Shown one piece after another: positions 1 to 64,000 of a stretch of DNA of 64,000 nucleotides. The notes under the pieces were generated by a model, which saw only the letters and a program-made list of their open reading frames with translations, was not told where the DNA came from and did not search any database. The stretch covers positions 5,208,001-5,272,000 of the forward strand of contig NC_009441.1 of NCBI RefSeq assembly GCF_000016645.1, read 5' to 3'. Source of the stretch: Flavobacterium johnsoniae UW101 (GTDB lineage: Bacteria > Bacteroidota > Bacteroidia > Flavobacteriales > Flavobacteriaceae). The first letter of the stretch is position 1; each line of letters begins with the position of its first letter. A program made the position numbers and the translations under genes.

Positions 1-1400
1 CAAACCAGGCTGTAAGCGGCACTTTTGCTTATGCTATGAGCTGTGCATGTCCAATGGTGGCATCAAAAATTCCGCACACAAGAGAAGTTTTAACCGAAGA
101 CTGTGGTGTGTTAGTTGATATTGGAGATGTCGATCAATTTGCAGAACAAACCTTAAAATTAATTGCCGACGAAAATTTAAGACATGAAATGGGAATTCAG
201 GCTTTTACCAAAATGAGAGCTTCATCTTGGGAAAATGCTGCATTAACACACATGAATACGTATAAAAAACTAATTGAAAATCCAGCTGATATTAAATACA
301 GCTATCCGGATATTCAATTAAGACATATCAAAAAATTAACTACAGATCTTGGTATTATCCAGTTTAGTAAAATCTCAGTTCCAGATTTGGAGTCAGGATA
401 TACATTAGATGATAATGCACGTGCTTTAATTGCATTCTGCATGCATTACAAATTAACAAGAGACAAAGACGATCTTCCTTATATTTTAATTTACCTGGAT
501 TTCATCGAAAGATGCCAGAAACCAAAAGGAAACTTCATCAATTACGTAGATCAGGAATATCGTGAACACGTTGAACAAAATGCCGAAGTTAACCTTGAAG
601 ATTCTAATGCAAGAGCAATTTGGGCTTTGGGAACAGTTGTGGCAAATGCTGATATTCTTCCTGAAAATATTTCAAAAAAAGCATCAAAATGTTTCCTTAA
701 CTCATTAAAATGGGCCGAAAATATCCAGTCGCCTCGTTCTATTGGTTTCGCTACAAAAGGTTTGTATCTGTATCACAATGCTATTCCAAACTTATATGTT
801 GCGGCCATTATCAACAAGCTGAATGCTAAACTGCTTGCAAATTATGAAGACACTGCTTCTGAAGACTGGCAATGGTTTGAAAACTATTTAACATACGGAA
901 ACGGTATTCTGCCAGAATCAATGTTATATGCTTATTTAGTAACCAATAAACCGGTTTACAAAAAAGTTGCACTAGATTCATTAGATTTCTTAATGTCTAA
1001 AACTTTTATCGATGGTAATTTCAAAGCCATTTCAAACCAAAGCTGGTATCATAAAGGTTCTGAACCACAGGAATACGGAGAACAGCCAATTGATGTTACT
1101 TATACAATCCAGACTTTAAATGCTTTTTACCAAGCCTTTAAAACTCCGGAATATAAAAAGAAAATGAAAACTGCATTTAACTGGTTCTTAGGAAAAAATC
1201 ATTTAAATCAAATTATGTACAATCCGGTAAGCGGAGGCGGTTACGATGGTCTTGAAAAAGAAAACGTAAACTTAAATCAAGGAGCAGAATCAACTGTCTG
1301 CTATTTAACCGCAAGATTATTAATGGAAAAATTTGCACTTTCAGAGTCTAAGGTTATTCCCTTAATAAAATCCAGAACTGGTATTGCTATAAACTTATAA
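1..1400 (+). CDS. GT4-like glycosyltransferase with C-terminal helical domain (5' truncated by window)
   Basis: The reading frame is open from base 3, upstream of the first ATG at 36, so the gene starts outside the window. The first roughly 95 residues look like the C-terminal lobe of a GT-B glycosyltransferase of family GT4: a nucleotide-sugar-binding segment reading AYAMSCACPMVASK, followed by the usual helical end. The remaining 350 residues form an alpha-helical, probably (alpha/alpha)-barrel domain with the motif SGYTLDDNARAL. Such two-domain glycosyltransferases are common in Bacteroidota; the acceptor cannot be deduced. It is likely cytoplasmic. Two hairpin terminators follow the stop codon. 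Confidence is good for the family and low for the substrate. Confidence 0.75.
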   Translation, partial: NQAVSGTFAYAMSCACPMVASKIPHTREVLTEDCGVLVDIGDVDQFAEQTLKLIADENLRHEMGIQAFTKMRASSWENAALTHMNTYKKLIENPADIKYSYPDIQLRHIKKLTTDLGIIQFSKISVPDLESGYTLDDNARALIAFCMHYKLTRDKDDLPYILIYLDFIERCQKPKGNFINYVDQEYREHVEQNAEVNLEDSNARAIWALGTVVANADILPENISKKASKCFLNSLKWAENIQSPRSIGFATKGLYLYHNAIPNLYVAAIINKLNAKLLANYEDTASEDWQWFENYLTYGNGILPESMLYAYLVTNKPVYKKVALDSLDFLMSKTFIDGNFKAISNQSWYHKGSEPQEYGEQPIDVTYTIQTLNAFYQAFKTPEYKKKMKTAFNWFLGKNHLNQIMYNPVSGGGYDGLEKENVNLNQGAESTVCYLTARLLMEKFALSESKVIPLIKSRTGIAINL

Positions 1401-1417
1401 AGAAATTCTAATTATAA

Positions 1418-1454
1418 AAAAATTTCAAATTCGAAATTGTAATTTGAAATTTTT
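1418..1454. terminator. Hairpin after glycosyltransferase gene
   Basis: A perfect 14-bp inverted repeat (1418-1431 and 1441-1454) with a 9-nt loop starts 17 bp after the stop codon. Both flanks are A- or T-rich, so it could act in either direction. Confidence 0.6.
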
Positions 1455-1491
1455 AAAAGCAATAGACTGACCAAAATTCTATTAAACCCGG

Positions 1492-1525
1492 AAAATCCCT
1501 TTCTTAATGAAAGGGATTTTTTGTT
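1492..1525 (+). terminator. Rho-independent terminator
   Basis: The stem AAAATCCCTTTC / GAAAGGGATTTT (1492-1503, 1509-1520) has loop TTAAT and continues into a T-rich tail. It isolates the glycosyltransferase transcript from the TetR-FabF gene downstream. Confidence 0.8.
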
Positions 1526-1548
1526 TTGTTAAAAATAAACAAAATAAA

Positions 1549-1579
1549 TTTGCCTATCTACTAATAGGTAGTATATTTG
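1549..1579 (+). promoter_or_regulatory. Bacteroidota sigma-ABfr promoter of the TetR-FabF gene
   Basis: TTTG (1549-1552) and TATATTTG (1572-1579) are 19 bp apart, an exact match to the Bacteroidota -33/-7 consensus TTTG-N17-23-TAnnTTTG. The predicted transcription start is a few bases upstream of the ATG at 1596. Confidence 0.8.
1553..1568. promoter_or_regulatory. Putative TetR operator dyad between -33 and -7
   Basis: CCTAT (1553-1557) and ATAGG (1564-1568) form a perfect dyad inside the promoter spacer. A repressor bound there would block polymerase. Because the gene just downstream encodes a TetR domain, autorepression is the natural inference. Confidence 0.55.
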
Positions 1580-1595
1580 CTAAAAAATTACTGCG

Positions 1596-3398
1596 ATGAC
1601 AACACGTGAAAATATTATAGATAAAGCAGATCAATTTATTCGAAACAAAGGCTACAATGCCTTTAGTTTTAAAGATATTTCAAATGATATAGGCATAAAA
1701 ACCGCTTCTATACATTACCACTTCCCTACAAAATCAGATCTTGGTGTAGCGACTATTAAAGAACATATTGCCAGATATGAAGTTTTAAAAAAAAAGGTTG
1801 CTAACGAATCTCCATTAATAAAATTAGAATCTTTTTTAGCTGTTCATACACAAATTAAACATGAAAATAAAGTCTGCATTGTTGGATCGCTGGCAACAGA
1901 CTTAAATACACTAGATGAATCAATAAAAGACGAACTAAAAATATTTGCCAAATTGGTGATTGACTGGCTGACTGAAGTTCTGACTGAAGGGAAAGAACAA
2001 AATATATTTGATTTTCAAACTTCTGCAAGAACAAAAGCATTAATGATAATAACCAATATGGTAGCAATAGTCCAGCTTTCAAGACTAACAAACGATGATG
2101 ATTTTGAATTGGTAAGAGAAACAATATTAACAGAATTAAGACCTAAAAAAATAATGAAAAGAGTTGTAGTAACAGGCTTAGGAGCAGTAACTCCTATTGG
2201 CAATAATGTTCAGGAATATTGGAATTCATTAATTAACGGAGTAAGCGGTGCCGCTCCCATAACAAGATTTGACACCACACAATTTAAAACCAAATTTGCC
2301 TGCGAAGTTAAAAACTTCGATGCTTCGCCTATTTTTGAAAAAAATGAAATTAGAAAATATGATCTTTTTACACAATATGCTCTGCATGCAGCAGACGAAG
2401 CTGTAAAAAATGCCAATATTGATTTTGATACCTTAAATAAAAACCGAATTGGAGTAATCTGGGGATGCGGCGATGGCGGTATTTCTACTTTTGAAGAACA
2501 ATTTGGAGAATATAAATTAGGAAACGGCACACCAAGATTTAGTCCGTTTTTTATTCCGAAAAGAATTGTCAATATTGCTTCAGGTGTTATTTCTATTAAA
2601 TATGGTCTTCGCGGTATTAACTATACAACAGCTGCTGCCTGCTCTGCCAGTAATACTGCCATTATCGATGCCTTTAACTACATTCGCTGGGGCAAAGCAG
2701 ATATGATTATCAGCGGCGGTTCTGAAGCCTCAGTTTCAGAATCTTCAATTGGAGGTTTCAATGCTTCAAAAGCACTGTCAACTTTAAACGAAGATCATAG
2801 CAAAGCTTCTCGTCCTTTTGATGTTACAAGAGATGGATTTGTTTTAGGAGAAGGTGCTGGAGTTGTTATCTTAGAAAGCTACGAACATGCAGTAAAACGA
2901 AATGCCGTAATCCTGGCCGAAATTGTGGGCGGAGGTTTAGCGGCAGACGCTTATCACTTAACAGGAACACACCCTGAAGGCGAAGGCGCTGTTTTAGGTA
3001 TGGAACTTGCTCTTGAGGAAGCCGGAATTACTCCGGATAAAATTGACTATATCAATGCTCACGCTACCTCTACTCCAGCGGGTGACTTAAGCGAACTAAA
3101 AGCAATAGAAAAAGTATTTGGAATAAATCCTAATGCAAACATTAGTGCTACAAAATCAATGACCGGGCATTTACTTGGAGGCGCGGGAGCAATCGAAGCA
3201 GTTGCTTGTATAAAAGCGCTTCAGGAAAACATTGTACCGCCAACTATAAATACACAAACAATTGAACAGGATTATGCTGAAAAATTTAATCTGACTCTTG
3301 GAAAAGCGCAGGCAAGAGAAGTGAATTATGCCATGAGCAATACTTTTGGTTTTGGCGGACACGTAGCCAGTTCGATCTTTAAAAAATTTAAAGAATAA
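1596..3398 (+). CDS. TetR regulator fused in frame to beta-ketoacyl-ACP synthase (FabF-like)
   Basis: Residues 1-186 are a TetR-family regulator: an N-terminal HTH with motif IGIKTASIHYHFPTKSDL and a helical ligand domain. Residues 187-600 are a complete KAS-II-type condensing enzyme that begins MKRVVVTGLGAVTPIGN, the standard FabF start. It keeps the catalytic Cys (TTAAACSASNTA), His (NAHATSTPAGD) and the Lys/His segment (SATKSMTGHLLGGAG). The junction lies in a run of seven A's followed by TAATG. With six A's the TetR frame would stop at a TAA overlapping the FabF ATG at 2154. So this is either a real fusion, a homopolymer indel, or a slippage site that makes both products. The FabF part would condense acyl chains with malonyl-ACP. 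Domain calls are sure; the fusion is uncertain. Confidence 0.85.
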   Translation: MTTRENIIDKADQFIRNKGYNAFSFKDISNDIGIKTASIHYHFPTKSDLGVATIKEHIARYEVLKKKVANESPLIKLESFLAVHTQIKHENKVCIVGSLATDLNTLDESIKDELKIFAKLVIDWLTEVLTEGKEQNIFDFQTSARTKALMIITNMVAIVQLSRLTNDDDFELVRETILTELRPKKIMKRVVVTGLGAVTPIGNNVQEYWNSLINGVSGAAPITRFDTTQFKTKFACEVKNFDASPIFEKNEIRKYDLFTQYALHAADEAVKNANIDFDTLNKNRIGVIWGCGDGGISTFEEQFGEYKLGNGTPRFSPFFIPKRIVNIASGVISIKYGLRGINYTTAAACSASNTAIIDAFNYIRWGKADMIISGGSEASVSESSIGGFNASKALSTLNEDHSKASRPFDVTRDGFVLGEGAGVVILESYEHAVKRNAVILAEIVGGGLAADAYHLTGTHPEGEGAVLGMELALEEAGITPDKIDYINAHATSTPAGDLSELKAIEKVFGINPNANISATKSMTGHLLGGAGAIEAVACIKALQENIVPPTINTQTIEQDYAEKFNLTLGKAQAREVNYAMSNTFGFGGHVASSIFKKFKE

Positions 3399-3421
3399 AC
3401 AATTATAACATATTTATTAAT

Positions 3422-3466
3422 AAAAAGAGCTGTCTCAAAAATTGAGACAGCTCTTTTTATTTTTTT
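3422..3466. terminator. Strong terminator after fabF domain
   Basis: The stem has 17-bp perfect arms (3422-3438 and 3442-3458) around a 3-nt loop, with core GAGCTGTCTCAA and a T-rich tail. A closely related stem recurs at 43562-43600, so this is a repeated terminator type in the genome. Confidence 0.9.
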
Positions 3467-3652
3467 TAAGCACTCGTACAACGCAGCATTTATACAAATA
3501 TTGTGATTTGATGAAAATTATATAAGGCTCAAAAAAAGTTCTGTAAAGTTTTTTAACAAGTATAGAGGTAACTTTCATATATAATTTAAAAAGTGGAAAA
3601 AACTGTTAAATATTTGATTTTGAAACTACAACTAACTTAAAAACAAAACATT

Positions 3653-4411
3653 TTGATTCTCAGCTTAAAAAATACATTCGCACAAATTGGTAATGCTGCA
3701 TTATTTGCCAATAGGTTTTTTAAGGAGGTTTTTATTCCCCCTTATGAGACAAAAGAGTTTTTGAAACAATGTTATTTAATTGGTTACAAATCACTCCCAT
3801 TAGTAGCCATAACAGGTTTTATTATGGGATTGGTATTAACAATTCAGTCAAGACCTACATTAGTAACATTTGGAGCCGAAAGCTGGCTTCCAGGAATGGT
3901 GGCACTTTCTTTAATTAGAGAAATTGCTCCTGTCATTACAGCCTTAATCTGCGCCGGAAAAATCTCTTCGGGAATTGGTGCCGAACTGGGTTCGATGAAA
4001 GTAACAGAACAAATAGACGCTATGGAAGTTTCTGCCATCAATCCTTATAATTATTTAGTCGTAACAAGAATTTTAGCCTGTACCTTAATGGTGCCTATAT
4101 TAGTAATTTTTGCAGATGCTGTTGGTATTATAGGCGGTTATGCCGGAATAAATATTCATGGTGATGTTAATTTCTACCGATATCTAACCCAGATTATTCA
4201 ATCATTAGAATTTTCAGATCTGATTCCCGCAACGATAAAAACATTCTTCTTTGGCTATTTCATAGGAATGATTGGCTGTTATAAAGGATTTAATGCTGCA
4301 AACGGAACAGAAAGTGTAGGACACGCTGCAAACTCGGCAGTAGTTACAGCCTCTCTCAGCATATTTATTATTGATATGGTAGCCGTGCAATTAACTGATT
4401 TAATTTATTAA
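3653..4411 (+). CDS. mlaE: MlaE-family ABC transporter permease
   Basis: The 252-residue product is an MlaE/YrbE-family inner-membrane permease of the lipid-transporting MCE systems. An amphipathic N-terminus is followed by about five hydrophobic segments and family-typical stretches such as SLIREIAPVITALICAGKI and GAELGSMKVTEQIDAMEVSAINP. The start is a TTG; no in-frame ATG fits the family length. It heads an operon with an ATPase (1-bp gap) and an MCE-domain protein, the same order as mlaE-mlaF-mlaD. In Gram-negatives this complex moves phospholipids between inner and outer membrane. The family call is certain; the transport direction and substrate are inferred from the family. Confidence 0.9.
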   Translation: MILSLKNTFAQIGNAALFANRFFKEVFIPPYETKEFLKQCYLIGYKSLPLVAITGFIMGLVLTIQSRPTLVTFGAESWLPGMVALSLIREIAPVITALICAGKISSGIGAELGSMKVTEQIDAMEVSAINPYNYLVVTRILACTLMVPILVIFADAVGIIGGYAGINIHGDVNFYRYLTQIIQSLEFSDLIPATIKTFFFGYFIGMIGCYKGFNAANGTESVGHAANSAVVTASLSIFIIDMVAVQLTDLIY

Positions 4412-4412
4412 G

Positions 4413-5192
4413 ATGATTAAAGAAGAAAAAAATACCGAACCAAAATCAAAAGATAAAAAGCAGACTCCAATTATTGAAATTAAGAACCTGCATAAAACTT
4501 TTGGCGAAGACAACCAAATTCTAAAAGGCGTTAATCTTACTGTGAACAAAGGCGAAGATTTAGTGATTTTAGGACGTTCAGGTTCAGGAAAATCAGTTAC
4601 CATAAAATGTATTGTGGGGCTGATTGAACCAGATCAGGGCGAAATAATTGTTTTTGATGAAAATGTACTGGACCTTTCAAAAGATGAATTAAATAAAATG
4701 CGGGTCCGAATTGGATTTTTATTCCAGAGCGGTGCTCTTTACGATTCAATGTCGGTTCGAGAAAATCTGGCATTTACATTACGCGCCCACAAAAGGGATT
4801 TAAGCGAAGATGAAGTTGAAAATGAAGTAATAGAAGCCCTTGAAAGTGTAGGCCTTGGCGATGCAATAGACAAAATGCCTTCTGAATTATCAGGCGGGAT
4901 GCGAAAAAGAATTGGCTTGGCCAGAACATTAATTTTAAAACCCGAAATCATTTTATATGATGAGCCCACAACAGGATTAGATACTATTACTTCCAGAGAA
5001 ATCAGTGAATTAATACTTGATATCAAACACAAACAAAAAACCTCATCGATCATTATTACGCACGATATGGCGTGTGCAAAAATGACAGCTGACAGAATTA
5101 TGGTTTTAAAAGACGGTGTAATTCATGCCGAAGGAACTTACGAAGAATTAGAAAAAGACGAAGACGAATGGGTACGCTCATTTTTTGAATAA
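4413..5192 (+). CDS. mlaF: MlaF-like ABC transporter ATP-binding protein
   Basis: This cytoplasmic ABC ATPase has Walker A GRSGSGKS (residues 54-61), the signature LSGGMRKR (159-166) and Walker B IILYDEPTTGLD (179-190). It powers the MlaE-type permease whose stop codon lies 1 bp upstream, implying translational coupling. Length (259 aa) is normal for MlaF apart from a lysine/glutamate-rich N-terminal extension of about 18 residues. The LSGGMRKRIGLART stretch is characteristic of MlaF/Ttg2A rather than of sugar or peptide ATPases. Confidence 0.92.
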   Translation: MIKEEKNTEPKSKDKKQTPIIEIKNLHKTFGEDNQILKGVNLTVNKGEDLVILGRSGSGKSVTIKCIVGLIEPDQGEIIVFDENVLDLSKDELNKMRVRIGFLFQSGALYDSMSVRENLAFTLRAHKRDLSEDEVENEVIEALESVGLGDAIDKMPSELSGGMRKRIGLARTLILKPEIILYDEPTTGLDTITSREISELILDIKHKQKTSSIIITHDMACAKMTADRIMVLKDGVIHAEGTYEELEKDEDEWVRSFFE

Positions 5193-5218
5193 AAAAGCAA
5201 AATAAAATAGTAGAAATC

Positions 5219-6058
5219 ATGGAAAAGCAATCTGGATATACTTGGAAATTAGGAATGTTTGTAACAGTTGGACTGTTGCTTTTTATAATCGCCATTTATT
5301 TTATTGGAAAACAAAAAAACCTATTTGGTTCAACATTCCACATAACATCAAAATTTAAAACGGTCAGCGGTTTAGAAGTTGGAAACAATGTCCGTTTTTC
5401 AGGTATTAACATTGGTACAGTCGAAGAAATCAGATTGATAAATGATTCTTCTGTAGTCGTTTCAATGGTTATAAAAGATGAAGTCCGAAAATTTATAAAA
5501 ACAGACGCCAGAGCCAGTATTGGTTCAGATGGATTAATGGGCGATAAAGTATTGACTATTACTCCGGGTGAAAAATCTACAAAAGTAATCGAAGACAACG
5601 GCGCCATCGCTTCTATCAACGGAATTGAAATGAATGACATCATGAAAAGCGTTAAAAAAAGTGTTGATAATGTAGGCGTTATTTCTGAAGAACTGGCCAT
5701 TTTCAGCCACAGTATGAATAACGGAAACGGCGCGCTGGCTAGATTAGTAAGAGATGATAAAATGGCAAACAGTGTTTCGAATACGCTTTCGAATCTGGAA
5801 ACTGGTACAAAAGGTTTCAGCGAAAATATGGAAGCTGCCAAAAGTAATTTCCTGTTTAGAGGCTATTTCAAGAAAAAAGAAAAGGAAAAAGAGAAAAAAC
5901 AGGAAGAAATAAAAGAGAAAAAAGAAGAACAGCAGGAAAAGGCTGCTAAAGAAAAAGAAGCCAAAGCTAAAGAAGAAAAAGAAAAACAGGAAAAAGCCAA
6001 AGAAGAGAAAGAAAAGCAAAAAGCCGAAGAAGCTAAGAAAGAGGCTGAAAAGAAATAA
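5219..6058 (+). CDS. mlaD: MCE/MlaD-domain protein with long charged C-terminal tail
   Basis: An N-terminal transmembrane anchor (about residues 12-31) is followed by one MCE domain (about 38-118, with the typical FKTVSGLEVGNNVRFSGINIGTVEEI). MCE rings in the periplasm form the lipid conduit of Mla-type systems. Residues 120-210 are helical. From about 215 to 279 the protein is almost only Lys, Glu, Ala and Gln, a low-complexity tail likely to be a single alpha helix or coiled coil. The tail is codon-varied rather than a simple DNA repeat. It is third in the MlaE-F-D operon; the AsmA-like gene starts 15 bp after its stop. Confidence 0.88.
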   Translation: MEKQSGYTWKLGMFVTVGLLLFIIAIYFIGKQKNLFGSTFHITSKFKTVSGLEVGNNVRFSGINIGTVEEIRLINDSSVVVSMVIKDEVRKFIKTDARASIGSDGLMGDKVLTITPGEKSTKVIEDNGAIASINGIEMNDIMKSVKKSVDNVGVISEELAIFSHSMNNGNGALARLVRDDKMANSVSNTLSNLETGTKGFSENMEAAKSNFLFRGYFKKKEKEKEKKQEEIKEKKEEQQEKAAKEKEAKAKEEKEKQEKAKEEKEKQKAEEAKKEAEKK

Positions 6059-6073
6059 TTAAAACTCTGCGCC

Positions 6074-8893
6074 ATGAAAACTTCATATAAAAATATAAGC
6101 CTTAAAATACTCAAATGGACAGGAATAGTAATAGCGGGAATACTGCTGTTACTTTTTTTGATTCCGCTGTTATTTCCCGGAAAAGTAGCCTCAGAAGTTA
6201 AAAAAATTGCAAACGAACGTTTAGATACCAAATTAGAATTTTCGAAGTCTAAACTTTCATTTTTTACCCATTTCCCTTCATTGACTGTCTCACTTGACGA
6301 TATCTCTATGACGGGTTCAAAACCATTTGGAAATGATACTTTATTAAAAGCAGATCAGGTGGCTTTTGGAATAAACCTGAAAAGACTCATTTTTGACAGC
6401 GAAGTTAAAATCAATAAATTATACGTTTCAAACGCATTAATTAATGTAATGGTCAACGAAAAAGGACAAGCTAATTATAATATTTATGTAGCACCCGAAG
6501 ACCGAAAAAACGAAAAAGAAGATCCAAATGCTCCCGAAGAAGGAACAGCAATAAAATTAGAACGAATTGATTTAGAAAACTGCCATGTAAAATACAACGA
6601 CCGATCTGCTAAAGTTTTAGTCGATGCCAAAGGTTTCAATTACATTGGAAAAGGAAACCTGAGCGATGATATTTTCGATTTAAATACCGATGCCAAAATC
6701 GATACGCTGGATTTCTACTATAACCGAACTGCATATCTAAGAAAAAAAGCCGTTCGTGCTGATTTAATTACCAGAATCAATACGCACGCACTTTCATTCA
6801 TTCTTCAAAAAAATGAACTACAGATTAACAAACTGCCTTTAAAGTTTACCGGTCTATTTACCATTTTAAGAGACGGGTATAAAATCAATATCAAAGCAGC
6901 ATCAGAAAACACAACCGTAAAAGATTTACTTTCTGTTATGCCTCCGGAATATTTAACCTGGCTGGAAAAAACCGAAATTTCAGGAAAAAGTGATTTGGTG
7001 CTTTCTTTTAAAGGAGATTATAATGTTTCGAAAAAACAAAAACCCAATTTAGCTTTCAACCTAAAGATAAAAGACGGAGCCGTTAGTTATCAAAATGCGC
7101 CCGTTCCGCTTACCGATTTCCAAATGGATTTAAATGCCATGCTGCCTTCTCTTGATACCGAACAATTATTGGTAAACCTTAGAACTTTACGATTTAAAGT
7201 AGGCGAAAAAGATTATTTCAACGCTTATCTGCATAGTAAAGGTTTAAGCGAAATGAATGTAGATGCCAGTATAAAAGGTGCTTTGGATCTGGCTGTTGTA
7301 GACGCTGCAATTGGTTTGGAAAAAATTGATTTAAAAGGAATTTTAAAAACCAATATTCAGGCAAAAGGGCTTTTCAGCACCTCAAAAAAACTTTTTCCTA
7401 AAACAATCGGCGGTATTTCGCTTCGAAACGGATGGCTGAAAACAGACTACTACCCTAACCCAATTAAAGATATAACTTTTGTAGCCAACGTGCTTAATAA
7501 AGCCGGAACTTATGAGGATCTAATTGTGGCTGTTTCTCCCGCTTCTTTTGTTTTTGAAGGAAATCCGATGTATGTAAATATGGCATTATCAGATTTCAGC
7601 GATCTGGCTTATAATGCTAAAATTAAAGGAGAACTCAATGTGGGTAGAATATACCAGGTATTTTCACAAAAAGGTCTTGATGTAACCGGTTATGCAAAAG
7701 CCGATTTATCTCTTAAAGGAAAACAAAGCTACGCCACGACGGGACAATATAGCAAACTGGATAATCGAGGCACAATTCTGCTTAAAAATATCAAAGCTAC
7801 TTCAGAATTATTCCCAAAAGCTTTTTTTATAAAACAAGGAAACTTCCGTTTTCAGAACGAGAAAATGTGGTTTGAAAAATTCTATGCTTCTTACGGAAAA
7901 TCTGATTTTGATATTAACGGATATCTTTTAAATACTATAAATTATTTTCTGGAATCGCACGGAACTCTAAGCGGTGACTTTAATATGAAATCTAAACTCA
8001 TCAATGTAGATGAATTTATGGCGCTTGAAAAAGGTGAAAATAAAGACCGAAAACTCGAAGTTGATTATGCCAAAGAAGACCATCCAAAAATGAGCGGTGT
8101 AGTAATGATTCCTAAAAACTTAAATGTTTCGCTTACTGCAAATGCCGATAAAGTAGAATATAACGGATTGAACCTAAACAAACTTTCAGGAAAAGTGGGC
8201 ATTACAAAAGGTAGTTTCTATTTAGAAAATACTTCTTTAAATATTATTGACTGTATTCTTGGAGTTAATGCGGCATATAAAGACGAATCACCGACTTCTG
8301 CACATTTTGACGCACATTTCACTGCAAAAGATTTCAGTGTTCAGCGTGCTTACAAAGAAATTCCGATGTTTCATGATATGGTAACTGTTGCCGAAAAAGC
8401 ACAGGGAATTATTTCTGTTGATTACAAAATAAAAGGTGATTTAAACGGAAATATGGGGCCAATTTACGAATCGCTTGAAGGAGGCGGAACAATCAATCTT
8501 CGTGATGTAAAAATTAAAGGTTTAAAATTATTTGAAGGCGTGAGTTCGCAAACCGGACAAAAAGGTTTGGATGATCCAAAAATGGAAGGAATCGAAATAA
8601 AATCGAATATTAATAATAATCTTATTTCTATAGAGCCTTTTACGTTTAGTGTAGCAAGTTTTAGACCCACAATTAAAGGAACCACAAGTTTTGACGGTCT
8701 TTTAGATTTAAGAATGCGTTTAGGATTGCCGCCGGGCGGTATTATTGGTTTTCCAATCGTAATTACCGGAACGCACGAAAATCCTAAAATTAAAATTTTC
8801 AGTAAAACAGGCCAAAAAATTATTGGAGCGGTTTACGACGAAAAGAATAACAAAGTGGTAAAAAAAGAAAAAGTAAGCAAAAAGAAATCCTAA
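6074..8893 (+). CDS. AsmA-like family protein
   Basis: This 939-residue protein has one N-terminal transmembrane helix (about residues 14-35) and a long beta-rich periplasmic body. The region after the helix (LDTKLEFSKSKLSFFTHFPSLTVSLDDISMTGS) is typical of AsmA N-terminal domains. The C-terminal part matches the AsmA C-terminal region of Bacteroidota homologues and ends in a basic tail. AsmA/TamB/YhdP proteins are bridge-like lipid carriers across the periplasm. Placement directly behind mlaEFD suggests a shared job in envelope lipid homeostasis; that link is inference. Confidence 0.85.
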   Translation: MKTSYKNISLKILKWTGIVIAGILLLLFLIPLLFPGKVASEVKKIANERLDTKLEFSKSKLSFFTHFPSLTVSLDDISMTGSKPFGNDTLLKADQVAFGINLKRLIFDSEVKINKLYVSNALINVMVNEKGQANYNIYVAPEDRKNEKEDPNAPEEGTAIKLERIDLENCHVKYNDRSAKVLVDAKGFNYIGKGNLSDDIFDLNTDAKIDTLDFYYNRTAYLRKKAVRADLITRINTHALSFILQKNELQINKLPLKFTGLFTILRDGYKINIKAASENTTVKDLLSVMPPEYLTWLEKTEISGKSDLVLSFKGDYNVSKKQKPNLAFNLKIKDGAVSYQNAPVPLTDFQMDLNAMLPSLDTEQLLVNLRTLRFKVGEKDYFNAYLHSKGLSEMNVDASIKGALDLAVVDAAIGLEKIDLKGILKTNIQAKGLFSTSKKLFPKTIGGISLRNGWLKTDYYPNPIKDITFVANVLNKAGTYEDLIVAVSPASFVFEGNPMYVNMALSDFSDLAYNAKIKGELNVGRIYQVFSQKGLDVTGYAKADLSLKGKQSYATTGQYSKLDNRGTILLKNIKATSELFPKAFFIKQGNFRFQNEKMWFEKFYASYGKSDFDINGYLLNTINYFLESHGTLSGDFNMKSKLINVDEFMALEKGENKDRKLEVDYAKEDHPKMSGVVMIPKNLNVSLTANADKVEYNGLNLNKLSGKVGITKGSFYLENTSLNIIDCILGVNAAYKDESPTSAHFDAHFTAKDFSVQRAYKEIPMFHDMVTVAEKAQGIISVDYKIKGDLNGNMGPIYESLEGGGTINLRDVKIKGLKLFEGVSSQTGQKGLDDPKMEGIEIKSNINNNLISIEPFTFSVASFRPTIKGTTSFDGLLDLRMRLGLPPGGIIGFPIVITGTHENPKIKIFSKTGQKIIGAVYDEKNNKVVKKEKVSKKKS

Positions 8894-8903
8894 TTAAAAT
8901 GCA

Positions 8904-9395
8904 ATGAAAAAGAAGAAACAAAATGGCGGAAGTGCATTTGAAAAATTTGCTTCAAAAGTTTCAAAAGCGGCCGGAAGCACTACTGCTTTTATAGGCGCTT
9001 TTGTTATTGTGGTTGCCTGGGCAGTTTCAGGACCTATTTTCAATTATTCTGAAACCTGGCAATTGGTTATCAATACCGGAACCACGATTATTACTTTTTT
9101 GATGGTTTTTCTAATTCAGAAAGCCCAGAATAAAGATTCTCTGGCCATTCAATTAAAACTGAACGAATTGGTAGCTTCAGGCGAGCGCTCAAGCAATAGT
9201 CTGGTTGATATTGAAAATATGACAGAAGAAGAAATGGTTATCATTCAAAAATATTATCATCGTTTAGCTGAGCTGGCTAAAAAAGATGAAAGCATTAGAA
9301 CCTCACACTCTGTTGCCGAAGCACATTCGCAGCATGAGTACAAAGATAAAAACAGAACCAAACATCGTACTGCACGAAATACAGATAAAAAATGA
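8904..9395 (+). CDS. Low-affinity iron permease-like small membrane protein
   Basis: The 163-residue protein has two hydrophobic segments (about residues 26-46 and 52-74), followed by the conserved cytoplasmic stretch QNKDSLAIQLKLNELVA. This is the pattern of the low-affinity iron permease family (PF04120), whose bacterial members have no proven iron transport role. The C-terminus is hydrophilic and His-rich. It starts 10 bp after the AsmA-like gene and overlaps the next gene by ATGA, so it is in the same operon. Confidence 0.75.
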   Translation: MKKKKQNGGSAFEKFASKVSKAAGSTTAFIGAFVIVVAWAVSGPIFNYSETWQLVINTGTTIITFLMVFLIQKAQNKDSLAIQLKLNELVASGERSSNSLVDIENMTEEEMVIIQKYYHRLAELAKKDESIRTSHSVAEAHSQHEYKDKNRTKHRTARNTDKK

Positions 9396-10591
9396 AATTA
9401 CGTTCGACAGAAACCTTTTGGCCTTTAAAAAATGCCATGAATATCAGTTATCCCTCAATTGATGCCGATATTAAAACCGAAATTTTAATTATTGGCGGAG
9501 GAATAACGGGTGCTTTAATGGCTTACAAATTAATTACGCAGGGAAAAAAAATAGTATTGGTTGACCGCCGTGATGTGGCAAACGGAAGTACGGCGGCAAG
9601 TACAGCCTTACTTCAATATGAAATTGATGTGCCATTGCATGAATTAATAAAACTTCGGGGCGAACAATGTGCAGTAGAGAGTTATAGAAATGGTAAAAAA
9701 GCCATTTTTGACCTGCGAAATATAATTGATACGGTAGAAAGTGACTGCGGATTTGAATTTAAAAAAAGTATTTATTTTACGTCTTACAAAAAAGATATTC
9801 CGTTTTTAAAAAATGAATTTAAAGCCCGTAAACAACATGATTTTGATGTTACATGGCTTAATAAATATGAACTCGAAAAAATGGGATTAAATGCCATAGC
9901 CGCAATCGAATCAAAAACGGCTGCCGTTATGGATCCGTTTAAGCTGGCTTGTGATTTATTGAATTACTGCTATGAAAACGGAATGCAGATTTTTGACCGA
10001 ACCAACATTACTTCTATCCATACTCAAAAAGGAAAATGCGTGGCTCATACCGAAAACCGATGCACCATAACAGCCGATCATGTTGTTCATTGCAGCGGTT
10101 ATGAAAGCACCGAAACTGTGCAGGAAAAAATAGTCGATTTAAAAAGCACTTATGCACTCGCATCAGAAAGTGTCCCTGAATTACCGTCAATTTTAAAAAA
10201 CGCTGTTATTTGGGATACATCTTCGCCATATTATTATTATCGCGCTACTTCTGACAACCGAATTATTATGGGCGGCGGTGATGAGGAATTTAAAGATCCT
10301 AAAAAACGTGATAAGTTAATACCCAAAAAAGAGGCATCATTACTTAGACAATTTAGACGAAGATTTCCTGATATAAACTTCAAATTGGATTATTCCTGGG
10401 CCGGAACTTTTGGCGAAACCAAAGACGGACTTCCTTATTTTGGAAAACCTGACCCAAAGAAAAACGAGCATTATGTTCTGGGCTTCGGCGGCAACGGAAT
10501 CACCTTTAGCGTAATAGGCATGAACTCGATTGTAGATTCTATAAACAATAAAAAAAATCTGGATTTAGAGTATTATCGATTTGGGCGTTGA
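9392..10591 (+). CDS. FAD-dependent oxidoreductase (DAO family)
   Basis: A Rossmann dinucleotide fold begins near residue 30 with LIIGGGITGALMAYKL. Later segments SYAWAGTFGETKDGLPYFG and HYVLGFGGNGITFSVIG fit the C-terminal FAD contacts of D-amino-acid-oxidase-like (DadA/GlpD) enzymes. The substrate amine is unknown. The ATG overlaps the stop of the preceding gene, so translation is coupled. A small hairpin (AAAACTG / CAGTTTT, 10591-10609) overlaps and follows the stop codon. Confidence 0.82.
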   Translation: MKLRSTETFWPLKNAMNISYPSIDADIKTEILIIGGGITGALMAYKLITQGKKIVLVDRRDVANGSTAASTALLQYEIDVPLHELIKLRGEQCAVESYRNGKKAIFDLRNIIDTVESDCGFEFKKSIYFTSYKKDIPFLKNEFKARKQHDFDVTWLNKYELEKMGLNAIAAIESKTAAVMDPFKLACDLLNYCYENGMQIFDRTNITSIHTQKGKCVAHTENRCTITADHVVHCSGYESTETVQEKIVDLKSTYALASESVPELPSILKNAVIWDTSSPYYYYRATSDNRIIMGGGDEEFKDPKKRDKLIPKKEASLLRQFRRRFPDINFKLDYSWAGTFGETKDGLPYFGKPDPKKNEHYVLGFGGNGITFSVIGMNSIVDSINNKKNLDLEYYRFGR

Positions 10592-10615
10592 AAACTGTTT
10601 GACAGTTTTTAGGAT

Positions 10616-10681
10616 CAAAGTCACAGAGAGACAAAGAAACAAAGATTTAAAACTTTGAACCTTTGTCTCTCTGTGACTTTG
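10616..10681. repeat. Long inverted repeat of the CAAAGTCACAGAGAGACAAAG type
   Basis: Two perfect 21-bp arms (10616-10636 and 10661-10681) sit between two convergent genes. The same vocabulary (CAAAG, GTCTCT, TTGTCAC) recurs in fragments at about 11700-11740, 11885-11925 and 12060-12100, so this is a dispersed intergenic repeat family. It may also end transcription from both sides. Confidence 0.8.
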
Positions 10682-10687
10682 CCACTT

Positions 10688-11635
10688 TTAAAGAACTAAC
10701 TCCATCTGTATATTACATCGTTTATAAGGCGTTTCAAGACCAAAGACTTTTTCAAAACCTAGTTTGTAATATAAGTTTATAGCTGGTTTTAAAATTGTGT
10801 TGCTTTCCAGATAAATCTTTTTTGCGCCTAATTCTCTGGCGGTTTTAACGATTCCCTGACCTAAAAGCCAGCCGATATTTTTACCCTGCGCTTTTGGAGA
10901 AACTGCCATTTTTGCCATTTCAAAATCATAATCGGGATTGTTCATTTTGATAAGAGCGCAGACACCTACGGGTTCGTTTTGATATAATGCCACCAGAATT
11001 TTTCCGCCTTTATTTAAGATATATTCTTCAGGATTATCGAGTGCTTTATAATCTGCTTCTTCCATTTCAAAATAATTCGAAATCCATTCTACATTCAAAG
11101 CCCGAAACGCTTCCTGATATTCTGGTTTATATTCTACTATTTCAACATCTTTGCTTTCGCGAAGTTTTTTTTGATCGCTTACACGTTTGAACATTGATTT
11201 CTGTTCCAATAAAAATTCCCATTCCTCAAGCGCTGCCCAAAGATTGTGTTTCGATTCAGATATAATGCCGTCGATTGCTACATCAATATCTTTTAATTGC
11301 TGCTGTATTTTCTGCGAAAGCAAAACCCCTTTCTCAGTCAAAACAACATTGTTTTTTCGCTTATCATCCGTTTTACTTTCTTTTACAATTCCTGCGTTAC
11401 TCATTTCCTGAATAATTTTACTTACAGAAGGCTGAGAATGTCCAATTTCATTTGCAATTTCGGTAATGGTAAGTTCTCTTTCTTCTGTTAAAATATAAAA
11501 AACCGGAAACCACTTCGGCACAAAATCTACACCGTATAATTCATAAATTTTAGAAGCATCATCTGTAATAACAGCTGTCATTAATCGCAAACGGCTTCCT
11601 AGTGCCGCTTTGCCTACTTTGTCAAAAAATTCCAT
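10688..11635 (-). CDS. MarR-family regulator fused to GNAT acetyltransferase
   Basis: The reading frame is open from 11725, but the start is placed at the internal ATG (11635), which gives MEFFDKVGKAALGSRLRL. This start follows a good -33/-7 promoter. Residues 30-140 are a MarR winged helix (LTITEIANEIGHSQPSVSKIIQEM). Residues 165-315 are a GNAT domain with the acetyl-CoA loop region KAQGKNIGWLLGQGIVKTARELGA. Such fusions are known in many bacteria; targets are unknown. A palindrome just upstream suggests autoregulation. Confidence 0.85.
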   Translation of the reverse strand: MEFFDKVGKAALGSRLRLMTAVITDDASKIYELYGVDFVPKWFPVFYILTEERELTITEIANEIGHSQPSVSKIIQEMSNAGIVKESKTDDKRKNNVVLTEKGVLLSQKIQQQLKDIDVAIDGIISESKHNLWAALEEWEFLLEQKSMFKRVSDQKKLRESKDVEIVEYKPEYQEAFRALNVEWISNYFEMEEADYKALDNPEEYILNKGGKILVALYQNEPVGVCALIKMNNPDYDFEMAKMAVSPKAQGKNIGWLLGQGIVKTARELGAKKIYLESNTILKPAINLYYKLGFEKVFGLETPYKRCNIQMELVL

Positions 11636-11650
11636 ATTATAATTAATTAT

Positions 11651-11662
11651 ATAACTAGTTAT
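11651..11662. promoter_or_regulatory. Palindromic operator ATAACTAGTTAT
   Basis: A perfect 12-bp palindrome lies between the -7 box and the start codon of the MarR-GNAT gene, in the size and position typical of MarR-family operators. Autorepression is inferred. Confidence 0.5.
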
Positions 11663-11663
11663 G

Positions 11664-11693
11664 CAAATGTATAAAAAAAATCTTTTTTGCAAA
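11664..11693 (-). promoter_or_regulatory. Promoter of marR-GNAT gene
   Basis: On the minus strand TTTG (11693-11690) and TACATTTG (11671-11664) are 18 bp apart, matching the Bacteroidota consensus and supporting the start at 11635. Confidence 0.7.
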
Positions 11694-11699
11694 GATTTT

Positions 11700-12100
11700 T
11701 TAGGTGCAAAGTTACAAAGGAACATAGAGACAAAGTTTTTTTACTCTTTTACTTGAATTTTTTATAAAAAAATAAGATTCTAAATCGCCCTCATTTAAGT
11801 TTTTACTTAAAATTTGATAGATCTAGAATCTTATTATTTAGGAAATATATCTTGCTTAACAGCTAACGGCATTATTTTTTTAGAAAGTAAACCTTGTCTC
11901 TATGTTACTTTGAACTTTTGTCACTTAAAAAAAACTAAGATTCTAAGTGTGGAGCCTTTCGTATTTACTAAAAACCTCAGCGACTCAGAACCTTAGTATT
12001 TTTGGAATATATCATGCTTAATAGCTAACGACATTACTTTTGTGTAAGACAGCAGTAAAAAACTTTGTCCCTTTGAACCTTTGTCTCTTTGCCCCTCATT
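11700..12100. repeat. Tandemly duplicated intergenic repeat unit (about 165 bp)
   Basis: No gene is visible here. The block TATATCTTGCTTAACAGCTA near 11845-11865 is repeated with few changes near 12008-12028, both followed by an ACGRCATTA-type end. Each copy is preceded by an AGATTCTAA-like segment and bordered by the CAAAG/TTTGTCTCT repeat vocabulary. It looks like a duplicated unit of a flavobacterial intergenic repeat. Confidence 0.6.
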
Positions 12101-13122
12101 TAAGCTGTAATCCCCATCGGATTCAAATTAAACTTGTATTCTTTTGGGCTGCAGTTGAATTTTTGTTTAAAGATTTTAGAGAAATAACTTCTGCTTGTAA
12201 ATCCTATGCAGTATACGATTTCAGAGATATTTAAATCTGATGTTCTAATAAGGATTTCGGCTTTTAGAACGCGCATATGTGTGATATAATCGTTTACAGT
12301 TCTGTTGTGAATCATTTTAAAACCTTCCTGAAGTTTGTTTGGAGAAAGACCTGATTTTTTACTTAATGATTTAATAGTAAAAGGTTCTTCGGGATTTGCT
12401 TTTATTACTTCTGAAAGTTCTTTTATTTCTTCCATTTCTCTCAAATTCAAACAATTTGTTTCTTTCGAGAATGAATTTACATCATCTGTATGCTGCTGAA
12501 TTTCCATTGCCAGAATAATTCTCAAAATTCCTTCTTTCAATAAATTTCTAACAATTCCGGTTTGTGTTACAGCATTTAACTGTTCGATTTTTTCGCCAAT
12601 TTTTAAATTATAAGAACCGGCATAAAAGAATTCTTCATTTAAGTTTTCTTCAAAAAACGTTTCTCTCACCATTTGGTTTAAAGAATTGGCATGGCTTGGT
12701 TCAGTCTGCGTTCCTACAATAATTAAAGTAAACTTTGTTTTTTTATCTTTTTCAAAATATAAAACATTATCCTGATTTAGTTTTGAAGTTACAATGGCAG
12801 TCTGAAATGTTTTTAATTTTCTTTCTTCGCCTGAAAGTCCAAAACTATGTGAAAGATTTCCTTTTGAACAATAAGCAAAATATATAGGAGAAGATGATCC
12901 GTTAATGACATTCAGCTTTAAATCAGCCGAAAAAGTCATATCAAACTGAACATAAGAAATATTATCGTTAAATGAAGCCCCAATAATAGAACCTTTTGCA
13001 AAGTTATTATTGACTTCAAGTGTATATTCATCAACGTCAAAAGTTACTTTTCCGCCGAAGTTTGCATTCAATTCTTCAAATATGTTTTGAATTTTCTCTG
13101 TATGTATAGTAACTATTTTCAT
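12100..13122 (-). CDS. AraC-family transcriptional regulator
   Basis: The C-terminal 100 residues form a two-HTH AraC domain: PFTIKSLSKKSGLSPNKLQEGFK and a second helix ending GFTSRSYFSKIFKQKFNCSPKEY. The N-terminal 230 residues are a beta-rich cupin-like sensory region without a recognised ligand. The start at 13122 (MKIVTIHTEKIQ) is preferred over an upstream in-frame ATG at 13173. The gene stands alone between repeat DNA and the divergent DNA glycosylase gene. Confidence 0.8.
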   Translation of the reverse strand: MKIVTIHTEKIQNIFEELNANFGGKVTFDVDEYTLEVNNNFAKGSIIGASFNDNISYVQFDMTFSADLKLNVINGSSSPIYFAYCSKGNLSHSFGLSGEERKLKTFQTAIVTSKLNQDNVLYFEKDKKTKFTLIIVGTQTEPSHANSLNQMVRETFFEENLNEEFFYAGSYNLKIGEKIEQLNAVTQTGIVRNLLKEGILRIILAMEIQQHTDDVNSFSKETNCLNLREMEEIKELSEVIKANPEEPFTIKSLSKKSGLSPNKLQEGFKMIHNRTVNDYITHMRVLKAEILIRTSDLNISEIVYCIGFTSRSYFSKIFKQKFNCSPKEYKFNLNPMGITA

Positions 13123-13306
13123 TTTGTTTCGATTTAAATTCTGTAATTTTAAATGAGATTTTAAAACCCGCATTATTACGTTTTAAAAGCAGATTCAAAG
13201 TTCGCTCAATCGTAAACCAAAAATGTTATATAATTTTCCTCAATTGTTTTATAATTACTAATTAATGATATTTTTAACTCAAACAAACTATTTCTTAATT
13301 CAATAA

Positions 13307-13789
13307 ATGAAAAGCTATTCTTTTTCTCCTATAAGCTCACCAGATTCTAAAGTGTTGATTTTAGGCACGATGCCCGGAACAAAATCTTTAGAGTTAAATC
13401 AATATTACGGACACAGCCAGAATAATTTCTGGAAGTTTATGTTTACAATTTTTAAAGAAGAGTTCTCAACTGATTATGAGACTAAAAAAGCCCTTTTGCT
13501 AAAAAACAAAATTGCACTGTGGGATGTTTTACAATACTGCGACCGCGTAGGAAGTTTAGACAGTGCCATAAAAAATGAAATCGCGAATGATTTTGAAACT
13601 TTTTTAAAACAGCATCCAAACATTCATACAATAGCATTTAACGGACAAAAAGCTGCAGCGTTCTTTAAAAAGTATGTTCATTTAAAAAAAGACTATACTC
13701 TTATTACACTTCCATCAACAAGTCCGGCAAATGCCAGTAAAGCTTTTCAATCAAAATTGGATGAATGGAAAGTTATAGCTTCGCTTTAA
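13307..13789 (+). CDS. DNA-deoxyinosine glycosylase (UDG family 6)
   Basis: At 160 residues, this cytoplasmic repair enzyme shows the family-6 (hypoxanthine-DNA glycosylase) motifs. These are VLILGTMPGTKSL at the N-terminus, QYYGHSQNNFWKF carrying the conserved Asn, and TLPSTSPANA near the C-terminus. Enzymes of this family excise hypoxanthine arising from adenine deamination. The full domain is present. It is monocistronic. Confidence 0.85.
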   Translation: MKSYSFSPISSPDSKVLILGTMPGTKSLELNQYYGHSQNNFWKFMFTIFKEEFSTDYETKKALLLKNKIALWDVLQYCDRVGSLDSAIKNEIANDFETFLKQHPNIHTIAFNGQKAAAFFKKYVHLKKDYTLITLPSTSPANASKAFQSKLDEWKVIASL

Positions 13790-14052
13790 CTATTTTAATA
13801 TCGACTAAAAAATAATTTATGATTTCGCGGCAAAAAAAACAAAATGTTGAAATAATGTAACTTTTGAACTTTAAAATATAACACGAAATTTCTCAATCTA
13901 ATATAATTTTACAATTAAGAAATCAAAGCCAGGATTTATACGGATTGATGATGAAGGAAGGCTTTTTAAAAATTATAGATATTACTAAGACAAACTGTAA
14001 CAAGTTTAGATTATAAAGAGAACATTGGTTATGTTAGTTTATTTTTGAGAAA

Positions 14053-14090
14053 AAAGCTATTCTAGATTTCTAGGGTAGCTTTCTTTTTTT
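14053..14090 (+). terminator. Hairpin with T-run
   Basis: AAAGCTA-TT-CTAGA pairs with TCTAG-GG-TAGCTTT (14053-14066, 14069-14082) with G.T pairs in the middle, followed by CTTTTTTT. The 324-bp gap 13790-14113 holds nothing else I can support; this could end a short unannotated transcript or the glycosylase mRNA. Confidence 0.6.
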
Positions 14091-14113
14091 ATGTATTTTG
14101 AAATCACCTAATT

Positions 14114-14548
14114 ATGAAAATTCAAACTTATTACAATCATATACGATTTTACACACCGCACCATTTTGTGTATTATCCAGTTTTAACGCTTTTTTTGGCA
14201 TCCAGCGTTTATTTTGCTTTTACAACAAAAGATTATCTTATCTGGACTTTTATAAGCGTTGTATTTGTGTTTTTGTTTTGCCTTGCTTTCATGCTTCGCC
14301 AGCATTATGCACTTATTTTACAAAACCGAATTGTGCGTTTAGAAATGCGTTACCGCTATTTTACGCTTACAGGAAAACGTCTTGAAGAATTTGAACACAA
14401 ATTAACCGACGATCAAATATTTGCGCTTCGATTTGCTCCAGATGATGAATTTCTGCCTTTGCTTGAAGATGCTTTAAAAAATAACCTCACGGGAGACGCC
14501 ATCAAAAAAGCAATCGTGCATTGGAGAGCCGATTATAATAGAGTTTAA
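14114..14548 (+). CDS. DUF6526-like small membrane protein
   Basis: The 144-residue protein has two transmembrane helices (about residues 18-38 and 43-63). The soluble C-terminal half carries the conserved LRFAPDDEFLPLLEDALKNNLT and KKAIVHWRADYNRV, the pattern of flavobacterial DUF6526 proteins. Function is unknown. The family name comes from memory of the motif and was not checked. Confidence 0.65.
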   Translation: MKIQTYYNHIRFYTPHHFVYYPVLTLFLASSVYFAFTTKDYLIWTFISVVFVFLFCLAFMLRQHYALILQNRIVRLEMRYRYFTLTGKRLEEFEHKLTDDQIFALRFAPDDEFLPLLEDALKNNLTGDAIKKAIVHWRADYNRV

Positions 14549-14606
14549 GATGAACATTTTAGATTTTAGATTTTAGATTTTAGACTCAAACTAAAATCTA
14601 AAAATC

Positions 14607-15782
14607 TTAAATATCTTTTTGTTTCCTTTTATTAAACAAAATATAAAACAAAAGCAGCACTATCCATACCGAAAACACTACTGTAAAAAACATAGGCATT
14701 ATTGAAGGATGCAGATAATTAGGCTCGTAAAAATAACGGTCTAAAGTCTTGAATTTTTCTTGAAGCGCTTTGTGATCAAAATTATTATCCAGTCCGCCAA
14801 ATAACCTGTCCGGATTTTCTACATAATAAAAAATTTCAGGTACAAGAATATTTGGTTTTACGTGGCTTTCAATATTGTATTTTTTAAATAAAGTATCCAG
14901 TTTCGCAAATTCATATTCAAGCGAATCCTGTTTGTATTTATACAATAATTTATATCGTTTTACTGCAGCTTGGTATTGTTGTTTTTGTACTGAATCATTA
15001 TGAATTGATTTGAACAGCGATTTATTCTGGAGAAAAATGCAAATATCTTTATCGTATTCTGGACTTACTTCCTGACCTTTAAAAATAACCTGTGTACTGT
15101 CTCCAATACTTGTTTTCTTGATAATTCTATCTTTAACAATATTTTTATCGAGACCTGCAAAATCCAGAAGAGAATCAGTTTTTCCTGAAACTTTATTATA
15201 GGTTTCCGTCAAAACTTTCAGCGTATCGATACTATAATATGTTGTTTCAGTATTAAACTGATCATGGTAAATTAAAACTTGTTTTTCTTCTTTAACAACC
15301 GGATACGGCTTTGGATATAGAATATTCTCGTAATTGAATAATTTTTCTGAATGATACGAACTTGAACCGTACAAAAACGGATTTAAAACATTCAACAGTT
15401 TTTTATCTTCATTGTAATTTTTCTGGGACAATTCTCCTCTCAATTTTGCATTTTGACCAAAGCTGAAACTAACAAAAAACGTAAAAGTAAAAAAGGAAAC
15501 CAGAAGTAAGAGAAACCCAATCTGGAATATTTTAGCAGATGAATACTGCTGTCTTGCATGATTCTTCAATAAGAAAATTAAAAAGAAAAGAAGAAACAAA
15601 CCACTCACAAAAAAATGCGAAATCGAAACATCATCATAAAACTTAAACCTGTAAAACTCTGAGTAAATATCGATTTTCTTGATTCCTTCAAATGTAAAAT
15701 AGCCGTATAAAAAATAAGCTAAATGTACAATTGCCAAAATAATAAAAGACTTAACGAAGTATTGTTTTAAGGACTTGTTCAT
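14607..15782 (-). CDS. Multi-TM protein with large periplasmic domain, unknown function
   Basis: The start is placed at 15782 (MNKSLKQYFVKSF), because the upstream extension is not protein-like. Hydrophobic segments lie near residues 12-30, 50-70 and 83-103, then about 260 hydrophilic residues, then a last helix near 365-385 and a lysine-rich end. The hydrophilic part is likely periplasmic. I do not recognise a family. The direct repeats just after its stop (AGATTTT units, 14556-14605) can fold into a weak hairpin. Confidence 0.6.
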   Translation of the reverse strand: MNKSLKQYFVKSFIILAIVHLAYFLYGYFTFEGIKKIDIYSEFYRFKFYDDVSISHFFVSGLFLLFFLIFLLKNHARQQYSSAKIFQIGFLLLLVSFFTFTFFVSFSFGQNAKLRGELSQKNYNEDKKLLNVLNPFLYGSSSYHSEKLFNYENILYPKPYPVVKEEKQVLIYHDQFNTETTYYSIDTLKVLTETYNKVSGKTDSLLDFAGLDKNIVKDRIIKKTSIGDSTQVIFKGQEVSPEYDKDICIFLQNKSLFKSIHNDSVQKQQYQAAVKRYKLLYKYKQDSLEYEFAKLDTLFKKYNIESHVKPNILVPEIFYYVENPDRLFGGLDNNFDHKALQEKFKTLDRYFYEPNYLHPSIMPMFFTVVFSVWIVLLLFYILFNKRKQKDI

Positions 15783-15993
15783 AACAAAGAGTTTATATTC
15801 AAATATAGTGAATGACAACGACAATGGCAAAACTCAATATTTTATATACTCTGCTATAAAGCCATATTCTTAAAACGCAAAAACATATACATCTGAATAT
15901 CAAAATAATAAACCAGTACAAAATTAATTTGAATGATTTTTTTTGTTAACTTTAATTGTTAAAATTTCATTAATAAACCTAAACATCAATCTC

Positions 15994-16908
15994 ATGAAAA
16001 AATTAGTTTATTTTTTGATAATTCCCCTTTCCTATTTTTCGGCTCAAGCGCAAACTACTGCCGAAATAACTAAAGAAAATACTTTAACTGAAACTCAAAA
16101 CGACGACAGAAAAATTCAGGATTATCAGCCTGATGATCTGCCGTGGCACGGAAGAAGGTTTAAAGCTACAGCAGGTGCTTTTTTTCCTGTAAACAATACC
16201 GAAGTTGAAGTGAATGGAACAAACGGCAGAATTGGAACTGATATTGATTTTGAACGTGATTTAGGTTTTCAAAACAATACGGTTTCCTTTTTTGGAACTT
16301 TTGAATGGCGTGCTTCCCGCAGATCCCGTTTTAATCTGGAATATTTTTATTTAAAAAGAAATTCAACAAAAACGCTTCAAAAAGAAATTGAATTTAAAGA
16401 TCATGTGTATCCTGTTAACGCCGAGGTTGCGGCTTTTATGGATAATCAGATGATTCGGTTTGCTTATGGATATGCTATTGTTTCTAAACCGAAATATGAA
16501 CTGGGTTTATTAATAGGTGCTCACATAATGCTTGCCGATGTTGGAATTGGACTGGCAGGAAACACAATACAGGCACAATATAGAGACAACGTTGATTTTA
16601 CTGCTCCGCTGCCTGATATTGGAATCTGGGGCGAATTTGTACTCGGAAGAAAAGTGGGTTTATATGCCAACCTAAATTATTTTGCCTTAAAAATAGATGA
16701 TATAGACGGCCGAATTGTGAGTTATAATTTATCGGTTTTGTATAATGTATATCAAAATTTTAGTTTAACTGCCGGATACACCGGATTAAATTTTAGAGTT
16801 GATGTTGCCAGACCAAAAATTGACGGTTTTTTTAAATGGGGTTATAACGGACCAACTATTGCTGCAACATATAGTTTTGGAAATCATGTGAAGTTTTATA
16901 AACACTAA
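15994..16908 (+). CDS. Outer-membrane beta-barrel protein
   Basis: The start at 15994 gives a clear signal peptide (MKKLVYFLIIPLSYFSAQAQ). The mature part is rich in alternating aromatic/glycine strands such as FFGTFEWRASRRSRFNLEYF and NFSLTAGYTGLNFRV, and the C-terminus ends in an amphipathic strand. It therefore should sit in the outer membrane. The function is not recognisable. Confidence 0.7.
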   Translation: MKKLVYFLIIPLSYFSAQAQTTAEITKENTLTETQNDDRKIQDYQPDDLPWHGRRFKATAGAFFPVNNTEVEVNGTNGRIGTDIDFERDLGFQNNTVSFFGTFEWRASRRSRFNLEYFYLKRNSTKTLQKEIEFKDHVYPVNAEVAAFMDNQMIRFAYGYAIVSKPKYELGLLIGAHIMLADVGIGLAGNTIQAQYRDNVDFTAPLPDIGIWGEFVLGRKVGLYANLNYFALKIDDIDGRIVSYNLSVLYNVYQNFSLTAGYTGLNFRVDVARPKIDGFFKWGYNGPTIAATYSFGNHVKFYKH

Positions 16909-16920
16909 AAAAAATTAATG

Positions 16921-16943
16921 GTGAATTGTGAATTGTGAATTAT
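16921..16943. repeat. GTGAATT heptamer tandem repeat
   Basis: Three tandem copies of GTGAATT follow the beta-barrel gene. It is a simple-sequence tract with no other feature. Confidence 0.6.
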
Positions 16944-16977
16944 ATGATGAAACTTCAAAATTAGATATGAATATATG

Positions 16978-17076
16978 CCGCTCCTACGGAGCTTTTATTA
17001 TCTACTTTTATTATTTTCTACAAATATTGAGCTCCTGCCGGAGCTATGTAATGACTTAATAATTGTAGAAAATAAT
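16978..17076. repeat. REP-like element with GCTCC-GGAGC palindromes
   Basis: GCTCCTACGGAGC (16980-16992) and GAGCTCCTGCCGGAGCT (about 17029-17045) are short palindromes. The second is nested inside a 14-bp inverted repeat built on TTTTCTACAA (17010-17023 and 17063-17076). A relative with the same TTTTCTACAAATATT flank is found at about 29133-29215. Confidence 0.7.
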
Positions 17077-17183
17077 CTATAGGAAATCTACAACCGTAAT
17101 GTATAACACTCTTGGCGTGCTTTGCGGTTAAATAAAACGGTAAACCTGAAACTTTAAATCTGAAACAAAAAAATAAAAAAACA

Positions 17184-17213
17184 AACCCGACATCTTTTGC
17201 AAGATATCGGGTT
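17184..17213 (-). terminator. Terminator of the polysaccharide locus
   Basis: AACCCGACATCTT / AAGATATCGGGTT form a 13-bp stem with one mismatch. On the minus strand it is followed by a T-rich tail, placing it downstream of the GH97 gene. Confidence 0.8.
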
Positions 17214-17255
17214 CATTCACTTAAACTTAACTTAACTCAAAATAAACTCAACTAC

Positions 17256-19274
17256 TTATTTCTCGATTGGAGTAAATTTTATAGCTGTTCCTCCTCCAGC
17301 TGCCAATTTGATGTTTAAAACGCTTTTGTTATTTACTTTTTGCTTAGAGATTGCAACCGGGTATGGATTTGTTTTGTAATTCGCTCCGCTGCCGTCAGCA
17401 TAGATTTCGGCTTCGTATTCTTTTCCGGCATCTAAGAATGATAAAGCAACATTTAGATCTCTTGCATTTTGGTTGGTAATTGATCCTAAATACCAGTTTT
17501 TCTCATCCCAGTCTTTACGCGCAATTGTAGTGTATTCTCCAATTTTAGAATCTAAAACTTTAGTATCAGACCAGGTGCAAGGCACATCTTTTATGAACTG
17601 AAATTCAGGTTTGCCAACATAATTTTCCGGTAAATCTGATGCCATTTGCAATGGGCTGAAAATGATAACATACAATGCTAATTGGTTTGCCAGGGTTGTC
17701 TGTACTCTTGCTCCAGAAGGTGTTTTGTAATCAAAATTGAAATTCCCCGGAGTGTAATCAAACGGACCTGAAAGCATTCTTGTAAACGGTAAAGTTGTTA
17801 AATGCTGCGGCGTGTTTCCGCCGTCTACAGACCATGCGTTGTATTCCTGCCCTCTTCCGCCTTCCTGAGACATAAAGTTTGGATAGGTACGCTGTAATCC
17901 TGTTCCTTTTATTGGCTCGTGATTATCGATCATGATGTGATATTTGGCCGCAGTTTCGATCACTTTTCTGTAATGACGAGATGCATACTGGCTGTCATGC
18001 CATTCTTTTTTATCCAAATATTTGTTTACATAACCTGTTTTAACTGAATTCACGCCCATTTTTTGATACAATTTAAAAGCATCTTCTAATTGGCTTTCAT
18101 AATGTTTAGAAGCACCTGCTGTTTCGTGATGTCCTATTAAACGAACATTTTTCATGGCAGCATATTTTGTAATTTCTTCCAGATTAAAATCAGGATATGC
18201 TTTTACAAAACTAAATGCACTTCCGTCGGCAGTCCAGTCGCCGTCCCAGCCCTCGTTCCAGCCTTCAACCAGAACGCCGTCAAAATTGTTTTTCGCAGCA
18301 AAATCAATATATTCTTTTGTATTTTTTGTTGTAGCACCATGTTTAGGCCCTTGTCCCCAAGTGAATTTTTCTAAGTGCATTCCCCACCAGATTCCAATAT
18401 ATTTAGAAGGTGTAATCCAGGAAAGATCTTCAATTTTTGAAGGTTCATTTAAATTCAGCATGATCGTGGAAGTTGCAACCTCTCCCGGATTCTCACCCAC
18501 AACAACTGTTCTCCAAGGTGTTTTAAATGGAGTTTCAGCATATACTTTTACTCCGTCTGCCCACGGCACTAAATCACTTTTGTATTGTTTGTCGCTTGTT
18601 TTTAAAAGTGTCATCGAAGCAAAATCAGTCAAATTAGCCTCATGAATTGCTACATACAATTTATTTTTTGTTTCAAAAGTAGCCGGCGTATTAATTGTAT
18701 CGGTTTTACTTATAGGAGTTTTACGGTATTCACTTTCGTAATAACTATTTTCGCGGTGTACCGGAATCCACCAAACGTCGTTGTTATCTTTAAAAGTAAA
18801 TTGCGTGATTTCATTCGAGATTTTCACTTTACCTAAATTAGGCTGTTTTGGAAATTCATATCGAAATCCTAAACCATCATCAAAAACTCTGAAAATAATA
18901 TCTACTAAACGCTCTTCTCCTTTTGATTCTTTTAAATGAACAATCAATTCGTTGTGGTGATCGCGGACTTTTTTGAATTCTCCCCAAGGCTGTTCCCAGG
19001 TTTCATCTGCAGATTTTTCTTCGGTAGAAACGACTTCAAAACCGTCGGTCATTTTTTGAATTCCCTGAAATTCAAATCCTAACAAAGAGGGTTCTATAAC
19101 CGATTTTCCGTTTTTAGAAAAGCTGTATTGAGGCTGTCCTGAAGGTGTTAATTCAAAAATTAATTCGGTGACTTTTCCCGGCGAGTTGATTTTATATGTT
19201 TTTTTAGTACTGCAGGCAAAAAGAAGCATTGAAGCTAAGGCGATTATACAGTATCTATATCTTATGTTTCTCAT
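17256..19274 (-). CDS. GH97 family alpha-glucosidase (SusB-like), lipoprotein
   Basis: A 672-residue protein with a lipobox ending in Cys21 (MLLFAC). It has the three-part GH97 layout: N-terminal beta-supersandwich, a central (beta/alpha)8 barrel (about residues 290-560) and a C-terminal beta domain. Conserved blocks include FDGVLVEGWNEGWDGDW, GVNSVKTGYVNKYL, IDNHEPIKGTGLQRTYPN and SQEGGRGQEYNAW. In the SusB-type inverting branch a Gly occupies the nucleophile position of the retaining branch. The KTGYV block here has Gly, so inverting alpha-glucosidase activity is inferred. It is the last gene of the locus, 25 bp after the GH99-like gene. Confidence 0.9.
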   Translation of the reverse strand: MRNIRYRYCIIALASMLLFACSTKKTYKINSPGKVTELIFELTPSGQPQYSFSKNGKSVIEPSLLGFEFQGIQKMTDGFEVVSTEEKSADETWEQPWGEFKKVRDHHNELIVHLKESKGEERLVDIIFRVFDDGLGFRYEFPKQPNLGKVKISNEITQFTFKDNNDVWWIPVHRENSYYESEYRKTPISKTDTINTPATFETKNKLYVAIHEANLTDFASMTLLKTSDKQYKSDLVPWADGVKVYAETPFKTPWRTVVVGENPGEVATSTIMLNLNEPSKIEDLSWITPSKYIGIWWGMHLEKFTWGQGPKHGATTKNTKEYIDFAAKNNFDGVLVEGWNEGWDGDWTADGSAFSFVKAYPDFNLEEITKYAAMKNVRLIGHHETAGASKHYESQLEDAFKLYQKMGVNSVKTGYVNKYLDKKEWHDSQYASRHYRKVIETAAKYHIMIDNHEPIKGTGLQRTYPNFMSQEGGRGQEYNAWSVDGGNTPQHLTTLPFTRMLSGPFDYTPGNFNFDYKTPSGARVQTTLANQLALYVIIFSPLQMASDLPENYVGKPEFQFIKDVPCTWSDTKVLDSKIGEYTTIARKDWDEKNWYLGSITNQNARDLNVALSFLDAGKEYEAEIYADGSGANYKTNPYPVAISKQKVNNKSVLNIKLAAGGGTAIKFTPIEK

Positions 19275-19299
19275 TATGTATTGGTATTAATTACGGCTC

Positions 19300-20544
19300 T
19301 TATTTTATTTCGTTTATTAACTGTTTTGCTTTTGCAGGCTGCATTGAAACAAAATAATTAAAAGCCTGATCCAGCTTGTTCTGAACATCGGCATTCCCTT
19401 TCTTTTCTACACGCAGATTGTACATTTTGCTTATTTCCGGAAAAACAGATTCGGTATTTTTAACTCCGGCAAATGCCTTTACTTTTTCGATATACGTGTA
19501 TCCAAATTCAACTGTAGGTTCGAACATTGTTCCTTCTCCAAAGTCATTCCATGTAATCAGCTGCAGATAATTTAAATTGGCATTTTTAGCTAATTCGAGT
19601 GTTGCATCCAGCGTTGCGCCATTGTTGTGTTCAATTGTCCATCCAATTGCTGCTCCGCCGCCGCCTTCGGCATAAAAATCTTTAAAACCAGGATAAGCAC
19701 TTCCCATAGCAACAGAAAGTTTTGGTTTTGTGTTGGTGTAATAATTCGTTAAGAAACTATTGTCTTTATAAACCCAGGCATATTCTCCAGCTGCATTTGC
19801 ACCAGCTTCTACAGACTGATCCCAAAGGGTTAAAAATGTAGGTTTTGTAGTTAATGTATTAAAAACATTCGTCCATTCAGCAGGTGTCTGCAATACAATT
19901 GGTCCAAAATTAAGCAGTAATGGTTTTCCGTCTACTTTAATGTAATTGGCATTATTAAAATAGTTTTTTTCCATGTAAGCCAAATCTGTTTTTGCAGCGC
20001 TGGTCACAGAAATTGCTTTTCCGGCATTTACCACATTTGTTGTAGTTCTGTCTTCATAAACTATGGCATATTCTAAACCAACTTTGTCCAGAACTGCAAT
20101 AAGCTGTTCTGTGTTTTCTTTTACCATTCGGTAATCGTTTACGTCGTAAGTTCCGTACCAATCGATTAAAATTCCATCGATTCCTGAATATTTCATCAAT
20201 AATAAATGATTTTCAATCACATTTTTATCGCCGGAATGATACGGTCCGATAAGAGGATAATAGTACGACGCAATTTCTCTGCGGTTATTTGCTCCTACCG
20301 TATTCGGGTTTTTGTTTGCCATTGTCCAATGGTAGCCCCATTTTTTATCGGCGCTGCTTTCATTGGTTTCAAACCATGGCATGTAATGAACATAAATTTT
20401 GGTGCTGTTTGTTTTTTCAATCGCAACCGGTTTAAGCGTTTCAGGTTTTACAGGCTCATCTGAACCTTTATCATCACTGCTGCAGCCAGAAACGACTAAA
20501 ATGTTCATTATCCCGAAAAACAATAATGTGATATATCTTTTCAT
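19300..20544 (-). CDS. GH99-like (GH71/99-type) lipoprotein
   Basis: A lipoprotein signal with Cys21 is followed by a Ser/Asp-rich linker, typical of surface lipoproteins in Bacteroidota. The catalytic-type domain has KIYVHYMPWFE, the IDGILIDWYG strand and LITWNDFGEGTMFEPT. The last corresponds to the WNExxEGT block that carries the catalytic acids in GH99 endo-alpha-mannosidases. It is likely a retaining-type glycan hydrolase on the cell surface, but several GH99-like clades lack a proven substrate. It is transcribed with susCD. Confidence 0.75.
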   Translation of the reverse strand: MKRYITLLFFGIMNILVVSGCSSDDKGSDEPVKPETLKPVAIEKTNSTKIYVHYMPWFETNESSADKKWGYHWTMANKNPNTVGANNRREIASYYYPLIGPYHSGDKNVIENHLLLMKYSGIDGILIDWYGTYDVNDYRMVKENTEQLIAVLDKVGLEYAIVYEDRTTTNVVNAGKAISVTSAAKTDLAYMEKNYFNNANYIKVDGKPLLLNFGPIVLQTPAEWTNVFNTLTTKPTFLTLWDQSVEAGANAAGEYAWVYKDNSFLTNYYTNTKPKLSVAMGSAYPGFKDFYAEGGGGAAIGWTIEHNNGATLDATLELAKNANLNYLQLITWNDFGEGTMFEPTVEFGYTYIEKVKAFAGVKNTESVFPEISKMYNLRVEKKGNADVQNKLDQAFNYFVSMQPAKAKQLINEIK

Positions 20545-20575
20545 ATTGATTTTTGTTTTTATTATTTTTTGCCAC

Positions 20576-20593
20576 TCCCGATAGTTATCGGGA
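20576..20593. repeat. TCCCGATA-GT-TATCGGGA palindrome
   Basis: An 18-bp perfect hairpin lies in the 219-bp gap between the SusD and GH99-like genes. This CCCGATA..TATCGGG palindrome is a common dispersed element in flavobacteria (from memory). In this place it could modulate expression of the enzymes relative to susCD. Confidence 0.6.
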
Positions 20594-20715
20594 TAAAAAA
20601 TTAAAAAGGATTTTTTATTAAAAACTTAATTCTTTAATCAGTGAAAATCATTTAATCTGCGGCAAAAATATTTTCATTAAAATTGAAGCCATTCAGATAT
20701 TCTCATTTTAAAATA

Positions 20716-20754
20716 TGTCAGCCTTCCACGACTAACCAACATGGAAGACTGACA
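20716..20754 (-). terminator. Intercistronic hairpin after susD
   Basis: TGTCAG-c-CTTCCA (20716-20728) pairs with TGGAAG-a-CTGACA (20742-20754) around a 13-nt loop, 10 bp past the susD stop. There is a moderate T-tail on the minus strand. It may be an attenuator or an mRNA-stabilising hairpin that keeps susCD levels above the enzyme genes. Confidence 0.6.
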
Positions 20755-20763
20755 TTCAGTAAC

Positions 20764-22278
20764 CTAATTTACCGGGTACCCAGGATTTTGTACCAGATTT
20801 TTATTAGTCGTTAAAACTGTACTAGGAATTGGGAAAATTGCTCTGTATTTTTCAGTTGTTCCTTTTTCCCACCATGGATTGAAGAATGTTCCAAAACGAA
20901 TATTATCAGTTCTTCTTCTTCCTTCGAAAGTAAATTCTCTTAGTAATTCTTTATCAATAAAGTCAAGATCAATTACTGCCGGCATTTCTGCTCCAGCACG
21001 AGATGTTATCTGCTGTACAAATGGTTTTGCCAAATCTGGTGAACCTAAACGAACGTAACATTCTGCCTGCATCATTAAAATTTCGGCATAACGAATTAAA
21101 ACTAAATCGTGATCGCGTTCCCAAGTTTCTCCGGCTTTCATTTCGTATTTTCCTAAACGAACTCCCTGATTGTCTTTAGCGTTAGCTACACTTGTAACTT
21201 CCTCAGTATAAGTTAGAGGTTCTCCGTTATCCATCATAATTACAGTTCCTGTTGCCATGTTGATCTGGTCTCCGGCAACCATACATTTCTTTCTTTTATC
21301 TGTATCTGCAAAAGAAGAATATACTCCCGGCTGTGCGCACATTCCGTTTGCGCTCCAAGGATAATCGTTTCCAGAAACAGACATTGTTAATCTGTGCAGG
21401 TAGTGGCATGACATTGAGTTCATGTAATTTCCAACTGTTCCAGCTTTTGAATCGTAAGGAATAGCAAAAATAATTTCAGGCGATTTCTCATTTTCTGTTG
21501 AGAAATTGGTAAAGAAATCTGGTGTTAATGTGTAACCTGAAACTTTTTGGCACATATTGATACAATCCTGCCAGCGTGGTGTTCCTATGAAAGCTTCAGA
21601 GTTAAGATATAATCTTGCTAAGATAGAATATGCTACATTTTTTGTCATTTTAGAATACACCACATTTGATGATAAATATGGAATTGCATCTAAGAATTCT
21701 TTTTCGACAAAATCATATACTTGTTTTCTTGTAGAATTTGACGGTAATGAAGTGTCTTCAAAATTGGTAACGATAGGCACGTTTCCAAATGCATCTAAAA
21801 GATTGTAATAGTAATATGCTCTTAATGCTTTTAATTCTGCATAAATTGGTGCTTTTGACGCATCGCTTAAAGATGATTTATCGATTTGATAAATGATCGC
21901 GTTAATTTTTGCAATTCCGGTGTAGTTGTAACGCCATGCTGCAAGAATCAAACGGTTATCTGCTTTCCAGGTATGTTTTTGTGCGTCCTGATATTGTCCG
22001 CCATCGTACCAGTTTGTTCCCCTTGTTGGAATAGTAGCTTCATCAGAAACTGTTTCATTCAAAAAGAATACAAACTCACAGGTTGGGTAATTGTTCGATA
22101 TATTATCAGCAAATCCTCTTAACGAAGAATATGCTCCTCCTACCAATGCATCAACTTCTTTTGGAGTATTTCCAAAATTTCCATCCTGTACCTTGTCGTA
22201 TAAATCCTCATTTAAGTTGGTACATGATATCGTAAAAAGCATGCTTACTAATAATGCTGCTGTTATTTTGATTTTCAT
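20764..22278 (-). CDS. susD: RagB/SusD family glycan-binding lipoprotein
   Basis: The lipobox SISC-type signal ends at Cys19 and the mature protein starts CTNLNEDLYDK. The 504-residue alpha-helical SusD fold is supported by AELKALRAYYYYNLLDAFGNVPI and by the C-terminal REFTFEGRRRTDNIRFGTF, both hallmarks of the family. SusD proteins form the lid of the SusC transporter on the cell surface. It is 24 bp downstream of susC. Confidence 0.95.
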   Translation of the reverse strand: MKIKITAALLVSMLFTISCTNLNEDLYDKVQDGNFGNTPKEVDALVGGAYSSLRGFADNISNNYPTCEFVFFLNETVSDEATIPTRGTNWYDGGQYQDAQKHTWKADNRLILAAWRYNYTGIAKINAIIYQIDKSSLSDASKAPIYAELKALRAYYYYNLLDAFGNVPIVTNFEDTSLPSNSTRKQVYDFVEKEFLDAIPYLSSNVVYSKMTKNVAYSILARLYLNSEAFIGTPRWQDCINMCQKVSGYTLTPDFFTNFSTENEKSPEIIFAIPYDSKAGTVGNYMNSMSCHYLHRLTMSVSGNDYPWSANGMCAQPGVYSSFADTDKRKKCMVAGDQINMATGTVIMMDNGEPLTYTEEVTSVANAKDNQGVRLGKYEMKAGETWERDHDLVLIRYAEILMMQAECYVRLGSPDLAKPFVQQITSRAGAEMPAVIDLDFIDKELLREFTFEGRRRTDNIRFGTFFNPWWEKGTTEKYRAIFPIPSTVLTTNKNLVQNPGYPVN

Positions 22279-22302
22279 TTTTTCTATTTTTGAGTTAGTC
22301 GC

Positions 22303-25300
22303 CTAGTTATTAAGCGTAAAGTTTAATCCAACAGAAATTGTAGTTGGTCTAGGATAATTGTTGTACTTGTCTATACCAGGTCCTGCTAATCCGGTTTTAT
22401 CCATCACTCCGTTTTGATTAACACCATCCTGCGCATTTAATCCAATCTCAGGGTCTACTCCTTTATATTTTGTAAATACAGCAAGGTTTTCTCCCATGAT
22501 GTACATTCTTAATTTTGAATTCTTGAAATTCAATGGTAAAGTGTATCCTATTGAAAGTGTCTGAAGTCTAAAGAAAGAAGCATCTTCAATCCAGTAATCT
22601 GAATATTTTGGAGCAGAAGTAATACCGCTTCCTAAGAAATCATCTGGTACATTGTAAGTAGGTAACCTGTTAGGATCATTAAGCATCATGTTTGTCGCAT
22701 TAAGTGCTTTTTGCCCGAACATTCCATATCCAGAAATTCCAAGGTCAAAGTTTTTGTATGTAAAGTTCATACCAATACCTAAAGTTAAATCTGGCTGAAT
22801 GTTACCTAAATCTGTTTTATCAGCATCAACTAAAGCATTTTCTGCTACTATATCACCAGCTGCATTGTAGTATTGTATTTTACCATTTGCATCAAGACCT
22901 GCATTTCTGAATCCCCAGAAAGTTCCAACAGGATATCCTTCGGCAATAATTTGAGAATACTGCCCAGACATACCAGCTAAACCGTGTAATGAACCACTGT
23001 AAATAACATCAGTTTTATAAGTAGGGTTTGAAAGTTTTTCAATTTTCTGAACGTTGTGTCCTAAAGTTAAATTTGCATTCCATGTAAATTTATCACCTCT
23101 TACGATATCAGCATTTAAAGTTAACTCAACTCCTTTGTTTGACATTTCACCTACGTTTGCCAGCATTGTTCCTACTAAGTAAGGAGGCTGAGGCACTTCG
23201 TAAGTATATAATAAATCGTCAGTATTTTTTTGGTACCATTCTAATGATCCCGTAATTCTGTCGAATAAAGTAAAATCAACTCCAATATTTAATTGTCTTG
23301 TTGATTCCCATTTCAAATCAGGATTAGGGTTTTGTGTTGGAGAATATGCTAAACTCCATCTTCCTGTAGCAGGATCGTAGTAACTGTCGTTTCCAACTCC
23401 TAAAATTGATAATGATTTGTATTCGCCAATTCCATCCTGATTACCTGTAACTCCGTAACCTACTCTTAATTTTAAAGAATTTAACCAGTCTTTTGTACCG
23501 CTCATGAAATTTTCGTTAGAGATTCTCCACGCTGCAGATGCAGATGGGAAAGTTCCCCATTTGTTATTTTCTCCAAAACGGCTTGAACCATCTCGTCTTA
23601 CAGTTGCAGTAAGTAAGTATTTCCCATCGTAACCATAGTTAGCACGAGCATAAAAAGAAACCAAATTTGATTTTCCTTTGTATGAATACACATCGCCTAA
23701 ACGATAATTAGAACCTGCACCTAAATTGTTATAACTAAAAGCATCTGTTACGAAACCAGAACGCTGTGCGCCAAATCCTTCGTAAATATTTTCAAGATAA
23801 GAATACCCTGCAAGAGCGCTGATGTTATGTTTGTCGATTACTTTAGAATAATTTACATAAAGTTCTCCCTGAGCATTTGTATATTCTTCGTAAGTTCTTT
23901 GTGCGTAACCAGATTCAGAACGTCCTTCCATAATAGCATAAGTTGGTTTGTAAGTACCGCCTTTAGCCGCATTATGCTCTAATGAAATATTAGCAACTGC
24001 CTGAAAATCATTTAAGAATTTAACCTCTGTTTTAAAATATCCTAAAAGTCTGTGTCTCTCATTATCAACCGTTCTGTTAGTTAAAATCTCAACCGGGTTT
24101 TCGTATAATGTGTAATTCACATTCGTGAAATTTCCATTCTTATCATAAACCGGAATAGTTGGGTTTAAGTTATAAGCACGCTCAAAAATTCTATAATCAA
24201 TAGGGTGCCATTTGTCGATATTAGCAAATAACCCCATGTCGAATTTTACATCTTTATTGTCTCCTAGATATTGGTAAGCATTTACGTTTCCGCTTAATCT
24301 TTCTAAACCTGATTTTTTAATAACACCTTCATTATTCAGGTAAGCAATAGAAGCTCTAAAACCACTGTCCGCTTTTCCAGAATTGATGCTTAAAGTATGA
24401 GATTGTGAAATTGCTGTCTGCTCAATCGCTTTCTGCCAGTTTGTATTTCCTCCAAAATCAATAGCATCTTTATTTCCAGTTTCACGCATATAACCTCTCC
24501 ATTGGTTTGCAGATAAAAGATCTAAATTATCTGTAACATAACCAATGCTGGACTGTCCGTTGTACACTACAGAAACTCCTTTTGTACCTGATTTTGTTGT
24601 AATAATAATAACTCCGTTTGCTCCTCTTGAACCATAAATAGCGGTTGCCGAAGCATCTTTAAGTACGTCTACTGATTTAATATCTGCAGGCTGCACTACG
24701 TTTATATCAACACCTGCAATACCGTCAACTACAATAAGCGGACTGTTGCTTGCTGTTAAAGAAGTTCCTCCACGTAAACGGATTGTTGAACCCGCTGCAG
24801 GATCTCCAGAAGGACGGATAATGTTTAATCCGGCAACTTTTCCCTGCAAAACCTGCTCTGTAGAAGAAATTGTTCCTTTTACTAAATTATCTGCCGTAAC
24901 AGTTGAGATTGCACCCGTTAAATCAGATTTCTTCTGCGTTCCATAACCTACAGAAACTACCTGAACTTCGTTTAACTGATAACCATCATTTTGCAGACGA
25001 ACTTCTAATTTTGAAGTCGATGCCGTAATTTGAACTTTTTGTGTTGATGATCCGATGAATGAAACTTCGATTGAACCTCCTACGGCTACCTCAAGGGTGA
25101 ATTTACCGTCAAAATCTGTTGTTGTTGCGTTTCTGGTTCCTGTTTCTAATACCGAAGCACCCGGAAGCACAGTACCCGTATTGTCATAAACGGTACCCGT
25201 TACAAGCTTTTTTCCCTGAGCAAACATTCCTGCCGAAAGAAAAAGCATGAAAATCATGAATACCAGCGATTTAATAGTCCACATTTGATGCAGGACTATT

Positions 25301-25320
25301 CTTTTATTTTTACTATTCAT
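22303..25320 (-). CDS. susC: SusC/RagA family TonB-dependent outer-membrane transporter
   Basis: 1005 residues: signal peptide, a carboxypeptidase-D-like N-terminal domain (about residues 38-115), a plug beginning near VVSVGYGTQKKSDLTGAIS with the SusC-specific DVLKDASATAIYGSRGANGVIIITTK, then a 22-strand barrel ending in YPRPTTISVGLNFTLNN. No STN domain is present, so it is a plain importer and not a signalling receptor. It imports the oligosaccharide captured by SusD, using TonB energy. Confidence 0.96.
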   Translation of the reverse strand: MNSKNKRIVLHQMWTIKSLVFMIFMLFLSAGMFAQGKKLVTGTVYDNTGTVLPGASVLETGTRNATTTDFDGKFTLEVAVGGSIEVSFIGSSTQKVQITASTSKLEVRLQNDGYQLNEVQVVSVGYGTQKKSDLTGAISTVTADNLVKGTISSTEQVLQGKVAGLNIIRPSGDPAAGSTIRLRGGTSLTASNSPLIVVDGIAGVDINVVQPADIKSVDVLKDASATAIYGSRGANGVIIITTKSGTKGVSVVYNGQSSIGYVTDNLDLLSANQWRGYMRETGNKDAIDFGGNTNWQKAIEQTAISQSHTLSINSGKADSGFRASIAYLNNEGVIKKSGLERLSGNVNAYQYLGDNKDVKFDMGLFANIDKWHPIDYRIFERAYNLNPTIPVYDKNGNFTNVNYTLYENPVEILTNRTVDNERHRLLGYFKTEVKFLNDFQAVANISLEHNAAKGGTYKPTYAIMEGRSESGYAQRTYEEYTNAQGELYVNYSKVIDKHNISALAGYSYLENIYEGFGAQRSGFVTDAFSYNNLGAGSNYRLGDVYSYKGKSNLVSFYARANYGYDGKYLLTATVRRDGSSRFGENNKWGTFPSASAAWRISNENFMSGTKDWLNSLKLRVGYGVTGNQDGIGEYKSLSILGVGNDSYYDPATGRWSLAYSPTQNPNPDLKWESTRQLNIGVDFTLFDRITGSLEWYQKNTDDLLYTYEVPQPPYLVGTMLANVGEMSNKGVELTLNADIVRGDKFTWNANLTLGHNVQKIEKLSNPTYKTDVIYSGSLHGLAGMSGQYSQIIAEGYPVGTFWGFRNAGLDANGKIQYYNAAGDIVAENALVDADKTDLGNIQPDLTLGIGMNFTYKNFDLGISGYGMFGQKALNATNMMLNDPNRLPTYNVPDDFLGSGITSAPKYSDYWIEDASFFRLQTLSIGYTLPLNFKNSKLRMYIMGENLAVFTKYKGVDPEIGLNAQDGVNQNGVMDKTGLAGPGIDKYNNYPRPTTISVGLNFTLNN

Positions 25321-25348
25321 TAGAATGATGTTTTAATTTGATAGTGAA

Positions 25349-26431
25349 TTATTTGTCTAAAGTTTTAAGCGGAATCGTTGTGTCTGAAATTGTTTTGTCT
25401 TTGTTGTCTTTTACCAAAACATGTATTTCGCTTAAAGCTGGAGAATCTTTTAGTTCTGAAACTAAATTGACAAATCCTTTTATCTCTGCAACTCCTCCGG
25501 TAAACTCACCAGAAATCACTTTTGTTCCGGCAGTAATCGTGTAGATTAATTTGTTTACACCCGGCTCATTATTTTTTCTATAGATTCCTAAGAAATCTTT
25601 TTGACTGATCTGCAATGGAAAAAATCCAAAAATCGGTGCCGGCGGCGGTACGTAAGCCCCTGCATATAATACCTGATCCGGAGTAGTTCCTGCCCAGTCG
25701 TCTTTTACCATCAGGAAAACTAAGTTTTTCATCTCATAACCATCTGGCGCATTGTAATAATCTTTAGGAACTAAATCCATTTTGTAGAAACCGTTTCCTA
25801 AATCTTTAAGTTTTGTTTTTTCAACAATGTCCGGTAACCATGACTGATATTCTTGTTTAAGATCCCAATCGTTTAGTCCGCTGTGCATGTGAACACTTGA
25901 TGCGCCTGCAAAACCAGGAGCTAAATTGGCATTAAACAAGATACTCACACCTTTGTCTAAAGTTGGTTTTGTTGGATATGCTCTGATTAACTCATTTGCA
26001 GTATAAAATGTTGTAAAATCAGTGTAAGGCATATTCGCAACTTCAGATTGTTTAGATCCGTTTTTGTTTTTTAAACGAAACCAAAAGCCTGCACTTGCAG
26101 CAATTTCTGCCGGAGTTTTAGAAAAGTATAATGTTGGAGTTAAAGTAAAACTCCATACTTTGTTTCCTTCATATTTCAATTTGGCAAAATCAGATGAGTT
26201 TTCCCAATTGTTTGCATCCGGTTCAGATGGAGACCAGATCCAAATGTATAGATCTTCATTTTCAGCAAATGTAGTACTTGCAAGATCGAAATACCACGTC
26301 ACTTTTTCATCATATTTGTAAACTACCGGAAATGATGACATTGCACCAACAGCTCCTGCGGCTTCTTGTGCCTTAGTAAAATTAGGAGCCATCAAAAGGG
26401 CAAGTAAAATTGTATATAGAAATTTTTTCAT
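25349..26431 (-). CDS. Secreted protein of the polysaccharide locus, probable glycan-binding (SusE/F-like)
   Basis: A signal peptide (MKKFLYTILLALLMAPNFTKAQ) precedes about 340 residues of beta-rich sequence with several Trp-containing segments: VTWYFDLAST, YIWIWSPSEPDANNWENS and SVHMHSGLNDWDL. They resemble starch-binding-type modules of SusE/SusF proteins or DUF4961. I cannot name the family with certainty. It lies 28 bp upstream of susC and 8 bp after the small lipoprotein, so it is part of the operon, unusually before susCD. Confidence 0.6.
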   Translation of the reverse strand: MKKFLYTILLALLMAPNFTKAQEAAGAVGAMSSFPVVYKYDEKVTWYFDLASTTFAENEDLYIWIWSPSEPDANNWENSSDFAKLKYEGNKVWSFTLTPTLYFSKTPAEIAASAGFWFRLKNKNGSKQSEVANMPYTDFTTFYTANELIRAYPTKPTLDKGVSILFNANLAPGFAGASSVHMHSGLNDWDLKQEYQSWLPDIVEKTKLKDLGNGFYKMDLVPKDYYNAPDGYEMKNLVFLMVKDDWAGTTPDQVLYAGAYVPPPAPIFGFFPLQISQKDFLGIYRKNNEPGVNKLIYTITAGTKVISGEFTGGVAEIKGFVNLVSELKDSPALSEIHVLVKDNKDKTISDTTIPLKTLDK

Positions 26432-26439
26432 ATTACTTT

Positions 26440-26961
26440 TTAGTTAATAGCATTTAATTTGAATACATAAGTCAAAAACGCAGTTCCTTCTGAAGAACGT
26501 ACCAGCTGAAATTCCATTTCGCCGCTCTTTCCAGGGACAGATGATAATCTAAGTTCGTCTGTTTTTTGAGTTTTTTGTGCGTCGCTGTATAAGTAAATTT
26601 TAACCGCACTGGCATTAGTCTGCTGAAAATCTGAACTTAGTTCCCAGTATCCTTTTAGAGCAAATAAAGGAGGAACATTCCCCGTTACTTCATAACTTGT
26701 AGGTCTGTTTTTTTCGTCTACGCTGAAATTAATTTTAAAATCTTCGTAGTTAAAAAAAGTACTCAAGTTTTCTTCGTTTGGTTCGATCTTATTTGTCTTA
26801 GCAAATTCATCAACCATCTTTAAATTTGTTAATCCCCAATTGCCATTTACTTTCTCATAAATCGTAATTGGATCAACATAGCTGCCGTCTTCTGTATTAT
26901 CGCAGCTAATGGCGAAAAAACACATAAAAAGAGCTAACCAGTAATAACTTTTACTTCTCAT
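26440..26961 (-). CDS. DUF5004-like lipoprotein
   Basis: A 173-residue lipoprotein (Cys20 in FFAISC) with a lipocalin-like beta pattern: GNWGLTNLKMVDEF near the N-terminus and GYWELSSDFQQTNASAVKIYLY. This fits DUF5004-type lipoproteins that often accompany SusCD pairs in Bacteroidota. The family assignment is from motif memory only. It is the first gene of the operon, so the promoter should lie within the next 470 bp upstream. Confidence 0.55.
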   Translation of the reverse strand: MRSKSYYWLALFMCFFAISCDNTEDGSYVDPITIYEKVNGNWGLTNLKMVDEFAKTNKIEPNEENLSTFFNYEDFKINFSVDEKNRPTSYEVTGNVPPLFALKGYWELSSDFQQTNASAVKIYLYSDAQKTQKTDELRLSSVPGKSGEMEFQLVRSSEGTAFLTYVFKLNAIN

Positions 26962-27435
26962 AAATTTTTGGTTTTTGTTAGTTTTTCATCCTCTTAAAAG
27001 GACAGTACGAAACTAGATCTTAAATAAATCTAAAAAAAAATATCTGCGAAAAATCAAGATATATTTCAAACGTTTTCGTAATTAAAATACTGAATGTCAA
27101 TATTTTAAAATTTTAGTAAAAACATAAAAATCAAGGTCTTGTTTAGATGAAAAGTGCGTGTAGAATAATGGTAAATATGACAATATGGAAATTTTATATG
27201 ATAATTTTTCAACTATACATATATATAATCACATTTTATTGTATAATTGCAAATTATTAGAGTACTTTTAACATTTCAAAGCCCTTTCTAGGCCTCTGAG
27301 ATGCTTTTTTAAAGAAAATCTCAACAAGCTGCTCTTGACTCTAAAAACTGAAAATCATCAGTTTTAATTAATTTTGTATTTAAAACGAATTAACTCAACC
27401 TATAATTTATCTTACCCTAAAACCACAACCAAACC
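26962..27435. promoter_or_regulatory. Divergent regulatory region of the polysaccharide locus
   Basis: This 474-bp AT-rich gap separates the sus operon from its regulator gene. On the minus strand a TTTG followed about 24 bp later by TATTTTTT is only a weak promoter match. No convincing exact -33/-7 pair is visible on either strand. A SusR-type activator site is expected here but cannot be pointed to. Confidence 0.4.
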
Positions 27436-29034
27436 ATGCAAAAAATATTCATTTTATATTTTTTCATAATGGGTTTTTCTCTAACTGCGAAAGAGACAAA
27501 TCCAATTCTTGAAGAATTAGATAAAGTGCTTCTTAAAAAAGAAGTTTACCTGAAACAGAAATACCGCAAAATAGAAACTTTAAAAAAGAATGTATCAAAG
27601 TATACCGTAAGCCAGAACAACGAAGAGCTTTACAATACTTATATGTCATTGTTTGATGAATACAAATCATTCAAATACGATTCGGCATATTATTATTTAG
27701 AACAGTCAAAAATCAAGGCCAAAATCTTAAAAGATCCGAAGTATTTGGCTAAAAGCCGAATCAAAGAAGGTTTTGTACTTCTTTCCTCTGGATTATTTAA
27801 AGAAGCAATCGATACGCTGAATGTTATTGATGACAAAAAACTGGATCAAAAAAATAAATTTGAATATTATAACATTAAAGCCCGCGCATATTATGATTTA
27901 GCCGATTATAACCGTGATCAGCGTTTTAATATTCATTATGTACAGCAGGGAAATCATTTCCTTAAAAAAGCCTTAGAATTAATTGGAACCAATACAAATG
28001 AATATTGGGCTGCCGAGAGTTTAAAACGCCTAAAACAACAGGACTGGCGCGGTGCAGAATTTGCTTTCAGCTACTGGATTAATAACTATCATCTTCCGCC
28101 TGATTATTACGGAATTGCGACTTCTAGTCTTGGTTATATTTATTCTGAAAGAGGTTATACAAAAAAAGCCATTCATTACTTAGCACTTGCTGCTATTGCC
28201 GATGTTAAAAATGCAACCAAAGAAACCGTTGCACTTAGAAACCTCGCAAACGAGCTGTTTAAAATGGGATATTTAGACAAAGCAAACGAATATATCAATA
28301 TTGCAATGGATGATGCTACTTTTTACAATGCCAGACATCGCAAAATTGAAATTTCATCAATACTGCCTATTATCGAAAAGGCACAGCTGAATAATGTAAA
28401 AGACAAAAATGATAAACTGGAGAAGATTATCATATTATTGACAATCCTTACGCTGATAATCATTTTGTTCTCTATTATTATTTTCAAACAATTAAAAGAG
28501 AAAAATAAAGCCCGAAAAATAATGGCTTCGTCGTATGCACAATTACAGGAAATGAATGTAAGTTTAAGTGAAGCAAACGCAATTAAAGAAGAATATATTA
28601 CGTATTTCATTAAGGCAACATCGGCGTTTATTAATAAGATAGATCATATTCAAAAAAGCACGCTTCATAAAATCATTACAAAGAAAACAGATGAAGTTAT
28701 TGCGAGTTTAAAGCGTTATAATGTAAAGGAAGAAAGAGAAAATCTATTCCATCAGTTTGATGAAATTTTCTTGAAACTGTTCCCAACTTTTGTAACCGAT
28801 TTTAATAATTTGTTTCCAAACGATCATAAATGCATTGTAAAAAAAGGCGAACTTTTAAATACTGAACTCCGCATTTTTGCTCTGTACCGATTAGGTATTC
28901 AGGACAGCAGTCAAATGGCAGAATTTCTGGAACTTTCTGTGGCTACAATCTATACGTACAAAACCAGAATTAAAAGCAAATCTGATTTTAAAGATACTTT
29001 TGAGGAGAAAATTATGGCGATTAAGACTATTTAA
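27436..29034 (+). CDS. SusR-like TPR / transmembrane / HTH regulator
   Basis: The order is a signal peptide, about 300 residues of TPR-like helices (periplasmic), a transmembrane helix near residues 330-352 ([20 protein letters not shown]), a coiled segment, and a C-terminal DUF6377/SusR-type DNA-binding end. That end has [38 protein letters not shown]. Bacteroides SusR uses this layout to sense maltose-like sugars in the periplasm and activate sus genes. Divergence from the sus operon supports the same role here. Confidence 0.85.
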
Positions 29035-29132
29035 GGGGCTAAGGTTCGAGATGCTAAGGTTCTAAGTTTTTTTCTCATTAAAAGCTTCGGAGAAGCGATA
29101 TATCTATAGAAAAACATTCATCTCATAAAAAG

Positions 29133-29180
29133 AAGCTCCAGCGGAGCGACACATTTTTCTATGTCGCTCCGCTGGAGCTT
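29133..29180. repeat. REP-like hairpin with GCTCC-GGAGC core
   Basis: Perfect 19-bp arms (29133-29151 and 29162-29180, core GCTCCAGCGGAGC) flank a 10-nt loop. TTTTCTACAAATATT follows, as in the element at 16978-17076. It lies between the convergent susR-like and desaturase genes. Confidence 0.8.
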
Positions 29181-29270
29181 TGCTGTATAAACATCAATTT
29201 TTTCTACAAATATTTCATCCCGCTGGGATATCATGAATTAAAATAATTCGTGAATTCGCGGTGAAAACTC

Positions 29271-30494
29271 TTATTCAACATTTTCCAACTGCAGAATCAT
29301 ATTTTGATAATATTTACTAAGCGAAAACAATTGTTCAGCGAAAATCATAATGGCGAGCGGAACAAAGAAAAACATGATTAGATTTTCTTCATATAAAAAA
29401 TAAGTTGTTATCATAAAAATACGAGTGTATTCAAGATAATAAATCCATTTTCGCTGTTCTAATATTGCACCGCAGTTAATTAAAGTGATAATGGTGATTG
29501 ATAGAACAAAAACTTTATCATAGATTTCTAAATTATCAAAATAATAGGTAAAAACCGTAAGAAGTAAAGTGCAAAGAGCCAATTGGATATAAAGATAATT
29601 TCTAAAACGAAGCCTTTGATGCGGATTGCTTTTATCCTGCAAAAATCGTTTTTCTAATATTGGACGAATATCCTGATCCATATTTGCCGGACTTCCAAAA
29701 ACGGCCTGCCATCTTGCTTTAAAACCTTTTGAGCGTTTCCATAACTCGTATATTTCAAAATAATAATGAAAATGCTGCCAAAGGAAACTGTAACTTTTCA
29801 GCGGATGTGTTAATCCGTATTTGGGTTTTTCTTCTTCTTCCTGAAAAGTACCAAAAAGACGGTCCCAAAAAGTAAACATATCTCCGTAATTTTTATCGAG
29901 ATATTTTTCATCAGAAGCATGATGAACACCGTGAATTGAAGGCGTTACAAAAATATACTCCAGCCATTTTATTTTACCAATAAGCTGTGTATGGGTAAAA
30001 AAAGAATAAGCGCCATGCACAATAAGCATGGTAATTACCATTGTGGGGTGAAAACCAATTAATGGCAGAATACACCAAAATCCCGTTCGAATAACAGCCT
30101 GAAAAGTAGTAATTCTGGCTGCAGCGGTAAAATTAAATTCTTCGCTGTGATGGTGAACAATATGTGCAGCCCAGAAAAAATTGACTTCGTGCCCTAGTCT
30201 GTGATACCAGTACCAAACAAAATCTGTTGCCAGAATCAATGCAGTCCAGACCAGAAATCCGCTTGGGATTTCAAAAATTCGATACTCGTCGTAAATCAAA
30301 TAATACAATTGATAAAAACTTGCGGCAACAAATAAATTAATCAATCGTTCTGCAATACCAATACTTATATTAGAAACAGAACTTTCATAATTAAAAATTT
30401 CAGGTCTTTTTTTTCGTTGTGCCAGCTTATATTCCAGAAATAAAAAAAGAAAGAAAGCGGGCATTGCAAAAGCTAGAAAATTAATATTTTTCAT
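29271..30494 (-). CDS. Fatty acid hydroxylase / sterol desaturase superfamily membrane enzyme
   Basis: 407 residues with several N-terminal helices and the di-iron histidine boxes HRLGHE, HIVHHHSEEFN and HGVHHASDEKYLDKNYG. The C-terminal third adds further helices. The superfamily hydroxylates or desaturates lipids at the membrane; the substrate here is unknown. The gene stands alone. Confidence 0.88.
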   Translation of the reverse strand: MKNINFLAFAMPAFFLFLFLEYKLAQRKKRPEIFNYESSVSNISIGIAERLINLFVAASFYQLYYLIYDEYRIFEIPSGFLVWTALILATDFVWYWYHRLGHEVNFFWAAHIVHHHSEEFNFTAAARITTFQAVIRTGFWCILPLIGFHPTMVITMLIVHGAYSFFTHTQLIGKIKWLEYIFVTPSIHGVHHASDEKYLDKNYGDMFTFWDRLFGTFQEEEEKPKYGLTHPLKSYSFLWQHFHYYFEIYELWKRSKGFKARWQAVFGSPANMDQDIRPILEKRFLQDKSNPHQRLRFRNYLYIQLALCTLLLTVFTYYFDNLEIYDKVFVLSITIITLINCGAILEQRKWIYYLEYTRIFMITTYFLYEENLIMFFFVPLAIMIFAEQLFSLSKYYQNMILQLENVE

Positions 30495-30634
30495 TTTTAA
30501 AGATTACTTTATTGATTTTTAAAGAACTAAAAACAACTAATTGAATTAAAAAGACAATTTCATCAATCAATATCTGCTGTTTTATGACATGATATTGACT
30601 GATGAAACCCATCTTAGATTATGGTTATAAAAAC

Positions 30635-31921
30635 TTAATTCTGTTTAAATTTTGGCGCTTCGAGAGCGACTTCTTTTACAGATTGTGTCTCGGCTACTTT
30701 TTTCAGCGCGATTATATACGCTGCAATTCTGGGCGTAACGTCATGTTTCACTGCAACTCTAAATACGGTTTCAAAACCTTTTTCTAAAATATCTTCCAGA
30801 CGTTTGTTAATCTGGTGAATTCTCCATGATTCTAATAATGAGTTTTGAAGCCACTCAAAATAAGAAACCGTAACACCGCCGGCATTTGCTAAAATATCCG
30901 GAACGACCAAAACGTTGTTTTCATGCAGAATTTTATCGGCATCAGATGAAACAGGACCGTTTGCTGCTTCGATAATTATTTTTGCGCGAATGTCTTTGGC
31001 ATTTTTCTGTGTAATTACATCTTCTTTTGCAGCCGGAATTAAAACATCAACATCTAAAAGCAGTAAATCTTCATGTTTAATGGCAACTGAATTTGGATAA
31101 CCTTTTATGGTTTTATTATTTAGATTGTAATACAAAATCAACTCTGGAATATTAATCCCGTCCGGATTGTAAAAAGCTTCTGAAACATCGCTTACGGCTA
31201 CAATCTTCACTCCTTTTTCGTATAAAAACAAAGCAGAATGCAGACCAACATTTCCAAATCCCTGAATTGCTGCCGTAGATCTTGCCGGTCTCAATTTTAA
31301 TTTTTCAAGTGCAAGCAGCGTAATAATGCTTACTCCTCTTCCTGTTGCTTCTACTCTGCCTAACGAACCTCCGGAATGCAGATGTTTCCCAGTTACAACA
31401 GCATGAATCGTTTTTCCGTGAACCAATGAAAATTCATCCATTAACCAGCCCATTTCGTCCGGGCCTGTCCCCATGTCCGGCGCAGGAACATCTTTTTCAG
31501 GGCCAAAAATATCGGATAACGCTTTTGTATAAGCTCTTGTAATTCTTTCTAATTCTGTTTTAGAAAGTGTTTTTGGATCGCAGATAATGCCGCCTTTTGC
31601 TCCTCCAAAGGGAATTCCGGTTACAGCAGATTTCCAGGTCATCCAGGCGGCCAATGCTTTTACTTCATCAAGGTTTACGGCAGTATCATAACGTATACCT
31701 CCTTTTGAAGGGCCTAAAGCTGTATTGTGAATTACGCGGTATCCTTCAAAGTTTTGTTCGGTTCCGTTATCTAATGTAATCGAAAAATTTACTACAATTT
31801 GTTTCTCAGGACGTTGCAGCTTTTGTCTGATCGATTCGTCTAAATTAAGAATATCGGCTGCTATATTAAACCTGTCAATCATCGATTGAAAGGGATTCTG
31901 TTTTATAATTTCTGTACTCAT
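30635..31921 (-). CDS. Glu/Leu/Phe/Val dehydrogenase (glutamate dehydrogenase)
   Basis: The start is placed at 31921 (MSTEIIKQNPFQSM), giving 428 residues, the usual length. The catalytic Lys region PFGGAKGGI and the Asp region VPAPDMGTGPDEM are intact, and the NAD(P) fold has GFGNVGLHSALFLYEKG. It should interconvert glutamate and 2-oxoglutarate plus ammonia in the cytoplasm. Confidence 0.92.
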   Translation of the reverse strand: MSTEIIKQNPFQSMIDRFNIAADILNLDESIRQKLQRPEKQIVVNFSITLDNGTEQNFEGYRVIHNTALGPSKGGIRYDTAVNLDEVKALAAWMTWKSAVTGIPFGGAKGGIICDPKTLSKTELERITRAYTKALSDIFGPEKDVPAPDMGTGPDEMGWLMDEFSLVHGKTIHAVVTGKHLHSGGSLGRVEATGRGVSIITLLALEKLKLRPARSTAAIQGFGNVGLHSALFLYEKGVKIVAVSDVSEAFYNPDGINIPELILYYNLNNKTIKGYPNSVAIKHEDLLLLDVDVLIPAAKEDVITQKNAKDIRAKIIIEAANGPVSSDADKILHENNVLVVPDILANAGGVTVSYFEWLQNSLLESWRIHQINKRLEDILEKGFETVFRVAVKHDVTPRIAAYIIALKKVAETQSVKEVALEAPKFKQN

Positions 31922-32086
31922 AGTATTTATTTTAAATTTTTGGGGTTTATAGAATTTGGGTTTAATAAAGTTTATCGGCAATAAAATCAACAGCACATAC
32001 AACACGGAATTTTTGTCTGAAAACTGTGCATCGTACTATTTAAATTTCTATTTGATCTCATTGTATTGGTTTTACTATTTCTAAAA

Positions 32087-32115
32087 AAAGCCTTTCATGG
32101 TGCATGAAAGGCTCA
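32087..32115 (-). terminator. Terminator of the 28-codon ORF
   Basis: AGCCTTTCATG / CATGAAAGGCT (32089-32099, 32103-32113) form a perfect 11-bp stem. The minus-strand tail is seven T's, and A's on the other side also make it usable in the + direction. Confidence 0.8.
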
Positions 32116-32146
32116 AAAAAAAAATAACTAACAAGTACTTTCTCTA

Positions 32147-32233
32147 TTAACGCCATTTCATCCCATAGTTTGACATGCAGCACATCGTCAAGCAGCACAT
32201 AAACGGGATGATATTTAGAATATAGTTTTTCAT
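32147..32233 (-). CDS. 28-residue Cys/Met-rich small protein (candidate)
   Basis: The ORF runs from ATG at 32233 to TAA at 32147-32149. The 28-residue product has a hydrophobic N-terminal half, then MCCLTMCCMS with two Cys pairs, and a basic end. A TAAATTTG -7 box lies 8 bp upstream and a strong terminator 33 bp downstream, so the locus looks like its own short transcription unit in an otherwise gene-free 434-bp gap. With so short a leader the mRNA would be nearly leaderless. The Cys/Met content suggests metal or redox chemistry, but that is speculation; a small RNA is the alternative. Confidence 0.45.
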   Translation of the reverse strand: MKNYILNIIPFMCCLTMCCMSNYGMKWR

Positions 32234-32241
32234 TGTTATGA

Positions 32242-32249
32242 CAAATTTA
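32242..32249 (-). promoter_or_regulatory. TAnnTTTG -7 box upstream of the 28-codon ORF
   Basis: TAAATTTG on the minus strand is an exact match to the -7 consensus. No TTTG lies 17-23 bp upstream, so the promoter is only half-supported. Confidence 0.4.
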
Positions 32250-32355
32250 TAAATATATTTTATAAATTCTATCGAATTAGTAGAGTTAATTTTAAAAAAA
32301 ATGCAAATTAACAGCAAAACAACTGTAAATTAAGACCTTAAAACAGTAAAAAAAA

Positions 32356-33210
32356 TTACATAAATTGCGAGAAAACGATAAAAATGATCGCAATTAAGGC
32401 TAAAAAGATACCTATGAAGTTAATTTTTGATAGTTTTTCTTTGAAAAAAAGCAGACCGACAAGACTTCCTAAAACAATAACTCCCATATTCATTCCGGCA
32501 AAAACTGTTGAAGGATTTTCGGCAAAAGCTTTATGTGCTTTTAAATAAAATAGAATATTTCCGAAATTGAAAATACCAACTAAGGCTCCAAAAAGAATAT
32601 TTTTAGAACTTAATTTTACTTTTTTCAAAACTACATTATACACTACTACCAATAAAGAAACGGCAAGAGAAATATCAAATACAATAAACAAAGATGTTGT
32701 ATAAGGCAAAGCGGTAAAAAGCGCAATCTGTTTAAAAAGAATATCGATAATCCCGAATCCTAAAAATACAGCGGCCGGAAATATCCATTTGTTCTGATCG
32801 TTAGTTGATTGCTTTCTTAAGATGAAAAGAAGGGCTATAAAACCAATTATAAGTCCGATAACTTTATAAGTATTAAAATCTTCCTTAAAAATTAACCAGG
32901 CGGCAATTATCGGAATAAACAAAGACAAACGCTGTGCGGCATCAGTCTTTACGATTCCCATATATTTGATGGAAGTAAACAAAAACAAGAAAACAATTGG
33001 CAGTAAAACGCCCACTGCTGCATAAATATTCCAAGGTGCATCTGCATGAACAACCGTTAAATCCGGACTAAAGGTAAAATAGCAGAGTATTAAGGCTGTT
33101 ACATAATTGAACGTAATAATCTGAATAGGATCTGCATTGTATTTTCGGGTTATTTTGAAAATCACACCCACCGTAACACTGCACAATACACTTAAAATAA
33201 GAAACAACAT
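32356..33210 (-). CDS. EamA/DMT superfamily transporter
   Basis: 284 residues with ten predicted transmembrane helices in two five-helix halves. The end of the second half (PSTVFAGMNMGVIVLGSLVGLLFFKEKLSKINFIGIFLALIAI) is typical of drug/metabolite transporter proteins. The substrate is unknown. Confidence 0.85.
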   Translation of the reverse strand: MLFLILSVLCSVTVGVIFKITRKYNADPIQIITFNYVTALILCYFTFSPDLTVVHADAPWNIYAAVGVLLPIVFLFLFTSIKYMGIVKTDAAQRLSLFIPIIAAWLIFKEDFNTYKVIGLIIGFIALLFILRKQSTNDQNKWIFPAAVFLGFGIIDILFKQIALFTALPYTTSLFIVFDISLAVSLLVVVYNVVLKKVKLSSKNILFGALVGIFNFGNILFYLKAHKAFAENPSTVFAGMNMGVIVLGSLVGLLFFKEKLSKINFIGIFLALIAIIFIVFSQFM

Positions 33211-33261
33211 AAATTTATATTTTGAGGGGTAAAAGTAAAGTATTCTAAATTTAAAAGGCCC

Positions 33262-33283
33262 AGCCGGTTTTAAAAAACCGGCT
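33262..33283 (-). terminator. Hairpin after the MoxR-type gene
   Basis: AGCCGGTTTT / AAAACCGGCT is a perfect 10-bp stem with a short A loop, 33 bp past the stop of the MoxR-like gene. The T-tail is weak. Confidence 0.6.
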
Positions 33284-33315
33284 AGACCAGATTAAAATTC
33301 TAAAAAGAAAGCTCT

Positions 33316-34779
33316 TTAAAGTTTGCTGATATAACTTCCGTACATATCTTTAAACTGATGTCCTTGTGCAAAACGATCTTTACTCAGTTTTTTATATTCT
33401 ACCAATGCCCATAAAACAAATTCTTTCATGAAATACTGATCCTTTTTATCTAATTCAGGATGGTATTTTTTCAGTAAAAGATCTAAAGGTGTTACTTCAT
33501 CTAAAATACTTTGGTATTCCGCATCAGAAGCATCGTCTAATAATTCGAAACCGCTTTCTGCAAAAAACCATTCGATCAAATCAGAATATGGTGTTTTTTC
33601 TCCCGGTTTTTCTAGTTTCTCAATTTTCGGAAATAAGGATGGAAACAAAGTTCGAATTGCTGAACCAATTAAATGCTGTGCTACAACAGCTGCTCCCTCC
33701 TGCTCTCCTTCATAAACCAATTCTACTTTTCCGGTAATAGCTGGAATGATTCCCATAAAATCTGATAAACGCAGATTGGTTTTATCTACTCCGGATTTTA
33801 AAGCTCGGCGTTCTGCACTGCTGATCAGGTTTTCAAAAGCCGTAATACTCATTCTGGCACTTACACCGCTTTTATTGTCGATGTATTCGCTTTCGCGTGC
33901 TTCAAAACTAATTTGTTCTAAAATATCTCTGGCTAAACTCGGCACATACACTATATCGCTTTGGTTTTGATCCAGTTTAGCTTCCTGCTGTGTAATGGTT
34001 CTTGCAATTTCTACGGTTTCAGGATAATGCGTTAAAATCTGCGAACCTATTCTGTCTTTTAAAGGTGTTACAATACTTCCTCTATTGGTATAATCTTCTG
34101 GATTTGCGGTAAAAATAAACTGCATATCAAGAGGCATTCTCAATTTAAAACCACGAATTTGAATATCTCCTTCCTGCAGAATATTGAATAATGCAACCTG
34201 AATTCTGGCTTGTAAATCAGGTAATTCGTTGATTACAAAAATACAGCGGTTTGCTCTCGGAATCATTCCGAAATGAATTACGCGGTCATCTGCGTATGAT
34301 AATTTTAAATTTGCTGCTTTAATTGGGTCAACATCACCAATTAAATCAGCAACTGTAACATCTGGAGTTGCTAATTTTTCGAAGAAACGTTCGCTTCTGT
34401 GCAGCCACGAAATTGGAGTTTCATCTCCTTTCTCTTCAATTAGATCTTTTGCAAAACGCGAAATTGGATTCAGCGGATCATCATTGATTTCTGAACCTGT
34501 TACAAACGGAATGTATTCATCTAATAATTCGACCATTTTACGTGCCAAACGTGTTTTTGCTTGTCCGCGAAGTCCAAGTAAATTGATATTATGACGAGAA
34601 AGAATTGCACGTTCTAATTCTGGGATTACCGTATTTTCAAATCCGTGAACACCTTCAAAAACTGGTTTTCCGGTTTTGATTTTCTCACGAAGATTATTTC
34701 GTAATTCGTCCTTTATACCTGTGCTTTTATATCCTGCAGCTTTTAACTGCCCTAATGTTTTTATATTGTTTATTTCCAT
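33316..34779 (-). CDS. MoxR/magnesium-chelatase-type AAA+ ATPase
   Basis: 487 residues. The P-loop GLRGQAKT has the MoxR/RavA form GxxGxAKT and Walker B is CIFVINELPDL. The sensor region reads MQFIFTANPEDYTNRGS, and the C-terminal lid is helical. With the VWA gene just upstream in the same direction it forms a MoxR-VWA pair, thought to act as a chaperone or metal-insertion machine. The target is unknown. Confidence 0.85.
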   Translation of the reverse strand: MEINNIKTLGQLKAAGYKSTGIKDELRNNLREKIKTGKPVFEGVHGFENTVIPELERAILSRHNINLLGLRGQAKTRLARKMVELLDEYIPFVTGSEINDDPLNPISRFAKDLIEEKGDETPISWLHRSERFFEKLATPDVTVADLIGDVDPIKAANLKLSYADDRVIHFGMIPRANRCIFVINELPDLQARIQVALFNILQEGDIQIRGFKLRMPLDMQFIFTANPEDYTNRGSIVTPLKDRIGSQILTHYPETVEIARTITQQEAKLDQNQSDIVYVPSLARDILEQISFEARESEYIDNKSGVSARMSITAFENLISSAERRALKSGVDKTNLRLSDFMGIIPAITGKVELVYEGEQEGAAVVAQHLIGSAIRTLFPSLFPKIEKLEKPGEKTPYSDLIEWFFAESGFELLDDASDAEYQSILDEVTPLDLLLKKYHPELDKKDQYFMKEFVLWALVEYKKLSKDRFAQGHQFKDMYGSYISKL

Positions 34780-34930
34780 TTTTATTGAAATATAGATTTT
34801 GTTATTGTTTTTATCTTCTGCAGATTATAAGCCTTGAATTTAATTTAAACACCAGCTGGCAAAAAAACAGCGCTTCGACTTCGCTCAGCGTGACAACTGC
34901 GGCAGAGACTGATTACTGTGACTGAACACT

Positions 34931-36049
34931 TTACCTAACTCTCTTTTTCCTATTCGTTTCATAATCTTCAAAAATCATTTCGCCCAGACCTTTTAGTCCT
35001 GTATAAAATGCTTTTCCCTGATTAGCTTCTGTAAAATGATTTACAAAACGCTGTAGATACGGATCATTGGCAATCATGAAAGTCGTAATTGGAATATGTA
35101 ATTTTCTGGCCTGCTGTGCCTGCGTATAGCATTTGTCTACGATATATTCGTCGAGGCCGTTACTGTTCATATAATACGAACCGTCACGTTCGCGCACACA
35201 GCTTGGCTTCCCGTCGGTAATCATAAAAATCTGCTTGTTCGTATTTCGTTTTCGGCGTAAAATATCCATTGCCAACTGAAGTCCGGCAACTGTATTGGTA
35301 TGATAGGGTCCAACTTGTAAATAAGGCAAATCTTTAATTGGGATTGTCCAGGCATCATTTCCAAAAACCAAAATATCAAGTGTGTCTTTTGGATAACGTG
35401 TTGTGATTAATTCTGCCAAAGCCATTGCAACTTTTTTGGCAGGCGTGATTCTATCTTCGCCATACAAAATCATACTGTGGCTTATGTCGATCATTAAAAC
35501 GGTGCTCATTTGTGCTTTGTGCTGTGTTTCTTCTACAACCAAGTCATTTTCAGTCAGCATGAAACTTTCGACACCGTTATTGATTTGGGCATTTCGCAGA
35601 CTTTCGGTTAACGAAATACGTTCTAAACCGTCGCCAAAATTAAATTCACGAAATTCTCCGGTATGTTCATCACCATTTCCGGCATGTTTTGTTTTGTGAT
35701 TTCCGTTTCCGGAACGTTTCAGATTTCCAAAAATCTGATCTAAAGCCTGCTGTCGAATCGCACGTTCTGTTTTAGCCGTAATTCCAAAACCGTTCGTTCC
35801 GTCTTCTTTGACTTCGTCTTTTATATAACCTTTCTTTTTTAAATCTTCGATAAAATCATCGATTGTGTAGTTCTCGTCGGTCAGTTTATATTCTATATCT
35901 AACTCACGAAGCCAGCTGATTGCTTCATCAAAATCACCCGAAGTATGGGTGATCAGCTCTTTGAAAATGCCAAAAAGTTTTTCAAACGGAGACTGAAAAG
36001 GGGCTTCGTACGACTTAAAATAAAAACCTTTTTTAAATTCGTTTTTCAT
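34931..36049 (-). CDS. VWA-domain protein, partner of MoxR ATPase
   Basis: The C-terminal half is a von Willebrand A domain with the MIDAS start MIDISHSM and later MITDGKPSCV. The N-terminal half is charged and helical. No signal peptide, so cytoplasmic. The 151-bp gap to the AAA+ gene contains TTCGACTTCGCTCAGCGTGA (about 34866-34885), a dispersed flavobacterial repeat sequence. Confidence 0.82.
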   Translation of the reverse strand: MKNEFKKGFYFKSYEAPFQSPFEKLFGIFKELITHTSGDFDEAISWLRELDIEYKLTDENYTIDDFIEDLKKKGYIKDEVKEDGTNGFGITAKTERAIRQQALDQIFGNLKRSGNGNHKTKHAGNGDEHTGEFREFNFGDGLERISLTESLRNAQINNGVESFMLTENDLVVEETQHKAQMSTVLMIDISHSMILYGEDRITPAKKVAMALAELITTRYPKDTLDILVFGNDAWTIPIKDLPYLQVGPYHTNTVAGLQLAMDILRRKRNTNKQIFMITDGKPSCVRERDGSYYMNSNGLDEYIVDKCYTQAQQARKLHIPITTFMIANDPYLQRFVNHFTEANQGKAFYTGLKGLGEMIFEDYETNRKKRVR

Positions 36050-36155
36050 AATTTTAAAATTACGTTTTTTTAGAATTATGAAAAACGAAACGTTTATTAA
36101 TTTTTAGTTAAAATATTTAACCAAAATCTACTACTAACAGTGTTAGATATAATAA

Positions 36156-36554
36156 TTATTCAAACTTTCCGTCAACATAAAACCAAGCGCCATTTTCGAA
36201 TTTAAAAGTAGAAAATTCGTAATGTATTTGAGGTTTTTGATCAGAATCTAAAAAATAAGCTTTAAACTCAACTGTATTTTCGGTAAAACTCAAAATTTCC
36301 AGTTTCTGCCATTTATTTTCTTGTGCCCATCTTAAAATTTCTGTTTTAGAATAATATTTTCTTTCAGAAATATAGGTCGTTTCTATAAGATAATCAGCAT
36401 TATGGCTAGCATAAGCAGAATATCTGGAACGCATTAAGGCCAAAGCTGCTGGTGCTTTTTGATTCTTTTGGAGATATAATCCGCAGCAATTTTCAAAAAG
36501 TAATCCTGTGTCACAAAAGCAGATTTTATTCTCCATCGACTGGTTCTTCTCCAT
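36156..36554 (-). CDS. YchJ-family SEC-C motif protein
   Basis: An N-terminal SEC-C-like zinc motif (CFCDTGLLFENCCG) is followed by RSRYSAYASHNADYLIETTY, the signature of the YchJ/UPF0225 family (132 aa). It overlaps the end of the upstream gene: starts are possible at 36554 or 36536. Function is unknown; SEC-C motifs bind zinc. Confidence 0.8.
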   Translation of the reverse strand: MEKNQSMENKICFCDTGLLFENCCGLYLQKNQKAPAALALMRSRYSAYASHNADYLIETTYISERKYYSKTEILRWAQENKWQKLEILSFTENTVEFKAYFLDSDQKPQIHYEFSTFKFENGAWFYVDGKFE

Positions 36555-36759
36555 TAATTTTAACGTGAAGCTGATTTAATAAAACCTGATAACGGCTGAT
36601 TTCTCTCACTTCTTCATCTTCTTCAGCAAAATCAATCATTTCGTCTAGCGTATCACTTACTTCAAGAAGTTTATTATTGGCTTCTCTGGAATCTCCTGCA
36701 GCAATTAAATCAATGATTTCCTGAACGCTGGCTTTTAAGGTTTCGAATTTATTACTCAT
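36526..36759 (-). CDS. Small acidic helical protein, unknown
   Basis: The start is placed at 36759 (MSNKFETLKASVQ), giving 77 residues. It is predicted all-helical and very acidic (DEMIDFAEEDEEVREI). It overlaps the YchJ start by up to 29 bp, so both are translated from one mRNA. No family is recognised. Confidence 0.6.
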   Translation of the reverse strand: MSNKFETLKASVQEIIDLIAAGDSREANNKLLEVSDTLDEMIDFAEEDEEVREISRYQVLLNQLHVKINGEEPVDGE

Positions 36760-36848
36760 GGTTATTTTTGTTTGAGGTTTCAAGCTGCAGGTTTCAAGTT
36801 GCCGCATAACGTGAAACTTGAAACCTAAAACTTGAAACTATAATTTAT

Positions 36849-36989
36849 TTACTCTTTACTTTCGTTGAATTTTTTCACAATTTCTTTCAGTTTTTCTTTG
36901 CGGGAAACTTCGGCTTGTTTTTTCTTTGCCTGGGCTTTGTGCAATTTGTCATTGTGAATTTTGATATTTCGTTCATTATTGCGTCCCAT
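36849..36989 (-). CDS. 46-residue basic small protein
   Basis: An ORF of 46 codons from ATG at 36989 to TAA at 36849-36851. It is almost entirely Lys, Asn, Glu and Gln and probably one long helix. It overlaps the 3' end of the upstream gene by 14 bp in another frame, the coupling expected of real genes. No function is known. Confidence 0.5.
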   Translation of the reverse strand: MGRNNERNIKIHNDKLHKAQAKKKQAEVSRKEKLKEIVKKFNESKE

Positions 36990-37536
36990 ATATTGCTCTT
37001 TTAATTTCTTCTAAACTTTTTTCGGTAAAAATCAGTTCGGTAATTATCTCTTTTCTTAAATCGTTTATATCTTCATATTCAAAATGTTTTGCCCATGAAG
37101 TTAATTGCTGCAGATTTCTGACTTGTTTTAAACGTTTTGTTGTTTCAAAACTGGTCCTTAAAATTGCTTTTCCGTCGTATTTTGGATTTTTTTTATGCTG
37201 ATAATTTGCTAGATTTTTTTCAAAATCGGCTTCTATATAATACAGTTTTTCATCGGCATTATCCGGATAAAACTCTTCCCAAAGAGCAAATCCTATTTTT
37301 GTTTTTGATTCAGTTTCGGGCTCACGAGCCAGTAAACGCCATTTACTATTGGCTAATCTTCCCCAATGGTTTGATACGCGATACATTCCGGCTTGGGTAT
37401 AATAATAAGAACTTCCTGCTTTGCTTTCGAATTGTTTGTTTAAACCTTCAATTTCATTTGGAAGTACTTCATTAAAAACACAAAACGTATTTTTGAATGA
37501 ATTAGGATGGGGTTTAAAATTTTTCTGCATGTGCAA
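36976..37536 (-). CDS. Conserved-looking hypothetical protein, cytoplasmic
   Basis: 186 residues without signal or membrane segments. It has aromatic clusters (SSYYYTQAGMYRVSNHWGRLANSKWRL) and a helical C-terminus. The start could be the ATG at 37536 or two codons later. I do not recognise a domain. Its 3' end overlaps the 46-residue ORF. Confidence 0.6.
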   Translation of the reverse strand: MHMQKNFKPHPNSFKNTFCVFNEVLPNEIEGLNKQFESKAGSSYYYTQAGMYRVSNHWGRLANSKWRLLAREPETESKTKIGFALWEEFYPDNADEKLYYIEADFEKNLANYQHKKNPKYDGKAILRTSFETTKRLKQVRNLQQLTSWAKHFEYEDINDLRKEIITELIFTEKSLEEIKRAIYGTQ

Positions 37537-37581
37537 ATATACTCAGATTACGGCGAACTCCCCAAAACAAACTAAATTGAT

Positions 37582-37589
37582 TAACTTTG
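37582..37589 (+). promoter_or_regulatory. TAnnTTTG -7 box
   Basis: TAACTTTG lies 25 bp upstream of the 82-residue ORF. The -33 TTTG is missing at the expected place. Confidence 0.45.
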
Positions 37590-37614
37590 CTTCTTCAATT
37601 TAAAATATAAAAAC

Positions 37615-37863
37615 ATGTCTAAAGATTCACATGAAAAATTGCCGCAAAAAGGAGTTTACACCGGCGTAATCGAAAAAGATGAAAACAACAATTATTTCTG
37701 TGGAGAATATCTTTTAGATTATAAAACGGTTGAGTCTAATTTTAAAGTTGGCGACTGGGTTACCATAAAATCTGTTATTGAGAACCCAAGCGATATCAGC
37801 TATGATAAATATCCTAAAAAGTCAAGAAACTTTGATAAAGCAAATCATAAACCGGGAAACTAA
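37615..37863 (+). CDS. Small hypothetical protein (82 aa)
   Basis: A compact soluble protein with a likely beta-barrel-like core (GVYTGVIEKDENNNYFCGEYLL, FKVGDWVTIKSVIE). The C-terminus is basic. Divergent from the 186-residue gene, with its own -7 box. The family is not recognised. Confidence 0.6.
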   Translation: MSKDSHEKLPQKGVYTGVIEKDENNNYFCGEYLLDYKTVESNFKVGDWVTIKSVIENPSDISYDKYPKKSRNFDKANHKPGN

Positions 37864-37902
37864 AGTTAGTTATAAGTTATGAATTATGAGTTTTAATCTA
37901 CT

Positions 37903-37942
37903 AATTCATAATTCATAATTCATAATTCATAATTCATAATTC
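37903..37942. repeat. AATTCAT heptamer tandem repeat
   Basis: Five full AATTCAT units plus a partial one follow the 82-residue gene. The sequence just before (ATGAATTATGA) is partly complementary, so a weak hairpin is possible. Copy number may vary. Confidence 0.8.
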
Positions 37943-37988
37943 GAAAAGAATATTTTTTACATGAAAACTGAAAAGTTAAAAAAAAGTG

Positions 37989-37996
37989 TACCTTTG
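37989..37996 (+). promoter_or_regulatory. -7 box of the J-KTSC gene
   Basis: TACCTTTG matches TAnnTTTG and lies 70 bp upstream of the start codon. No clear -33 element is seen. Confidence 0.5.
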
Positions 37997-38066
37997 CAAA
38001 AAATTTGTCGATTTGAACTAAAAAAGATCAATTTCAAACTAATAGACAAGTAGTTACCTTTTATTT

Positions 38067-38507
38067 ATGAAAAAAATAGTTGAATACCGCAAGTTACTAA
38101 ACGTAGAGAAAACTGCAGAATTAAAAGATTTAAAAACAATTTATCGTAATGCGATGAAAGAATCTCATCCTGATAAATTTGTTGGAGATGAAGCTGGTCT
38201 TAAAGCTGCAGAAGAAAAAAGTAAAACGATTATCGAAGCTTACCACTTTTTAGTAAGTATTCACCCTGATACTATCAAACTTAATTTACCTGAGTACACA
38301 GAAACAATTTCAACTTGTTCTATTACTGATTTTAAATTTGTAGAAGGACGTTTGATTATTGATTTTTCTAATGGAAGTGTTTACGAATACATTAGTGTTC
38401 CTAAAGCAACTTACGTGAAAATGGTAAATGCTGATTCTCCTGCAAGGTTTGCAAAAAGACATATCTTAAATGCTTTTACCTGGAGAAAGAAAACAAATCA
38501 AGAATAA
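38067..38507 (+). CDS. J-domain / KTSC-domain protein
   Basis: Residues 5-70 are a DnaJ-like J domain (YRKLLNVEKTAELKDLK...YRNAMKESHPDKF) with the HPD motif. Residues 80-138 are a KTSC domain (FVEGRLIIDFSNGSVYEYISVPKATY and the C-terminal FAKRHILNAF). KTSC often sits in proteins linked to nucleic-acid processing. Its role in this short form is unknown. A strong terminator follows. Confidence 0.82.
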   Translation: MKKIVEYRKLLNVEKTAELKDLKTIYRNAMKESHPDKFVGDEAGLKAAEEKSKTIIEAYHFLVSIHPDTIKLNLPEYTETISTCSITDFKFVEGRLIIDFSNGSVYEYISVPKATYVKMVNADSPARFAKRHILNAFTWRKKTNQE

Positions 38508-38528
38508 TTTTATTCAAAAATATTTCAG

Positions 38529-38558
38529 AAAGCACTCTTTTTACAGAGTGCTTTTTTT
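38529..38558 (+). terminator. Rho-independent terminator
   Basis: AAAGCACTCT / AGAGTGCTTT stem with a 6-nt loop and a T-run, 21 bp after the J-KTSC stop codon. Confidence 0.85.
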
Positions 38559-38724
38559 ATACTTTATTATTATAAAAATCCTATCTTCACGTTAGAAACA
38601 AAAATCAAATAGGAGTTTTAAATCAAATAAAAGCAACAAAACCCCTGATTTTAGGACGATTAGAACAAAAAAAACTATAACAAAATTTTAGGTTACAAAA
38701 TTCTATATGTTTTATAATTTTAGA

Positions 38725-38732
38725 TACTTTTG
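38725..38732 (+). promoter_or_regulatory. -7 box of the thioredoxin-like gene
   Basis: TACTTTTG matches TAnnTTTG, 34 bp upstream of the start at 38767. Confidence 0.5.
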
Positions 38733-38766
38733 TTGCACAAATCAATTAACTAATTAATTTTTTATA

Positions 38767-39933
38767 ATGAAAAAAATACTTTTTTTACTTACAGCTTCTG
38801 CAGCTATAATTTCATGCAGTAAAGTTAAAGATGGAGAATACCTTATTACAGGTACTGCAAAAGGAATTGAAAACGGAAAAACAATCATTCTTCAAGGTTT
38901 AGATCCTGCTACAAGAATGTCAGTTGCGCTGGATACAGTAAAAGTTGAAAATGGAAAATTTGAAATTAAAGGAAAAGTTACTGAGCCTGCTTTCCACACT
39001 CTAATCATTCAAGGTGCTAACCAGCCATATCCATTTATATTAGAGACTGGAGAAATTAATATTGAAATTGATAAAGACAGTATTCATAAATCTAAAGTTT
39101 CTGGAACTTACAACAATGATGAGTACGTAAAATTCAACGAAGAATTAAACAAAACTCAAAAAAGCTTAATTGATTTTCAGAAAAAGAATACTCAGAAAAT
39201 GCAGCAAGCTCAACAGGCTCAAGATACAGCAACTATCAACAGCTTGATGAAACAATACATGGAAATTCAAACAGAAGTACAAGCTAACAGCAAAAAGAAA
39301 TACTTAGCTTATGCTGAAGGCCACCCAAAATCTTTTATTTCTGTATTGATTTTACAAGGAATGATCAATGATCCAAGTACAGATATGAAAAAAGCTGAAA
39401 GTTTATACAACGCTTTAGATGAGTCTGTAAAAAATACAACTCCTGGTAAAGAAATTAAATCTAGACTAGGTCAAGCAAAAATGCCTGCGGTTGGTGCAAC
39501 AGCTCCTCCAGTTGGCAGCGCTAAATGAAGAGCAGATTTTTCGGCTCCTAACCCTCAAGGAAAAGTAGTTTCGCTTAAAGAAAGCTTAGGCAAAGTAACT
39601 ATTGTTGATTTCTGGGCTTCATGGTGCGGACCATGCAGAAAAGAAAACCCAAATGTTGTGGCTATTTACAAAGAACTGCATTCAAAAGGATTAAATATTA
39701 TTGGTGTGTCTTTAGACAAAGATGCTGAACACTGGAAAGAAGCTATTGCAGCTGACGGTTTAACATGGACTCATGTTTCAAACTTAAAATTCTGGGATGA
39801 ACCAATTGCAAAACAATATAATGTTGAATCAATTCCGGCAACTTTTATTCTTGACGCATCAGGAAAAGTGGTTGCTCAGGATTTAAGAGGTCCAGAATTG
39901 AAAGCTAAAATATTAGAATTATTAGCAAAATAA
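38767..39933 (+). pseudogene. TlpA/ResA-like thioredoxin lipoprotein interrupted by in-frame TGA
   Basis: A lipoprotein signal (Cys17) and a DUF4369-like N-terminal domain are followed by a thioredoxin domain with WCGPCR (Cys287, Cys290). Codon 254 (39526-39528) is TGA; the frame stays open on both sides and protein similarity continues across it (VGSAK, stop, RADFSAPNPQGK). No usable start exists between the TGA and the CxxC, so the redox half could be made only by readthrough. The likely cause is one substitution (for example GGA to TGA) or a sequencing error; selenocysteine is unlikely. An intact copy would be a periplasm-facing disulfide reductase. Confidence 0.85.
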
Positions 39934-39957
39934 TTCTCCTTTTAAAATAAGTCAAAA

Positions 39958-39984
39958 AAAAATCTCCTTAGGGAGATTTTTTTG
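39958..39984 (+). terminator. Rho-independent terminator
   Basis: AAAAATCTCC / GGAGATTTTT with loop TTAG and a T tail, just downstream of the thioredoxin frame. From here to the tRNA promoter (about 365 bp) I see no supportable gene. Confidence 0.85.
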
Positions 39985-40349
39985 TTTTATACTGTATCAT
40001 AAATTCAGAAATGGAGTCTATCAACAAAAAACAAAAACCTGGCTTAAAAAAGCTCATTTGAAGAGTAATTTAAAACTGTAATGCTATTTTTAAATTCATC
40101 AGAAGCCAATTATAAAACAACATCAATATTTTTTTTTCATAAATCTTTATTTAAATATACCAGCAAAAGTAATGGCTGGCGACTTGATTTAAGAAAAAAT
40201 CTAAATGTAAAACCAAAAATTTACTATAAAAATATTCCTACTTTTAAAAATAAATTAAAAAAAATACAAATTAGAGATTTTTTATTTTATTCACTTCCAA
40301 TGAATTAAAAAATAACTTTAAAATAACTTAAAATTAAGTCGTTTTTTTG

Positions 40350-40380
40350 TTTGGAAATGTAGAAAGAGTTCCTATCTTTG
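40350..40380 (+). promoter_or_regulatory. Promoter of tRNA-Tyr
   Basis: TTTG (40350-40353) and TATCTTTG (40373-40380) with 19 bp spacing, an exact consensus match. Confidence 0.85.
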
Positions 40381-40418
40381 CAACCGCTTAGAACAACAAA
40401 GCACAACGCTAGAGATTC

Positions 40419-40499
40419 GGGGAGATACTCAAGCGGCCAACGAGGGCAGACTGTAAATCTGCTGTGAAAACTTCGCAGGTTCGAATCCTGCTCTCCCCA
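40419..40499 (+). tRNA. tRNA-Tyr (anticodon GTA)
   Basis: The acceptor stem GGGGAGA (40419-40425) pairs with TCTCCCC (40492-40498). The anticodon stem GCAGA/TCTGC holds loop CTGTAAA with GTA at 40453-40455. A long variable arm (class II) and the T-arm GCAGGTTCGAATCCTGC are present. The 81 nt end with discriminator A; CCA is not encoded. It borders the integrative element. Confidence 0.95.
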
Positions 40500-40569
40500 C
40501 GGAAAGGCCTAAAAGGCGGAAAACTTAAAGTTTTCATTCTTTTTAAAAAGCCACAAAAAATGTCTGAAG

Positions 40570-40600
40570 ACCTGCAAATTCAAGGATTTGCAGGTTTTTT
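40570..40600 (+). terminator. Terminator after tRNA-Tyr
   Basis: ACCTGCAAAT / ATTTGCAGGT with a 6-nt loop and a run of eight T's. It ends the tRNA transcript before the integrase. Confidence 0.85.
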
Positions 40601-40647
40601 TTATTTTAGGCCTGTTTTCAATATTTATAAATCCTCACAAAATTAAA

Positions 40648-40690
40648 GGTGCAGAATCGGTGCACTTTCCGGCGCGCTGAAAAGTGCACC
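40648..40690. repeat. GGTGCA direct and inverted repeats between tRNA and integrase
   Basis: GGTGCACTTT (40659-40668) and AAAGTGCACC (40681-40690) are a perfect 10-bp inverted repeat with a GC-rich 12-bp centre. An additional direct GGTGCA lies at 40648. The position between a tRNA and an integrase gene fits integrase-binding sites of an attachment region, or a control site for int. No matching tRNA-3'-end repeat was found elsewhere in the window. Confidence 0.5.
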
Positions 40691-40790
40691 AGAAACAGTA
40701 AAAATCCCTTATATCATAGGGGTTAATGAGATTAACGACTTGATTTGGCAGTAATATTATTCTACATTTATTAATTTAAAAAGTAGGATT

Positions 40791-42098
40791 ATGTTGGAAA
40801 GCAGTTTTGGTTTGGGATTCTTTTTAAAAAGACCCAAAATAGAAAGTAAAGAATGGATCGTGTATTTCAGAATAACTGTTGACGGTATCCGTAAGGAAAG
40901 CTCAACTAAGAGAAGATGGGATAATACACGATGGGATCAAAGGTTCGAAAGAGCGGTCGGCTCAAAGGAAGATGCAAAGTCGCTGAACTTCTTTTTAGAT
41001 TCGCTGACTTTAAAAATCAATGAAATCAAAACCGAAATGATGTACAGCGGCAAAACCATAACCGCTGAGAAAATTATGGACGGGGTTCTGGGAAAGACAG
41101 CGCCAAAGATTAAGGTGCTCGAAGAATTTCAAAAGCATAATGATGAAATGGAGGCGCTTCTTGGAAAAGGCTATGCAAAAGGCACCCTTGACCGGTTTAC
41201 CATTACTAAAAACCATTTGACTGCGTTTATAAAATTCAAGCTTAAAAAGCACGATCTTGAATTTGCGGATTTGAATCTTGAGTTTGTAAAGGACTTCGAA
41301 TTTTACCTTAGAACTGTACGCGACTGCAGCAACAACACAACCCTAAAGTATATTGCAAATTTCAAAAAGATTGTAATCCGCGCCATTGATAAGGAGTTAA
41401 TCACCAAGGACCCATTTAAGAACTTTAAGGGACGTAAAACAAAACTGGTAAAAAAACCACTCACCGCACAGGAATTGTACGAACTTGAAAGTCATTATTT
41501 CACAACTGACAGGCTCAATGTCGTAAGGGATGTATTTGTCTTCCAATGCTACACTGGTCTGGCTTACATAGACGCTTATCAATTAAAGAAAACTGATATC
41601 AAAGAAGGCATTGATGGAAATCTATGGATTATGTCCGAAAGGCAGAAAACAAACTCATCATTTAATGTCCCTCTTCTTCCCCAAGCACTGAAAATAGTTG
41701 AAAAATATAAAGAGCACCCGCTGTGTATCCAGCGTGGAACCGTGCTTCCTGTTTCATCCAACCAGAAAATGAATGAGTATCTAAAAGAGGTGGCAGTCTT
41801 ATGCGGCTTTCCTTTTACATTAAACACGCATATGGCACGCCGTACTTTTGGAAGCACTGTGACATTAAATAACAACGTCCCTATTAATGTAGTTAAAGAA
41901 CTGCTGGGTCATGCATCGGTAAAACAGACTGAGGCATATGCTATAACTGAGCAGGCCACAATCGGACGTGAAATGTCTATTCTCAATAAAAAACTCAATA
42001 AAACTGGGTCCAAAATGTCTAAGCCTGATTTGGCGGTTCTCAGCAGGCTCGAAAAGGAAATTCAGGCAATCAAAAAGAAATACAACATTTCTTCGTGA
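40791..42098 (+). CDS. int: Tyrosine recombinase (integrase) of the integrative element
   Basis: 435 residues: an N-terminal SAM-like core-binding domain (Bacteroidota phage_int_SAM_5 type) and a C-terminal catalytic domain. His347/Arg350 (HMARR), His374 (LGHASVKQT) and the nucleophile Tyr383 (EAYA) are present. The first catalytic Arg is replaced by Ala258 in YTGLAYIDA; CTnDOT IntDOT also lacks this Arg (it has Ser). The gene starts 291 bp after tRNA-Tyr and points into the element. Confidence 0.9.
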   Translation: MLESSFGLGFFLKRPKIESKEWIVYFRITVDGIRKESSTKRRWDNTRWDQRFERAVGSKEDAKSLNFFLDSLTLKINEIKTEMMYSGKTITAEKIMDGVLGKTAPKIKVLEEFQKHNDEMEALLGKGYAKGTLDRFTITKNHLTAFIKFKLKKHDLEFADLNLEFVKDFEFYLRTVRDCSNNTTLKYIANFKKIVIRAIDKELITKDPFKNFKGRKTKLVKKPLTAQELYELESHYFTTDRLNVVRDVFVFQCYTGLAYIDAYQLKKTDIKEGIDGNLWIMSERQKTNSSFNVPLLPQALKIVEKYKEHPLCIQRGTVLPVSSNQKMNEYLKEVAVLCGFPFTLNTHMARRTFGSTVTLNNNVPINVVKELLGHASVKQTEAYAITEQATIGREMSILNKKLNKTGSKMSKPDLAVLSRLEKEIQAIKKKYNISS

Positions 42099-42205
42099 TA
42101 AATAATTTTAAAGATAATAATATACACAGTATACCACTTTAAAAAGGTGCAATATAATCGCGATATAGTTTAATTATGTATAAGAATTCAATTTTACACA
42201 AAACA

Positions 42206-42236
42206 AAAGAGCAAATAGTAATATTTGCTCTTTAAT
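42206..42236 (+). terminator. Terminator after integrase
   Basis: A perfect 12-bp stem AAAGAGCAAATA / TATTTGCTCTTT with loop GTAA. The 317-bp gap 42099-42415 holds no other feature I can see. Confidence 0.8.
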
Positions 42237-42415
42237 ATGTCTTTAAATCTTTCCAAGAAATCATAGCCAGATGTTCAGGTAAATATTTAAAGAATTTTTC
42301 TATGTTGGTTGCAATGGCTTATAAGATAGTGATGATTGATAACTTAATTTTATATGCAAACAACACATTATCAAAAATATAGAAAAAAAAAAATATTAGC
42401 ATAAACTATCTTATG

Positions 42416-42670
42416 TTAAATTTTAATAGTTTGTTTTATGACACCTTTTTTAGTTATTGAACTTTCATCAGTTTCAGGATTTAAAACAATTAACTCGTCA
42501 TCATCTAATTGTATTAGAACATCCAATACCTTTGCCTGACATTCCACTTCTGAGCACGTATTATCTGTAAGCATAATTATACTAGTTAAATCTTCTAAAC
42601 TGTAAGTCTTGTTATAATTTTGAGCAAGTATTTTAAGAATTTCGTCAGACAATGCCAATGGTAGTTCCAT
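42416..42670 (-). CDS. Small hypothetical protein (84 aa), winged-helix-like
   Basis: An acidic 84-residue protein with helix-rich N-terminus (LALSDEILKILAQNYNKTYSLEDLTSII) and a beta-hairpin C-terminus (DDELIVLNPETDESSITKKGVIKQTI), the outline of a winged helix. The family is not recognised. Alone and opposite to int. Confidence 0.55.
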   Translation of the reverse strand: MELPLALSDEILKILAQNYNKTYSLEDLTSIIMLTDNTCSEVECQAKVLDVLIQLDDDELIVLNPETDESSITKKGVIKQTIKI

Positions 42671-42877
42671 AAATAGTTTTAATTTAAAGTTACAAAATAA
42701 GAATGATAATAAGTTAAGATACTAATATTTTTGAAATACTATTAACGAGCTAAATCTATCATGTTTCCGACTTCTTCAACTATTGTAGCAAGAATTGAAA
42801 TCATAGATGTCGACGTCGGTCATAACTTTAGGAAGTCTTCGAAGTAAATCAATGATATTGTTTAATTTATAAAATAA

Positions 42878-42903
42878 AAACCACCTATTGGAGTAGGTGG
42901 TTT
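42878..42903 (-). terminator. Terminator after 49-codon ORF
   Basis: AAACCACCTA / TAGGTGGTTT with loop TTGGAG. On the minus strand it is followed by TTATTTTA, 7 bp past the stop codon of the small ORF. Confidence 0.7.
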
Positions 42904-42910
42904 GAAAACA

Positions 42911-43060
42911 TCATTTAGAAAATAAATCCTTTAAAAAGTGAAACGCTTTATAAAAATTATAAAGCCGAACAATAAATTGCATTAGTTCTCTAAATGATTT
43001 GAAAAATTTTGAAAATTGTTCGTGTAGGAACTTCAATGTTTGTTTTAATGTGTCTAGCAT
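42911..43060 (-). CDS. 49-residue amphipathic basic peptide (candidate)
   Basis: An ORF from ATG at 43060 to TGA at 42911-42913, enclosed by two strong hairpins (42878-42903 and 43144-43176). The product has regularly spaced Phe/Leu and Lys (LKFLHEQFSKFFKSFRELMQFI) and would form an amphipathic helix. The pattern resembles short toxins or membrane-binding peptides, but no relative is recognised. The rest of the 558-bp gap (42671-43228) shows no other gene. Confidence 0.45.
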   Translation of the reverse strand: MLDTLKQTLKFLHEQFSKFFKSFRELMQFIVRLYNFYKAFHFLKDLFSK

Positions 43061-43143
43061 GATGAAATTTTTATAATTTCACTAATTGAACAATATTGCT
43101 CAAAGAATGTTTAAAGCTTTTTAAAAGTTCGAAATGATGCAAA

Positions 43144-43180
43144 AGAAAAGGCGTGCTTTCTAAGCACGCCTTTTCTTTTT
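43144..43180. terminator. Perfect bidirectional terminator
   Basis: A 15-bp stem (43144-43158, 43162-43176) with loop TCT and core GGCGTGCTT/AAGCACGCC, flanked by A's and T's on opposite sides. Confidence 0.9.
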
Positions 43181-43228
43181 TCTCAGAACATCTTTGTATC
43201 TTTTTTCAAATTAAAACTAGAATATGAG

Positions 43229-43453
43229 TTGGCTAACGTATCCGCAAAAAATAAACCTGAATCATCTAGGACTTATCTTGTTAGCATAACTCGACGTTGT
43301 GATAGTGAAGGTTTTACTTTTAATTATATAGCATATTACAATGCTGATACAGATAAATGGCATAAATGTGATGGCTTTGAAGATGACAGCATCAAAGAAA
43401 TTATAACAGAACAGATTAATGCATGGCAATATTTTGAGCCTTATCTTTATTAA
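43229..43453 (+). CDS. Small hypothetical protein (74 aa)
   Basis: Starts with TTG at 43229; an ATG 5 bp upstream is in another frame. The product has an aromatic-rich C-terminal half (FNYIAYYNADTDKWHKCDGF...QINAWQYFEPYLY). No signal, no membrane segment, no recognised family. Start choice and coding status are moderately uncertain. Confidence 0.5.
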   Translation: MANVSAKNKPESSRTYLVSITRRCDSEGFTFNYIAYYNADTDKWHKCDGFEDDSIKEIITEQINAWQYFEPYLY

Positions 43454-43561
43454 ATGGGTTATAAAAACAAACTCTTATAATATAAAAACCCACCTGTTTA
43501 AGTGGATTTTCAATGTGGTATACTGGGTATATTATTATCATTTTAAAATATCTTTAAACTT

Positions 43562-43604
43562 AAAAGAGGCTATCTCAAAATATTTGAGATAGCCTCTTTT
43601 TACA
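43562..43604. terminator. Terminator of the tra operon
   Basis: A perfect 18-bp stem (43562-43579, 43583-43600) with core GAGGCTATCTCAAA and a 3-nt loop, A's and T's on opposite ends. The last codons and stop of the upstream wHTH gene lie inside the stem. Closely related to the terminator at 3422-3458. Confidence 0.9.
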
Positions 43605-43898
43605 CAACTTAACTTCGCTTTTATATCCTGGATGATAAGATGGGGTGTACTTAATGTATCCTAAATCCTGAAGCTGTTTAAAATACTTATGATAAGTCGG
43701 CAGCGTATTCACATGTGACAGCTCCATAATTTTACTGCGGCTGACTTTAATCCTTCTTCGTTGGCCTTGCCTATAGCCTAATCCCAGTATTGCTGTCAAA
43801 ATTGATAGATGCCAGACATTTAGTTTAGGATCATTACTATATATTGACAGATAACTCATTATATCGCTTTCTTTTAATCTTTTAGTGTTTATCATCAT
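43575..43898 (-). CDS. Winged-helix protein (element regulator or replication type)
   Basis: The start is placed at 43898 (MMINTKRLKESD, overlapping the TAA of the upstream HTH gene); the frame is open further upstream but shares DNA with that gene. The C-terminal part has IMELSHVNTLPTYHKYFKQLQDLGYIKYTPSYHPGYKSEV. This motif also appears in the ORF at 44193-44495 (SSANTYHKCVQELHQYGYIKYRPSFKKNRGSEV), so the two are paralogues. Such proteins accompany Bacteroidota mobile elements; the DNA target is unknown. Confidence 0.7.
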   Translation of the reverse strand: MMINTKRLKESDIMSYLSIYSNDPKLNVWHLSILTAILGLGYRQGQRRRIKVSRSKIMELSHVNTLPTYHKYFKQLQDLGYIKYTPSYHPGYKSEVKLCKKRLSQIF

Positions 43899-44157
43899 CA
43901 AATAGTTTTTGAAGATCTTCTTTATTGTAGTAATACGAGCCAAGCACTTTTTTGAAACGGACTTTTTGGCTTGTTCTAAGATTCTGTACTGAACCTGCTG
44001 AAATATCAAGCAGTTTTCTCACAGACTTGCTTTTAATCCACTCTGGTTCCAAAGTTTCTTTCCGTCCAGAATCCTTATCTTTAAATAAAGCCTGTATTTT
44101 ATCTACTAGAAGAAGACCAAACTGTCTCAGATCTTCCTTGGTTACAATTTCATTCAT
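43882..44157 (-). CDS. Excisionase/MerR-like HTH protein
   Basis: 91 residues with the helix_turn_helix_17 pattern: WIKSKSVRKLLDISAGSVQNLRTSQKVRFKKVLGSYYYNKEDLQKLF. In CTn-type elements such small proteins act as excision factors or regulators. The gene overlaps the paralogous wHTH gene by about 17 bp. No other Xis candidate is visible. Confidence 0.8.
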   Translation of the reverse strand: MNEIVTKEDLRQFGLLLVDKIQALFKDKDSGRKETLEPEWIKSKSVRKLLDISAGSVQNLRTSQKVRFKKVLGSYYYNKEDLQKLFDDDKH

Positions 44158-44192
44158 AGTACAATTTCATAAAATTATTAATTGCAGAATCT

Positions 44193-44495
44193 TTAGATGT
44201 CCGCGTCAGCTGAAAACAAAAAATATACTTCACTTCCACGATTTTTTTTAAAAGATGGTCTATACTTTATATATCCATACTGATGAAGTTCCTGGACACA
44301 TTTATGATACGTATTTGCTGAAGAAACTTTAGCAATAACAATAATCTCCGAGCTAAAGACAAAAATTGGATTAATAAAGCCCTTAACGGATCTAAATTGT
44401 AATAGAGCTGCATAAATGGCAATATGCATTGGACTAATCCGGTAATCATTCTCTATTGCTTTGAAAAAATCCGATAAAGGCTTTAATTTTTCCAT
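44193..44495 (-). CDS. Winged-helix protein, paralogue of 43575-43898
   Basis: 100 residues beginning MEKLKPLSDFFKAIENDYRISPMHIAIY. The C-terminal TYHKCVQELHQYGYIKYRPSF block marks it as a paralogue of the ORF below. It lies 5 bp after the stop of the DUF3945-like gene, so it ends the long tra operon together with the HTH_17 gene. Confidence 0.75.
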   Translation of the reverse strand: MEKLKPLSDFFKAIENDYRISPMHIAIYAALLQFRSVKGFINPIFVFSSEIIVIAKVSSANTYHKCVQELHQYGYIKYRPSFKKNRGSEVYFLFSADADI

Positions 44496-44500
44496 AACTT

Positions 44501-45652
44501 TTAAAGTGAAGGAGTTTTTCTTTTCTTTACTTTATTATCTTTCCTCCCTGAATCACCTTCATCAGAATCTAGATTTTTTTTTTGATCTTTAGATACTGAT
44601 TCTTTTTGAGATTCAGCCTTCTTCTCTTCCTTGCTCTCTCGATGGTTGATTCTTTGTAAATTTTCATCATAAACATTAACAGTCTTAAACTGGGGATTTG
44701 CCTCCACAAACATTTTACTTTCAACACCGCTAACTACGAAAGTCGCTGACTGAAGATTTCCTTTTTTAAGGGAATTTAAAAGGTCTTCTTTATACTGCGG
44801 AGTATTGAGCTCTTTGATTGAATGTTTTGCCAGACTTGCTTCCAAATCATACCCATAATTCTGATGGTATTGGTTCAGTTTAAAATTACCATTGTCAGAT
44901 TGTTTAAAGTCGATTTTCAGCCAGCAATTATAGCTCTCCCCTTCTTTGTTTTTAAGATCTTTATTGACAGATCTGCCTTCCATCAAATTATATGCCTCTT
45001 TCATTGTAATGCTGGCGCTGTCTTTGTTGATGTAGAAGGTCTGTTCCAGACCAGGTTTGTTTTCTTCTTTCTGAAGATTGACATGATAGGAATTAAAAAA
45101 GTACATATCTGTCTGCTCAGACCTTTTGAAATTTAATTCTACAGTTAAGGTATCCTTATTTGGCAGACCATTGTTCATAATGCCGGTGTGCATAATTTTA
45201 AAATCCTTATCTCCCTTCATTATGTTCTCTCGCAGTTCAGCATCGAACGTTTCTCCAAATCCAGTATATTTTAACTGGTCTTTCAGGTATTCTAAATTTT
45301 TCTCATTCATTGCATTTTCATTTAAATTATTTTCTAAAATTTCTCTCCTATCTATTTCCCTTTTGGCAAATCCAGTAAGTTGTATTGCTTCATTTTCGGA
45401 AGTATCTGCCCCGCTATTCAAAACTGCTCGCAAGTCGTTGATAACTGATTCAATCGGCAGGCTCTGAAAATAATTCGCATCATTGGTCATCACCAGACAG
45501 TACTCCTTCGCATCCAATGGGTTTCTAAAAAACTCGATGCTATAGGTATCAGTCACCTCATCTGTATTAAAGGCAGCAAACCGATGGCCGTTATAAGCCA
45601 TTTCCTCAGCAAACGACAGCATCATTTCAGTGTCAGCTAGATTGATTATCAT
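44501..45652 (-). CDS. DUF3945-like mobile-element protein
   Basis: 383 residues. The middle contains NLEYLKDQLKYTGFGETFDAELRENI and ELNFKRSEQTDMYFFNSYHVNL, a signature of a protein repeatedly found in Bacteroidota ICEs and plasmids (DUF3945-type). The C-terminal 50 residues are highly charged and disordered. It is cytoplasmic. Its role is unproven. Confidence 0.75.
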   Translation of the reverse strand: MIINLADTEMMLSFAEEMAYNGHRFAAFNTDEVTDTYSIEFFRNPLDAKEYCLVMTNDANYFQSLPIESVINDLRAVLNSGADTSENEAIQLTGFAKREIDRREILENNLNENAMNEKNLEYLKDQLKYTGFGETFDAELRENIMKGDKDFKIMHTGIMNNGLPNKDTLTVELNFKRSEQTDMYFFNSYHVNLQKEENKPGLEQTFYINKDSASITMKEAYNLMEGRSVNKDLKNKEGESYNCWLKIDFKQSDNGNFKLNQYHQNYGYDLEASLAKHSIKELNTPQYKEDLLNSLKKGNLQSATFVVSGVESKMFVEANPQFKTVNVYDENLQRINHRESKEEKKAESQKESVSKDQKKNLDSDEGDSGRKDNKVKKRKTPSL

Positions 45653-45667
45653 AATTTATTTTAAAGC

Positions 45668-46531
45668 TTAAAAAGTGTCACTGCTTAATTCTGTAATCGG
45701 AATTACCTTATCAGTCAGATTATTATTAATATCCACTTCCAAATGTCTTCCGCCGTTTTTTTCAATCATCTGAAGTGTTAGATACTTATTCTCCGGGATG
45801 GTAAATTTCTCCAGAGCATAAACTTTTATTATTTCAGATTTATAAGGAATTACAGAAGAAGATGAAGTCACGTACAAAGGCTGCAGTTCAATTTCCTGCG
45901 ACGCGGTACGTTTTGACTTCTTCTGGTCTCTGATAAAAAAACGGAGCTGATCAATATCGTAGTTAATCTTTGATTTGTTTTCAAAAACAATACGCAGATA
46001 CAAAACATCCTGCTGGATAAAGATCCCGTTCACCTCCAGTCTGATCTGATACTTTGATTTTTTTAGACCACTGATTTTTTTCTTTTTGGAATATGCAGCC
46101 AAAGCACACTGTTCAATTCTTTTCTGATTTTCGTTTTCTAAAGAAAACAGCACATCCCTGCTTGCAGCCACTGCATTTTCAGCCTTAAAATTTAAGTCAG
46201 GGCAAGAATCGTCATAATTTAGTACAAAAACATACAATTTCCCGTCAGAAGTTACAACTGTCAGATTGGTCTGGAAAAAATGCTGTTTAGCAGCTTTTAC
46301 AAGTAGTATATTCTCAACTCCTTTTGCTTTCTGTACAAGCACTTCTGCGCTTCCTTTATCTATGCTCTTGATTGTATAAGGAAAAATAATGCTTGTGGTT
46401 TTAGAAAAACCTATTTTTAGATTTTTATACTGGTCTTCGTAAAAGACAGTTTCCCTTGCGTTTGACTGTGGATTAACTGAAACACAAACCAGCAGCAAGC
46501 TGATTAAAAACAAATAATTCGCTCTTTTCAT
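45668..46531 (-). CDS. traN: Conjugative transposon protein TraN (DUF4138)
   Basis: A signal peptide (about 25 residues, MKRANYLFLISLLLVCVSVNPQSNA) precedes a beta-rich protein of 287 aa. TraN of CTnDOT-type elements is the outer-membrane-side component, a VirB9-like part of the MPF_B conjugation channel. Located immediately after traM as in CTnDOT. Confidence 0.88.
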   Translation of the reverse strand: MKRANYLFLISLLLVCVSVNPQSNARETVFYEDQYKNLKIGFSKTTSIIFPYTIKSIDKGSAEVLVQKAKGVENILLVKAAKQHFFQTNLTVVTSDGKLYVFVLNYDDSCPDLNFKAENAVAASRDVLFSLENENQKRIEQCALAAYSKKKKISGLKKSKYQIRLEVNGIFIQQDVLYLRIVFENKSKINYDIDQLRFFIRDQKKSKRTASQEIELQPLYVTSSSSVIPYKSEIIKVYALEKFTIPENKYLTLQMIEKNGGRHLEVDINNNLTDKVIPITELSSDTF

Positions 46532-46543
46532 ATTTTCTCTCTT

Positions 46544-47833
46544 TTAAGGTTTTAAATTCTTTTGTTTTTCATCATACAGCAGCACCTGATACCCTGCCTT
46601 TACAACCACTTTTATGAGTTTTACCTTTTTGCTCATCAGACTTTTAGCAGCCTCGATACCCATACCTGCGGCCTGTGCACCCCATGAATCCGAAATCCCG
46701 GTAAGACCGAGTGTCTGAATGGATCTGTCAGCTGATGCCTTAGCCACATCCCTGTTAATCGCTCCGGGAATATAGATGCCGTCAATCCCGTCCATATCAT
46801 AGACAGCCAGCTCGACGGGAAATATCGAATTATTGTACTGGATGTTTGTGATTTTTACCTCCAGCCTCTCTCCTTTTAAAGCCGCCATACCATACAGAAA
46901 AGCATTTCTGGGTATAATTGTTCCTTGGAGAAAAATATCATTCGTGAGTCTTAATTTAACCACCGAGCCATTGACAATAGTCTGCGTCTGGTGCACAACT
47001 GCTTCAATAGAATTTTGTATTTCTTCAGCAGGCTCTGCTTCGTCCAGAGAATAAAATTCATTTGTTTTCAAAGAGGTCTGCCAATCGGCATTCCGCTGAA
47101 GTGAGCTTATGTTATTCTCTGCTTCTTTTTTCTGCACTGAATATATTTTGCCTTTTTTGCTCTCAGATGTTTGTCTAAGCCTTTCCTGCACGCGCTGCGG
47201 ATGCTGTATATCCAAAATATTTTCCAGCATACCGCCTAACTGCTGAAGTTCCGGATCAGGTTCCTGGGTCGTGCTCATCGTCGACATTAGCCCTTCAAGT
47301 TTTTTAATCTCTTCCGATTCTCCACGAGAAGTGCCGTAATTTTCAAATTCCCTCATGTCCTGACCGTAAGCAGGGACAGCTGGCTGGCTGATTATGTTTT
47401 CAAGAGCCCTCAGCTTCTCATAAACTTTCTGTTCATTGCGGTCCTGAAAAGACTGAGAATTAAAAGCTGATCTGTTTTTTGGAAGCATGCGGGATTCAAA
47501 ATCACTTGTGGAAAAAGAATCTGCTTTATCTTCCGAGACTTTATTATCAATATAGTTAGGATCTTTTTTTATCTGCTCTCGCAGTTTTATCGAATCAACT
47601 GCTGCCTGATCGTAATAGCTCATCTTATCCAGTGCTGAATCTTCTTTAAATTTAGGCAGTGGCAGATGAAAATTGAATCCTTTCCTTTCGTCGTTCCCTG
47701 CCATCTTGGATTCCATTCTTCCGCCGCCTAATGAATAAAATAAGAATGTGAGAAATGGAAATGTTATAAGAGGCAGCATTAAAAGCATCTTTCTCTTTTT
47801 AGATTCCTTTGGAGATAATGTTTTCTCTTGCAT
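46544..47833 (-). CDS. traM: Conjugative transposon protein TraM (VirB10-like)
   Basis: 429 residues: an N-terminal cytoplasmic stretch, one transmembrane helix (residues 14-31), a disordered Gln/Ser/Pro-rich middle (about 80-240) and a C-terminal conserved core (VKLRLTNDIFLQGTIIPRNAFLYGMAAL). This is the VirB10-like scaffold of MPF_B channels. 4 bp separate it from traL. Confidence 0.9.
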   Translation of the reverse strand: MQEKTLSPKESKKRKMLLMLPLITFPFLTFLFYSLGGGRMESKMAGNDERKGFNFHLPLPKFKEDSALDKMSYYDQAAVDSIKLREQIKKDPNYIDNKVSEDKADSFSTSDFESRMLPKNRSAFNSQSFQDRNEQKVYEKLRALENIISQPAVPAYGQDMREFENYGTSRGESEEIKKLEGLMSTMSTTQEPDPELQQLGGMLENILDIQHPQRVQERLRQTSESKKGKIYSVQKKEAENNISSLQRNADWQTSLKTNEFYSLDEAEPAEEIQNSIEAVVHQTQTIVNGSVVKLRLTNDIFLQGTIIPRNAFLYGMAALKGERLEVKITNIQYNNSIFPVELAVYDMDGIDGIYIPGAINRDVAKASADRSIQTLGLTGISDSWGAQAAGMGIEAAKSLMSKKVKLIKVVVKAGYQVLLYDEKQKNLKP

Positions 47834-47837
47834 AATT

Positions 47838-48089
47838 TTAGTTTTTTAAATTGATTGTCTTAATTTTTGAAGCTGTTGAAACCTCAGCTTGTTTATAAAA
47901 TGTCCTATACAGGTTATAAATTAAATAACCCGATGTCAAAACCGTAAAGAACAGAAGTCCCCAGATCAGTTTTGTTTTAGAGAGCCCATCTGTGACGCTC
48001 TTCATTTTTTCTGCCCATCTTTTCTGCAATAGCAGATAATACTTGTGATACACAAAAGGCTCAGTCTGTCTTGTAAAAAAGGATTTCAT
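47838..48089 (-). CDS. traL: TraL-like small membrane protein
   Basis: 83 residues with one transmembrane helix (about residues 41-64) after a basic N-terminal segment. It sits between TraM and TraK, the place of TraL in CTnDOT-type operons; the sequence alone would not identify it. Confidence 0.7.
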   Translation of the reverse strand: MKSFFTRQTEPFVYHKYYLLLQKRWAEKMKSVTDGLSKTKLIWGLLFFTVLTSGYLIYNLYRTFYKQAEVSTASKIKTINLKN

Positions 48090-48095
48090 AAATCT

Positions 48096-48716
48096 CTATT
48101 TTCTGGTTTCTGCGGAAAGATCTTTGTTTTCAATCGTATTAAACCGCTCGATAAGAAAACCATGCGGATTATTATCGCTTCTTGATACATTGCGAAGCGC
48201 ACCTTCCGTAAGCAGGCTTCTTTTTAAAATACTGGTAGTACGGATAATGTTCTGTCCGGCATAACATCTAAAACGGTAGGGATATTCACGGATATCAATA
48301 CTCACACTGTCAATCTGGATGGTCTGGCTGATATTTCCTGATATAATACCCGAATAAAAATTGTTTTCCTTCAGGTCATCATAAATCCGTTTTGCACTGT
48401 CGTCTGCCAGATACAGCGCTTTTGTGATATTGGTTTTAATGACCTTATCATCAGGATCAAGGGTAAAGAAAAACTTGTGAAAGGTTTTCACATGGTCCCT
48501 TGCTTCAACAGCAATATTATCTTTTCTTTCCGAAGCGTAAGCTTCCAGCGCTTTGCCGTTTGCCAGAATATATACTTTATCCTGCATAAGGCTCACTGTC
48601 TGGAAACTTTTATAGACAGCATAGCAGCTAATTATGATGCAGCCTGCAATTACAAGCATCGTGAAACCTCTCACATATCTAAATGCCGTATCAACGTTTT
48701 TCATTTTGGTAAACAT
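48096..48716 (-). CDS. traK: Conjugative transposon protein TraK (VirB8-like)
   Basis: 206 residues with an N-terminal helix (residues 16-35) and a periplasmic VirB8-like domain. The conserved blocks are HVKTFHKFFFTLDPDDKVIKTNITKALYLAD and IDIREYPYRFRCYAGQNIIR. It links channel proteins at the inner membrane. Confidence 0.9.
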   Translation of the reverse strand: MFTKMKNVDTAFRYVRGFTMLVIAGCIIISCYAVYKSFQTVSLMQDKVYILANGKALEAYASERKDNIAVEARDHVKTFHKFFFTLDPDDKVIKTNITKALYLADDSAKRIYDDLKENNFYSGIISGNISQTIQIDSVSIDIREYPYRFRCYAGQNIIRTTSILKRSLLTEGALRNVSRSDNNPHGFLIERFNTIENKDLSAETRK

Positions 48717-48728
48717 ATGCTCCTGTTA

Positions 48729-49940
48729 TTAAGTCTGTTTAGAATTTCCTTTAAGCCTGTCATTCATATAGTTTCCTTTATCAGTAAAATAAGGACTGCT
48801 TCCTGCTGTCGCAGCCATGCTGCTGGTCATTCTCCGATCCGCATCTCCCATCGCATCAGCAGCCATTCCAACCGCGTTTGAAGAGGTTCTCATAACAGAA
48901 CTAGCTGAATTGCCAAACATGCTTGTCACTTTATGACCCAGGGCTCCTCCTCCGCCTGCGTGAACAATATAATTGGCAACAGAAGGCACGGTAAAATATC
49001 CTATGATACCTATTATCATGAAAATTAAATATGACATATCGGTCCTGCTGAAAAAAGTGTCACCTGTTGCCTGCACCTGCGAGAGGTCCAGCTTGAGCAT
49101 GAGTTCCTGAATCTTTCCGATTATGCTTCCGAATATATTGGCAACAGGAAGCCAGAGGTAAATATTGATATATCGGGCAAGCCAGACAGTGAGCGTGTGC
49201 TGGAAGCCGTCAAATACTGCGATTCCAAATACCAGCGGACCTAAAATGGAAAGCACCACGAGCTGAAAGGTCCGAAGGGTGTCAATGCATAAGGCGGCCG
49301 CTTCAAACAAAACCCTCAGCACCTCGCTTAGCCATTCCTTGACCGAATTTCGAAAACTGTAAGAAGCTTTTTCCATCGCAAATTTGACATCATTGCCTAT
49401 GCCTGCGAGCATGCTCTCATCCGATGGATCAGCACCGTCATGCGTATACTTATACCATCTGTCACGATCACCCGTACCTGCAGTCCCGACATACATCTTC
49501 CATGGATCGGTTTCTTTAATTGCTTTTTCTTTCTCTTTAAGCAGAACAGCAACTGCATTGTTAGAGCCTGTTACCATAGCTGCAGTAGCTGTAACAGTTG
49601 GTTTCATAACTCCGTTAATAAGTGCCAGAACCGACGGAAAGATCATAATGCAGAATCCTATAACAAAGGGACGAAAGAGCGGATAAAAATCAATGGGCTC
49701 GGCACTTGCAATATGCCTCCATACGCGTGAGGCAATGTACCATATAGTTCCAAAGCCTGCTATTCCCTGCCCTACTGCTATAAGATTAGAACACAAAGGC
49801 ATCATTTCATCATAAAGCTGTTCTAAAACCCCATGAAGACTACTCATATCATCACCAAGTCCCTGAGCCATGATCCTGAATGGAAACAATAATACCATAA
49901 GCACCGCTGATACTACTTTTTTATTTAATAACATCTTCAT
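48729..49940 (-). CDS. traJ: Conjugative transposon protein TraJ (VirB6-like)
   Basis: 403 residues with a signal-like start and at least six transmembrane segments, polytopic as VirB6. Conserved parts: YIASRVWRHIASAEPIDFYPLFRPF and LSILGPLVFGIAVFDGF. The C-terminus is Ser/Ala/Met-rich and probably flexible. It forms part of the inner-membrane channel. Confidence 0.9.
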   Translation of the reverse strand: MKMLLNKKVVSAVLMVLLFPFRIMAQGLGDDMSSLHGVLEQLYDEMMPLCSNLIAVGQGIAGFGTIWYIASRVWRHIASAEPIDFYPLFRPFVIGFCIMIFPSVLALINGVMKPTVTATAAMVTGSNNAVAVLLKEKEKAIKETDPWKMYVGTAGTGDRDRWYKYTHDGADPSDESMLAGIGNDVKFAMEKASYSFRNSVKEWLSEVLRVLFEAAALCIDTLRTFQLVVLSILGPLVFGIAVFDGFQHTLTVWLARYINIYLWLPVANIFGSIIGKIQELMLKLDLSQVQATGDTFFSRTDMSYLIFMIIGIIGYFTVPSVANYIVHAGGGGALGHKVTSMFGNSASSVMRTSSNAVGMAADAMGDADRRMTSSMAATAGSSPYFTDKGNYMNDRLKGNSKQT

Positions 49941-49943
49941 TCT

Positions 49944-50579
49944 TTAGTCTTTAAATGTCTGTAATCCTCTTGACGCGTAAACATCATTTTTCTCCCTTGC
50001 CCGCTGTAGAGCCAGCACGTTCGACGTGGTATTAAAGTTTCTGAGAAAAAGCAGTTTATCCTGCATCTGCTCATAGATATCGTCAACTGCCTTTAGTCTT
50101 TCGTCGTCCGACATCCTGAGCTTATCTGCTGTTATGATCATCGTAAGTTCATCGAGATTTCGCAGGCTCTGATTAAGCAGGTTTCCGTAAACTTTCTCAA
50201 AGTAATTTATTTCCTGTCCGCTGAAATTTCCGCTTTTTATAAATCGGTTCATTCCGTTGCGGCTTTCCTTGACTATTGAAATCTGATATTCTACTATCTC
50301 TGCTACCCTTTTGTAATTCTTTACCGCTGGACTTACCTGCATAAGCGCATCTAGAAAAGTTTTATGCAGGCTGAAGTTTCCTTCAGTCATATCTTTCACC
50401 GTTTTGTATCCACCTGAAAGCAGCTCATATCCCTTTTTCATGTCACTTAGAATTTTCTTGAACTGGGATAGCTTTTCGATATTCAAAATTAGCTGCTGAA
50501 TTTCTGCTGACTGCCCCATTGATTTAACTGGAATCATTAACAAAGTGATCAATATTGTCAAAATCAAAATCTTTTTCAT
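49944..50579 (-). CDS. TraI-like protein, copy 3
   Basis: 211 residues with a signal peptide ending near QSAE and a helical body: KKGYELLSGGYKTVKDMTEGNFSLHKTFLDAL and LTMIITADKLRMSDDERLKAVDDIYEQM. Same layout as the two genes upstream; the three are diverged paralogues. TraI-type (DUF4141) proteins are periplasmic subunits of the transfer apparatus with unclear role. 3 bp upstream of traJ. Confidence 0.75.
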   Translation of the reverse strand: MKKILILTILITLLMIPVKSMGQSAEIQQLILNIEKLSQFKKILSDMKKGYELLSGGYKTVKDMTEGNFSLHKTFLDALMQVSPAVKNYKRVAEIVEYQISIVKESRNGMNRFIKSGNFSGQEINYFEKVYGNLLNQSLRNLDELTMIITADKLRMSDDERLKAVDDIYEQMQDKLLFLRNFNTTSNVLALQRAREKNDVYASRGLQTFKD

Positions 50580-50590
50580 AGTAGCTTAAT

Positions 50591-51205
50591 TTATAATCCA
50601 TATAATTCATCAACATTCTTAGAATCCTTTTTATCGGCAGATTTTGAAACCGACAGCAGTCTGGCATCCCTGCTGAACGAAAGACAGAAATTATAATCCT
50701 CCAGCATAGTTTTGTGCAGAAGATCAATGCGCTCAAGCCTCTGGTCATCTTTTAGCTCTAGTTCTGCATCTGTGGTAATAACAAGCAGCCGGTCAAGAGT
50801 CTGGCTGCAGTTCTGAAGAAGTTTCTCAAAAGACCTCTCTATATAGTCCAGTTCATTACCATAAAACAAATCAGCAGTTTTAAGATCTGCCAAAGTCTTT
50901 CTACAGAGTTTCATTATTTTAAACTGCATGGAAATGATCTCAGCAGTTTTATAATAATTCCGAACCTTTGGATTGATTTTTAAAAGTGAGGTAAAATAAT
51001 CACCGTGCAGGTTTAGCTCTCCTTTTCTGGCATCACCTATGAAATTAAGCCCCTTTGATACTGCCGAATATCCTTTCTTTGCATAGTCAATATAAACCTG
51101 AAGTGCCGCTATTTGAAGGATTAGTTCCTTCCTCTGCTTTGTCTGCCCGCTCACACTTTGATTAAAAACACAGAGCGCTACTAGTAGTACAGCTATCTTT
51201 TTCAT
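50591..51205 (-). CDS. TraI-like protein, copy 2
   Basis: 204 residues. Signal peptide, then AKKGYSAVSKGLNFIGDARKGELNLHGDYFTSLLKINPKVRNYYK, aligned by eye with copy 3 (ITAD/TTDAELELKDDQRLERID block shared). It is co-transcribed 15 bp after copy 1 and 11 bp before copy 3. A second paralogue is often seen in flavobacterial elements, from memory. Confidence 0.7.
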   Translation of the reverse strand: MKKIAVLLVALCVFNQSVSGQTKQRKELILQIAALQVYIDYAKKGYSAVSKGLNFIGDARKGELNLHGDYFTSLLKINPKVRNYYKTAEIISMQFKIMKLCRKTLADLKTADLFYGNELDYIERSFEKLLQNCSQTLDRLLVITTDAELELKDDQRLERIDLLHKTMLEDYNFCLSFSRDARLLSVSKSADKKDSKNVDELYGL

Positions 51206-51220
51206 GTTTGTTTTATTGAA

Positions 51221-51904
51221 TTATGGAATTCCGTAAAATTGTTTCACTTGGTTTACATCTGCTTCTGTTTTGGCCCTCTGAAGACTCAGCAGTATGTTCT
51301 GCTGGTTAAACATTGTAAGGTCGTCGTAGTTCCCATCAATCTGATCAGCAGCCTTGTTGATGATTTCAAGACGTTTGAGATCGCCCATCTGGGTGGCAAA
51401 AGAATCCAGAATCAAAAAAATCTGGTCGATATTCTTCACACTTTCCTCGAGTATTCCTGTATATACGCGCTCCATATACTGGATTTCGCTGTCTTTAAAA
51501 TGGGTATCCTGCTTAAAAAGATTCCAGGCTCTTTCATATTCCTGAACAAGCTGTGTCTGCTTTTTGATAATCTCTTTTATCCTCTGATAGTAGGTAATAA
51601 TTGACTTTACTTTTGCGAGTTCTTCATAGTAGCCTTTGTAAAGATCTTTCTGTTTCTGAGTCCAGTCCGAGATCTCATCGAGCTTCAATTTGGAAAGTAC
51701 ATTTTCCACCTGCTTCTGTGCATTCTGAAGCCAGATCGTTTTATTCTGTAGCCGCTGGATTCTCAGGTCAATTGCTTTAATCACCTTTTTCGTAACAGCT
51801 TTTACAATTTCCAGTATCGGCAATACCGCAACTTTTTCCGCAGGTCTTGCCGAGGTGCCCACTAGCAGCAGGCAGACCATCACGACTATTAATTTCTTTT
51901 TCAT
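51221..51904 (-). CDS. traI: TraI-like protein, copy 1
   Basis: 227 residues: signal peptide, long coiled/helical body (WLQNAQKQVENVLSKLKLDEISDWTQKQKDLYKGYYEEL), then MGDLKRLEIINKAADQIDGNYDDLTMFNQQNILLSLQRAKTEAD. The WLQNAQKQVENVLSKL stretch is the usual TraI hallmark, so this copy is likely the orthologue of CTnDOT TraI. It is 9 bp after traG. Confidence 0.85.
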   Translation of the reverse strand: MKKKLIVVMVCLLLVGTSARPAEKVAVLPILEIVKAVTKKVIKAIDLRIQRLQNKTIWLQNAQKQVENVLSKLKLDEISDWTQKQKDLYKGYYEELAKVKSIITYYQRIKEIIKKQTQLVQEYERAWNLFKQDTHFKDSEIQYMERVYTGILEESVKNIDQIFLILDSFATQMGDLKRLEIINKAADQIDGNYDDLTMFNQQNILLSLQRAKTEADVNQVKQFYGIP

Positions 51905-51913
51905 TATTCCTTT

Positions 51914-54385
51914 TTATTTAATTCCATTTCTCATATCCTGAGCCATTGCGGCTATTCCTTTCTTTATGTCCCCGCCAAACTTCTTCGCATAGGCATTCAT
52001 TTTCACTTTCTCGCTTTCCTCTGTTGTATAAGCTAAGTATTCCTCCAGCGAAACTTCGGTTCTATAGACCTTTGAAAGCATCCCTCCCAGAGAGATAAAC
52101 ACTTCTTTGTATTTCCTGGCTGGATCATTGGCTTTATTTACAGAAAGTACAAGTGCCTTTTCTTTGTCTGTAAGTCCCAACAGCTCCTGAATCTGGTCAA
52201 ACTTATTCTGATATTTGCTCTGGTCCAGAAGAATCTTGCAGTCGCTATTATTGATAATAGCCTGTTTTACAACAGGTGAAGAAATAATATCCTCAACCTC
52301 CTGAGTTACCACTATTGCTTCCCCGAAGAATTTACGCACAGTCTTAAATAAATATTTTATATAATCGGCCATCCCTTCTTTTGCTATGGCTTTCCATGCT
52401 TCCTCAATAAGTATCATTTTTCGGATACCCTTAAGTTTTCTCATCTTGTTTATAAAAACTTCCATTATTATGATGGTCACTACTGGAAAAAGAATCGGAT
52501 GGTCTTTGATATTATCCAGCTCGAAGACAATAAACCTTTCTTTTAGAAGATCCAGATTTTCTGTCGCGTTCAACAGATAATCAAACTCGCCTCCCTTGTA
52601 ATAAGGCCTAAGCACATAGAGAAAATTATTCACGTCAAAGTCCTTCTCCTTTACTTTATCGCCTTCCAAAATTGAGATAAAATCCTCTTTCAGAAAATCA
52701 TAGAAGCTATTGAAACAGGGAAATATATTTGTGTTAACATCCAATTTCTCGTAATACAGCTGCAGCGCATTTGAGAGTGCTACATACTCGCTCCGGTTAA
52801 AGGTTTCGTCGTCTTTTTTCCAGAGTGCGAGCAGAAGCGTTTTAATGCTCTCTTTTTTCTCCGTATCCAGACTGTCTCCTTCTGAAATATAAAATGGGTT
52901 AAAACGGATAGGATTCTTTTCATCGTAAGTAAAATAATAACCGTTTACCATATCGCAGAGCCCTTTATAGCTGTGCCCGACATCCACCAGCACAATATGC
53001 GTTCCCTGCTCGTAATAGCTTCTCACCATATGATTGGTAAAAAAGGACTTGCCGCTGCCCGAAGGTCCCAATATAAACTTATTGCGATTGGTGCAGATTC
53101 CCATCTTAACAGGCTCATCGCTGATATCAACATGAACTGGTTTTCCTGTCAGCCTGTCTCCCAGCCTGATACCGCAGGGACTCAGCGAAGATTTATATCC
53201 CGTTTCCATATTCAGAAAGCATACCGCCTGTTCGGTAAAGGTGTCGAAGGTGTCATTCATGGGAAAGTCCGCTGCATTTCCCGCCATTCCAGCCCAATAG
53301 ATCTGAGGAGCTCCTACTGTTTCATGCTTCGCTGCTGCATCCATCTGGGCAAGAGCTGATGACACTTTGTTTTTAATCTCTTTCAAGTCTTCCATATCCG
53401 TGCTCCAGGCCAGTACATTAAAATGGGCTTTAACCGGAAGCCTCTGCTGTGATAATGCCTCGTTCAGAAAATCATTCGTCGCATCCCTGGCAATCATATT
53501 CTCCCGGCTGTAGGCAGAGAGTGACTGCAGTCTGAGTCGCTTGCTTTCCAGCTTCTGAATGGTTTTCTGTGAATCCTCAATGAAGATATACTGATTGTAA
53601 ATATGATTACAGGATAAAAGCTGCCCGAGGGTTGAAGCAAAACCAACGCTGAATTTGGTTTTATCGGTTGAATAGCGGTCAAAATTGATTCTCGATCCGC
53701 ATAATCCAGGCAGATCAGCTGCATCACCAAGTGTAAACAATTGGCAGTGTTTATCCCCTACTGCTAATCCTTCATCAAACCTTATATCCTTAAAAACGAA
53801 TGAATCTTCCCGCTCTGATAAAAAACAGTACTTTTCCACCAGCCCGATTCTTCTGCTCTCGCTTCTAAGCGATTCATTTTGCAGACGCTCCAGCTTTATA
53901 AATCCGCTGTCTTCCATAATTCTCTTAAACTGGCCGCAGGTATCTGCAAAATCCTGCAGAAGCTGCGGTTTTAAGGTTTCCTCTGGAACTATGGAACTTC
54001 TAAGCAGATTAGAAAACAATGAGGTTGCATTTCTTCTTCCCGCCGGTTTCTTGGTCAGCATGATATAGCAGGAATGATCCAGAAATGGTCTTTCGTTAAA
54101 GAAACGCTCGCTGCTTCTGGTCAGAAAACTGCTGTCTTCACTTGAAAAATCAGCTCTATAAGCATTTTCTAAGAACCAGTCCTGTTTATGAAAAACACAA
54201 AACTTCGGCAGCACCTTTAACGCCTTTATCCATAACTGGTGGAAAGCTTCATACTCCTGGTCTGACAGCGTAAAAATTTCAGGCAGTTCTGCCTTAAAAA
54301 CTATAGTTACATCGCCCTGTTTTGATAAAATACAATCATGCTCCACTGCCATAACCGGCAGCTGCTCTTCCATCCTCTTCTCCAT
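51914..54385 (-). CDS. traG: Conjugation system ATPase TraG (VirB4-like)
   Basis: 823 residues. The N-terminal half is the VirB4-type domain; the C-terminal half is an AAA+ ATPase with Walker A GPSGSGKS (residues 440-447) and a Walker B-like MILIEEAWKAI. Full length for the family. In MPF_B systems this cytoplasmic hexamer drives pilus/channel assembly. Not to be confused with VirD4-type TraG coupling protein of other systems. Confidence 0.93.
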   Translation of the reverse strand: MEKRMEEQLPVMAVEHDCILSKQGDVTIVFKAELPEIFTLSDQEYEAFHQLWIKALKVLPKFCVFHKQDWFLENAYRADFSSEDSSFLTRSSERFFNERPFLDHSCYIMLTKKPAGRRNATSLFSNLLRSSIVPEETLKPQLLQDFADTCGQFKRIMEDSGFIKLERLQNESLRSESRRIGLVEKYCFLSEREDSFVFKDIRFDEGLAVGDKHCQLFTLGDAADLPGLCGSRINFDRYSTDKTKFSVGFASTLGQLLSCNHIYNQYIFIEDSQKTIQKLESKRLRLQSLSAYSRENMIARDATNDFLNEALSQQRLPVKAHFNVLAWSTDMEDLKEIKNKVSSALAQMDAAAKHETVGAPQIYWAGMAGNAADFPMNDTFDTFTEQAVCFLNMETGYKSSLSPCGIRLGDRLTGKPVHVDISDEPVKMGICTNRNKFILGPSGSGKSFFTNHMVRSYYEQGTHIVLVDVGHSYKGLCDMVNGYYFTYDEKNPIRFNPFYISEGDSLDTEKKESIKTLLLALWKKDDETFNRSEYVALSNALQLYYEKLDVNTNIFPCFNSFYDFLKEDFISILEGDKVKEKDFDVNNFLYVLRPYYKGGEFDYLLNATENLDLLKERFIVFELDNIKDHPILFPVVTIIIMEVFINKMRKLKGIRKMILIEEAWKAIAKEGMADYIKYLFKTVRKFFGEAIVVTQEVEDIISSPVVKQAIINNSDCKILLDQSKYQNKFDQIQELLGLTDKEKALVLSVNKANDPARKYKEVFISLGGMLSKVYRTEVSLEEYLAYTTEESEKVKMNAYAKKFGGDIKKGIAAMAQDMRNGIK

Positions 54386-54417
54386 CCTTTCTACATTATA
54401 TCATTAACGTTCTGTAG

Positions 54418-54732
54418 CTATAACTTCATAAAAACTGATCTGCTGTAAACTTTAATCCACTTAGGGATCTGTTTTTTAGCCAGAGCCTTCATCATGCCGT
54501 ATTCACCGTAAGTATTACTCATTCTGTATATTTTAAAAACAAGAAAAACTCCCGCCGTTCCAATAAAACCAATGCATAGCAAGGAAGGAACCCCAATTAT
54601 ATACAGGGCAGCAAACAGAATCATAAGACCTACAACACCTCCACCTAAATACCAGATGTACTGCGCTTTAAGTCCCTTAAATTCTATACTCTGATTGATT
54701 CCTTTATTGATCGAATAAACGCTGTTACTCAT
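54418..54732 (-). CDS. traF: Conjugative transposon protein TraF (DUF4133)
   Basis: 104 residues with two adjacent transmembrane helices (about 30-50 and 53-70) and MSNSVYSINKGINQSIEFKGLKAQYIW, typical of DUF4133. VirB3-like membrane component. 12 bp after traE. Confidence 0.9.
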   Translation of the reverse strand: MSNSVYSINKGINQSIEFKGLKAQYIWYLGGGVVGLMILFAALYIIGVPSLLCIGFIGTAGVFLVFKIYRMSNTYGEYGMMKALAKKQIPKWIKVYSRSVFMKL

Positions 54733-54744
54733 CTTCTCTATCGT

Positions 54745-55083
54745 TTAAACCCCGAAAAAGGATTTAATGACCGTAGCTACCACCACCAGAAACACACAGC
54801 TTCCAAACCAGGCTGCTGCGACTTTTCCAGTATCAGGATCTCCTGCATTCCATTTCTGGTATACCTTTACTGCCCCTATCAGCCCGAGGATAGCTCCTAC
54901 TGCATACATTAATTCAGTGCCGGCATCAAAGTAACTTCTCACTTTCTGGTTGGCTTCATTAATGCCCGCCACACCATCCTGGCTGTAAATAACATTACTA
55001 ACCAGAATCATCAGGAGCGACGATCCCATAACTCTAAATCGTCTAAAAAGACTTTTTAATTTCCATCTGCATTTTTTCATCAC
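54745..55083 (-). CDS. traE: Conjugative transposon protein TraE (DUF4134, pilin-like)
   Basis: 112 residues: a basic N-terminus, signal-like helix, then GVAGINEANQKVRSYFDAGTELMYAVGAILGLIGAVKVYQKWNAGD and a second helix. DUF4134 matches VirB2-like pilin. First gene of the visible transfer operon. Upstream TraA-D are not in view. Confidence 0.9.
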   Translation of the reverse strand: MMKKCRWKLKSLFRRFRVMGSSLLMILVSNVIYSQDGVAGINEANQKVRSYFDAGTELMYAVGAILGLIGAVKVYQKWNAGDPDTGKVAAAWFGSCVFLVVVATVIKSFFGV

Positions 55084-55208
55084 AAATCATTTTTAAAGTT
55101 ATTCTTTAATAAAAAGAAGAGGAATACCGCCGTTGCTGCTCTATTTTTCCTGTCACATAAAGCCATACCGCACCAGAGAGAACGGGGAATATTCCTCCTC
55201 TGAATTTT

Positions 55209-55670
55209 TTAAAATACCGGTCCTTCCCAAAGACTGTCTGCCTCACTGAGCGTTAAAAGCAGATTGGGATGCTTTTGAGATTCAAATACCATTTGTTGGT
55301 TAATGTTTTCTTTGAGGGAGGAAATTTTGACATAAGGATATTCATCCAGAAGCATTCGCAGGTAATTTTGAAACTGCTGTTTTGTTAGTCGTTTTTCAGC
55401 ACTTTCTTTAACTGCTTCTTTAATACGCAGCGATAGATTTTCCGCATCTTCCAGGGTATCAAAAGATTTCGGAAATGAATCGGATATCGATTTTATATCC
55501 TGTAAATTTTTAGAAGTTTTTTTTAAAAATGGTATTTGCAGTTTCTTTTCACCTGATAAGATTTTTTTTAAATCACTACTGTGAAATTTCAGTAAGATTA
55601 TTAGATACCAGAAAATTATGGCAATACCAGCCGCGGTCAGATAACTGCCCCATGAAATATTTGTAAACAT
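55209..55670 (-). CDS. Membrane-anchored hypothetical protein
   Basis: 153 residues, one N-terminal transmembrane helix (about residues 9-27), then a charged helical domain. No family recognised. It lies between RteC and traE in the same direction, so it may be part of the transfer operon. Confidence 0.55.
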   Translation of the reverse strand: MFTNISWGSYLTAAGIAIIFWYLIILLKFHSSDLKKILSGEKKLQIPFLKKTSKNLQDIKSISDSFPKSFDTLEDAENLSLRIKEAVKESAEKRLTKQQFQNYLRMLLDEYPYVKISSLKENINQQMVFESQKHPNLLLTLSEADSLWEGPVF

Positions 55671-55798
55671 AGCTCCTCATTTTATCGTTCAACATTTTAT
55701 CCTCCTCTATGAAAATCACCATCCGTTAAATGTTGATGGGATTTATTCTACAGGTCAAAGGAACGATAAGAATAAATTTTCTACAAGTACAACTTTTC

Positions 55799-55820
55799 TG
55801 TACCCTTCTTGTACCCTTTC
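55799..55820. promoter_or_regulatory. Paired GTACCCTT direct repeats
   Basis: GTACCCTT occurs at 55800-55807 and 55811-55818, one helical turn (11 bp) apart, about 130 bp upstream of the membrane-protein gene that begins the tra cluster and just downstream of rteC. It might be a regulator site, for example for RteC. Speculative. Confidence 0.35.
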
Positions 55821-55868
55821 AAAATGCCCGAATTTGAAGGGTTGTCAGATTATACACGACAATCAAAT

Positions 55869-57062
55869 CTAATACGTTTTTATCTTACGGATTATTTTCT
55901 CAAGACTTTCAATCGCAATTTCCTTATCACGCTCTTCCGCATTATATGATTTGCTTCTCACTGACTGGTACGAAAGATTTCTCTTTACTGGAGTAGAGAG
56001 ATAAGGCACAATACTTTTAAATATGTAGTTCATAGACTTGGCCTTAATAATTCTCGCCTCATCTGTCGCCCTTAAAATAAGTCCAATCTGATCTCCTGAA
56101 AGTATACATTCAAGTTTTGAATCTGCCTGCTCTACAAATTCACTTCCGACAGAAGCATCAATCTGTTCCTGCATTAGAATTGCGGCCTTTTTTTCAGCAA
56201 ATCTGATTTCGCTGGAGAACCAGTATTCCAAAAATGAGATAAGATTCTGTTGAGATGGATTAAAGGTTAATTTTAAATCTGCGTTTATTTTAGACAGTTT
56301 CTTGCAGAAGTACAGCAGCTTTTCAAGTCTTTCAGATAAATTCTCAAAACCTTCTAAATACCTGCCTATTCTATTAACCAGTCTCTCGGTATATTCTCTG
56401 GAATTAAAATTCATTCTTATAAGCACAAGATCCAGATTTGAAAAACCTTCAGATTCCGTAACTTGATCGTTTAATTTTTCAAGTTCCATGATTATCTCCC
56501 TATAATACAAAATCTGGCGATAGGTATACTTGCTCTTTATGCTGTTTTGAAGTGGCGCCGCAAGAAGATCGACAACAAACTCCAATTCGAGATCATTCTC
56601 CCCGGTATTTTCTTTTTTTTTAATCAGATTCTTTAAAACCTCGAGTGCTTCTTTTTTCCAAATTGAAAAATAGCTGTAGGACACCCTTTGATCCAAACTC
56701 ATAAAGGACGAATATCTGATTTCTACAAATGACAGCAAATCATCCAGCGAACTAACGATCAGGTCAAATATTCTAAAAAATTCAGGAGAATTGAATTTTT
56801 CGATCTTTCTTATTTCTACTACCCTGTCTATTAAAAAAACCAATGAAGAATGATATTTTCTTATAAGAAGTCTAATCTGCCTTTTACTTTTCAGTTCGAA
56901 AAAAGAATCTTTAATATGAATTTTAATTTTTTTTGATTCAGATACTATTGTTTTTCTCAAACTCTCCAATTCATATTCCGATACTTTTAAAGAAGAATTA
57001 TCAGCATCAAATGAATTTATAATCAACGAATCAAACCATTCCAAAGGATACATTTTAATCAT
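55869..57062 (-). CDS. rteC: RteC-like regulator of the conjugative element
   Basis: 397 residues, all-helical. The C-terminal segment IFKSIVPYLSTPVKRNLSYQSVRSKSYNAEERDKEI resembles the RteC C-terminus, a winged-helix-like DNA-contact region. In CTnDOT, RteC activates excision genes. The gene follows the AraC regulator by 57 bp, so the two may share a transcript. Confidence 0.7.
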   Translation of the reverse strand: MIKMYPLEWFDSLIINSFDADNSSLKVSEYELESLRKTIVSESKKIKIHIKDSFFELKSKRQIRLLIRKYHSSLVFLIDRVVEIRKIEKFNSPEFFRIFDLIVSSLDDLLSFVEIRYSSFMSLDQRVSYSYFSIWKKEALEVLKNLIKKKENTGENDLELEFVVDLLAAPLQNSIKSKYTYRQILYYREIIMELEKLNDQVTESEGFSNLDLVLIRMNFNSREYTERLVNRIGRYLEGFENLSERLEKLLYFCKKLSKINADLKLTFNPSQQNLISFLEYWFSSEIRFAEKKAAILMQEQIDASVGSEFVEQADSKLECILSGDQIGLILRATDEARIIKAKSMNYIFKSIVPYLSTPVKRNLSYQSVRSKSYNAEERDKEIAIESLEKIIRKIKTY

Positions 57063-57118
57063 CGTCTTATCGTTTTAATTAAACAATCTCTGGCAGAATA
57101 AGGAGCTGTGTTGGCAGT

Positions 57119-57988
57119 TTATTTTTTATTAGAACGAAATTCGGTTGGCAGCATACCGGTATGTCTTTTAAAAAATACGCCAAAGTTTTCAGCGCTGCTA
57201 AATTCTAATTCATCGGCAATATTAGCCACGGAATAGCTTGAGTCCGTAAGAAGATTTTTTGAAACATTGACAAGAGCTTCAATTATAAATGCTTTAGCTG
57301 TTTTACCTGTGCTTTCTTTTACCATCTTATTCAAATGTCCTGGAGTGATAAATAATGCTCCTGCATAAAACTGAACATGATGCTGTTTTCTCAAATGTAT
57401 TGATAGTAGAGTCAGGAACTGTATTACAATGCTCTCCCTTCTTGAAAAGTCAAGATTTAAGTCGGGTTTATATTTCGAATGTATATACTTGAGTTCATAT
57501 ATAAATAAATTAAAGCATATCCGGCGCAGCTTAGTAATTACTTCCGGTTTGTCATTGCTGTTCTGCAATAAATACATTAATTTATAAATAAGTGACAAAA
57601 CCTTAAAATCCGTTTCCTGAAGACTAATCTTTCGATCTGATTTTAACATTAGAAAACTAAAAGCATCCGAAAGCTCTTTCTCATAACAATTATTAAATGC
57701 AAAATCAAAATTTGTCCTTATAAGATATAGCTGGATATTATCCGTAGCTTCAAGCTTGGTGCATATGGAATTAAATGGGATTACCAATAAATCTTTCCGA
57801 TTAACTATATTAGTTTCGTCATGAAATCTGATATTCATTTTACCACTTTTGATTAAAAGCACGGAAAAATTTGAAATGGAAAATGGGACCGGTACAATAT
57901 TTTTTGCCCTATAGTCTGTAATGTATACTACATCAATACCATCATTTTCAATGCTTTTAATCTCAGTATTTAAGATTTCTCTAATCAT
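57119..57988 (-). CDS. AraC-family transcriptional regulator
   Basis: 289 residues. N-terminal cupin-like sensor (VVYITDYRAKNIVPVPFSISNFSVLLIKSG) and a C-terminal two-HTH AraC domain (FITPGHLNKMVKESTGKTAKAF and ADELEFSSAENFGVFFKRHTGMLPTEFR). Directly upstream of rteC and in the same direction, it probably controls the element or the small genes behind it. Confidence 0.85.
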   Translation of the reverse strand: MIREILNTEIKSIENDGIDVVYITDYRAKNIVPVPFSISNFSVLLIKSGKMNIRFHDETNIVNRKDLLVIPFNSICTKLEATDNIQLYLIRTNFDFAFNNCYEKELSDAFSFLMLKSDRKISLQETDFKVLSLIYKLMYLLQNSNDKPEVITKLRRICFNLFIYELKYIHSKYKPDLNLDFSRRESIVIQFLTLLSIHLRKQHHVQFYAGALFITPGHLNKMVKESTGKTAKAFIIEALVNVSKNLLTDSSYSVANIADELEFSSAENFGVFFKRHTGMLPTEFRSNKK

Positions 57989-58015
57989 TTTTGTTCTTTT
58001 AGTTTAGATCTCCTT

Positions 58016-58246
58016 TTAAATTTCATCCTTGAAAAAATATTCCATCCATGTAAAAAACTGGAAATATAAATTAGACAAACAGCAGACGTATAAAATATAC
58101 GCTGTTAATCTCGGACTCTCAATTATATTGTCCTCGTAAAGTACGAACTGAACCAGCTGATCAGCAGCAAAAAGCTTCATTATAAAATAAAGGCTGCAAA
58201 GATTAAAAAGGAACAATAAAATATAAAACAAAGCTCTCTTTTTCAT
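58016..58246 (-). CDS. Small two-TM membrane protein (76 aa)
   Basis: Two hydrophobic helices (about residues 6-27 and 48-68) joined by an acidic loop. No family recognised. It lies 27 bp upstream of the AraC gene and 79 bp after the lipoprotein gene, all in one direction. Confidence 0.6.
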   Translation of the reverse strand: MKKRALFYILLFLFNLCSLYFIMKLFAADQLVQFVLYEDNIIESPRLTAYILYVCCLSNLYFQFFTWMEYFFKDEI

Positions 58247-58325
58247 AAATCAGATAGATTAGAAAATTATTAATCAACTATATTAAAGCAGGAAGTGATT
58301 CAACTTCAATCACGTCGTTACATCA

Positions 58326-58931
58326 CTAATGTCCGGTACTCCTACTGGTGGTGGATGTCTCCCAATCTCTGTCCTTTCTGTCCTTTTCACTAAATAAAAC
58401 TGCTTCCGAAATTGAAGAAATAGATAAAATGGATTCCTTTTCGTCTGTTAGAAGTGTTGAATCCTGTCTTTTTGAAATCTCGTATTGAATTATAAAATCA
58501 TCCACGATGTGATACTGCTGGCTGCGAAGATTTCCGAGACTGACTATATACCCTTTCATATCAAGTTTCAATGATGATCCCAATGTACTTTCATCAACAA
58601 TTATAAATAATGTTGAGACAGGATCCTCCGTAGAAGAAATTGTATCTAAAGCAGAAGTGCCTTTCTCAAAAGTCTTTAGTTCATTTCGCCCAGGTTGGGC
58701 TTTTAATACTGAAATGATCTTTTCTTTTAATTGGGCAGGAACTAGAAGTACGTAATCTCCCGCTTGAACTTCCTTAAAGTTTTCCTCTAAAGCAGACCCA
58801 TTTTTAAAATCTGCAGTTTTCTCTTTGCTGATTGCTTGGCTGGAAACCAATCTTAAATCAGAATTGTCAAAATCGTCATTTGAACATGAAACTAATAAAA
58901 TAATTAAACCAGTTAATAATAAATTTTTCAT
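58326..58931 (-). CDS. Lipoprotein of unknown function
   Basis: A lipobox ending at Cys16 (ILLVSC) followed by NDDFDNSDLRL, then about 180 residues with beta/alpha character (YVLLVPAQLKEKIISVLKAQPGRNELKTFEKG). The C-terminal tail is Ser/Thr/Arg-rich. No family recognised. First gene of the regulatory transcript on this strand. Confidence 0.65.
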   Translation of the reverse strand: MKNLLLTGLIILLVSCSNDDFDNSDLRLVSSQAISKEKTADFKNGSALEENFKEVQAGDYVLLVPAQLKEKIISVLKAQPGRNELKTFEKGTSALDTISSTEDPVSTLFIIVDESTLGSSLKLDMKGYIVSLGNLRSQQYHIVDDFIIQYEISKRQDSTLLTDEKESILSISSISEAVLFSEKDRKDRDWETSTTSRSTGH

Positions 58932-59079
58932 AATGCAAAATGGTTTGGTTAATTGAGAACTTGTCTCAGTCCATTTTACCCGGGCCAGCAGAACTTTTGC
59001 TCAGTACTTTACTGAATCTTTTGCTGTTGAATTCAAGGCAAATCTAAATTGCAAAAAATCATAAATCAAGTGCATGTAT

Positions 59080-59119
59080 GTGGATTTTCGGAAAATCCAC
59101 TATCGATTTCCATGAAATC
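59080..59119. promoter_or_regulatory. Two adjacent perfect palindromes between divergent genes
   Basis: GTGGATTTTC and its exact complement (59080-59089, 59091-59100) around a single G, then GATTTC-CAT-GAAATC (59105-59119). Both share a GATTTyC half-site. They lie midway in the 332-bp gap between the lipoprotein gene and the TPR-AraC gene, a good place for a shared operator. Confidence 0.5.
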
Positions 59120-59220
59120 AATAATGTATTTTTCTTACATTAAATATTGAAATTCAAATAATTACATTATTTTTGAAAGTTGCTCTCCAATGGCCTCTAC
59201 ATTTTTTTTTATTAATCTGA

Positions 59221-59244
59221 TTTATGCTTTCATCAGAGCATAAA
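59221..59244 (+). promoter_or_regulatory. Hairpin upstream of the TPR-AraC gene
   Basis: TTTATGCT / AGCATAAA (8-bp perfect stem, 8-nt loop) ends 19 bp before the ATG at 59264. It could be a leader hairpin or operator. Confidence 0.4.
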
Positions 59245-59263
59245 CTCAAAATTTCTGTGTATT

Positions 59264-60937
59264 ATGAAATGTAATTTATCGGTACTGCTGCTTCTATTTC
59301 TAATTAAATCTTTAACTGCCCAGAATACTCCCAGCACAATTCCTGATTCCCTTATTTTTAAAAGTTATGGATATCTGGATGATAAAATTTATCAATACAA
59401 AAATGACAGTCTGAAAGCATCTCCATATTTATATGCCTATTTAAGAAAAGCGCGCAGTGAAAAGAATCATGAAGAGTTAGTTAATGCATATCAAAATATG
59501 CTGCATCAGTCACCTATGATTCTCCGTTTAAAATACGCAGACAGCATGGTGCAGACAGCTGTAAAGTCAAGAAATAATGAACTGATCGGATCTGCTCAGC
59601 TATCCAAAGGAATAGTCTATTACAGCCAGAAAAACTATGTAAAAGCCTATGATTATTATATTAAAGCAAATGAAAGCATTTCAAAAACCGAAAATGATTA
59701 CCTGATCTACAAAACCAAATATCATATTGCTCAGATTAAATATTATCTCGGCTTCTATGATGAGGCTATTTCACTCTTTAATGAATGCGTTACATATTTT
59801 AAAAAAAATCAGCCCCGCCCCTATTTAAATTCACTGCACTCACTTAGTGTTTGTTACAACAAGATTGGAGATTACAGTAAATGCTCTGAAACTAATGCTT
59901 TAGGAATTAAAGAATGTGAGCGCCTTAAGATTCCCGAGATGGAATTATTTTTTAAGCACTCCGAAGGAATCAACCAGTTCTTTCTAAATAATTATCACAC
60001 TTCTATTCAACTGCTTCAGGAAGTTATGCCGCAGTTAAACAGCATGACAGAGTTTGCAAATGAATCAATTGCCAATTTTTACATTGGAAAAAACTATTGG
60101 AAACTACAGCGTCAGGCAAAAGCAGTTCCTTACTTTAAAAAGGTGGAAAAAGTATTTATTGAGAAAGGTTACATTCGTCCGGATTTAAGAGAAGTTTTTG
60201 AATTAATGATTAAATATTACAAGAAAGAAAATAACCTGAAATCTCAGTTGTATTATATAGACCAGCTTTTAAAAGCAGATTCTGTATTAACAGATACCAA
60301 TAAGTACCTAATGGGCAAAATTCACAAGGAATATGACACGAAGGAAATTCTCCTTGAAAAAGAAAAAATACAGCAGCAGCTTGTAAAAGAGAAATATTAT
60401 GATGTTATTTTGATCAGCGTGGTTGTCGTTCTATTCTCCGCTGTCATTTACGGGACCTATAACCATTTTGAAACTAAAAAGCGCAATAAGATCAAATTTG
60501 ATCTGCTTCTGAAAAAAAATGAACAGAGCAGCTTACAAAAACAGGCAACCGATAAATTCGAAATAACCGATATTTCCCAGGAGACTGTACAGCAGATAAT
60601 AAGACACCTTGAAAAATTTGAAAGGGACAAAAAATTCCTGCACAAAGAGATAACACTAGCCACTTTAACTGTAAGGTTTAATACTAACAGTAAATACCTC
60701 TCAAAAGTGATATACCATCGCAGCGGCAAGCGTTTTGCTGACTATATCAATGACCTAAAAATTGATTATCTGGTAGAACTGCTGCGAAACTCAAGCATGC
60801 ATAGAAATTACTCCATAGGCTCACTGGCGGAGGAAGCCGGTTTTACTTCCACTCCCCGGTTTACTAATGCATTCCACTCAAAAACAGGAATTTCGTTCAG
60901 TTATTTCCTTAAGGAATTGAAAAAAGAGAATTCATGA
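59264..60937 (+). CDS. TPR / transmembrane / AraC-type regulator
   Basis: 557 residues: signal peptide, about 330 residues of TPR-like helices, a transmembrane helix near residues 383-400 (VILISVVVVLFSAVIYG) and a C-terminal AraC DNA-binding domain (FNTNSKYLSKVIYHRSGKRFADYINDLKI and a second HTH with EEAGFTSTPRFTNAFH). Such one-protein periplasm-to-DNA regulators are common in flavobacteria. It diverges from the lipoprotein gene and may respond to an outside signal. Confidence 0.85.
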   Translation: MKCNLSVLLLLFLIKSLTAQNTPSTIPDSLIFKSYGYLDDKIYQYKNDSLKASPYLYAYLRKARSEKNHEELVNAYQNMLHQSPMILRLKYADSMVQTAVKSRNNELIGSAQLSKGIVYYSQKNYVKAYDYYIKANESISKTENDYLIYKTKYHIAQIKYYLGFYDEAISLFNECVTYFKKNQPRPYLNSLHSLSVCYNKIGDYSKCSETNALGIKECERLKIPEMELFFKHSEGINQFFLNNYHTSIQLLQEVMPQLNSMTEFANESIANFYIGKNYWKLQRQAKAVPYFKKVEKVFIEKGYIRPDLREVFELMIKYYKKENNLKSQLYYIDQLLKADSVLTDTNKYLMGKIHKEYDTKEILLEKEKIQQQLVKEKYYDVILISVVVVLFSAVIYGTYNHFETKKRNKIKFDLLLKKNEQSSLQKQATDKFEITDISQETVQQIIRHLEKFERDKKFLHKEITLATLTVRFNTNSKYLSKVIYHRSGKRFADYINDLKIDYLVELLRNSSMHRNYSIGSLAEEAGFTSTPRFTNAFHSKTGISFSYFLKELKKENS

Positions 60938-60980
60938 AAATATTTTTATAATAATACCGTTTTCATTTAAGGCAAAATTT

Positions 60981-60988
60981 TACTTTTG
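60981..60988 (+). promoter_or_regulatory. -7 box of the histone-H1-like gene
   Basis: TACTTTTG, 27 bp before the start codon; a TTTC about 17 bp upstream is a weak -33. Confidence 0.45.
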
Positions 60989-61015
60989 CCCGATTAAATT
61001 TAAAAAAATTGTATC

Positions 61016-61192
61016 ATGAAAGATCTAGTTGCAAAAATCAACGCAGAAATCGAAACATTTAAAACAGAATCAGATTCTCTAGTTGAGAAAGGTGTAAAAG
61101 CTGCTGGAGCAAGAGCTCGTAAATCAACTTTGGAAATTGAAAAACTTTTAAAAGAGTTTAGAAAAGTTTCTATTGAGGAGTCTAAGAAATAA
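61016..61192 (+). CDS. Histone H1-like (Hc1) small protein
   Basis: 58 residues, helical and rich in Lys and Glu, with GVKAAGARARKSTLEIEKLLKEFRKVS, the pattern of flavobacterial histone-H1-like proteins. Bacterial Hc1 proteins bind DNA non-specifically. It has its own -7 box and terminator and may be a chromosomal gene marking the end of the mobile region. Confidence 0.85.
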   Translation: MKDLVAKINAEIETFKTESDSLVEKGVKAAGARARKSTLEIEKLLKEFRKVSIEESKK

Positions 61193-61226
61193 TTTTTGGC
61201 AGTCTTACTTACTTTTAAAAGAAGAG

Positions 61227-61251
61227 AATGGGGTTTTTAAACCCCATTTTT
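61227..61251 (+). terminator. Terminator after histone-like gene
   Basis: AATGGGGTTT / AAACCCCATT stem (61227-61236, 61239-61248) with T-run. Confidence 0.85.
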
Positions 61252-61364
61252 TATGCCTGTTTTTAGTTCTTTTTATGCTGATTCTAATGGCTGGTCCTTG
61301 CTGATATTTTTAAACTGAATGACAGCAGTGCTTTTTTGAAGCAGAATCTCAAGGCTTTTTATCT

Positions 61365-61455
61365 GGCAGCCTCTCCCGCTTTGCGCTGTAATCTTTTGTG
61401 CCGGACCCCGGCAGAAACGGATTTCCGCTGCAATCGGGGCTGGAGAGAAGTATTC
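61365..61455. repeat. Dispersed flavobacterial repeat (CCGCTGCAATCGGGGCT type)
   Basis: A stretch with CCCGCTTTGCGCTGTAATC, GCCGGACCCCGGC and CCGCTGCAATCGGGGCT is much more GC-rich than its surroundings. I recognise it, from memory, as a repeat frequent between flavobacterial genes. Not coding. Confidence 0.5.
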
Positions 61456-61511
61456 TGCTTATCAGTAAAATCTTTACGAAAAACCCATAGTTGAGGAATC
61501 TCAGCAGTTCA

Positions 61512-61569
61512 GTTCAACACGGGTTTCATTGTTCGTGCTACGCACGCAACGAACCCTTAGCTGTTAGGT
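61512..61569 (-). repeat. attC-like 58-bp imperfect hairpin
   Basis: On the minus strand ACCTAAC (61569-61563; fits RYYYAAC) and GTTGAAC (61518-61512; fits GTTRRRY) bound a sequence with nested pairs GGGTT/AACCC, GTT/AAC and CGTGC-GTA-GCACG. Length and order match an integron attC site. The stop codon of the adjacent cupin-like gene is inside ACCTAAC. ACCTAAC and GTTGAAC pair only partly, so this remains a proposal. Confidence 0.5.
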
Positions 61570-62205
61570 GCCGGTTATTTGCGATCTTATATATTTAACA
61601 ATACTATTTGATACTTTTTGACTTTCATAAATATACTCATTTTCTCCATCGATTTCTCCAAATATTAAAGGAGTGGGGTTTTCAGGATTTTCGGAATATG
61701 TAATCGTAATACTCTCTCCAATTGCTCCACCAGAATGAATATGTTCTTTAGGGATTCTATAAAACTCTCCACAATTGATTATGGTACTACTAATTTTAAT
61801 TAGTTTATTTCCAATATTTGTCTTTGTTAATATTCTTTTATCAGAATTAATGTAGCTACCCTTATATTGATAGTAATTAATGTCTTCATCTTCCTTTAAA
61901 GCATATAATGTGTTTATAATTTGTCCCTTAACAACATAGCTGTTAACATCATAAAAGTGATTATGTTTATCCATAGATGAAGTTTGGATATTCGAAAATT
62001 TATTCCAAATATGTAATCTAATATTTTCTTTATTTTCAAACTCATGTAATCTACAATATATAAATCCTAACGGATGATACCTCAAATTTTGTTCTAAAAA
62101 ATCGGTATTTAAAAGATTATTTAAAATATGATTGATATTGTTTTTTATTTTAGCAATATTTTTTTCTTTATAAGAATCTCGTAAATTTTCATATAAATCT
62201 TTCAT
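61564..62205 (-). CDS. Cupin-like protein of the putative cassette
   Basis: 213 residues. The middle is a jelly-roll-like beta domain with histidines placed as in cysteine-dioxygenase-type cupins: LRYHPLGFIYCRL, SSMDKHNHFYDVNSYVVKGQI and GEFYRIPKEHIHSGG. The start ATG overlaps the TGA of the upstream gene (ATGA), so the two are translated together. The stop TAA lies in the boundary box. Metal binding is likely; function unknown. Confidence 0.6.
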   Translation of the reverse strand: MKDLYENLRDSYKEKNIAKIKNNINHILNNLLNTDFLEQNLRYHPLGFIYCRLHEFENKENIRLHIWNKFSNIQTSSMDKHNHFYDVNSYVVKGQIINTLYALKEDEDINYYQYKGSYINSDKRILTKTNIGNKLIKISSTIINCGEFYRIPKEHIHSGGAIGESITITYSENPENPTPLIFGEIDGENEYIYESQKVSNSIVKYIRSQITGT

Positions 62206-63119
62206 TTATAGGGATTATTGTTTTTATTGATAATTCCTGCGATTTCTATGAAATTTTTTTCCTCTAATTTTGAGTTGAAATGAAAATGTAAACAAATTTC
62301 CTCAATTTCACTTGGTTTGATTTCTTTAATATCAAGGTCTTGCATAACACAACGCATATCTAACTCTTCACATTGTTTTGCTACTTGTAATATTTCTTCC
62401 TTATATGTTTTGTATAAAAATGTGTCATTTGGAATCAATAATGCAAATTCCTTTTTATCTTCCTTTGTTACGACACAATTATTTTTGCTCAGATCAATAC
62501 GTAATGTAGAAAAAGTTTTTTTTAGAAAGATATCAACTTCTAACATCTGATTTAAACTTTTATGTATTACTGCATTACAAATAGTGGCAATGATTTCATT
62601 CCTAACATAATTAAGATTCCATTCATTTTTTGAAGAATTCAAACTATTCCTAAAGTTCGCATAACTTTTACATAGTTTATCATCCATCGGATCTATTAAA
62701 AGAATCTTAATTGTTTTATGCTCATTTTGAACTTTTGAATTTTTTGAAATTTTTGGGATAGTTTCAGCTCGAGTATATCTACCCGCTCCACCGGAAAAAT
62801 ACCAAAAATCTGTATTTAATTGATTTTTTGAAAAAATTTCATTCAAACGATTTGGGGCAATAATTTCATGTTTTTTCTCGGAACTAGGTACTTCAATATA
62901 AAATAAAAATAGTCCTATAAAGACTGATACAAATAATGAAGTTGTTAGATTATCGAGAATATTTTCAATATATTTTATATATTCAGGGGTTTCACTAGGG
63001 GAAATCGCGTGGTATTGAGGCATTACAAATATTCTAATTACCATAATCAATAAAAACAACAACGCAACTATTAGAAGAAAATGTTTACGATTTGTTTTGT
63101 GCTGTAAAAGTGCTTGCAT
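62202..63119 (-). CDS. Two-TM membrane protein with cytoplasmic domain, unknown
   Basis: The start is placed at 63119 (MQALLQHKTNRKHF); an upstream GTG at 63158 lies inside the boundary box and is less likely. Two helices (about residues 13-33 and 60-80) precede a soluble domain with FWYFSGGAGRYTRAETIPKI and IKILLIDPMDDKLCKSYANFR. I recall similar motifs in unnamed proteins near defence genes but cannot confirm a family. Paired by ATGA overlap with the cupin gene. Confidence 0.6.
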   Translation of the reverse strand: MQALLQHKTNRKHFLLIVALLFLLIMVIRIFVMPQYHAISPSETPEYIKYIENILDNLTTSLFVSVFIGLFLFYIEVPSSEKKHEIIAPNRLNEIFSKNQLNTDFWYFSGGAGRYTRAETIPKISKNSKVQNEHKTIKILLIDPMDDKLCKSYANFRNSLNSSKNEWNLNYVRNEIIATICNAVIHKSLNQMLEVDIFLKKTFSTLRIDLSKNNCVVTKEDKKEFALLIPNDTFLYKTYKEEILQVAKQCEELDMRCVMQDLDIKEIKPSEIEEICLHFHFNSKLEEKNFIEIAGIINKNNNPYK

Positions 63120-63153
63120 ATATATAATTTTATTCCTGATTTTGGTTTTAACT

Positions 63154-63182
63154 GGCACCTAACGTCAGTCTGTGAAAAAACC
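63154..63182. repeat. Cassette boundary box plus conserved arm (copy 1)
   Basis: GGCACCTAAC (63154-63163) is the exact inverse of GTTAGGTGCC at 61563-61572. It is followed by an arm at 63160-63181 identical to the copy at 63554-63575. Only one arm of the hairpin is present here. Confidence 0.65.
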
Positions 63183-63220
63183 TTCGTTTGTATTACCTCA
63201 AATATAATAAAAAAGTTGTG

Positions 63221-63511
63221 CTAAAACAGCCATTTTTGACCAGCGTGGTCGACCAGCTTGGTATCTTGGCGGTAGCCAAAATCCCAATCCCTGTAAAAGT
63301 TAATTTTATGGTTACCGGTACCTATAAAACTATTATTTACAATTTTTAAGTTTAATCCTTTAAAAATTGTCTTGTTTAATATATTTGCAGTTAAGCCCTC
63401 AAATATGTTCCCAATCGTTGGTGTATGGGTTATATCTTTTTCTTCTTGGTCAATTTTTGATAAAGCATTTTTTTTGAATTCTTCTAAAAAATCTGAAATT
63501 GTTGAAATCAT
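63221..63511 (-). pseudogene. N-terminal fragment of a DUF6602-like protein
   Basis: 96 residues. SDFLEEFKKNALSKIDQEEKDITHTPTIGNIFEGLTANILNKTIF matches, from memory, the N-terminus of DUF6602 proteins (usually about 250-350 aa). After residue 65 the sequence departs from the family and soon stops. The gene seems cut at a cassette boundary. An independent small protein is the alternative. Confidence 0.5.
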
Positions 63512-63544
63512 ATTTTATAAGACTATTTTCTTCGGTTTTTTTTA

Positions 63545-63673
63545 GGTTGCCGCTAACGTCAGTCTGTGAAAAAACTAAAATTACCCTCTTGAGAATCCCG
63601 TATTTGAGTTTTTTCTTTGGTAGCCCTCCGAATACTTCCTAAATTTTCAGAGGTTTTTTCACAGCCTGACGTT
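63545..63673. repeat. Long inverted repeat at cassette boundary (copy 2, two arms)
   Basis: A 21-bp arm (63555-63575, beginning AACGTCAGTCTGTG) and its complement with one mismatch (63653-63673) enclose 77 bp. The left side carries the box GCCGCTAAC. The layout is like a large attC site read on the minus strand. Confidence 0.65.
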
Positions 63674-63679
63674 CTCGCT

Positions 63680-63798
63680 CTACAAGCAGTTTGGGACTAA
63701 ATTAAGCCCATTATTCGGATTTGCCAAATCTTCCAAATACAAAACCAATTTCAAATTAAGCCTAATACCCAAATTGCTTGTAGCGTGTGTTATGTGGC
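63680..63798 (+). repeat. Second long inverted repeat with GTTATGTGGC box
   Basis: CTACAAGCAGTTTGGG (63680-63695) pairs with CCCAAATTGCTTGTAG (63768-63783) with one mismatch; the box GTTATGTGGC (63789-63798) follows. It is back-to-back with the repeat at 63545-63673 and precedes the plus-strand gene at 63895. Confidence 0.65.
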
Positions 63799-63894
63799 GT
63801 ACTTTATCAACCTAAACTTTTCCAAAGCACAAATGCATACATAATAGATATTAGATTCGTTTTTTCATATCTTTAATTTTTAATACAAGATAAA

Positions 63895-64000
63895 ATGAAC
63901 AATTCAAGAGGCTTATTATATCCTGCACTGCATAAATTTTATAGTGCCTTAAGCAGTTTAGAAAAATTTAAAAAAGGAACAAACTTCTTCGACAATATAA
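63895..64000 (+). CDS. Partial gene at right window edge
   Basis: An ATG at 63895 opens a frame to the window end (MNNSRGLLYPALHKFYSALS and on to FFDN). The start resembles unnamed hypothetical proteins of Bacteroidota that often lie in variable gene regions, from memory only. It is read away from the repeat pair. Confidence 0.45.
   Translation, partial: MNNSRGLLYPALHKFYSALSSLEKFKKGTNFFDNI

What the first reader, a model, noticed from the sequence alone, without database searches (positions are those of the whole stretch)
61512..63798. Integron-like gene cassettes without integrase
Read on the minus strand, one unit begins GTTAGGTGCC, carries two overlapping genes, and ends GGCACCTAAC with the last stop codon inside the box. 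It is followed by a 58-bp hairpin bounded by ACCTAAC and GTTGAAC, the layout of an integron cassette with attC. Further boxes (GCCGCTAAC, GTTATGTGGC) with long imperfect inverted repeats mark neighbouring units in both orientations. Integron arrays are little known in Bacteroidota, and the boxes only partly fit the classical consensus, so this could be a distinct cassette system.
Basis: partly seen in the sequence, partly recalled or inferred. Interest (0 to 1): 0.75.

Follow-up and report, generated by a model that had tools for sequence, protein, structure and literature searches.

The report
Decayed Bacteroidota integron with atypical integrase
This stretch of a Flavobacterium-like genome is the worn-out remnant of a gene-collecting integron that belongs to a widespread Bacteroidota family whose recombinase lacks the part thought to define integron integrases.

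Summary
The window's right end is the far part of a cassette array read on the minus strand; it runs past the window to an attI-like site at 66,668-66,771 (window frame). Three intact cassettes each carry their own perfectly complementary 10-nt ends. A covariance model trained on other genomes finds the attC at 63,661-63,798 (101.6 bits) and the next at 65,181-65,319 (125.1 bits); an attI model trained on other genomes finds the attI (E 4.9e-11). The integrase is gone here; two other loci of this genome are decayed likewise. In relatives, arrays of up to 15-16 cassettes start about 100 bp behind one tyrosine recombinase family. It is not IntI: the IntI-specific insertion is missing (K-H spacing 61-69 against 103), it lies outside the IntI clade, and an N-terminal domain of its own marks array-bearing members (arrays behind 12 of 25 with it, 0 of 38 without). 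Breakpoints exactly at G/TT are seen in a duplicated cassette and between two plasmids. No description was found in the papers searched.

The parts
61512..61572 (-). last, short attC-like site (61 bp): R'' box GGCACCTAAC 61572-61563, R' box GTTGAAC 61518-61512
   Evidence: sequence and boxes; hairpin weak by itself (z -1.03) and not found by attC model R1
61563..63163 (-). cassette B, own ends GTTAGGTGCC..GGCACCTAAC, 10 of 10 complementary
61564..62205 (-). 213-aa cassette gene, stop codon inside the box; no Pfam or PADLOC match
62202..63158 (-). 318-aa cassette gene, overlaps the 213-aa gene; no Pfam family over its cut-off; found in 1 (this one) of 121 genomes of the genus sample
63164..63183 (-). 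one end of a second copy of the 113-bp palindromic element (rest deleted)
63221..63557 (-). cassette A, starts at GTTAGCGGC (63557-63549), 96-aa reading frame 63221-63511; its far end and attC are missing (deleted)
   Evidence: deletion inferred
63558..63670 (.). 113-bp palindromic element GTCAGTCTGTGAAAAAAC..GTTTTTTCACAGCCTGAC inserted between G and TT of the attC crossover point
   Evidence: same element at the same point in other genomes and on a Chryseobacterium plasmid
63661..63798 (-). attC between cassettes C and A as delimited by model R1 (site proper 63671-63798, R'' GCCACATAAC)
   Evidence: 101.6 bits, E 1.4e-21, model without sequences of this genome
63789..64000 (.). start of cassette C (63789-65190 in window frame), own ends GTTATGTGGC..GCCACATAAC; 409-aa gene 63895-65124 on + strand, against the array direction
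   Evidence: continues beyond the window (L009)

Best explanation
The region is the distal part of a decayed chromosomal integron-type array of a Bacteroidota family. Read on the minus strand it runs: attI (66,771-66,668, window frame), cassette D (170 + 265 aa genes), attC (65,319-65,181), cassette C (409 aa), attC (63,798-63,671) with a 113-bp element in its crossover point, truncated cassette A, cassette B (318 + 213 aa), last short attC. In intact relatives a tyrosine recombinase encoded about 100 bp upstream, pointing at attI, most likely recombines the folded single strand of each attC hairpin with attI at G/TT, so that circular cassettes, whose two ends pair with each other, are excised, shuffled and inserted behind attI. 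Shown: arrays, self-complementary cassette ends, covarying hairpins, attI, adjacency to the recombinase, breakpoints at G/TT, absence of the IntI domain. Inferred: that this recombinase catalyses the exchange, strand choice, and that its N-terminal domain helps to bind the hairpin in place of the IntI domain. In this genome the recombinase gene is gone, so the array should be frozen.
For: Independent attC and attI models hit this array. Self-complementary ends: 58 of 70 pairs of neighbouring sites at 6-7 of 7, shuffles at most 9 of 70, boxes within a site 5 of 91. Hairpin covariation: 18 of 19 pairs of the long helix with changes on both sides, 93.0% cells paired against 66.4% shuffled and at most 44.9% when slid. 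Recombinase: arrays begin 98-107 bp behind the gene in 15 of 21 same-genus loci and at 156 and 225 bp in two more; the four others have attI-model hits there. In 41 further loci chosen across the phylum 19 have a chain of two or more cassettes within 1.5 kb downstream; reversed sequence gives such chains anywhere in 2 of 41. Catalytic residues R204, K229, H294, R297, H320, Y329 invariant in 16 of 16 (assignment from established knowledge). Movement: a cassette present twice in G109, 445 identical bases, once behind attI and once 10.4 kb away, both ends at G/TT; two Chryseobacterium plasmids 91% alike through recombinase and attI, unlike from AAG/TT on. Cassette genes point with the recombinase in 58 of 62. 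Decay in this genome: no family member; 14-aa and 25-aa recombinase ends left before two other attI sites.
Against: No recombination was observed. Bottom-strand preference is only statistical: 38 of 50 sites, and not in two of three testable sites of this array (61512 site and the 63.7-kb site fold as well or better as top strand). 18 of 57 genomes without a recombinase hit have 10 or more attC hits, and six have 20 or more, so other recombinases may serve them, the hit limit may miss some, or arrays outlive the gene. 13 of 31 phylum-sample loci with the N-terminal domain show no chain nearby, one locus without it does (L147). No recombinase-coding remnant was found beside the window array itself, so loss of the gene there is inferred from attI. 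Six of 41-odd loci needed tolerant settings; several arrays contain pairs whose boxes do not match (12 of 70).
Confidence: 0.88

Rival explanations
1. Remnant of a classical IntI integron (CALIN) whose IntI was lost; the neighbouring recombinase family in relatives is incidental.
For: attC layout, G/TT crossover and cassette ends are those of integrons; classical IntI over cut-off occurs in 93 of 345 genomes of the phylum sample.
Against: Those 93 lie outside the genus, family and order of this genome, with one in its class; no IntI over cut-off in G000; attI and recombinase remnants in G000 match the new family; arrays start at a fixed distance behind the new recombinase.
Confidence: 0.06
2. 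Units moved by housekeeping XerC/XerD at dif-like sites (as in pdif modules).
For: The recombinase core is closest to Xer proteins of the XerA type.
Against: Sites are 130-142 nt hairpins with covariation, not 28-bp dif sites (recalled size); each cassette has its own box pair; arrays abut a dedicated recombinase with an extra domain, and relatives without that domain have no arrays downstream (0 of 38).
Confidence: 0.03
3. Repeats of a MITE or insertion element around unrelated genes, mimicking cassettes.
For: A 113-bp palindromic element and IS110 elements do sit in these sites, and explain one of the hairpins noted.
Against: Box sequences differ from cassette to cassette yet match within a cassette; attC stems covary; attI present.
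Confidence: 0.02

Closest known systems
Integrons with IntI (chromosomal and mobile), CALIN in IntegronFinder terms
   Same: Array of mostly one-gene cassettes, attC hairpins, R''/R' boxes with AAC..GTT, self-complementary cassette ends, attI next to a tyrosine recombinase, breakpoints at G/TT
   Different: Recombinase lacks the IntI-specific insertion, lies outside the IntI clade and has an N-terminal domain; array lies behind the 3' end of its gene; boxes keep GTTR but often not GTTRRRY; attC mostly about 139 nt
Treponema chromosomal integrons (PMC3607928, passages seen)
   Same: Integrase transcribed toward attI, in the direction of the cassette genes
   Different: They carry an IntI; here the recombinase is not IntI
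XerA / archaeal Xer recombinases (NF040815; PDB 5hxy, 4a8e)
   Same: Core domain: 219.9 bits against a cut-off of 220; best PDB matches by sequence and fold
   Different: Extra N-terminal domain and adjacency to cassette arrays
Homology-independent uptake of aph(3')-IVb in Riemerella anatipestifer (PMC13148043, section on genetic environment read whole)
   Same: Unit = 27 bp 5' + gene + 140 bp 3' stem-loop called attC-like, inserted without homology, in the same order Flavobacteriales
   Different: Authors name no recombinase; whether that genome has this family was not tested here

Membership tests
Integron (IntI-type) | Integrase with the IntI-specific additional domain near patch III | tested here: not met
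   K to H spacing 103 in 18 of 18 IntI that could be measured (of 21) against 61-69 in 52 measured of 57 new-family and related sequences; 2a3v residues 185-242 face 16 residues of the query; TIGR02249 198.2 bits, cut-off 265
Integron (IntI-type) | Integrase in the IntI clade | tested here: not met
   18 IntI form one side of a branch, SH-aLRT 100, without the new family (quick tree, no bootstrap, long outgroup branches)
Integron (IntI-type) | attI next to the integrase gene | tested here: met
   relatives; in G000 attI without gene
Integron (IntI-type) | attC hairpins able to fold as single strand | tested here: met
   covariation; bottom strand more stable in 38 of 50
Integron (IntI-type) | R'' RYYYAAC / R' GTTRRRY consensus boxes | tested here: inconclusive
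   AAC/GTT invariant in A1; cassette B fits GTTRRRY, the boxes GTTATGT, GTTGGTG, GTTAGCG do not; consensus recalled
Integron (IntI-type) | Cassettes with self-complementary ends, breakpoints at G/TT | tested here: met
Integron (IntI-type) | Recognition by IntegronFinder's attC model | not testable with these tools
   model not held; Rfam search of the window gave only Flavo-1 and tRNA
Integron (IntI-type) | Site-specific recombination of attC with attI by the integrase | not testable with these tools
   needs experiment
Integron (IntI-type) | Cassette promoter Pc | not tested
   -
XerA-type recombinases | NF040815 cut-off 220 bits | tested here: inconclusive
   219.9 bits for the G109 protein; NCBI names of relatives read 'site-specific tyrosine recombinase/integron integrase'
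HARP domain (N-terminal part) | PF07443 / SMARCAL1 HARP fold | tested here: inconclusive
   Pfam HARP in 1 of 35 at E 0.14, DUF5710 in 10 of 35, best 4.3e-4; PDB 4o66 by profile E 0.41, by Foldseek rank 2 at E 1.3

The most novel reading that the evidence does not exclude
Integron function arose a second time: a XerA-type tyrosine recombinase of Bacteroidota, without the IntI insertion, gained an N-terminal beta-beta-alpha-beta-beta-alpha domain (perhaps HARP- or DUF5710-like, a class that reads branched DNA) and with it the ability to recombine folded single-stranded attC hairpins. Bacteroidota thus hold a large, overlooked integron world, on chromosomes and plasmids, which would also account for homology-free gene capture seen in Riemerella.
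Probability: 0.5. Interest if true: 0.92.

Novelty: new variant of a known kind. Interest (0 to 1): 0.82.

Why it matters
Integron integrases are told from other recombinases by one inserted domain, stated in print to be essential for integron function (PMC8138268, passage seen, which also says the insertion is not fully conserved in that subgroup; PMC9668308). A family that builds the same arrays without it shows that the domain is not the only way to handle attC, and detection by IntI profiles must miss these integrons: attC model hits occur in 106 of 121 genomes of the genus sample, where no classical IntI was found in the genus members of the phylum sample. It opens a direct test of how hairpin recombination evolves and offers a candidate mechanism for gene capture in Flavobacteriales that authors call not fully elucidated (PMC13148043).

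Tried and rejected
Strict GTTRRRY/RYYYAAC regular expression with an exact stem found nothing: too strict. G000 ICE-type integrases (L001, L002, L005) as the missing integrase: wrong family. Pattern GCCACATAACG..GCTACA in 121 genomes gave 2 hits, one of which (G109) opened the case. Thiamine diphosphokinase as a common chromosomal neighbour: within reach in 3 of 21 loci only. Empty-site comparison of the window array by its left flank in 60 relatives: only the Hc1 gene and Flavo-1 copies match, no syntenic empty site. N-terminal domain: no Pfam match for 3 of 4 single sequences, no Foldseek match below E 0.57, so the HARP idea stays a hint. Defence function of the cassette genes: no PADLOC match for 5 of 6, LeoBC at E 0.0071 for the 265-aa protein, taken as noise. 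Rfam 'gathering' search gives no attC.

Literature: PMC9024848, PMC8618304, PMC9668308, PMC2426708, PMC8352920, PMC8138268, PMC6598227, PMC4792948, PMC3607928: passages seen only. PMC13148043: one section whole plus passages. All others: search listings only. That the family is not in print rests on searches in a library without most subscription journals and without bioRxiv.

Full report
Observation. The boxes, the two overlapping genes and the hairpins are in the sequence as described. Taken alone, one unit with complementary 10-nt ends is not remarkable: the window holds 28 such perfect pairs against 23 in its reversed sequence, and the 58-bp hairpin is an ordinary fold. What makes it real is the continuation beyond the window. 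Genome stretch L009 shows two more units, GTTATGTGGC..GCCACATAAC (63,789-65,190) and GTTGGTGGCA..TGCCACCAAC (65,310-66,670), each with its own complementary ends and hairpins between.

From the window to intact arrays. No integron integrase over cut-off is in the genome (the same weak hits ring in all 14 control genomes). A pattern from one hairpin hit one other genome of the genus sample, G109, where 15 cassettes follow each other (16 counted on the other strand), each with its own box pair and about 120 bp of hairpin between, ending about 100 bp from a tyrosine recombinase gene. The genus is Flavobacterium by the names of that recombinase's relatives; the genome itself is unnamed.

The recombinase. 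Matches at E 1e-40 exist in 64 of 121 genomes of the genus sample, not in G000. In 21 same-genus loci, 17 have a first cassette within 400 bp behind the gene, 15 of them at 98-107 bp; an attI model from those 15 finds the site behind the gene in the four loci without a chain. Across the phylum, 41 loci chosen by me show chains of two or more cassettes in 24, within 1.5 kb downstream in 19, against chains in 2 of 41 reversed sequences. In 80 loci of a separate named collection, 63 had 1.2 kb or more behind the gene: chains in 12 of 25 with the N-terminal domain, in 0 of 38 without it (Fisher p 1.9e-6); with 5 kb or more, 12 of 14 and 0 of 31 by my count of the listing; on the upstream side 0 of 25 and 1 of 29. 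The domain holds F, W and W as nearly invariant, folds as beta-beta-alpha-beta-beta-alpha in the model (mean pLDDT 75.5), and has only weak resemblances (DUF5710, HARP).

Sites. Forty attC (none from this genome) were aligned. The long helix has changes on both sides in 18 of 19 pairs; 93.0% of cells pair against 66.4% in shuffles and at most 44.9% when slid; the structure came from the same alignment, which leans the controls. The bottom strand is the more stable in 38 of 50 sites (p 1.1e-4), but not in two of the sites here. The model built from them finds 107 matches at E 0.1 in 28 loci, among them the two good sites of this array, sites in 106 of 121 genomes of the genus, and nine in G000. 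Neighbouring sites share box pairs across the cassette, not within the site. Genomes with the recombinase have more sites (means 16.5 and 7.0, capped at 27), though 18 of 57 without a hit have ten or more.

Movement. In G109 one cassette occurs twice, 445 bases without a difference, once behind attI and once 10.4 kb on; identity starts at the G of GTT and ends at GTT. Two Chryseobacterium plasmids are 91% alike over 2.17 kb through recombinase and attI and share nothing recognisable from AAG/TT on. Both are what G/TT cassette exchange predicts.

This genome. It has three attI-like sites (L177 E 6e-14, L009 E 4.9e-11, L025 E 1.1e-3) and no member of the recombinase family at E 1e-40. Two have stubs of the recombinase's C-terminus in front (25 aa at 57-68% and 14 aa at 79-86%); beside the window array none was found. 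So all three look decayed, and the window array should be immobile. The 113-bp palindrome at 63,558-63,670 lies exactly at the crossover point, as do copies in other genomes, including a tandem pair in G112.

Mechanism and novelty. By anatomy this works like an integron. By definition it is not a member of the IntI-type integrons, since two defining features of the integrase were tested and not met. I call it a new variant of a known kind. NCBI already gives some of these proteins the generic name 'site-specific tyrosine recombinase/integron integrase', and one 2026 paper describes attC-like stem-loops at homology-free insertions in Riemerella without naming a recombinase; I found no account of the system itself in ten searches of an incomplete library.

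Noticed in passing
61368-61445 (-): Flavo-1 RNA (Rfam RF01705, 60.1 bits) lies just outside the array's far end; at least seven more places of this genome match that part.
   Followed up: no
63558-63670; L061 16844-19931; L068; L077 23824: A 113-bp gene-less palindromic element sits exactly in attC crossover points in several genomes and on a Chryseobacterium plasmid; five copies in L061, two of them in tandem. It may be a mini-cassette or a MITE of its own.
   Followed up: partly
L061 15612-16613; L077 16299-17300 and 18765-20081: An IS110-family transposase (Pfam) lies within an attC in G112, and an annotated IS110 element and a group II intron lie in the plasmid array, as known for classical integrons (recalled).
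   Followed up: partly
L145 3576-5918 and 8186-10528; L061 12440-14771; L065 11135-13470: A repeated 2.34-kb element with its own 328-aa tyrosine recombinase starts right at an attC-like AACAGC in three genomes.
   Followed up: no
G000 C1:4281079-4285004 (L025) and C1:4354562-4355574 (L177): Two further decayed integron loci of this genome: attC sites, attI, stubs of the recombinase.
   Followed up: partly
L116, L117, L123, L137-L141: Some array-bearing recombinases are 455-584 aa long, with what looks like more than one copy of the N-terminal domain in L123.
   Followed up: no
plasmids collection: Relatives covering only query residues 99-347 or 127-347, at 51-53% identity, sit on Klebsiella, Aeromonas and Acinetobacter plasmids, one annotated TnpF.
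   Followed up: no
L270: In an Anaerolineales record the cassette chain lies at the 5' side of a recombinase, as in classical integrons.
   Followed up: no
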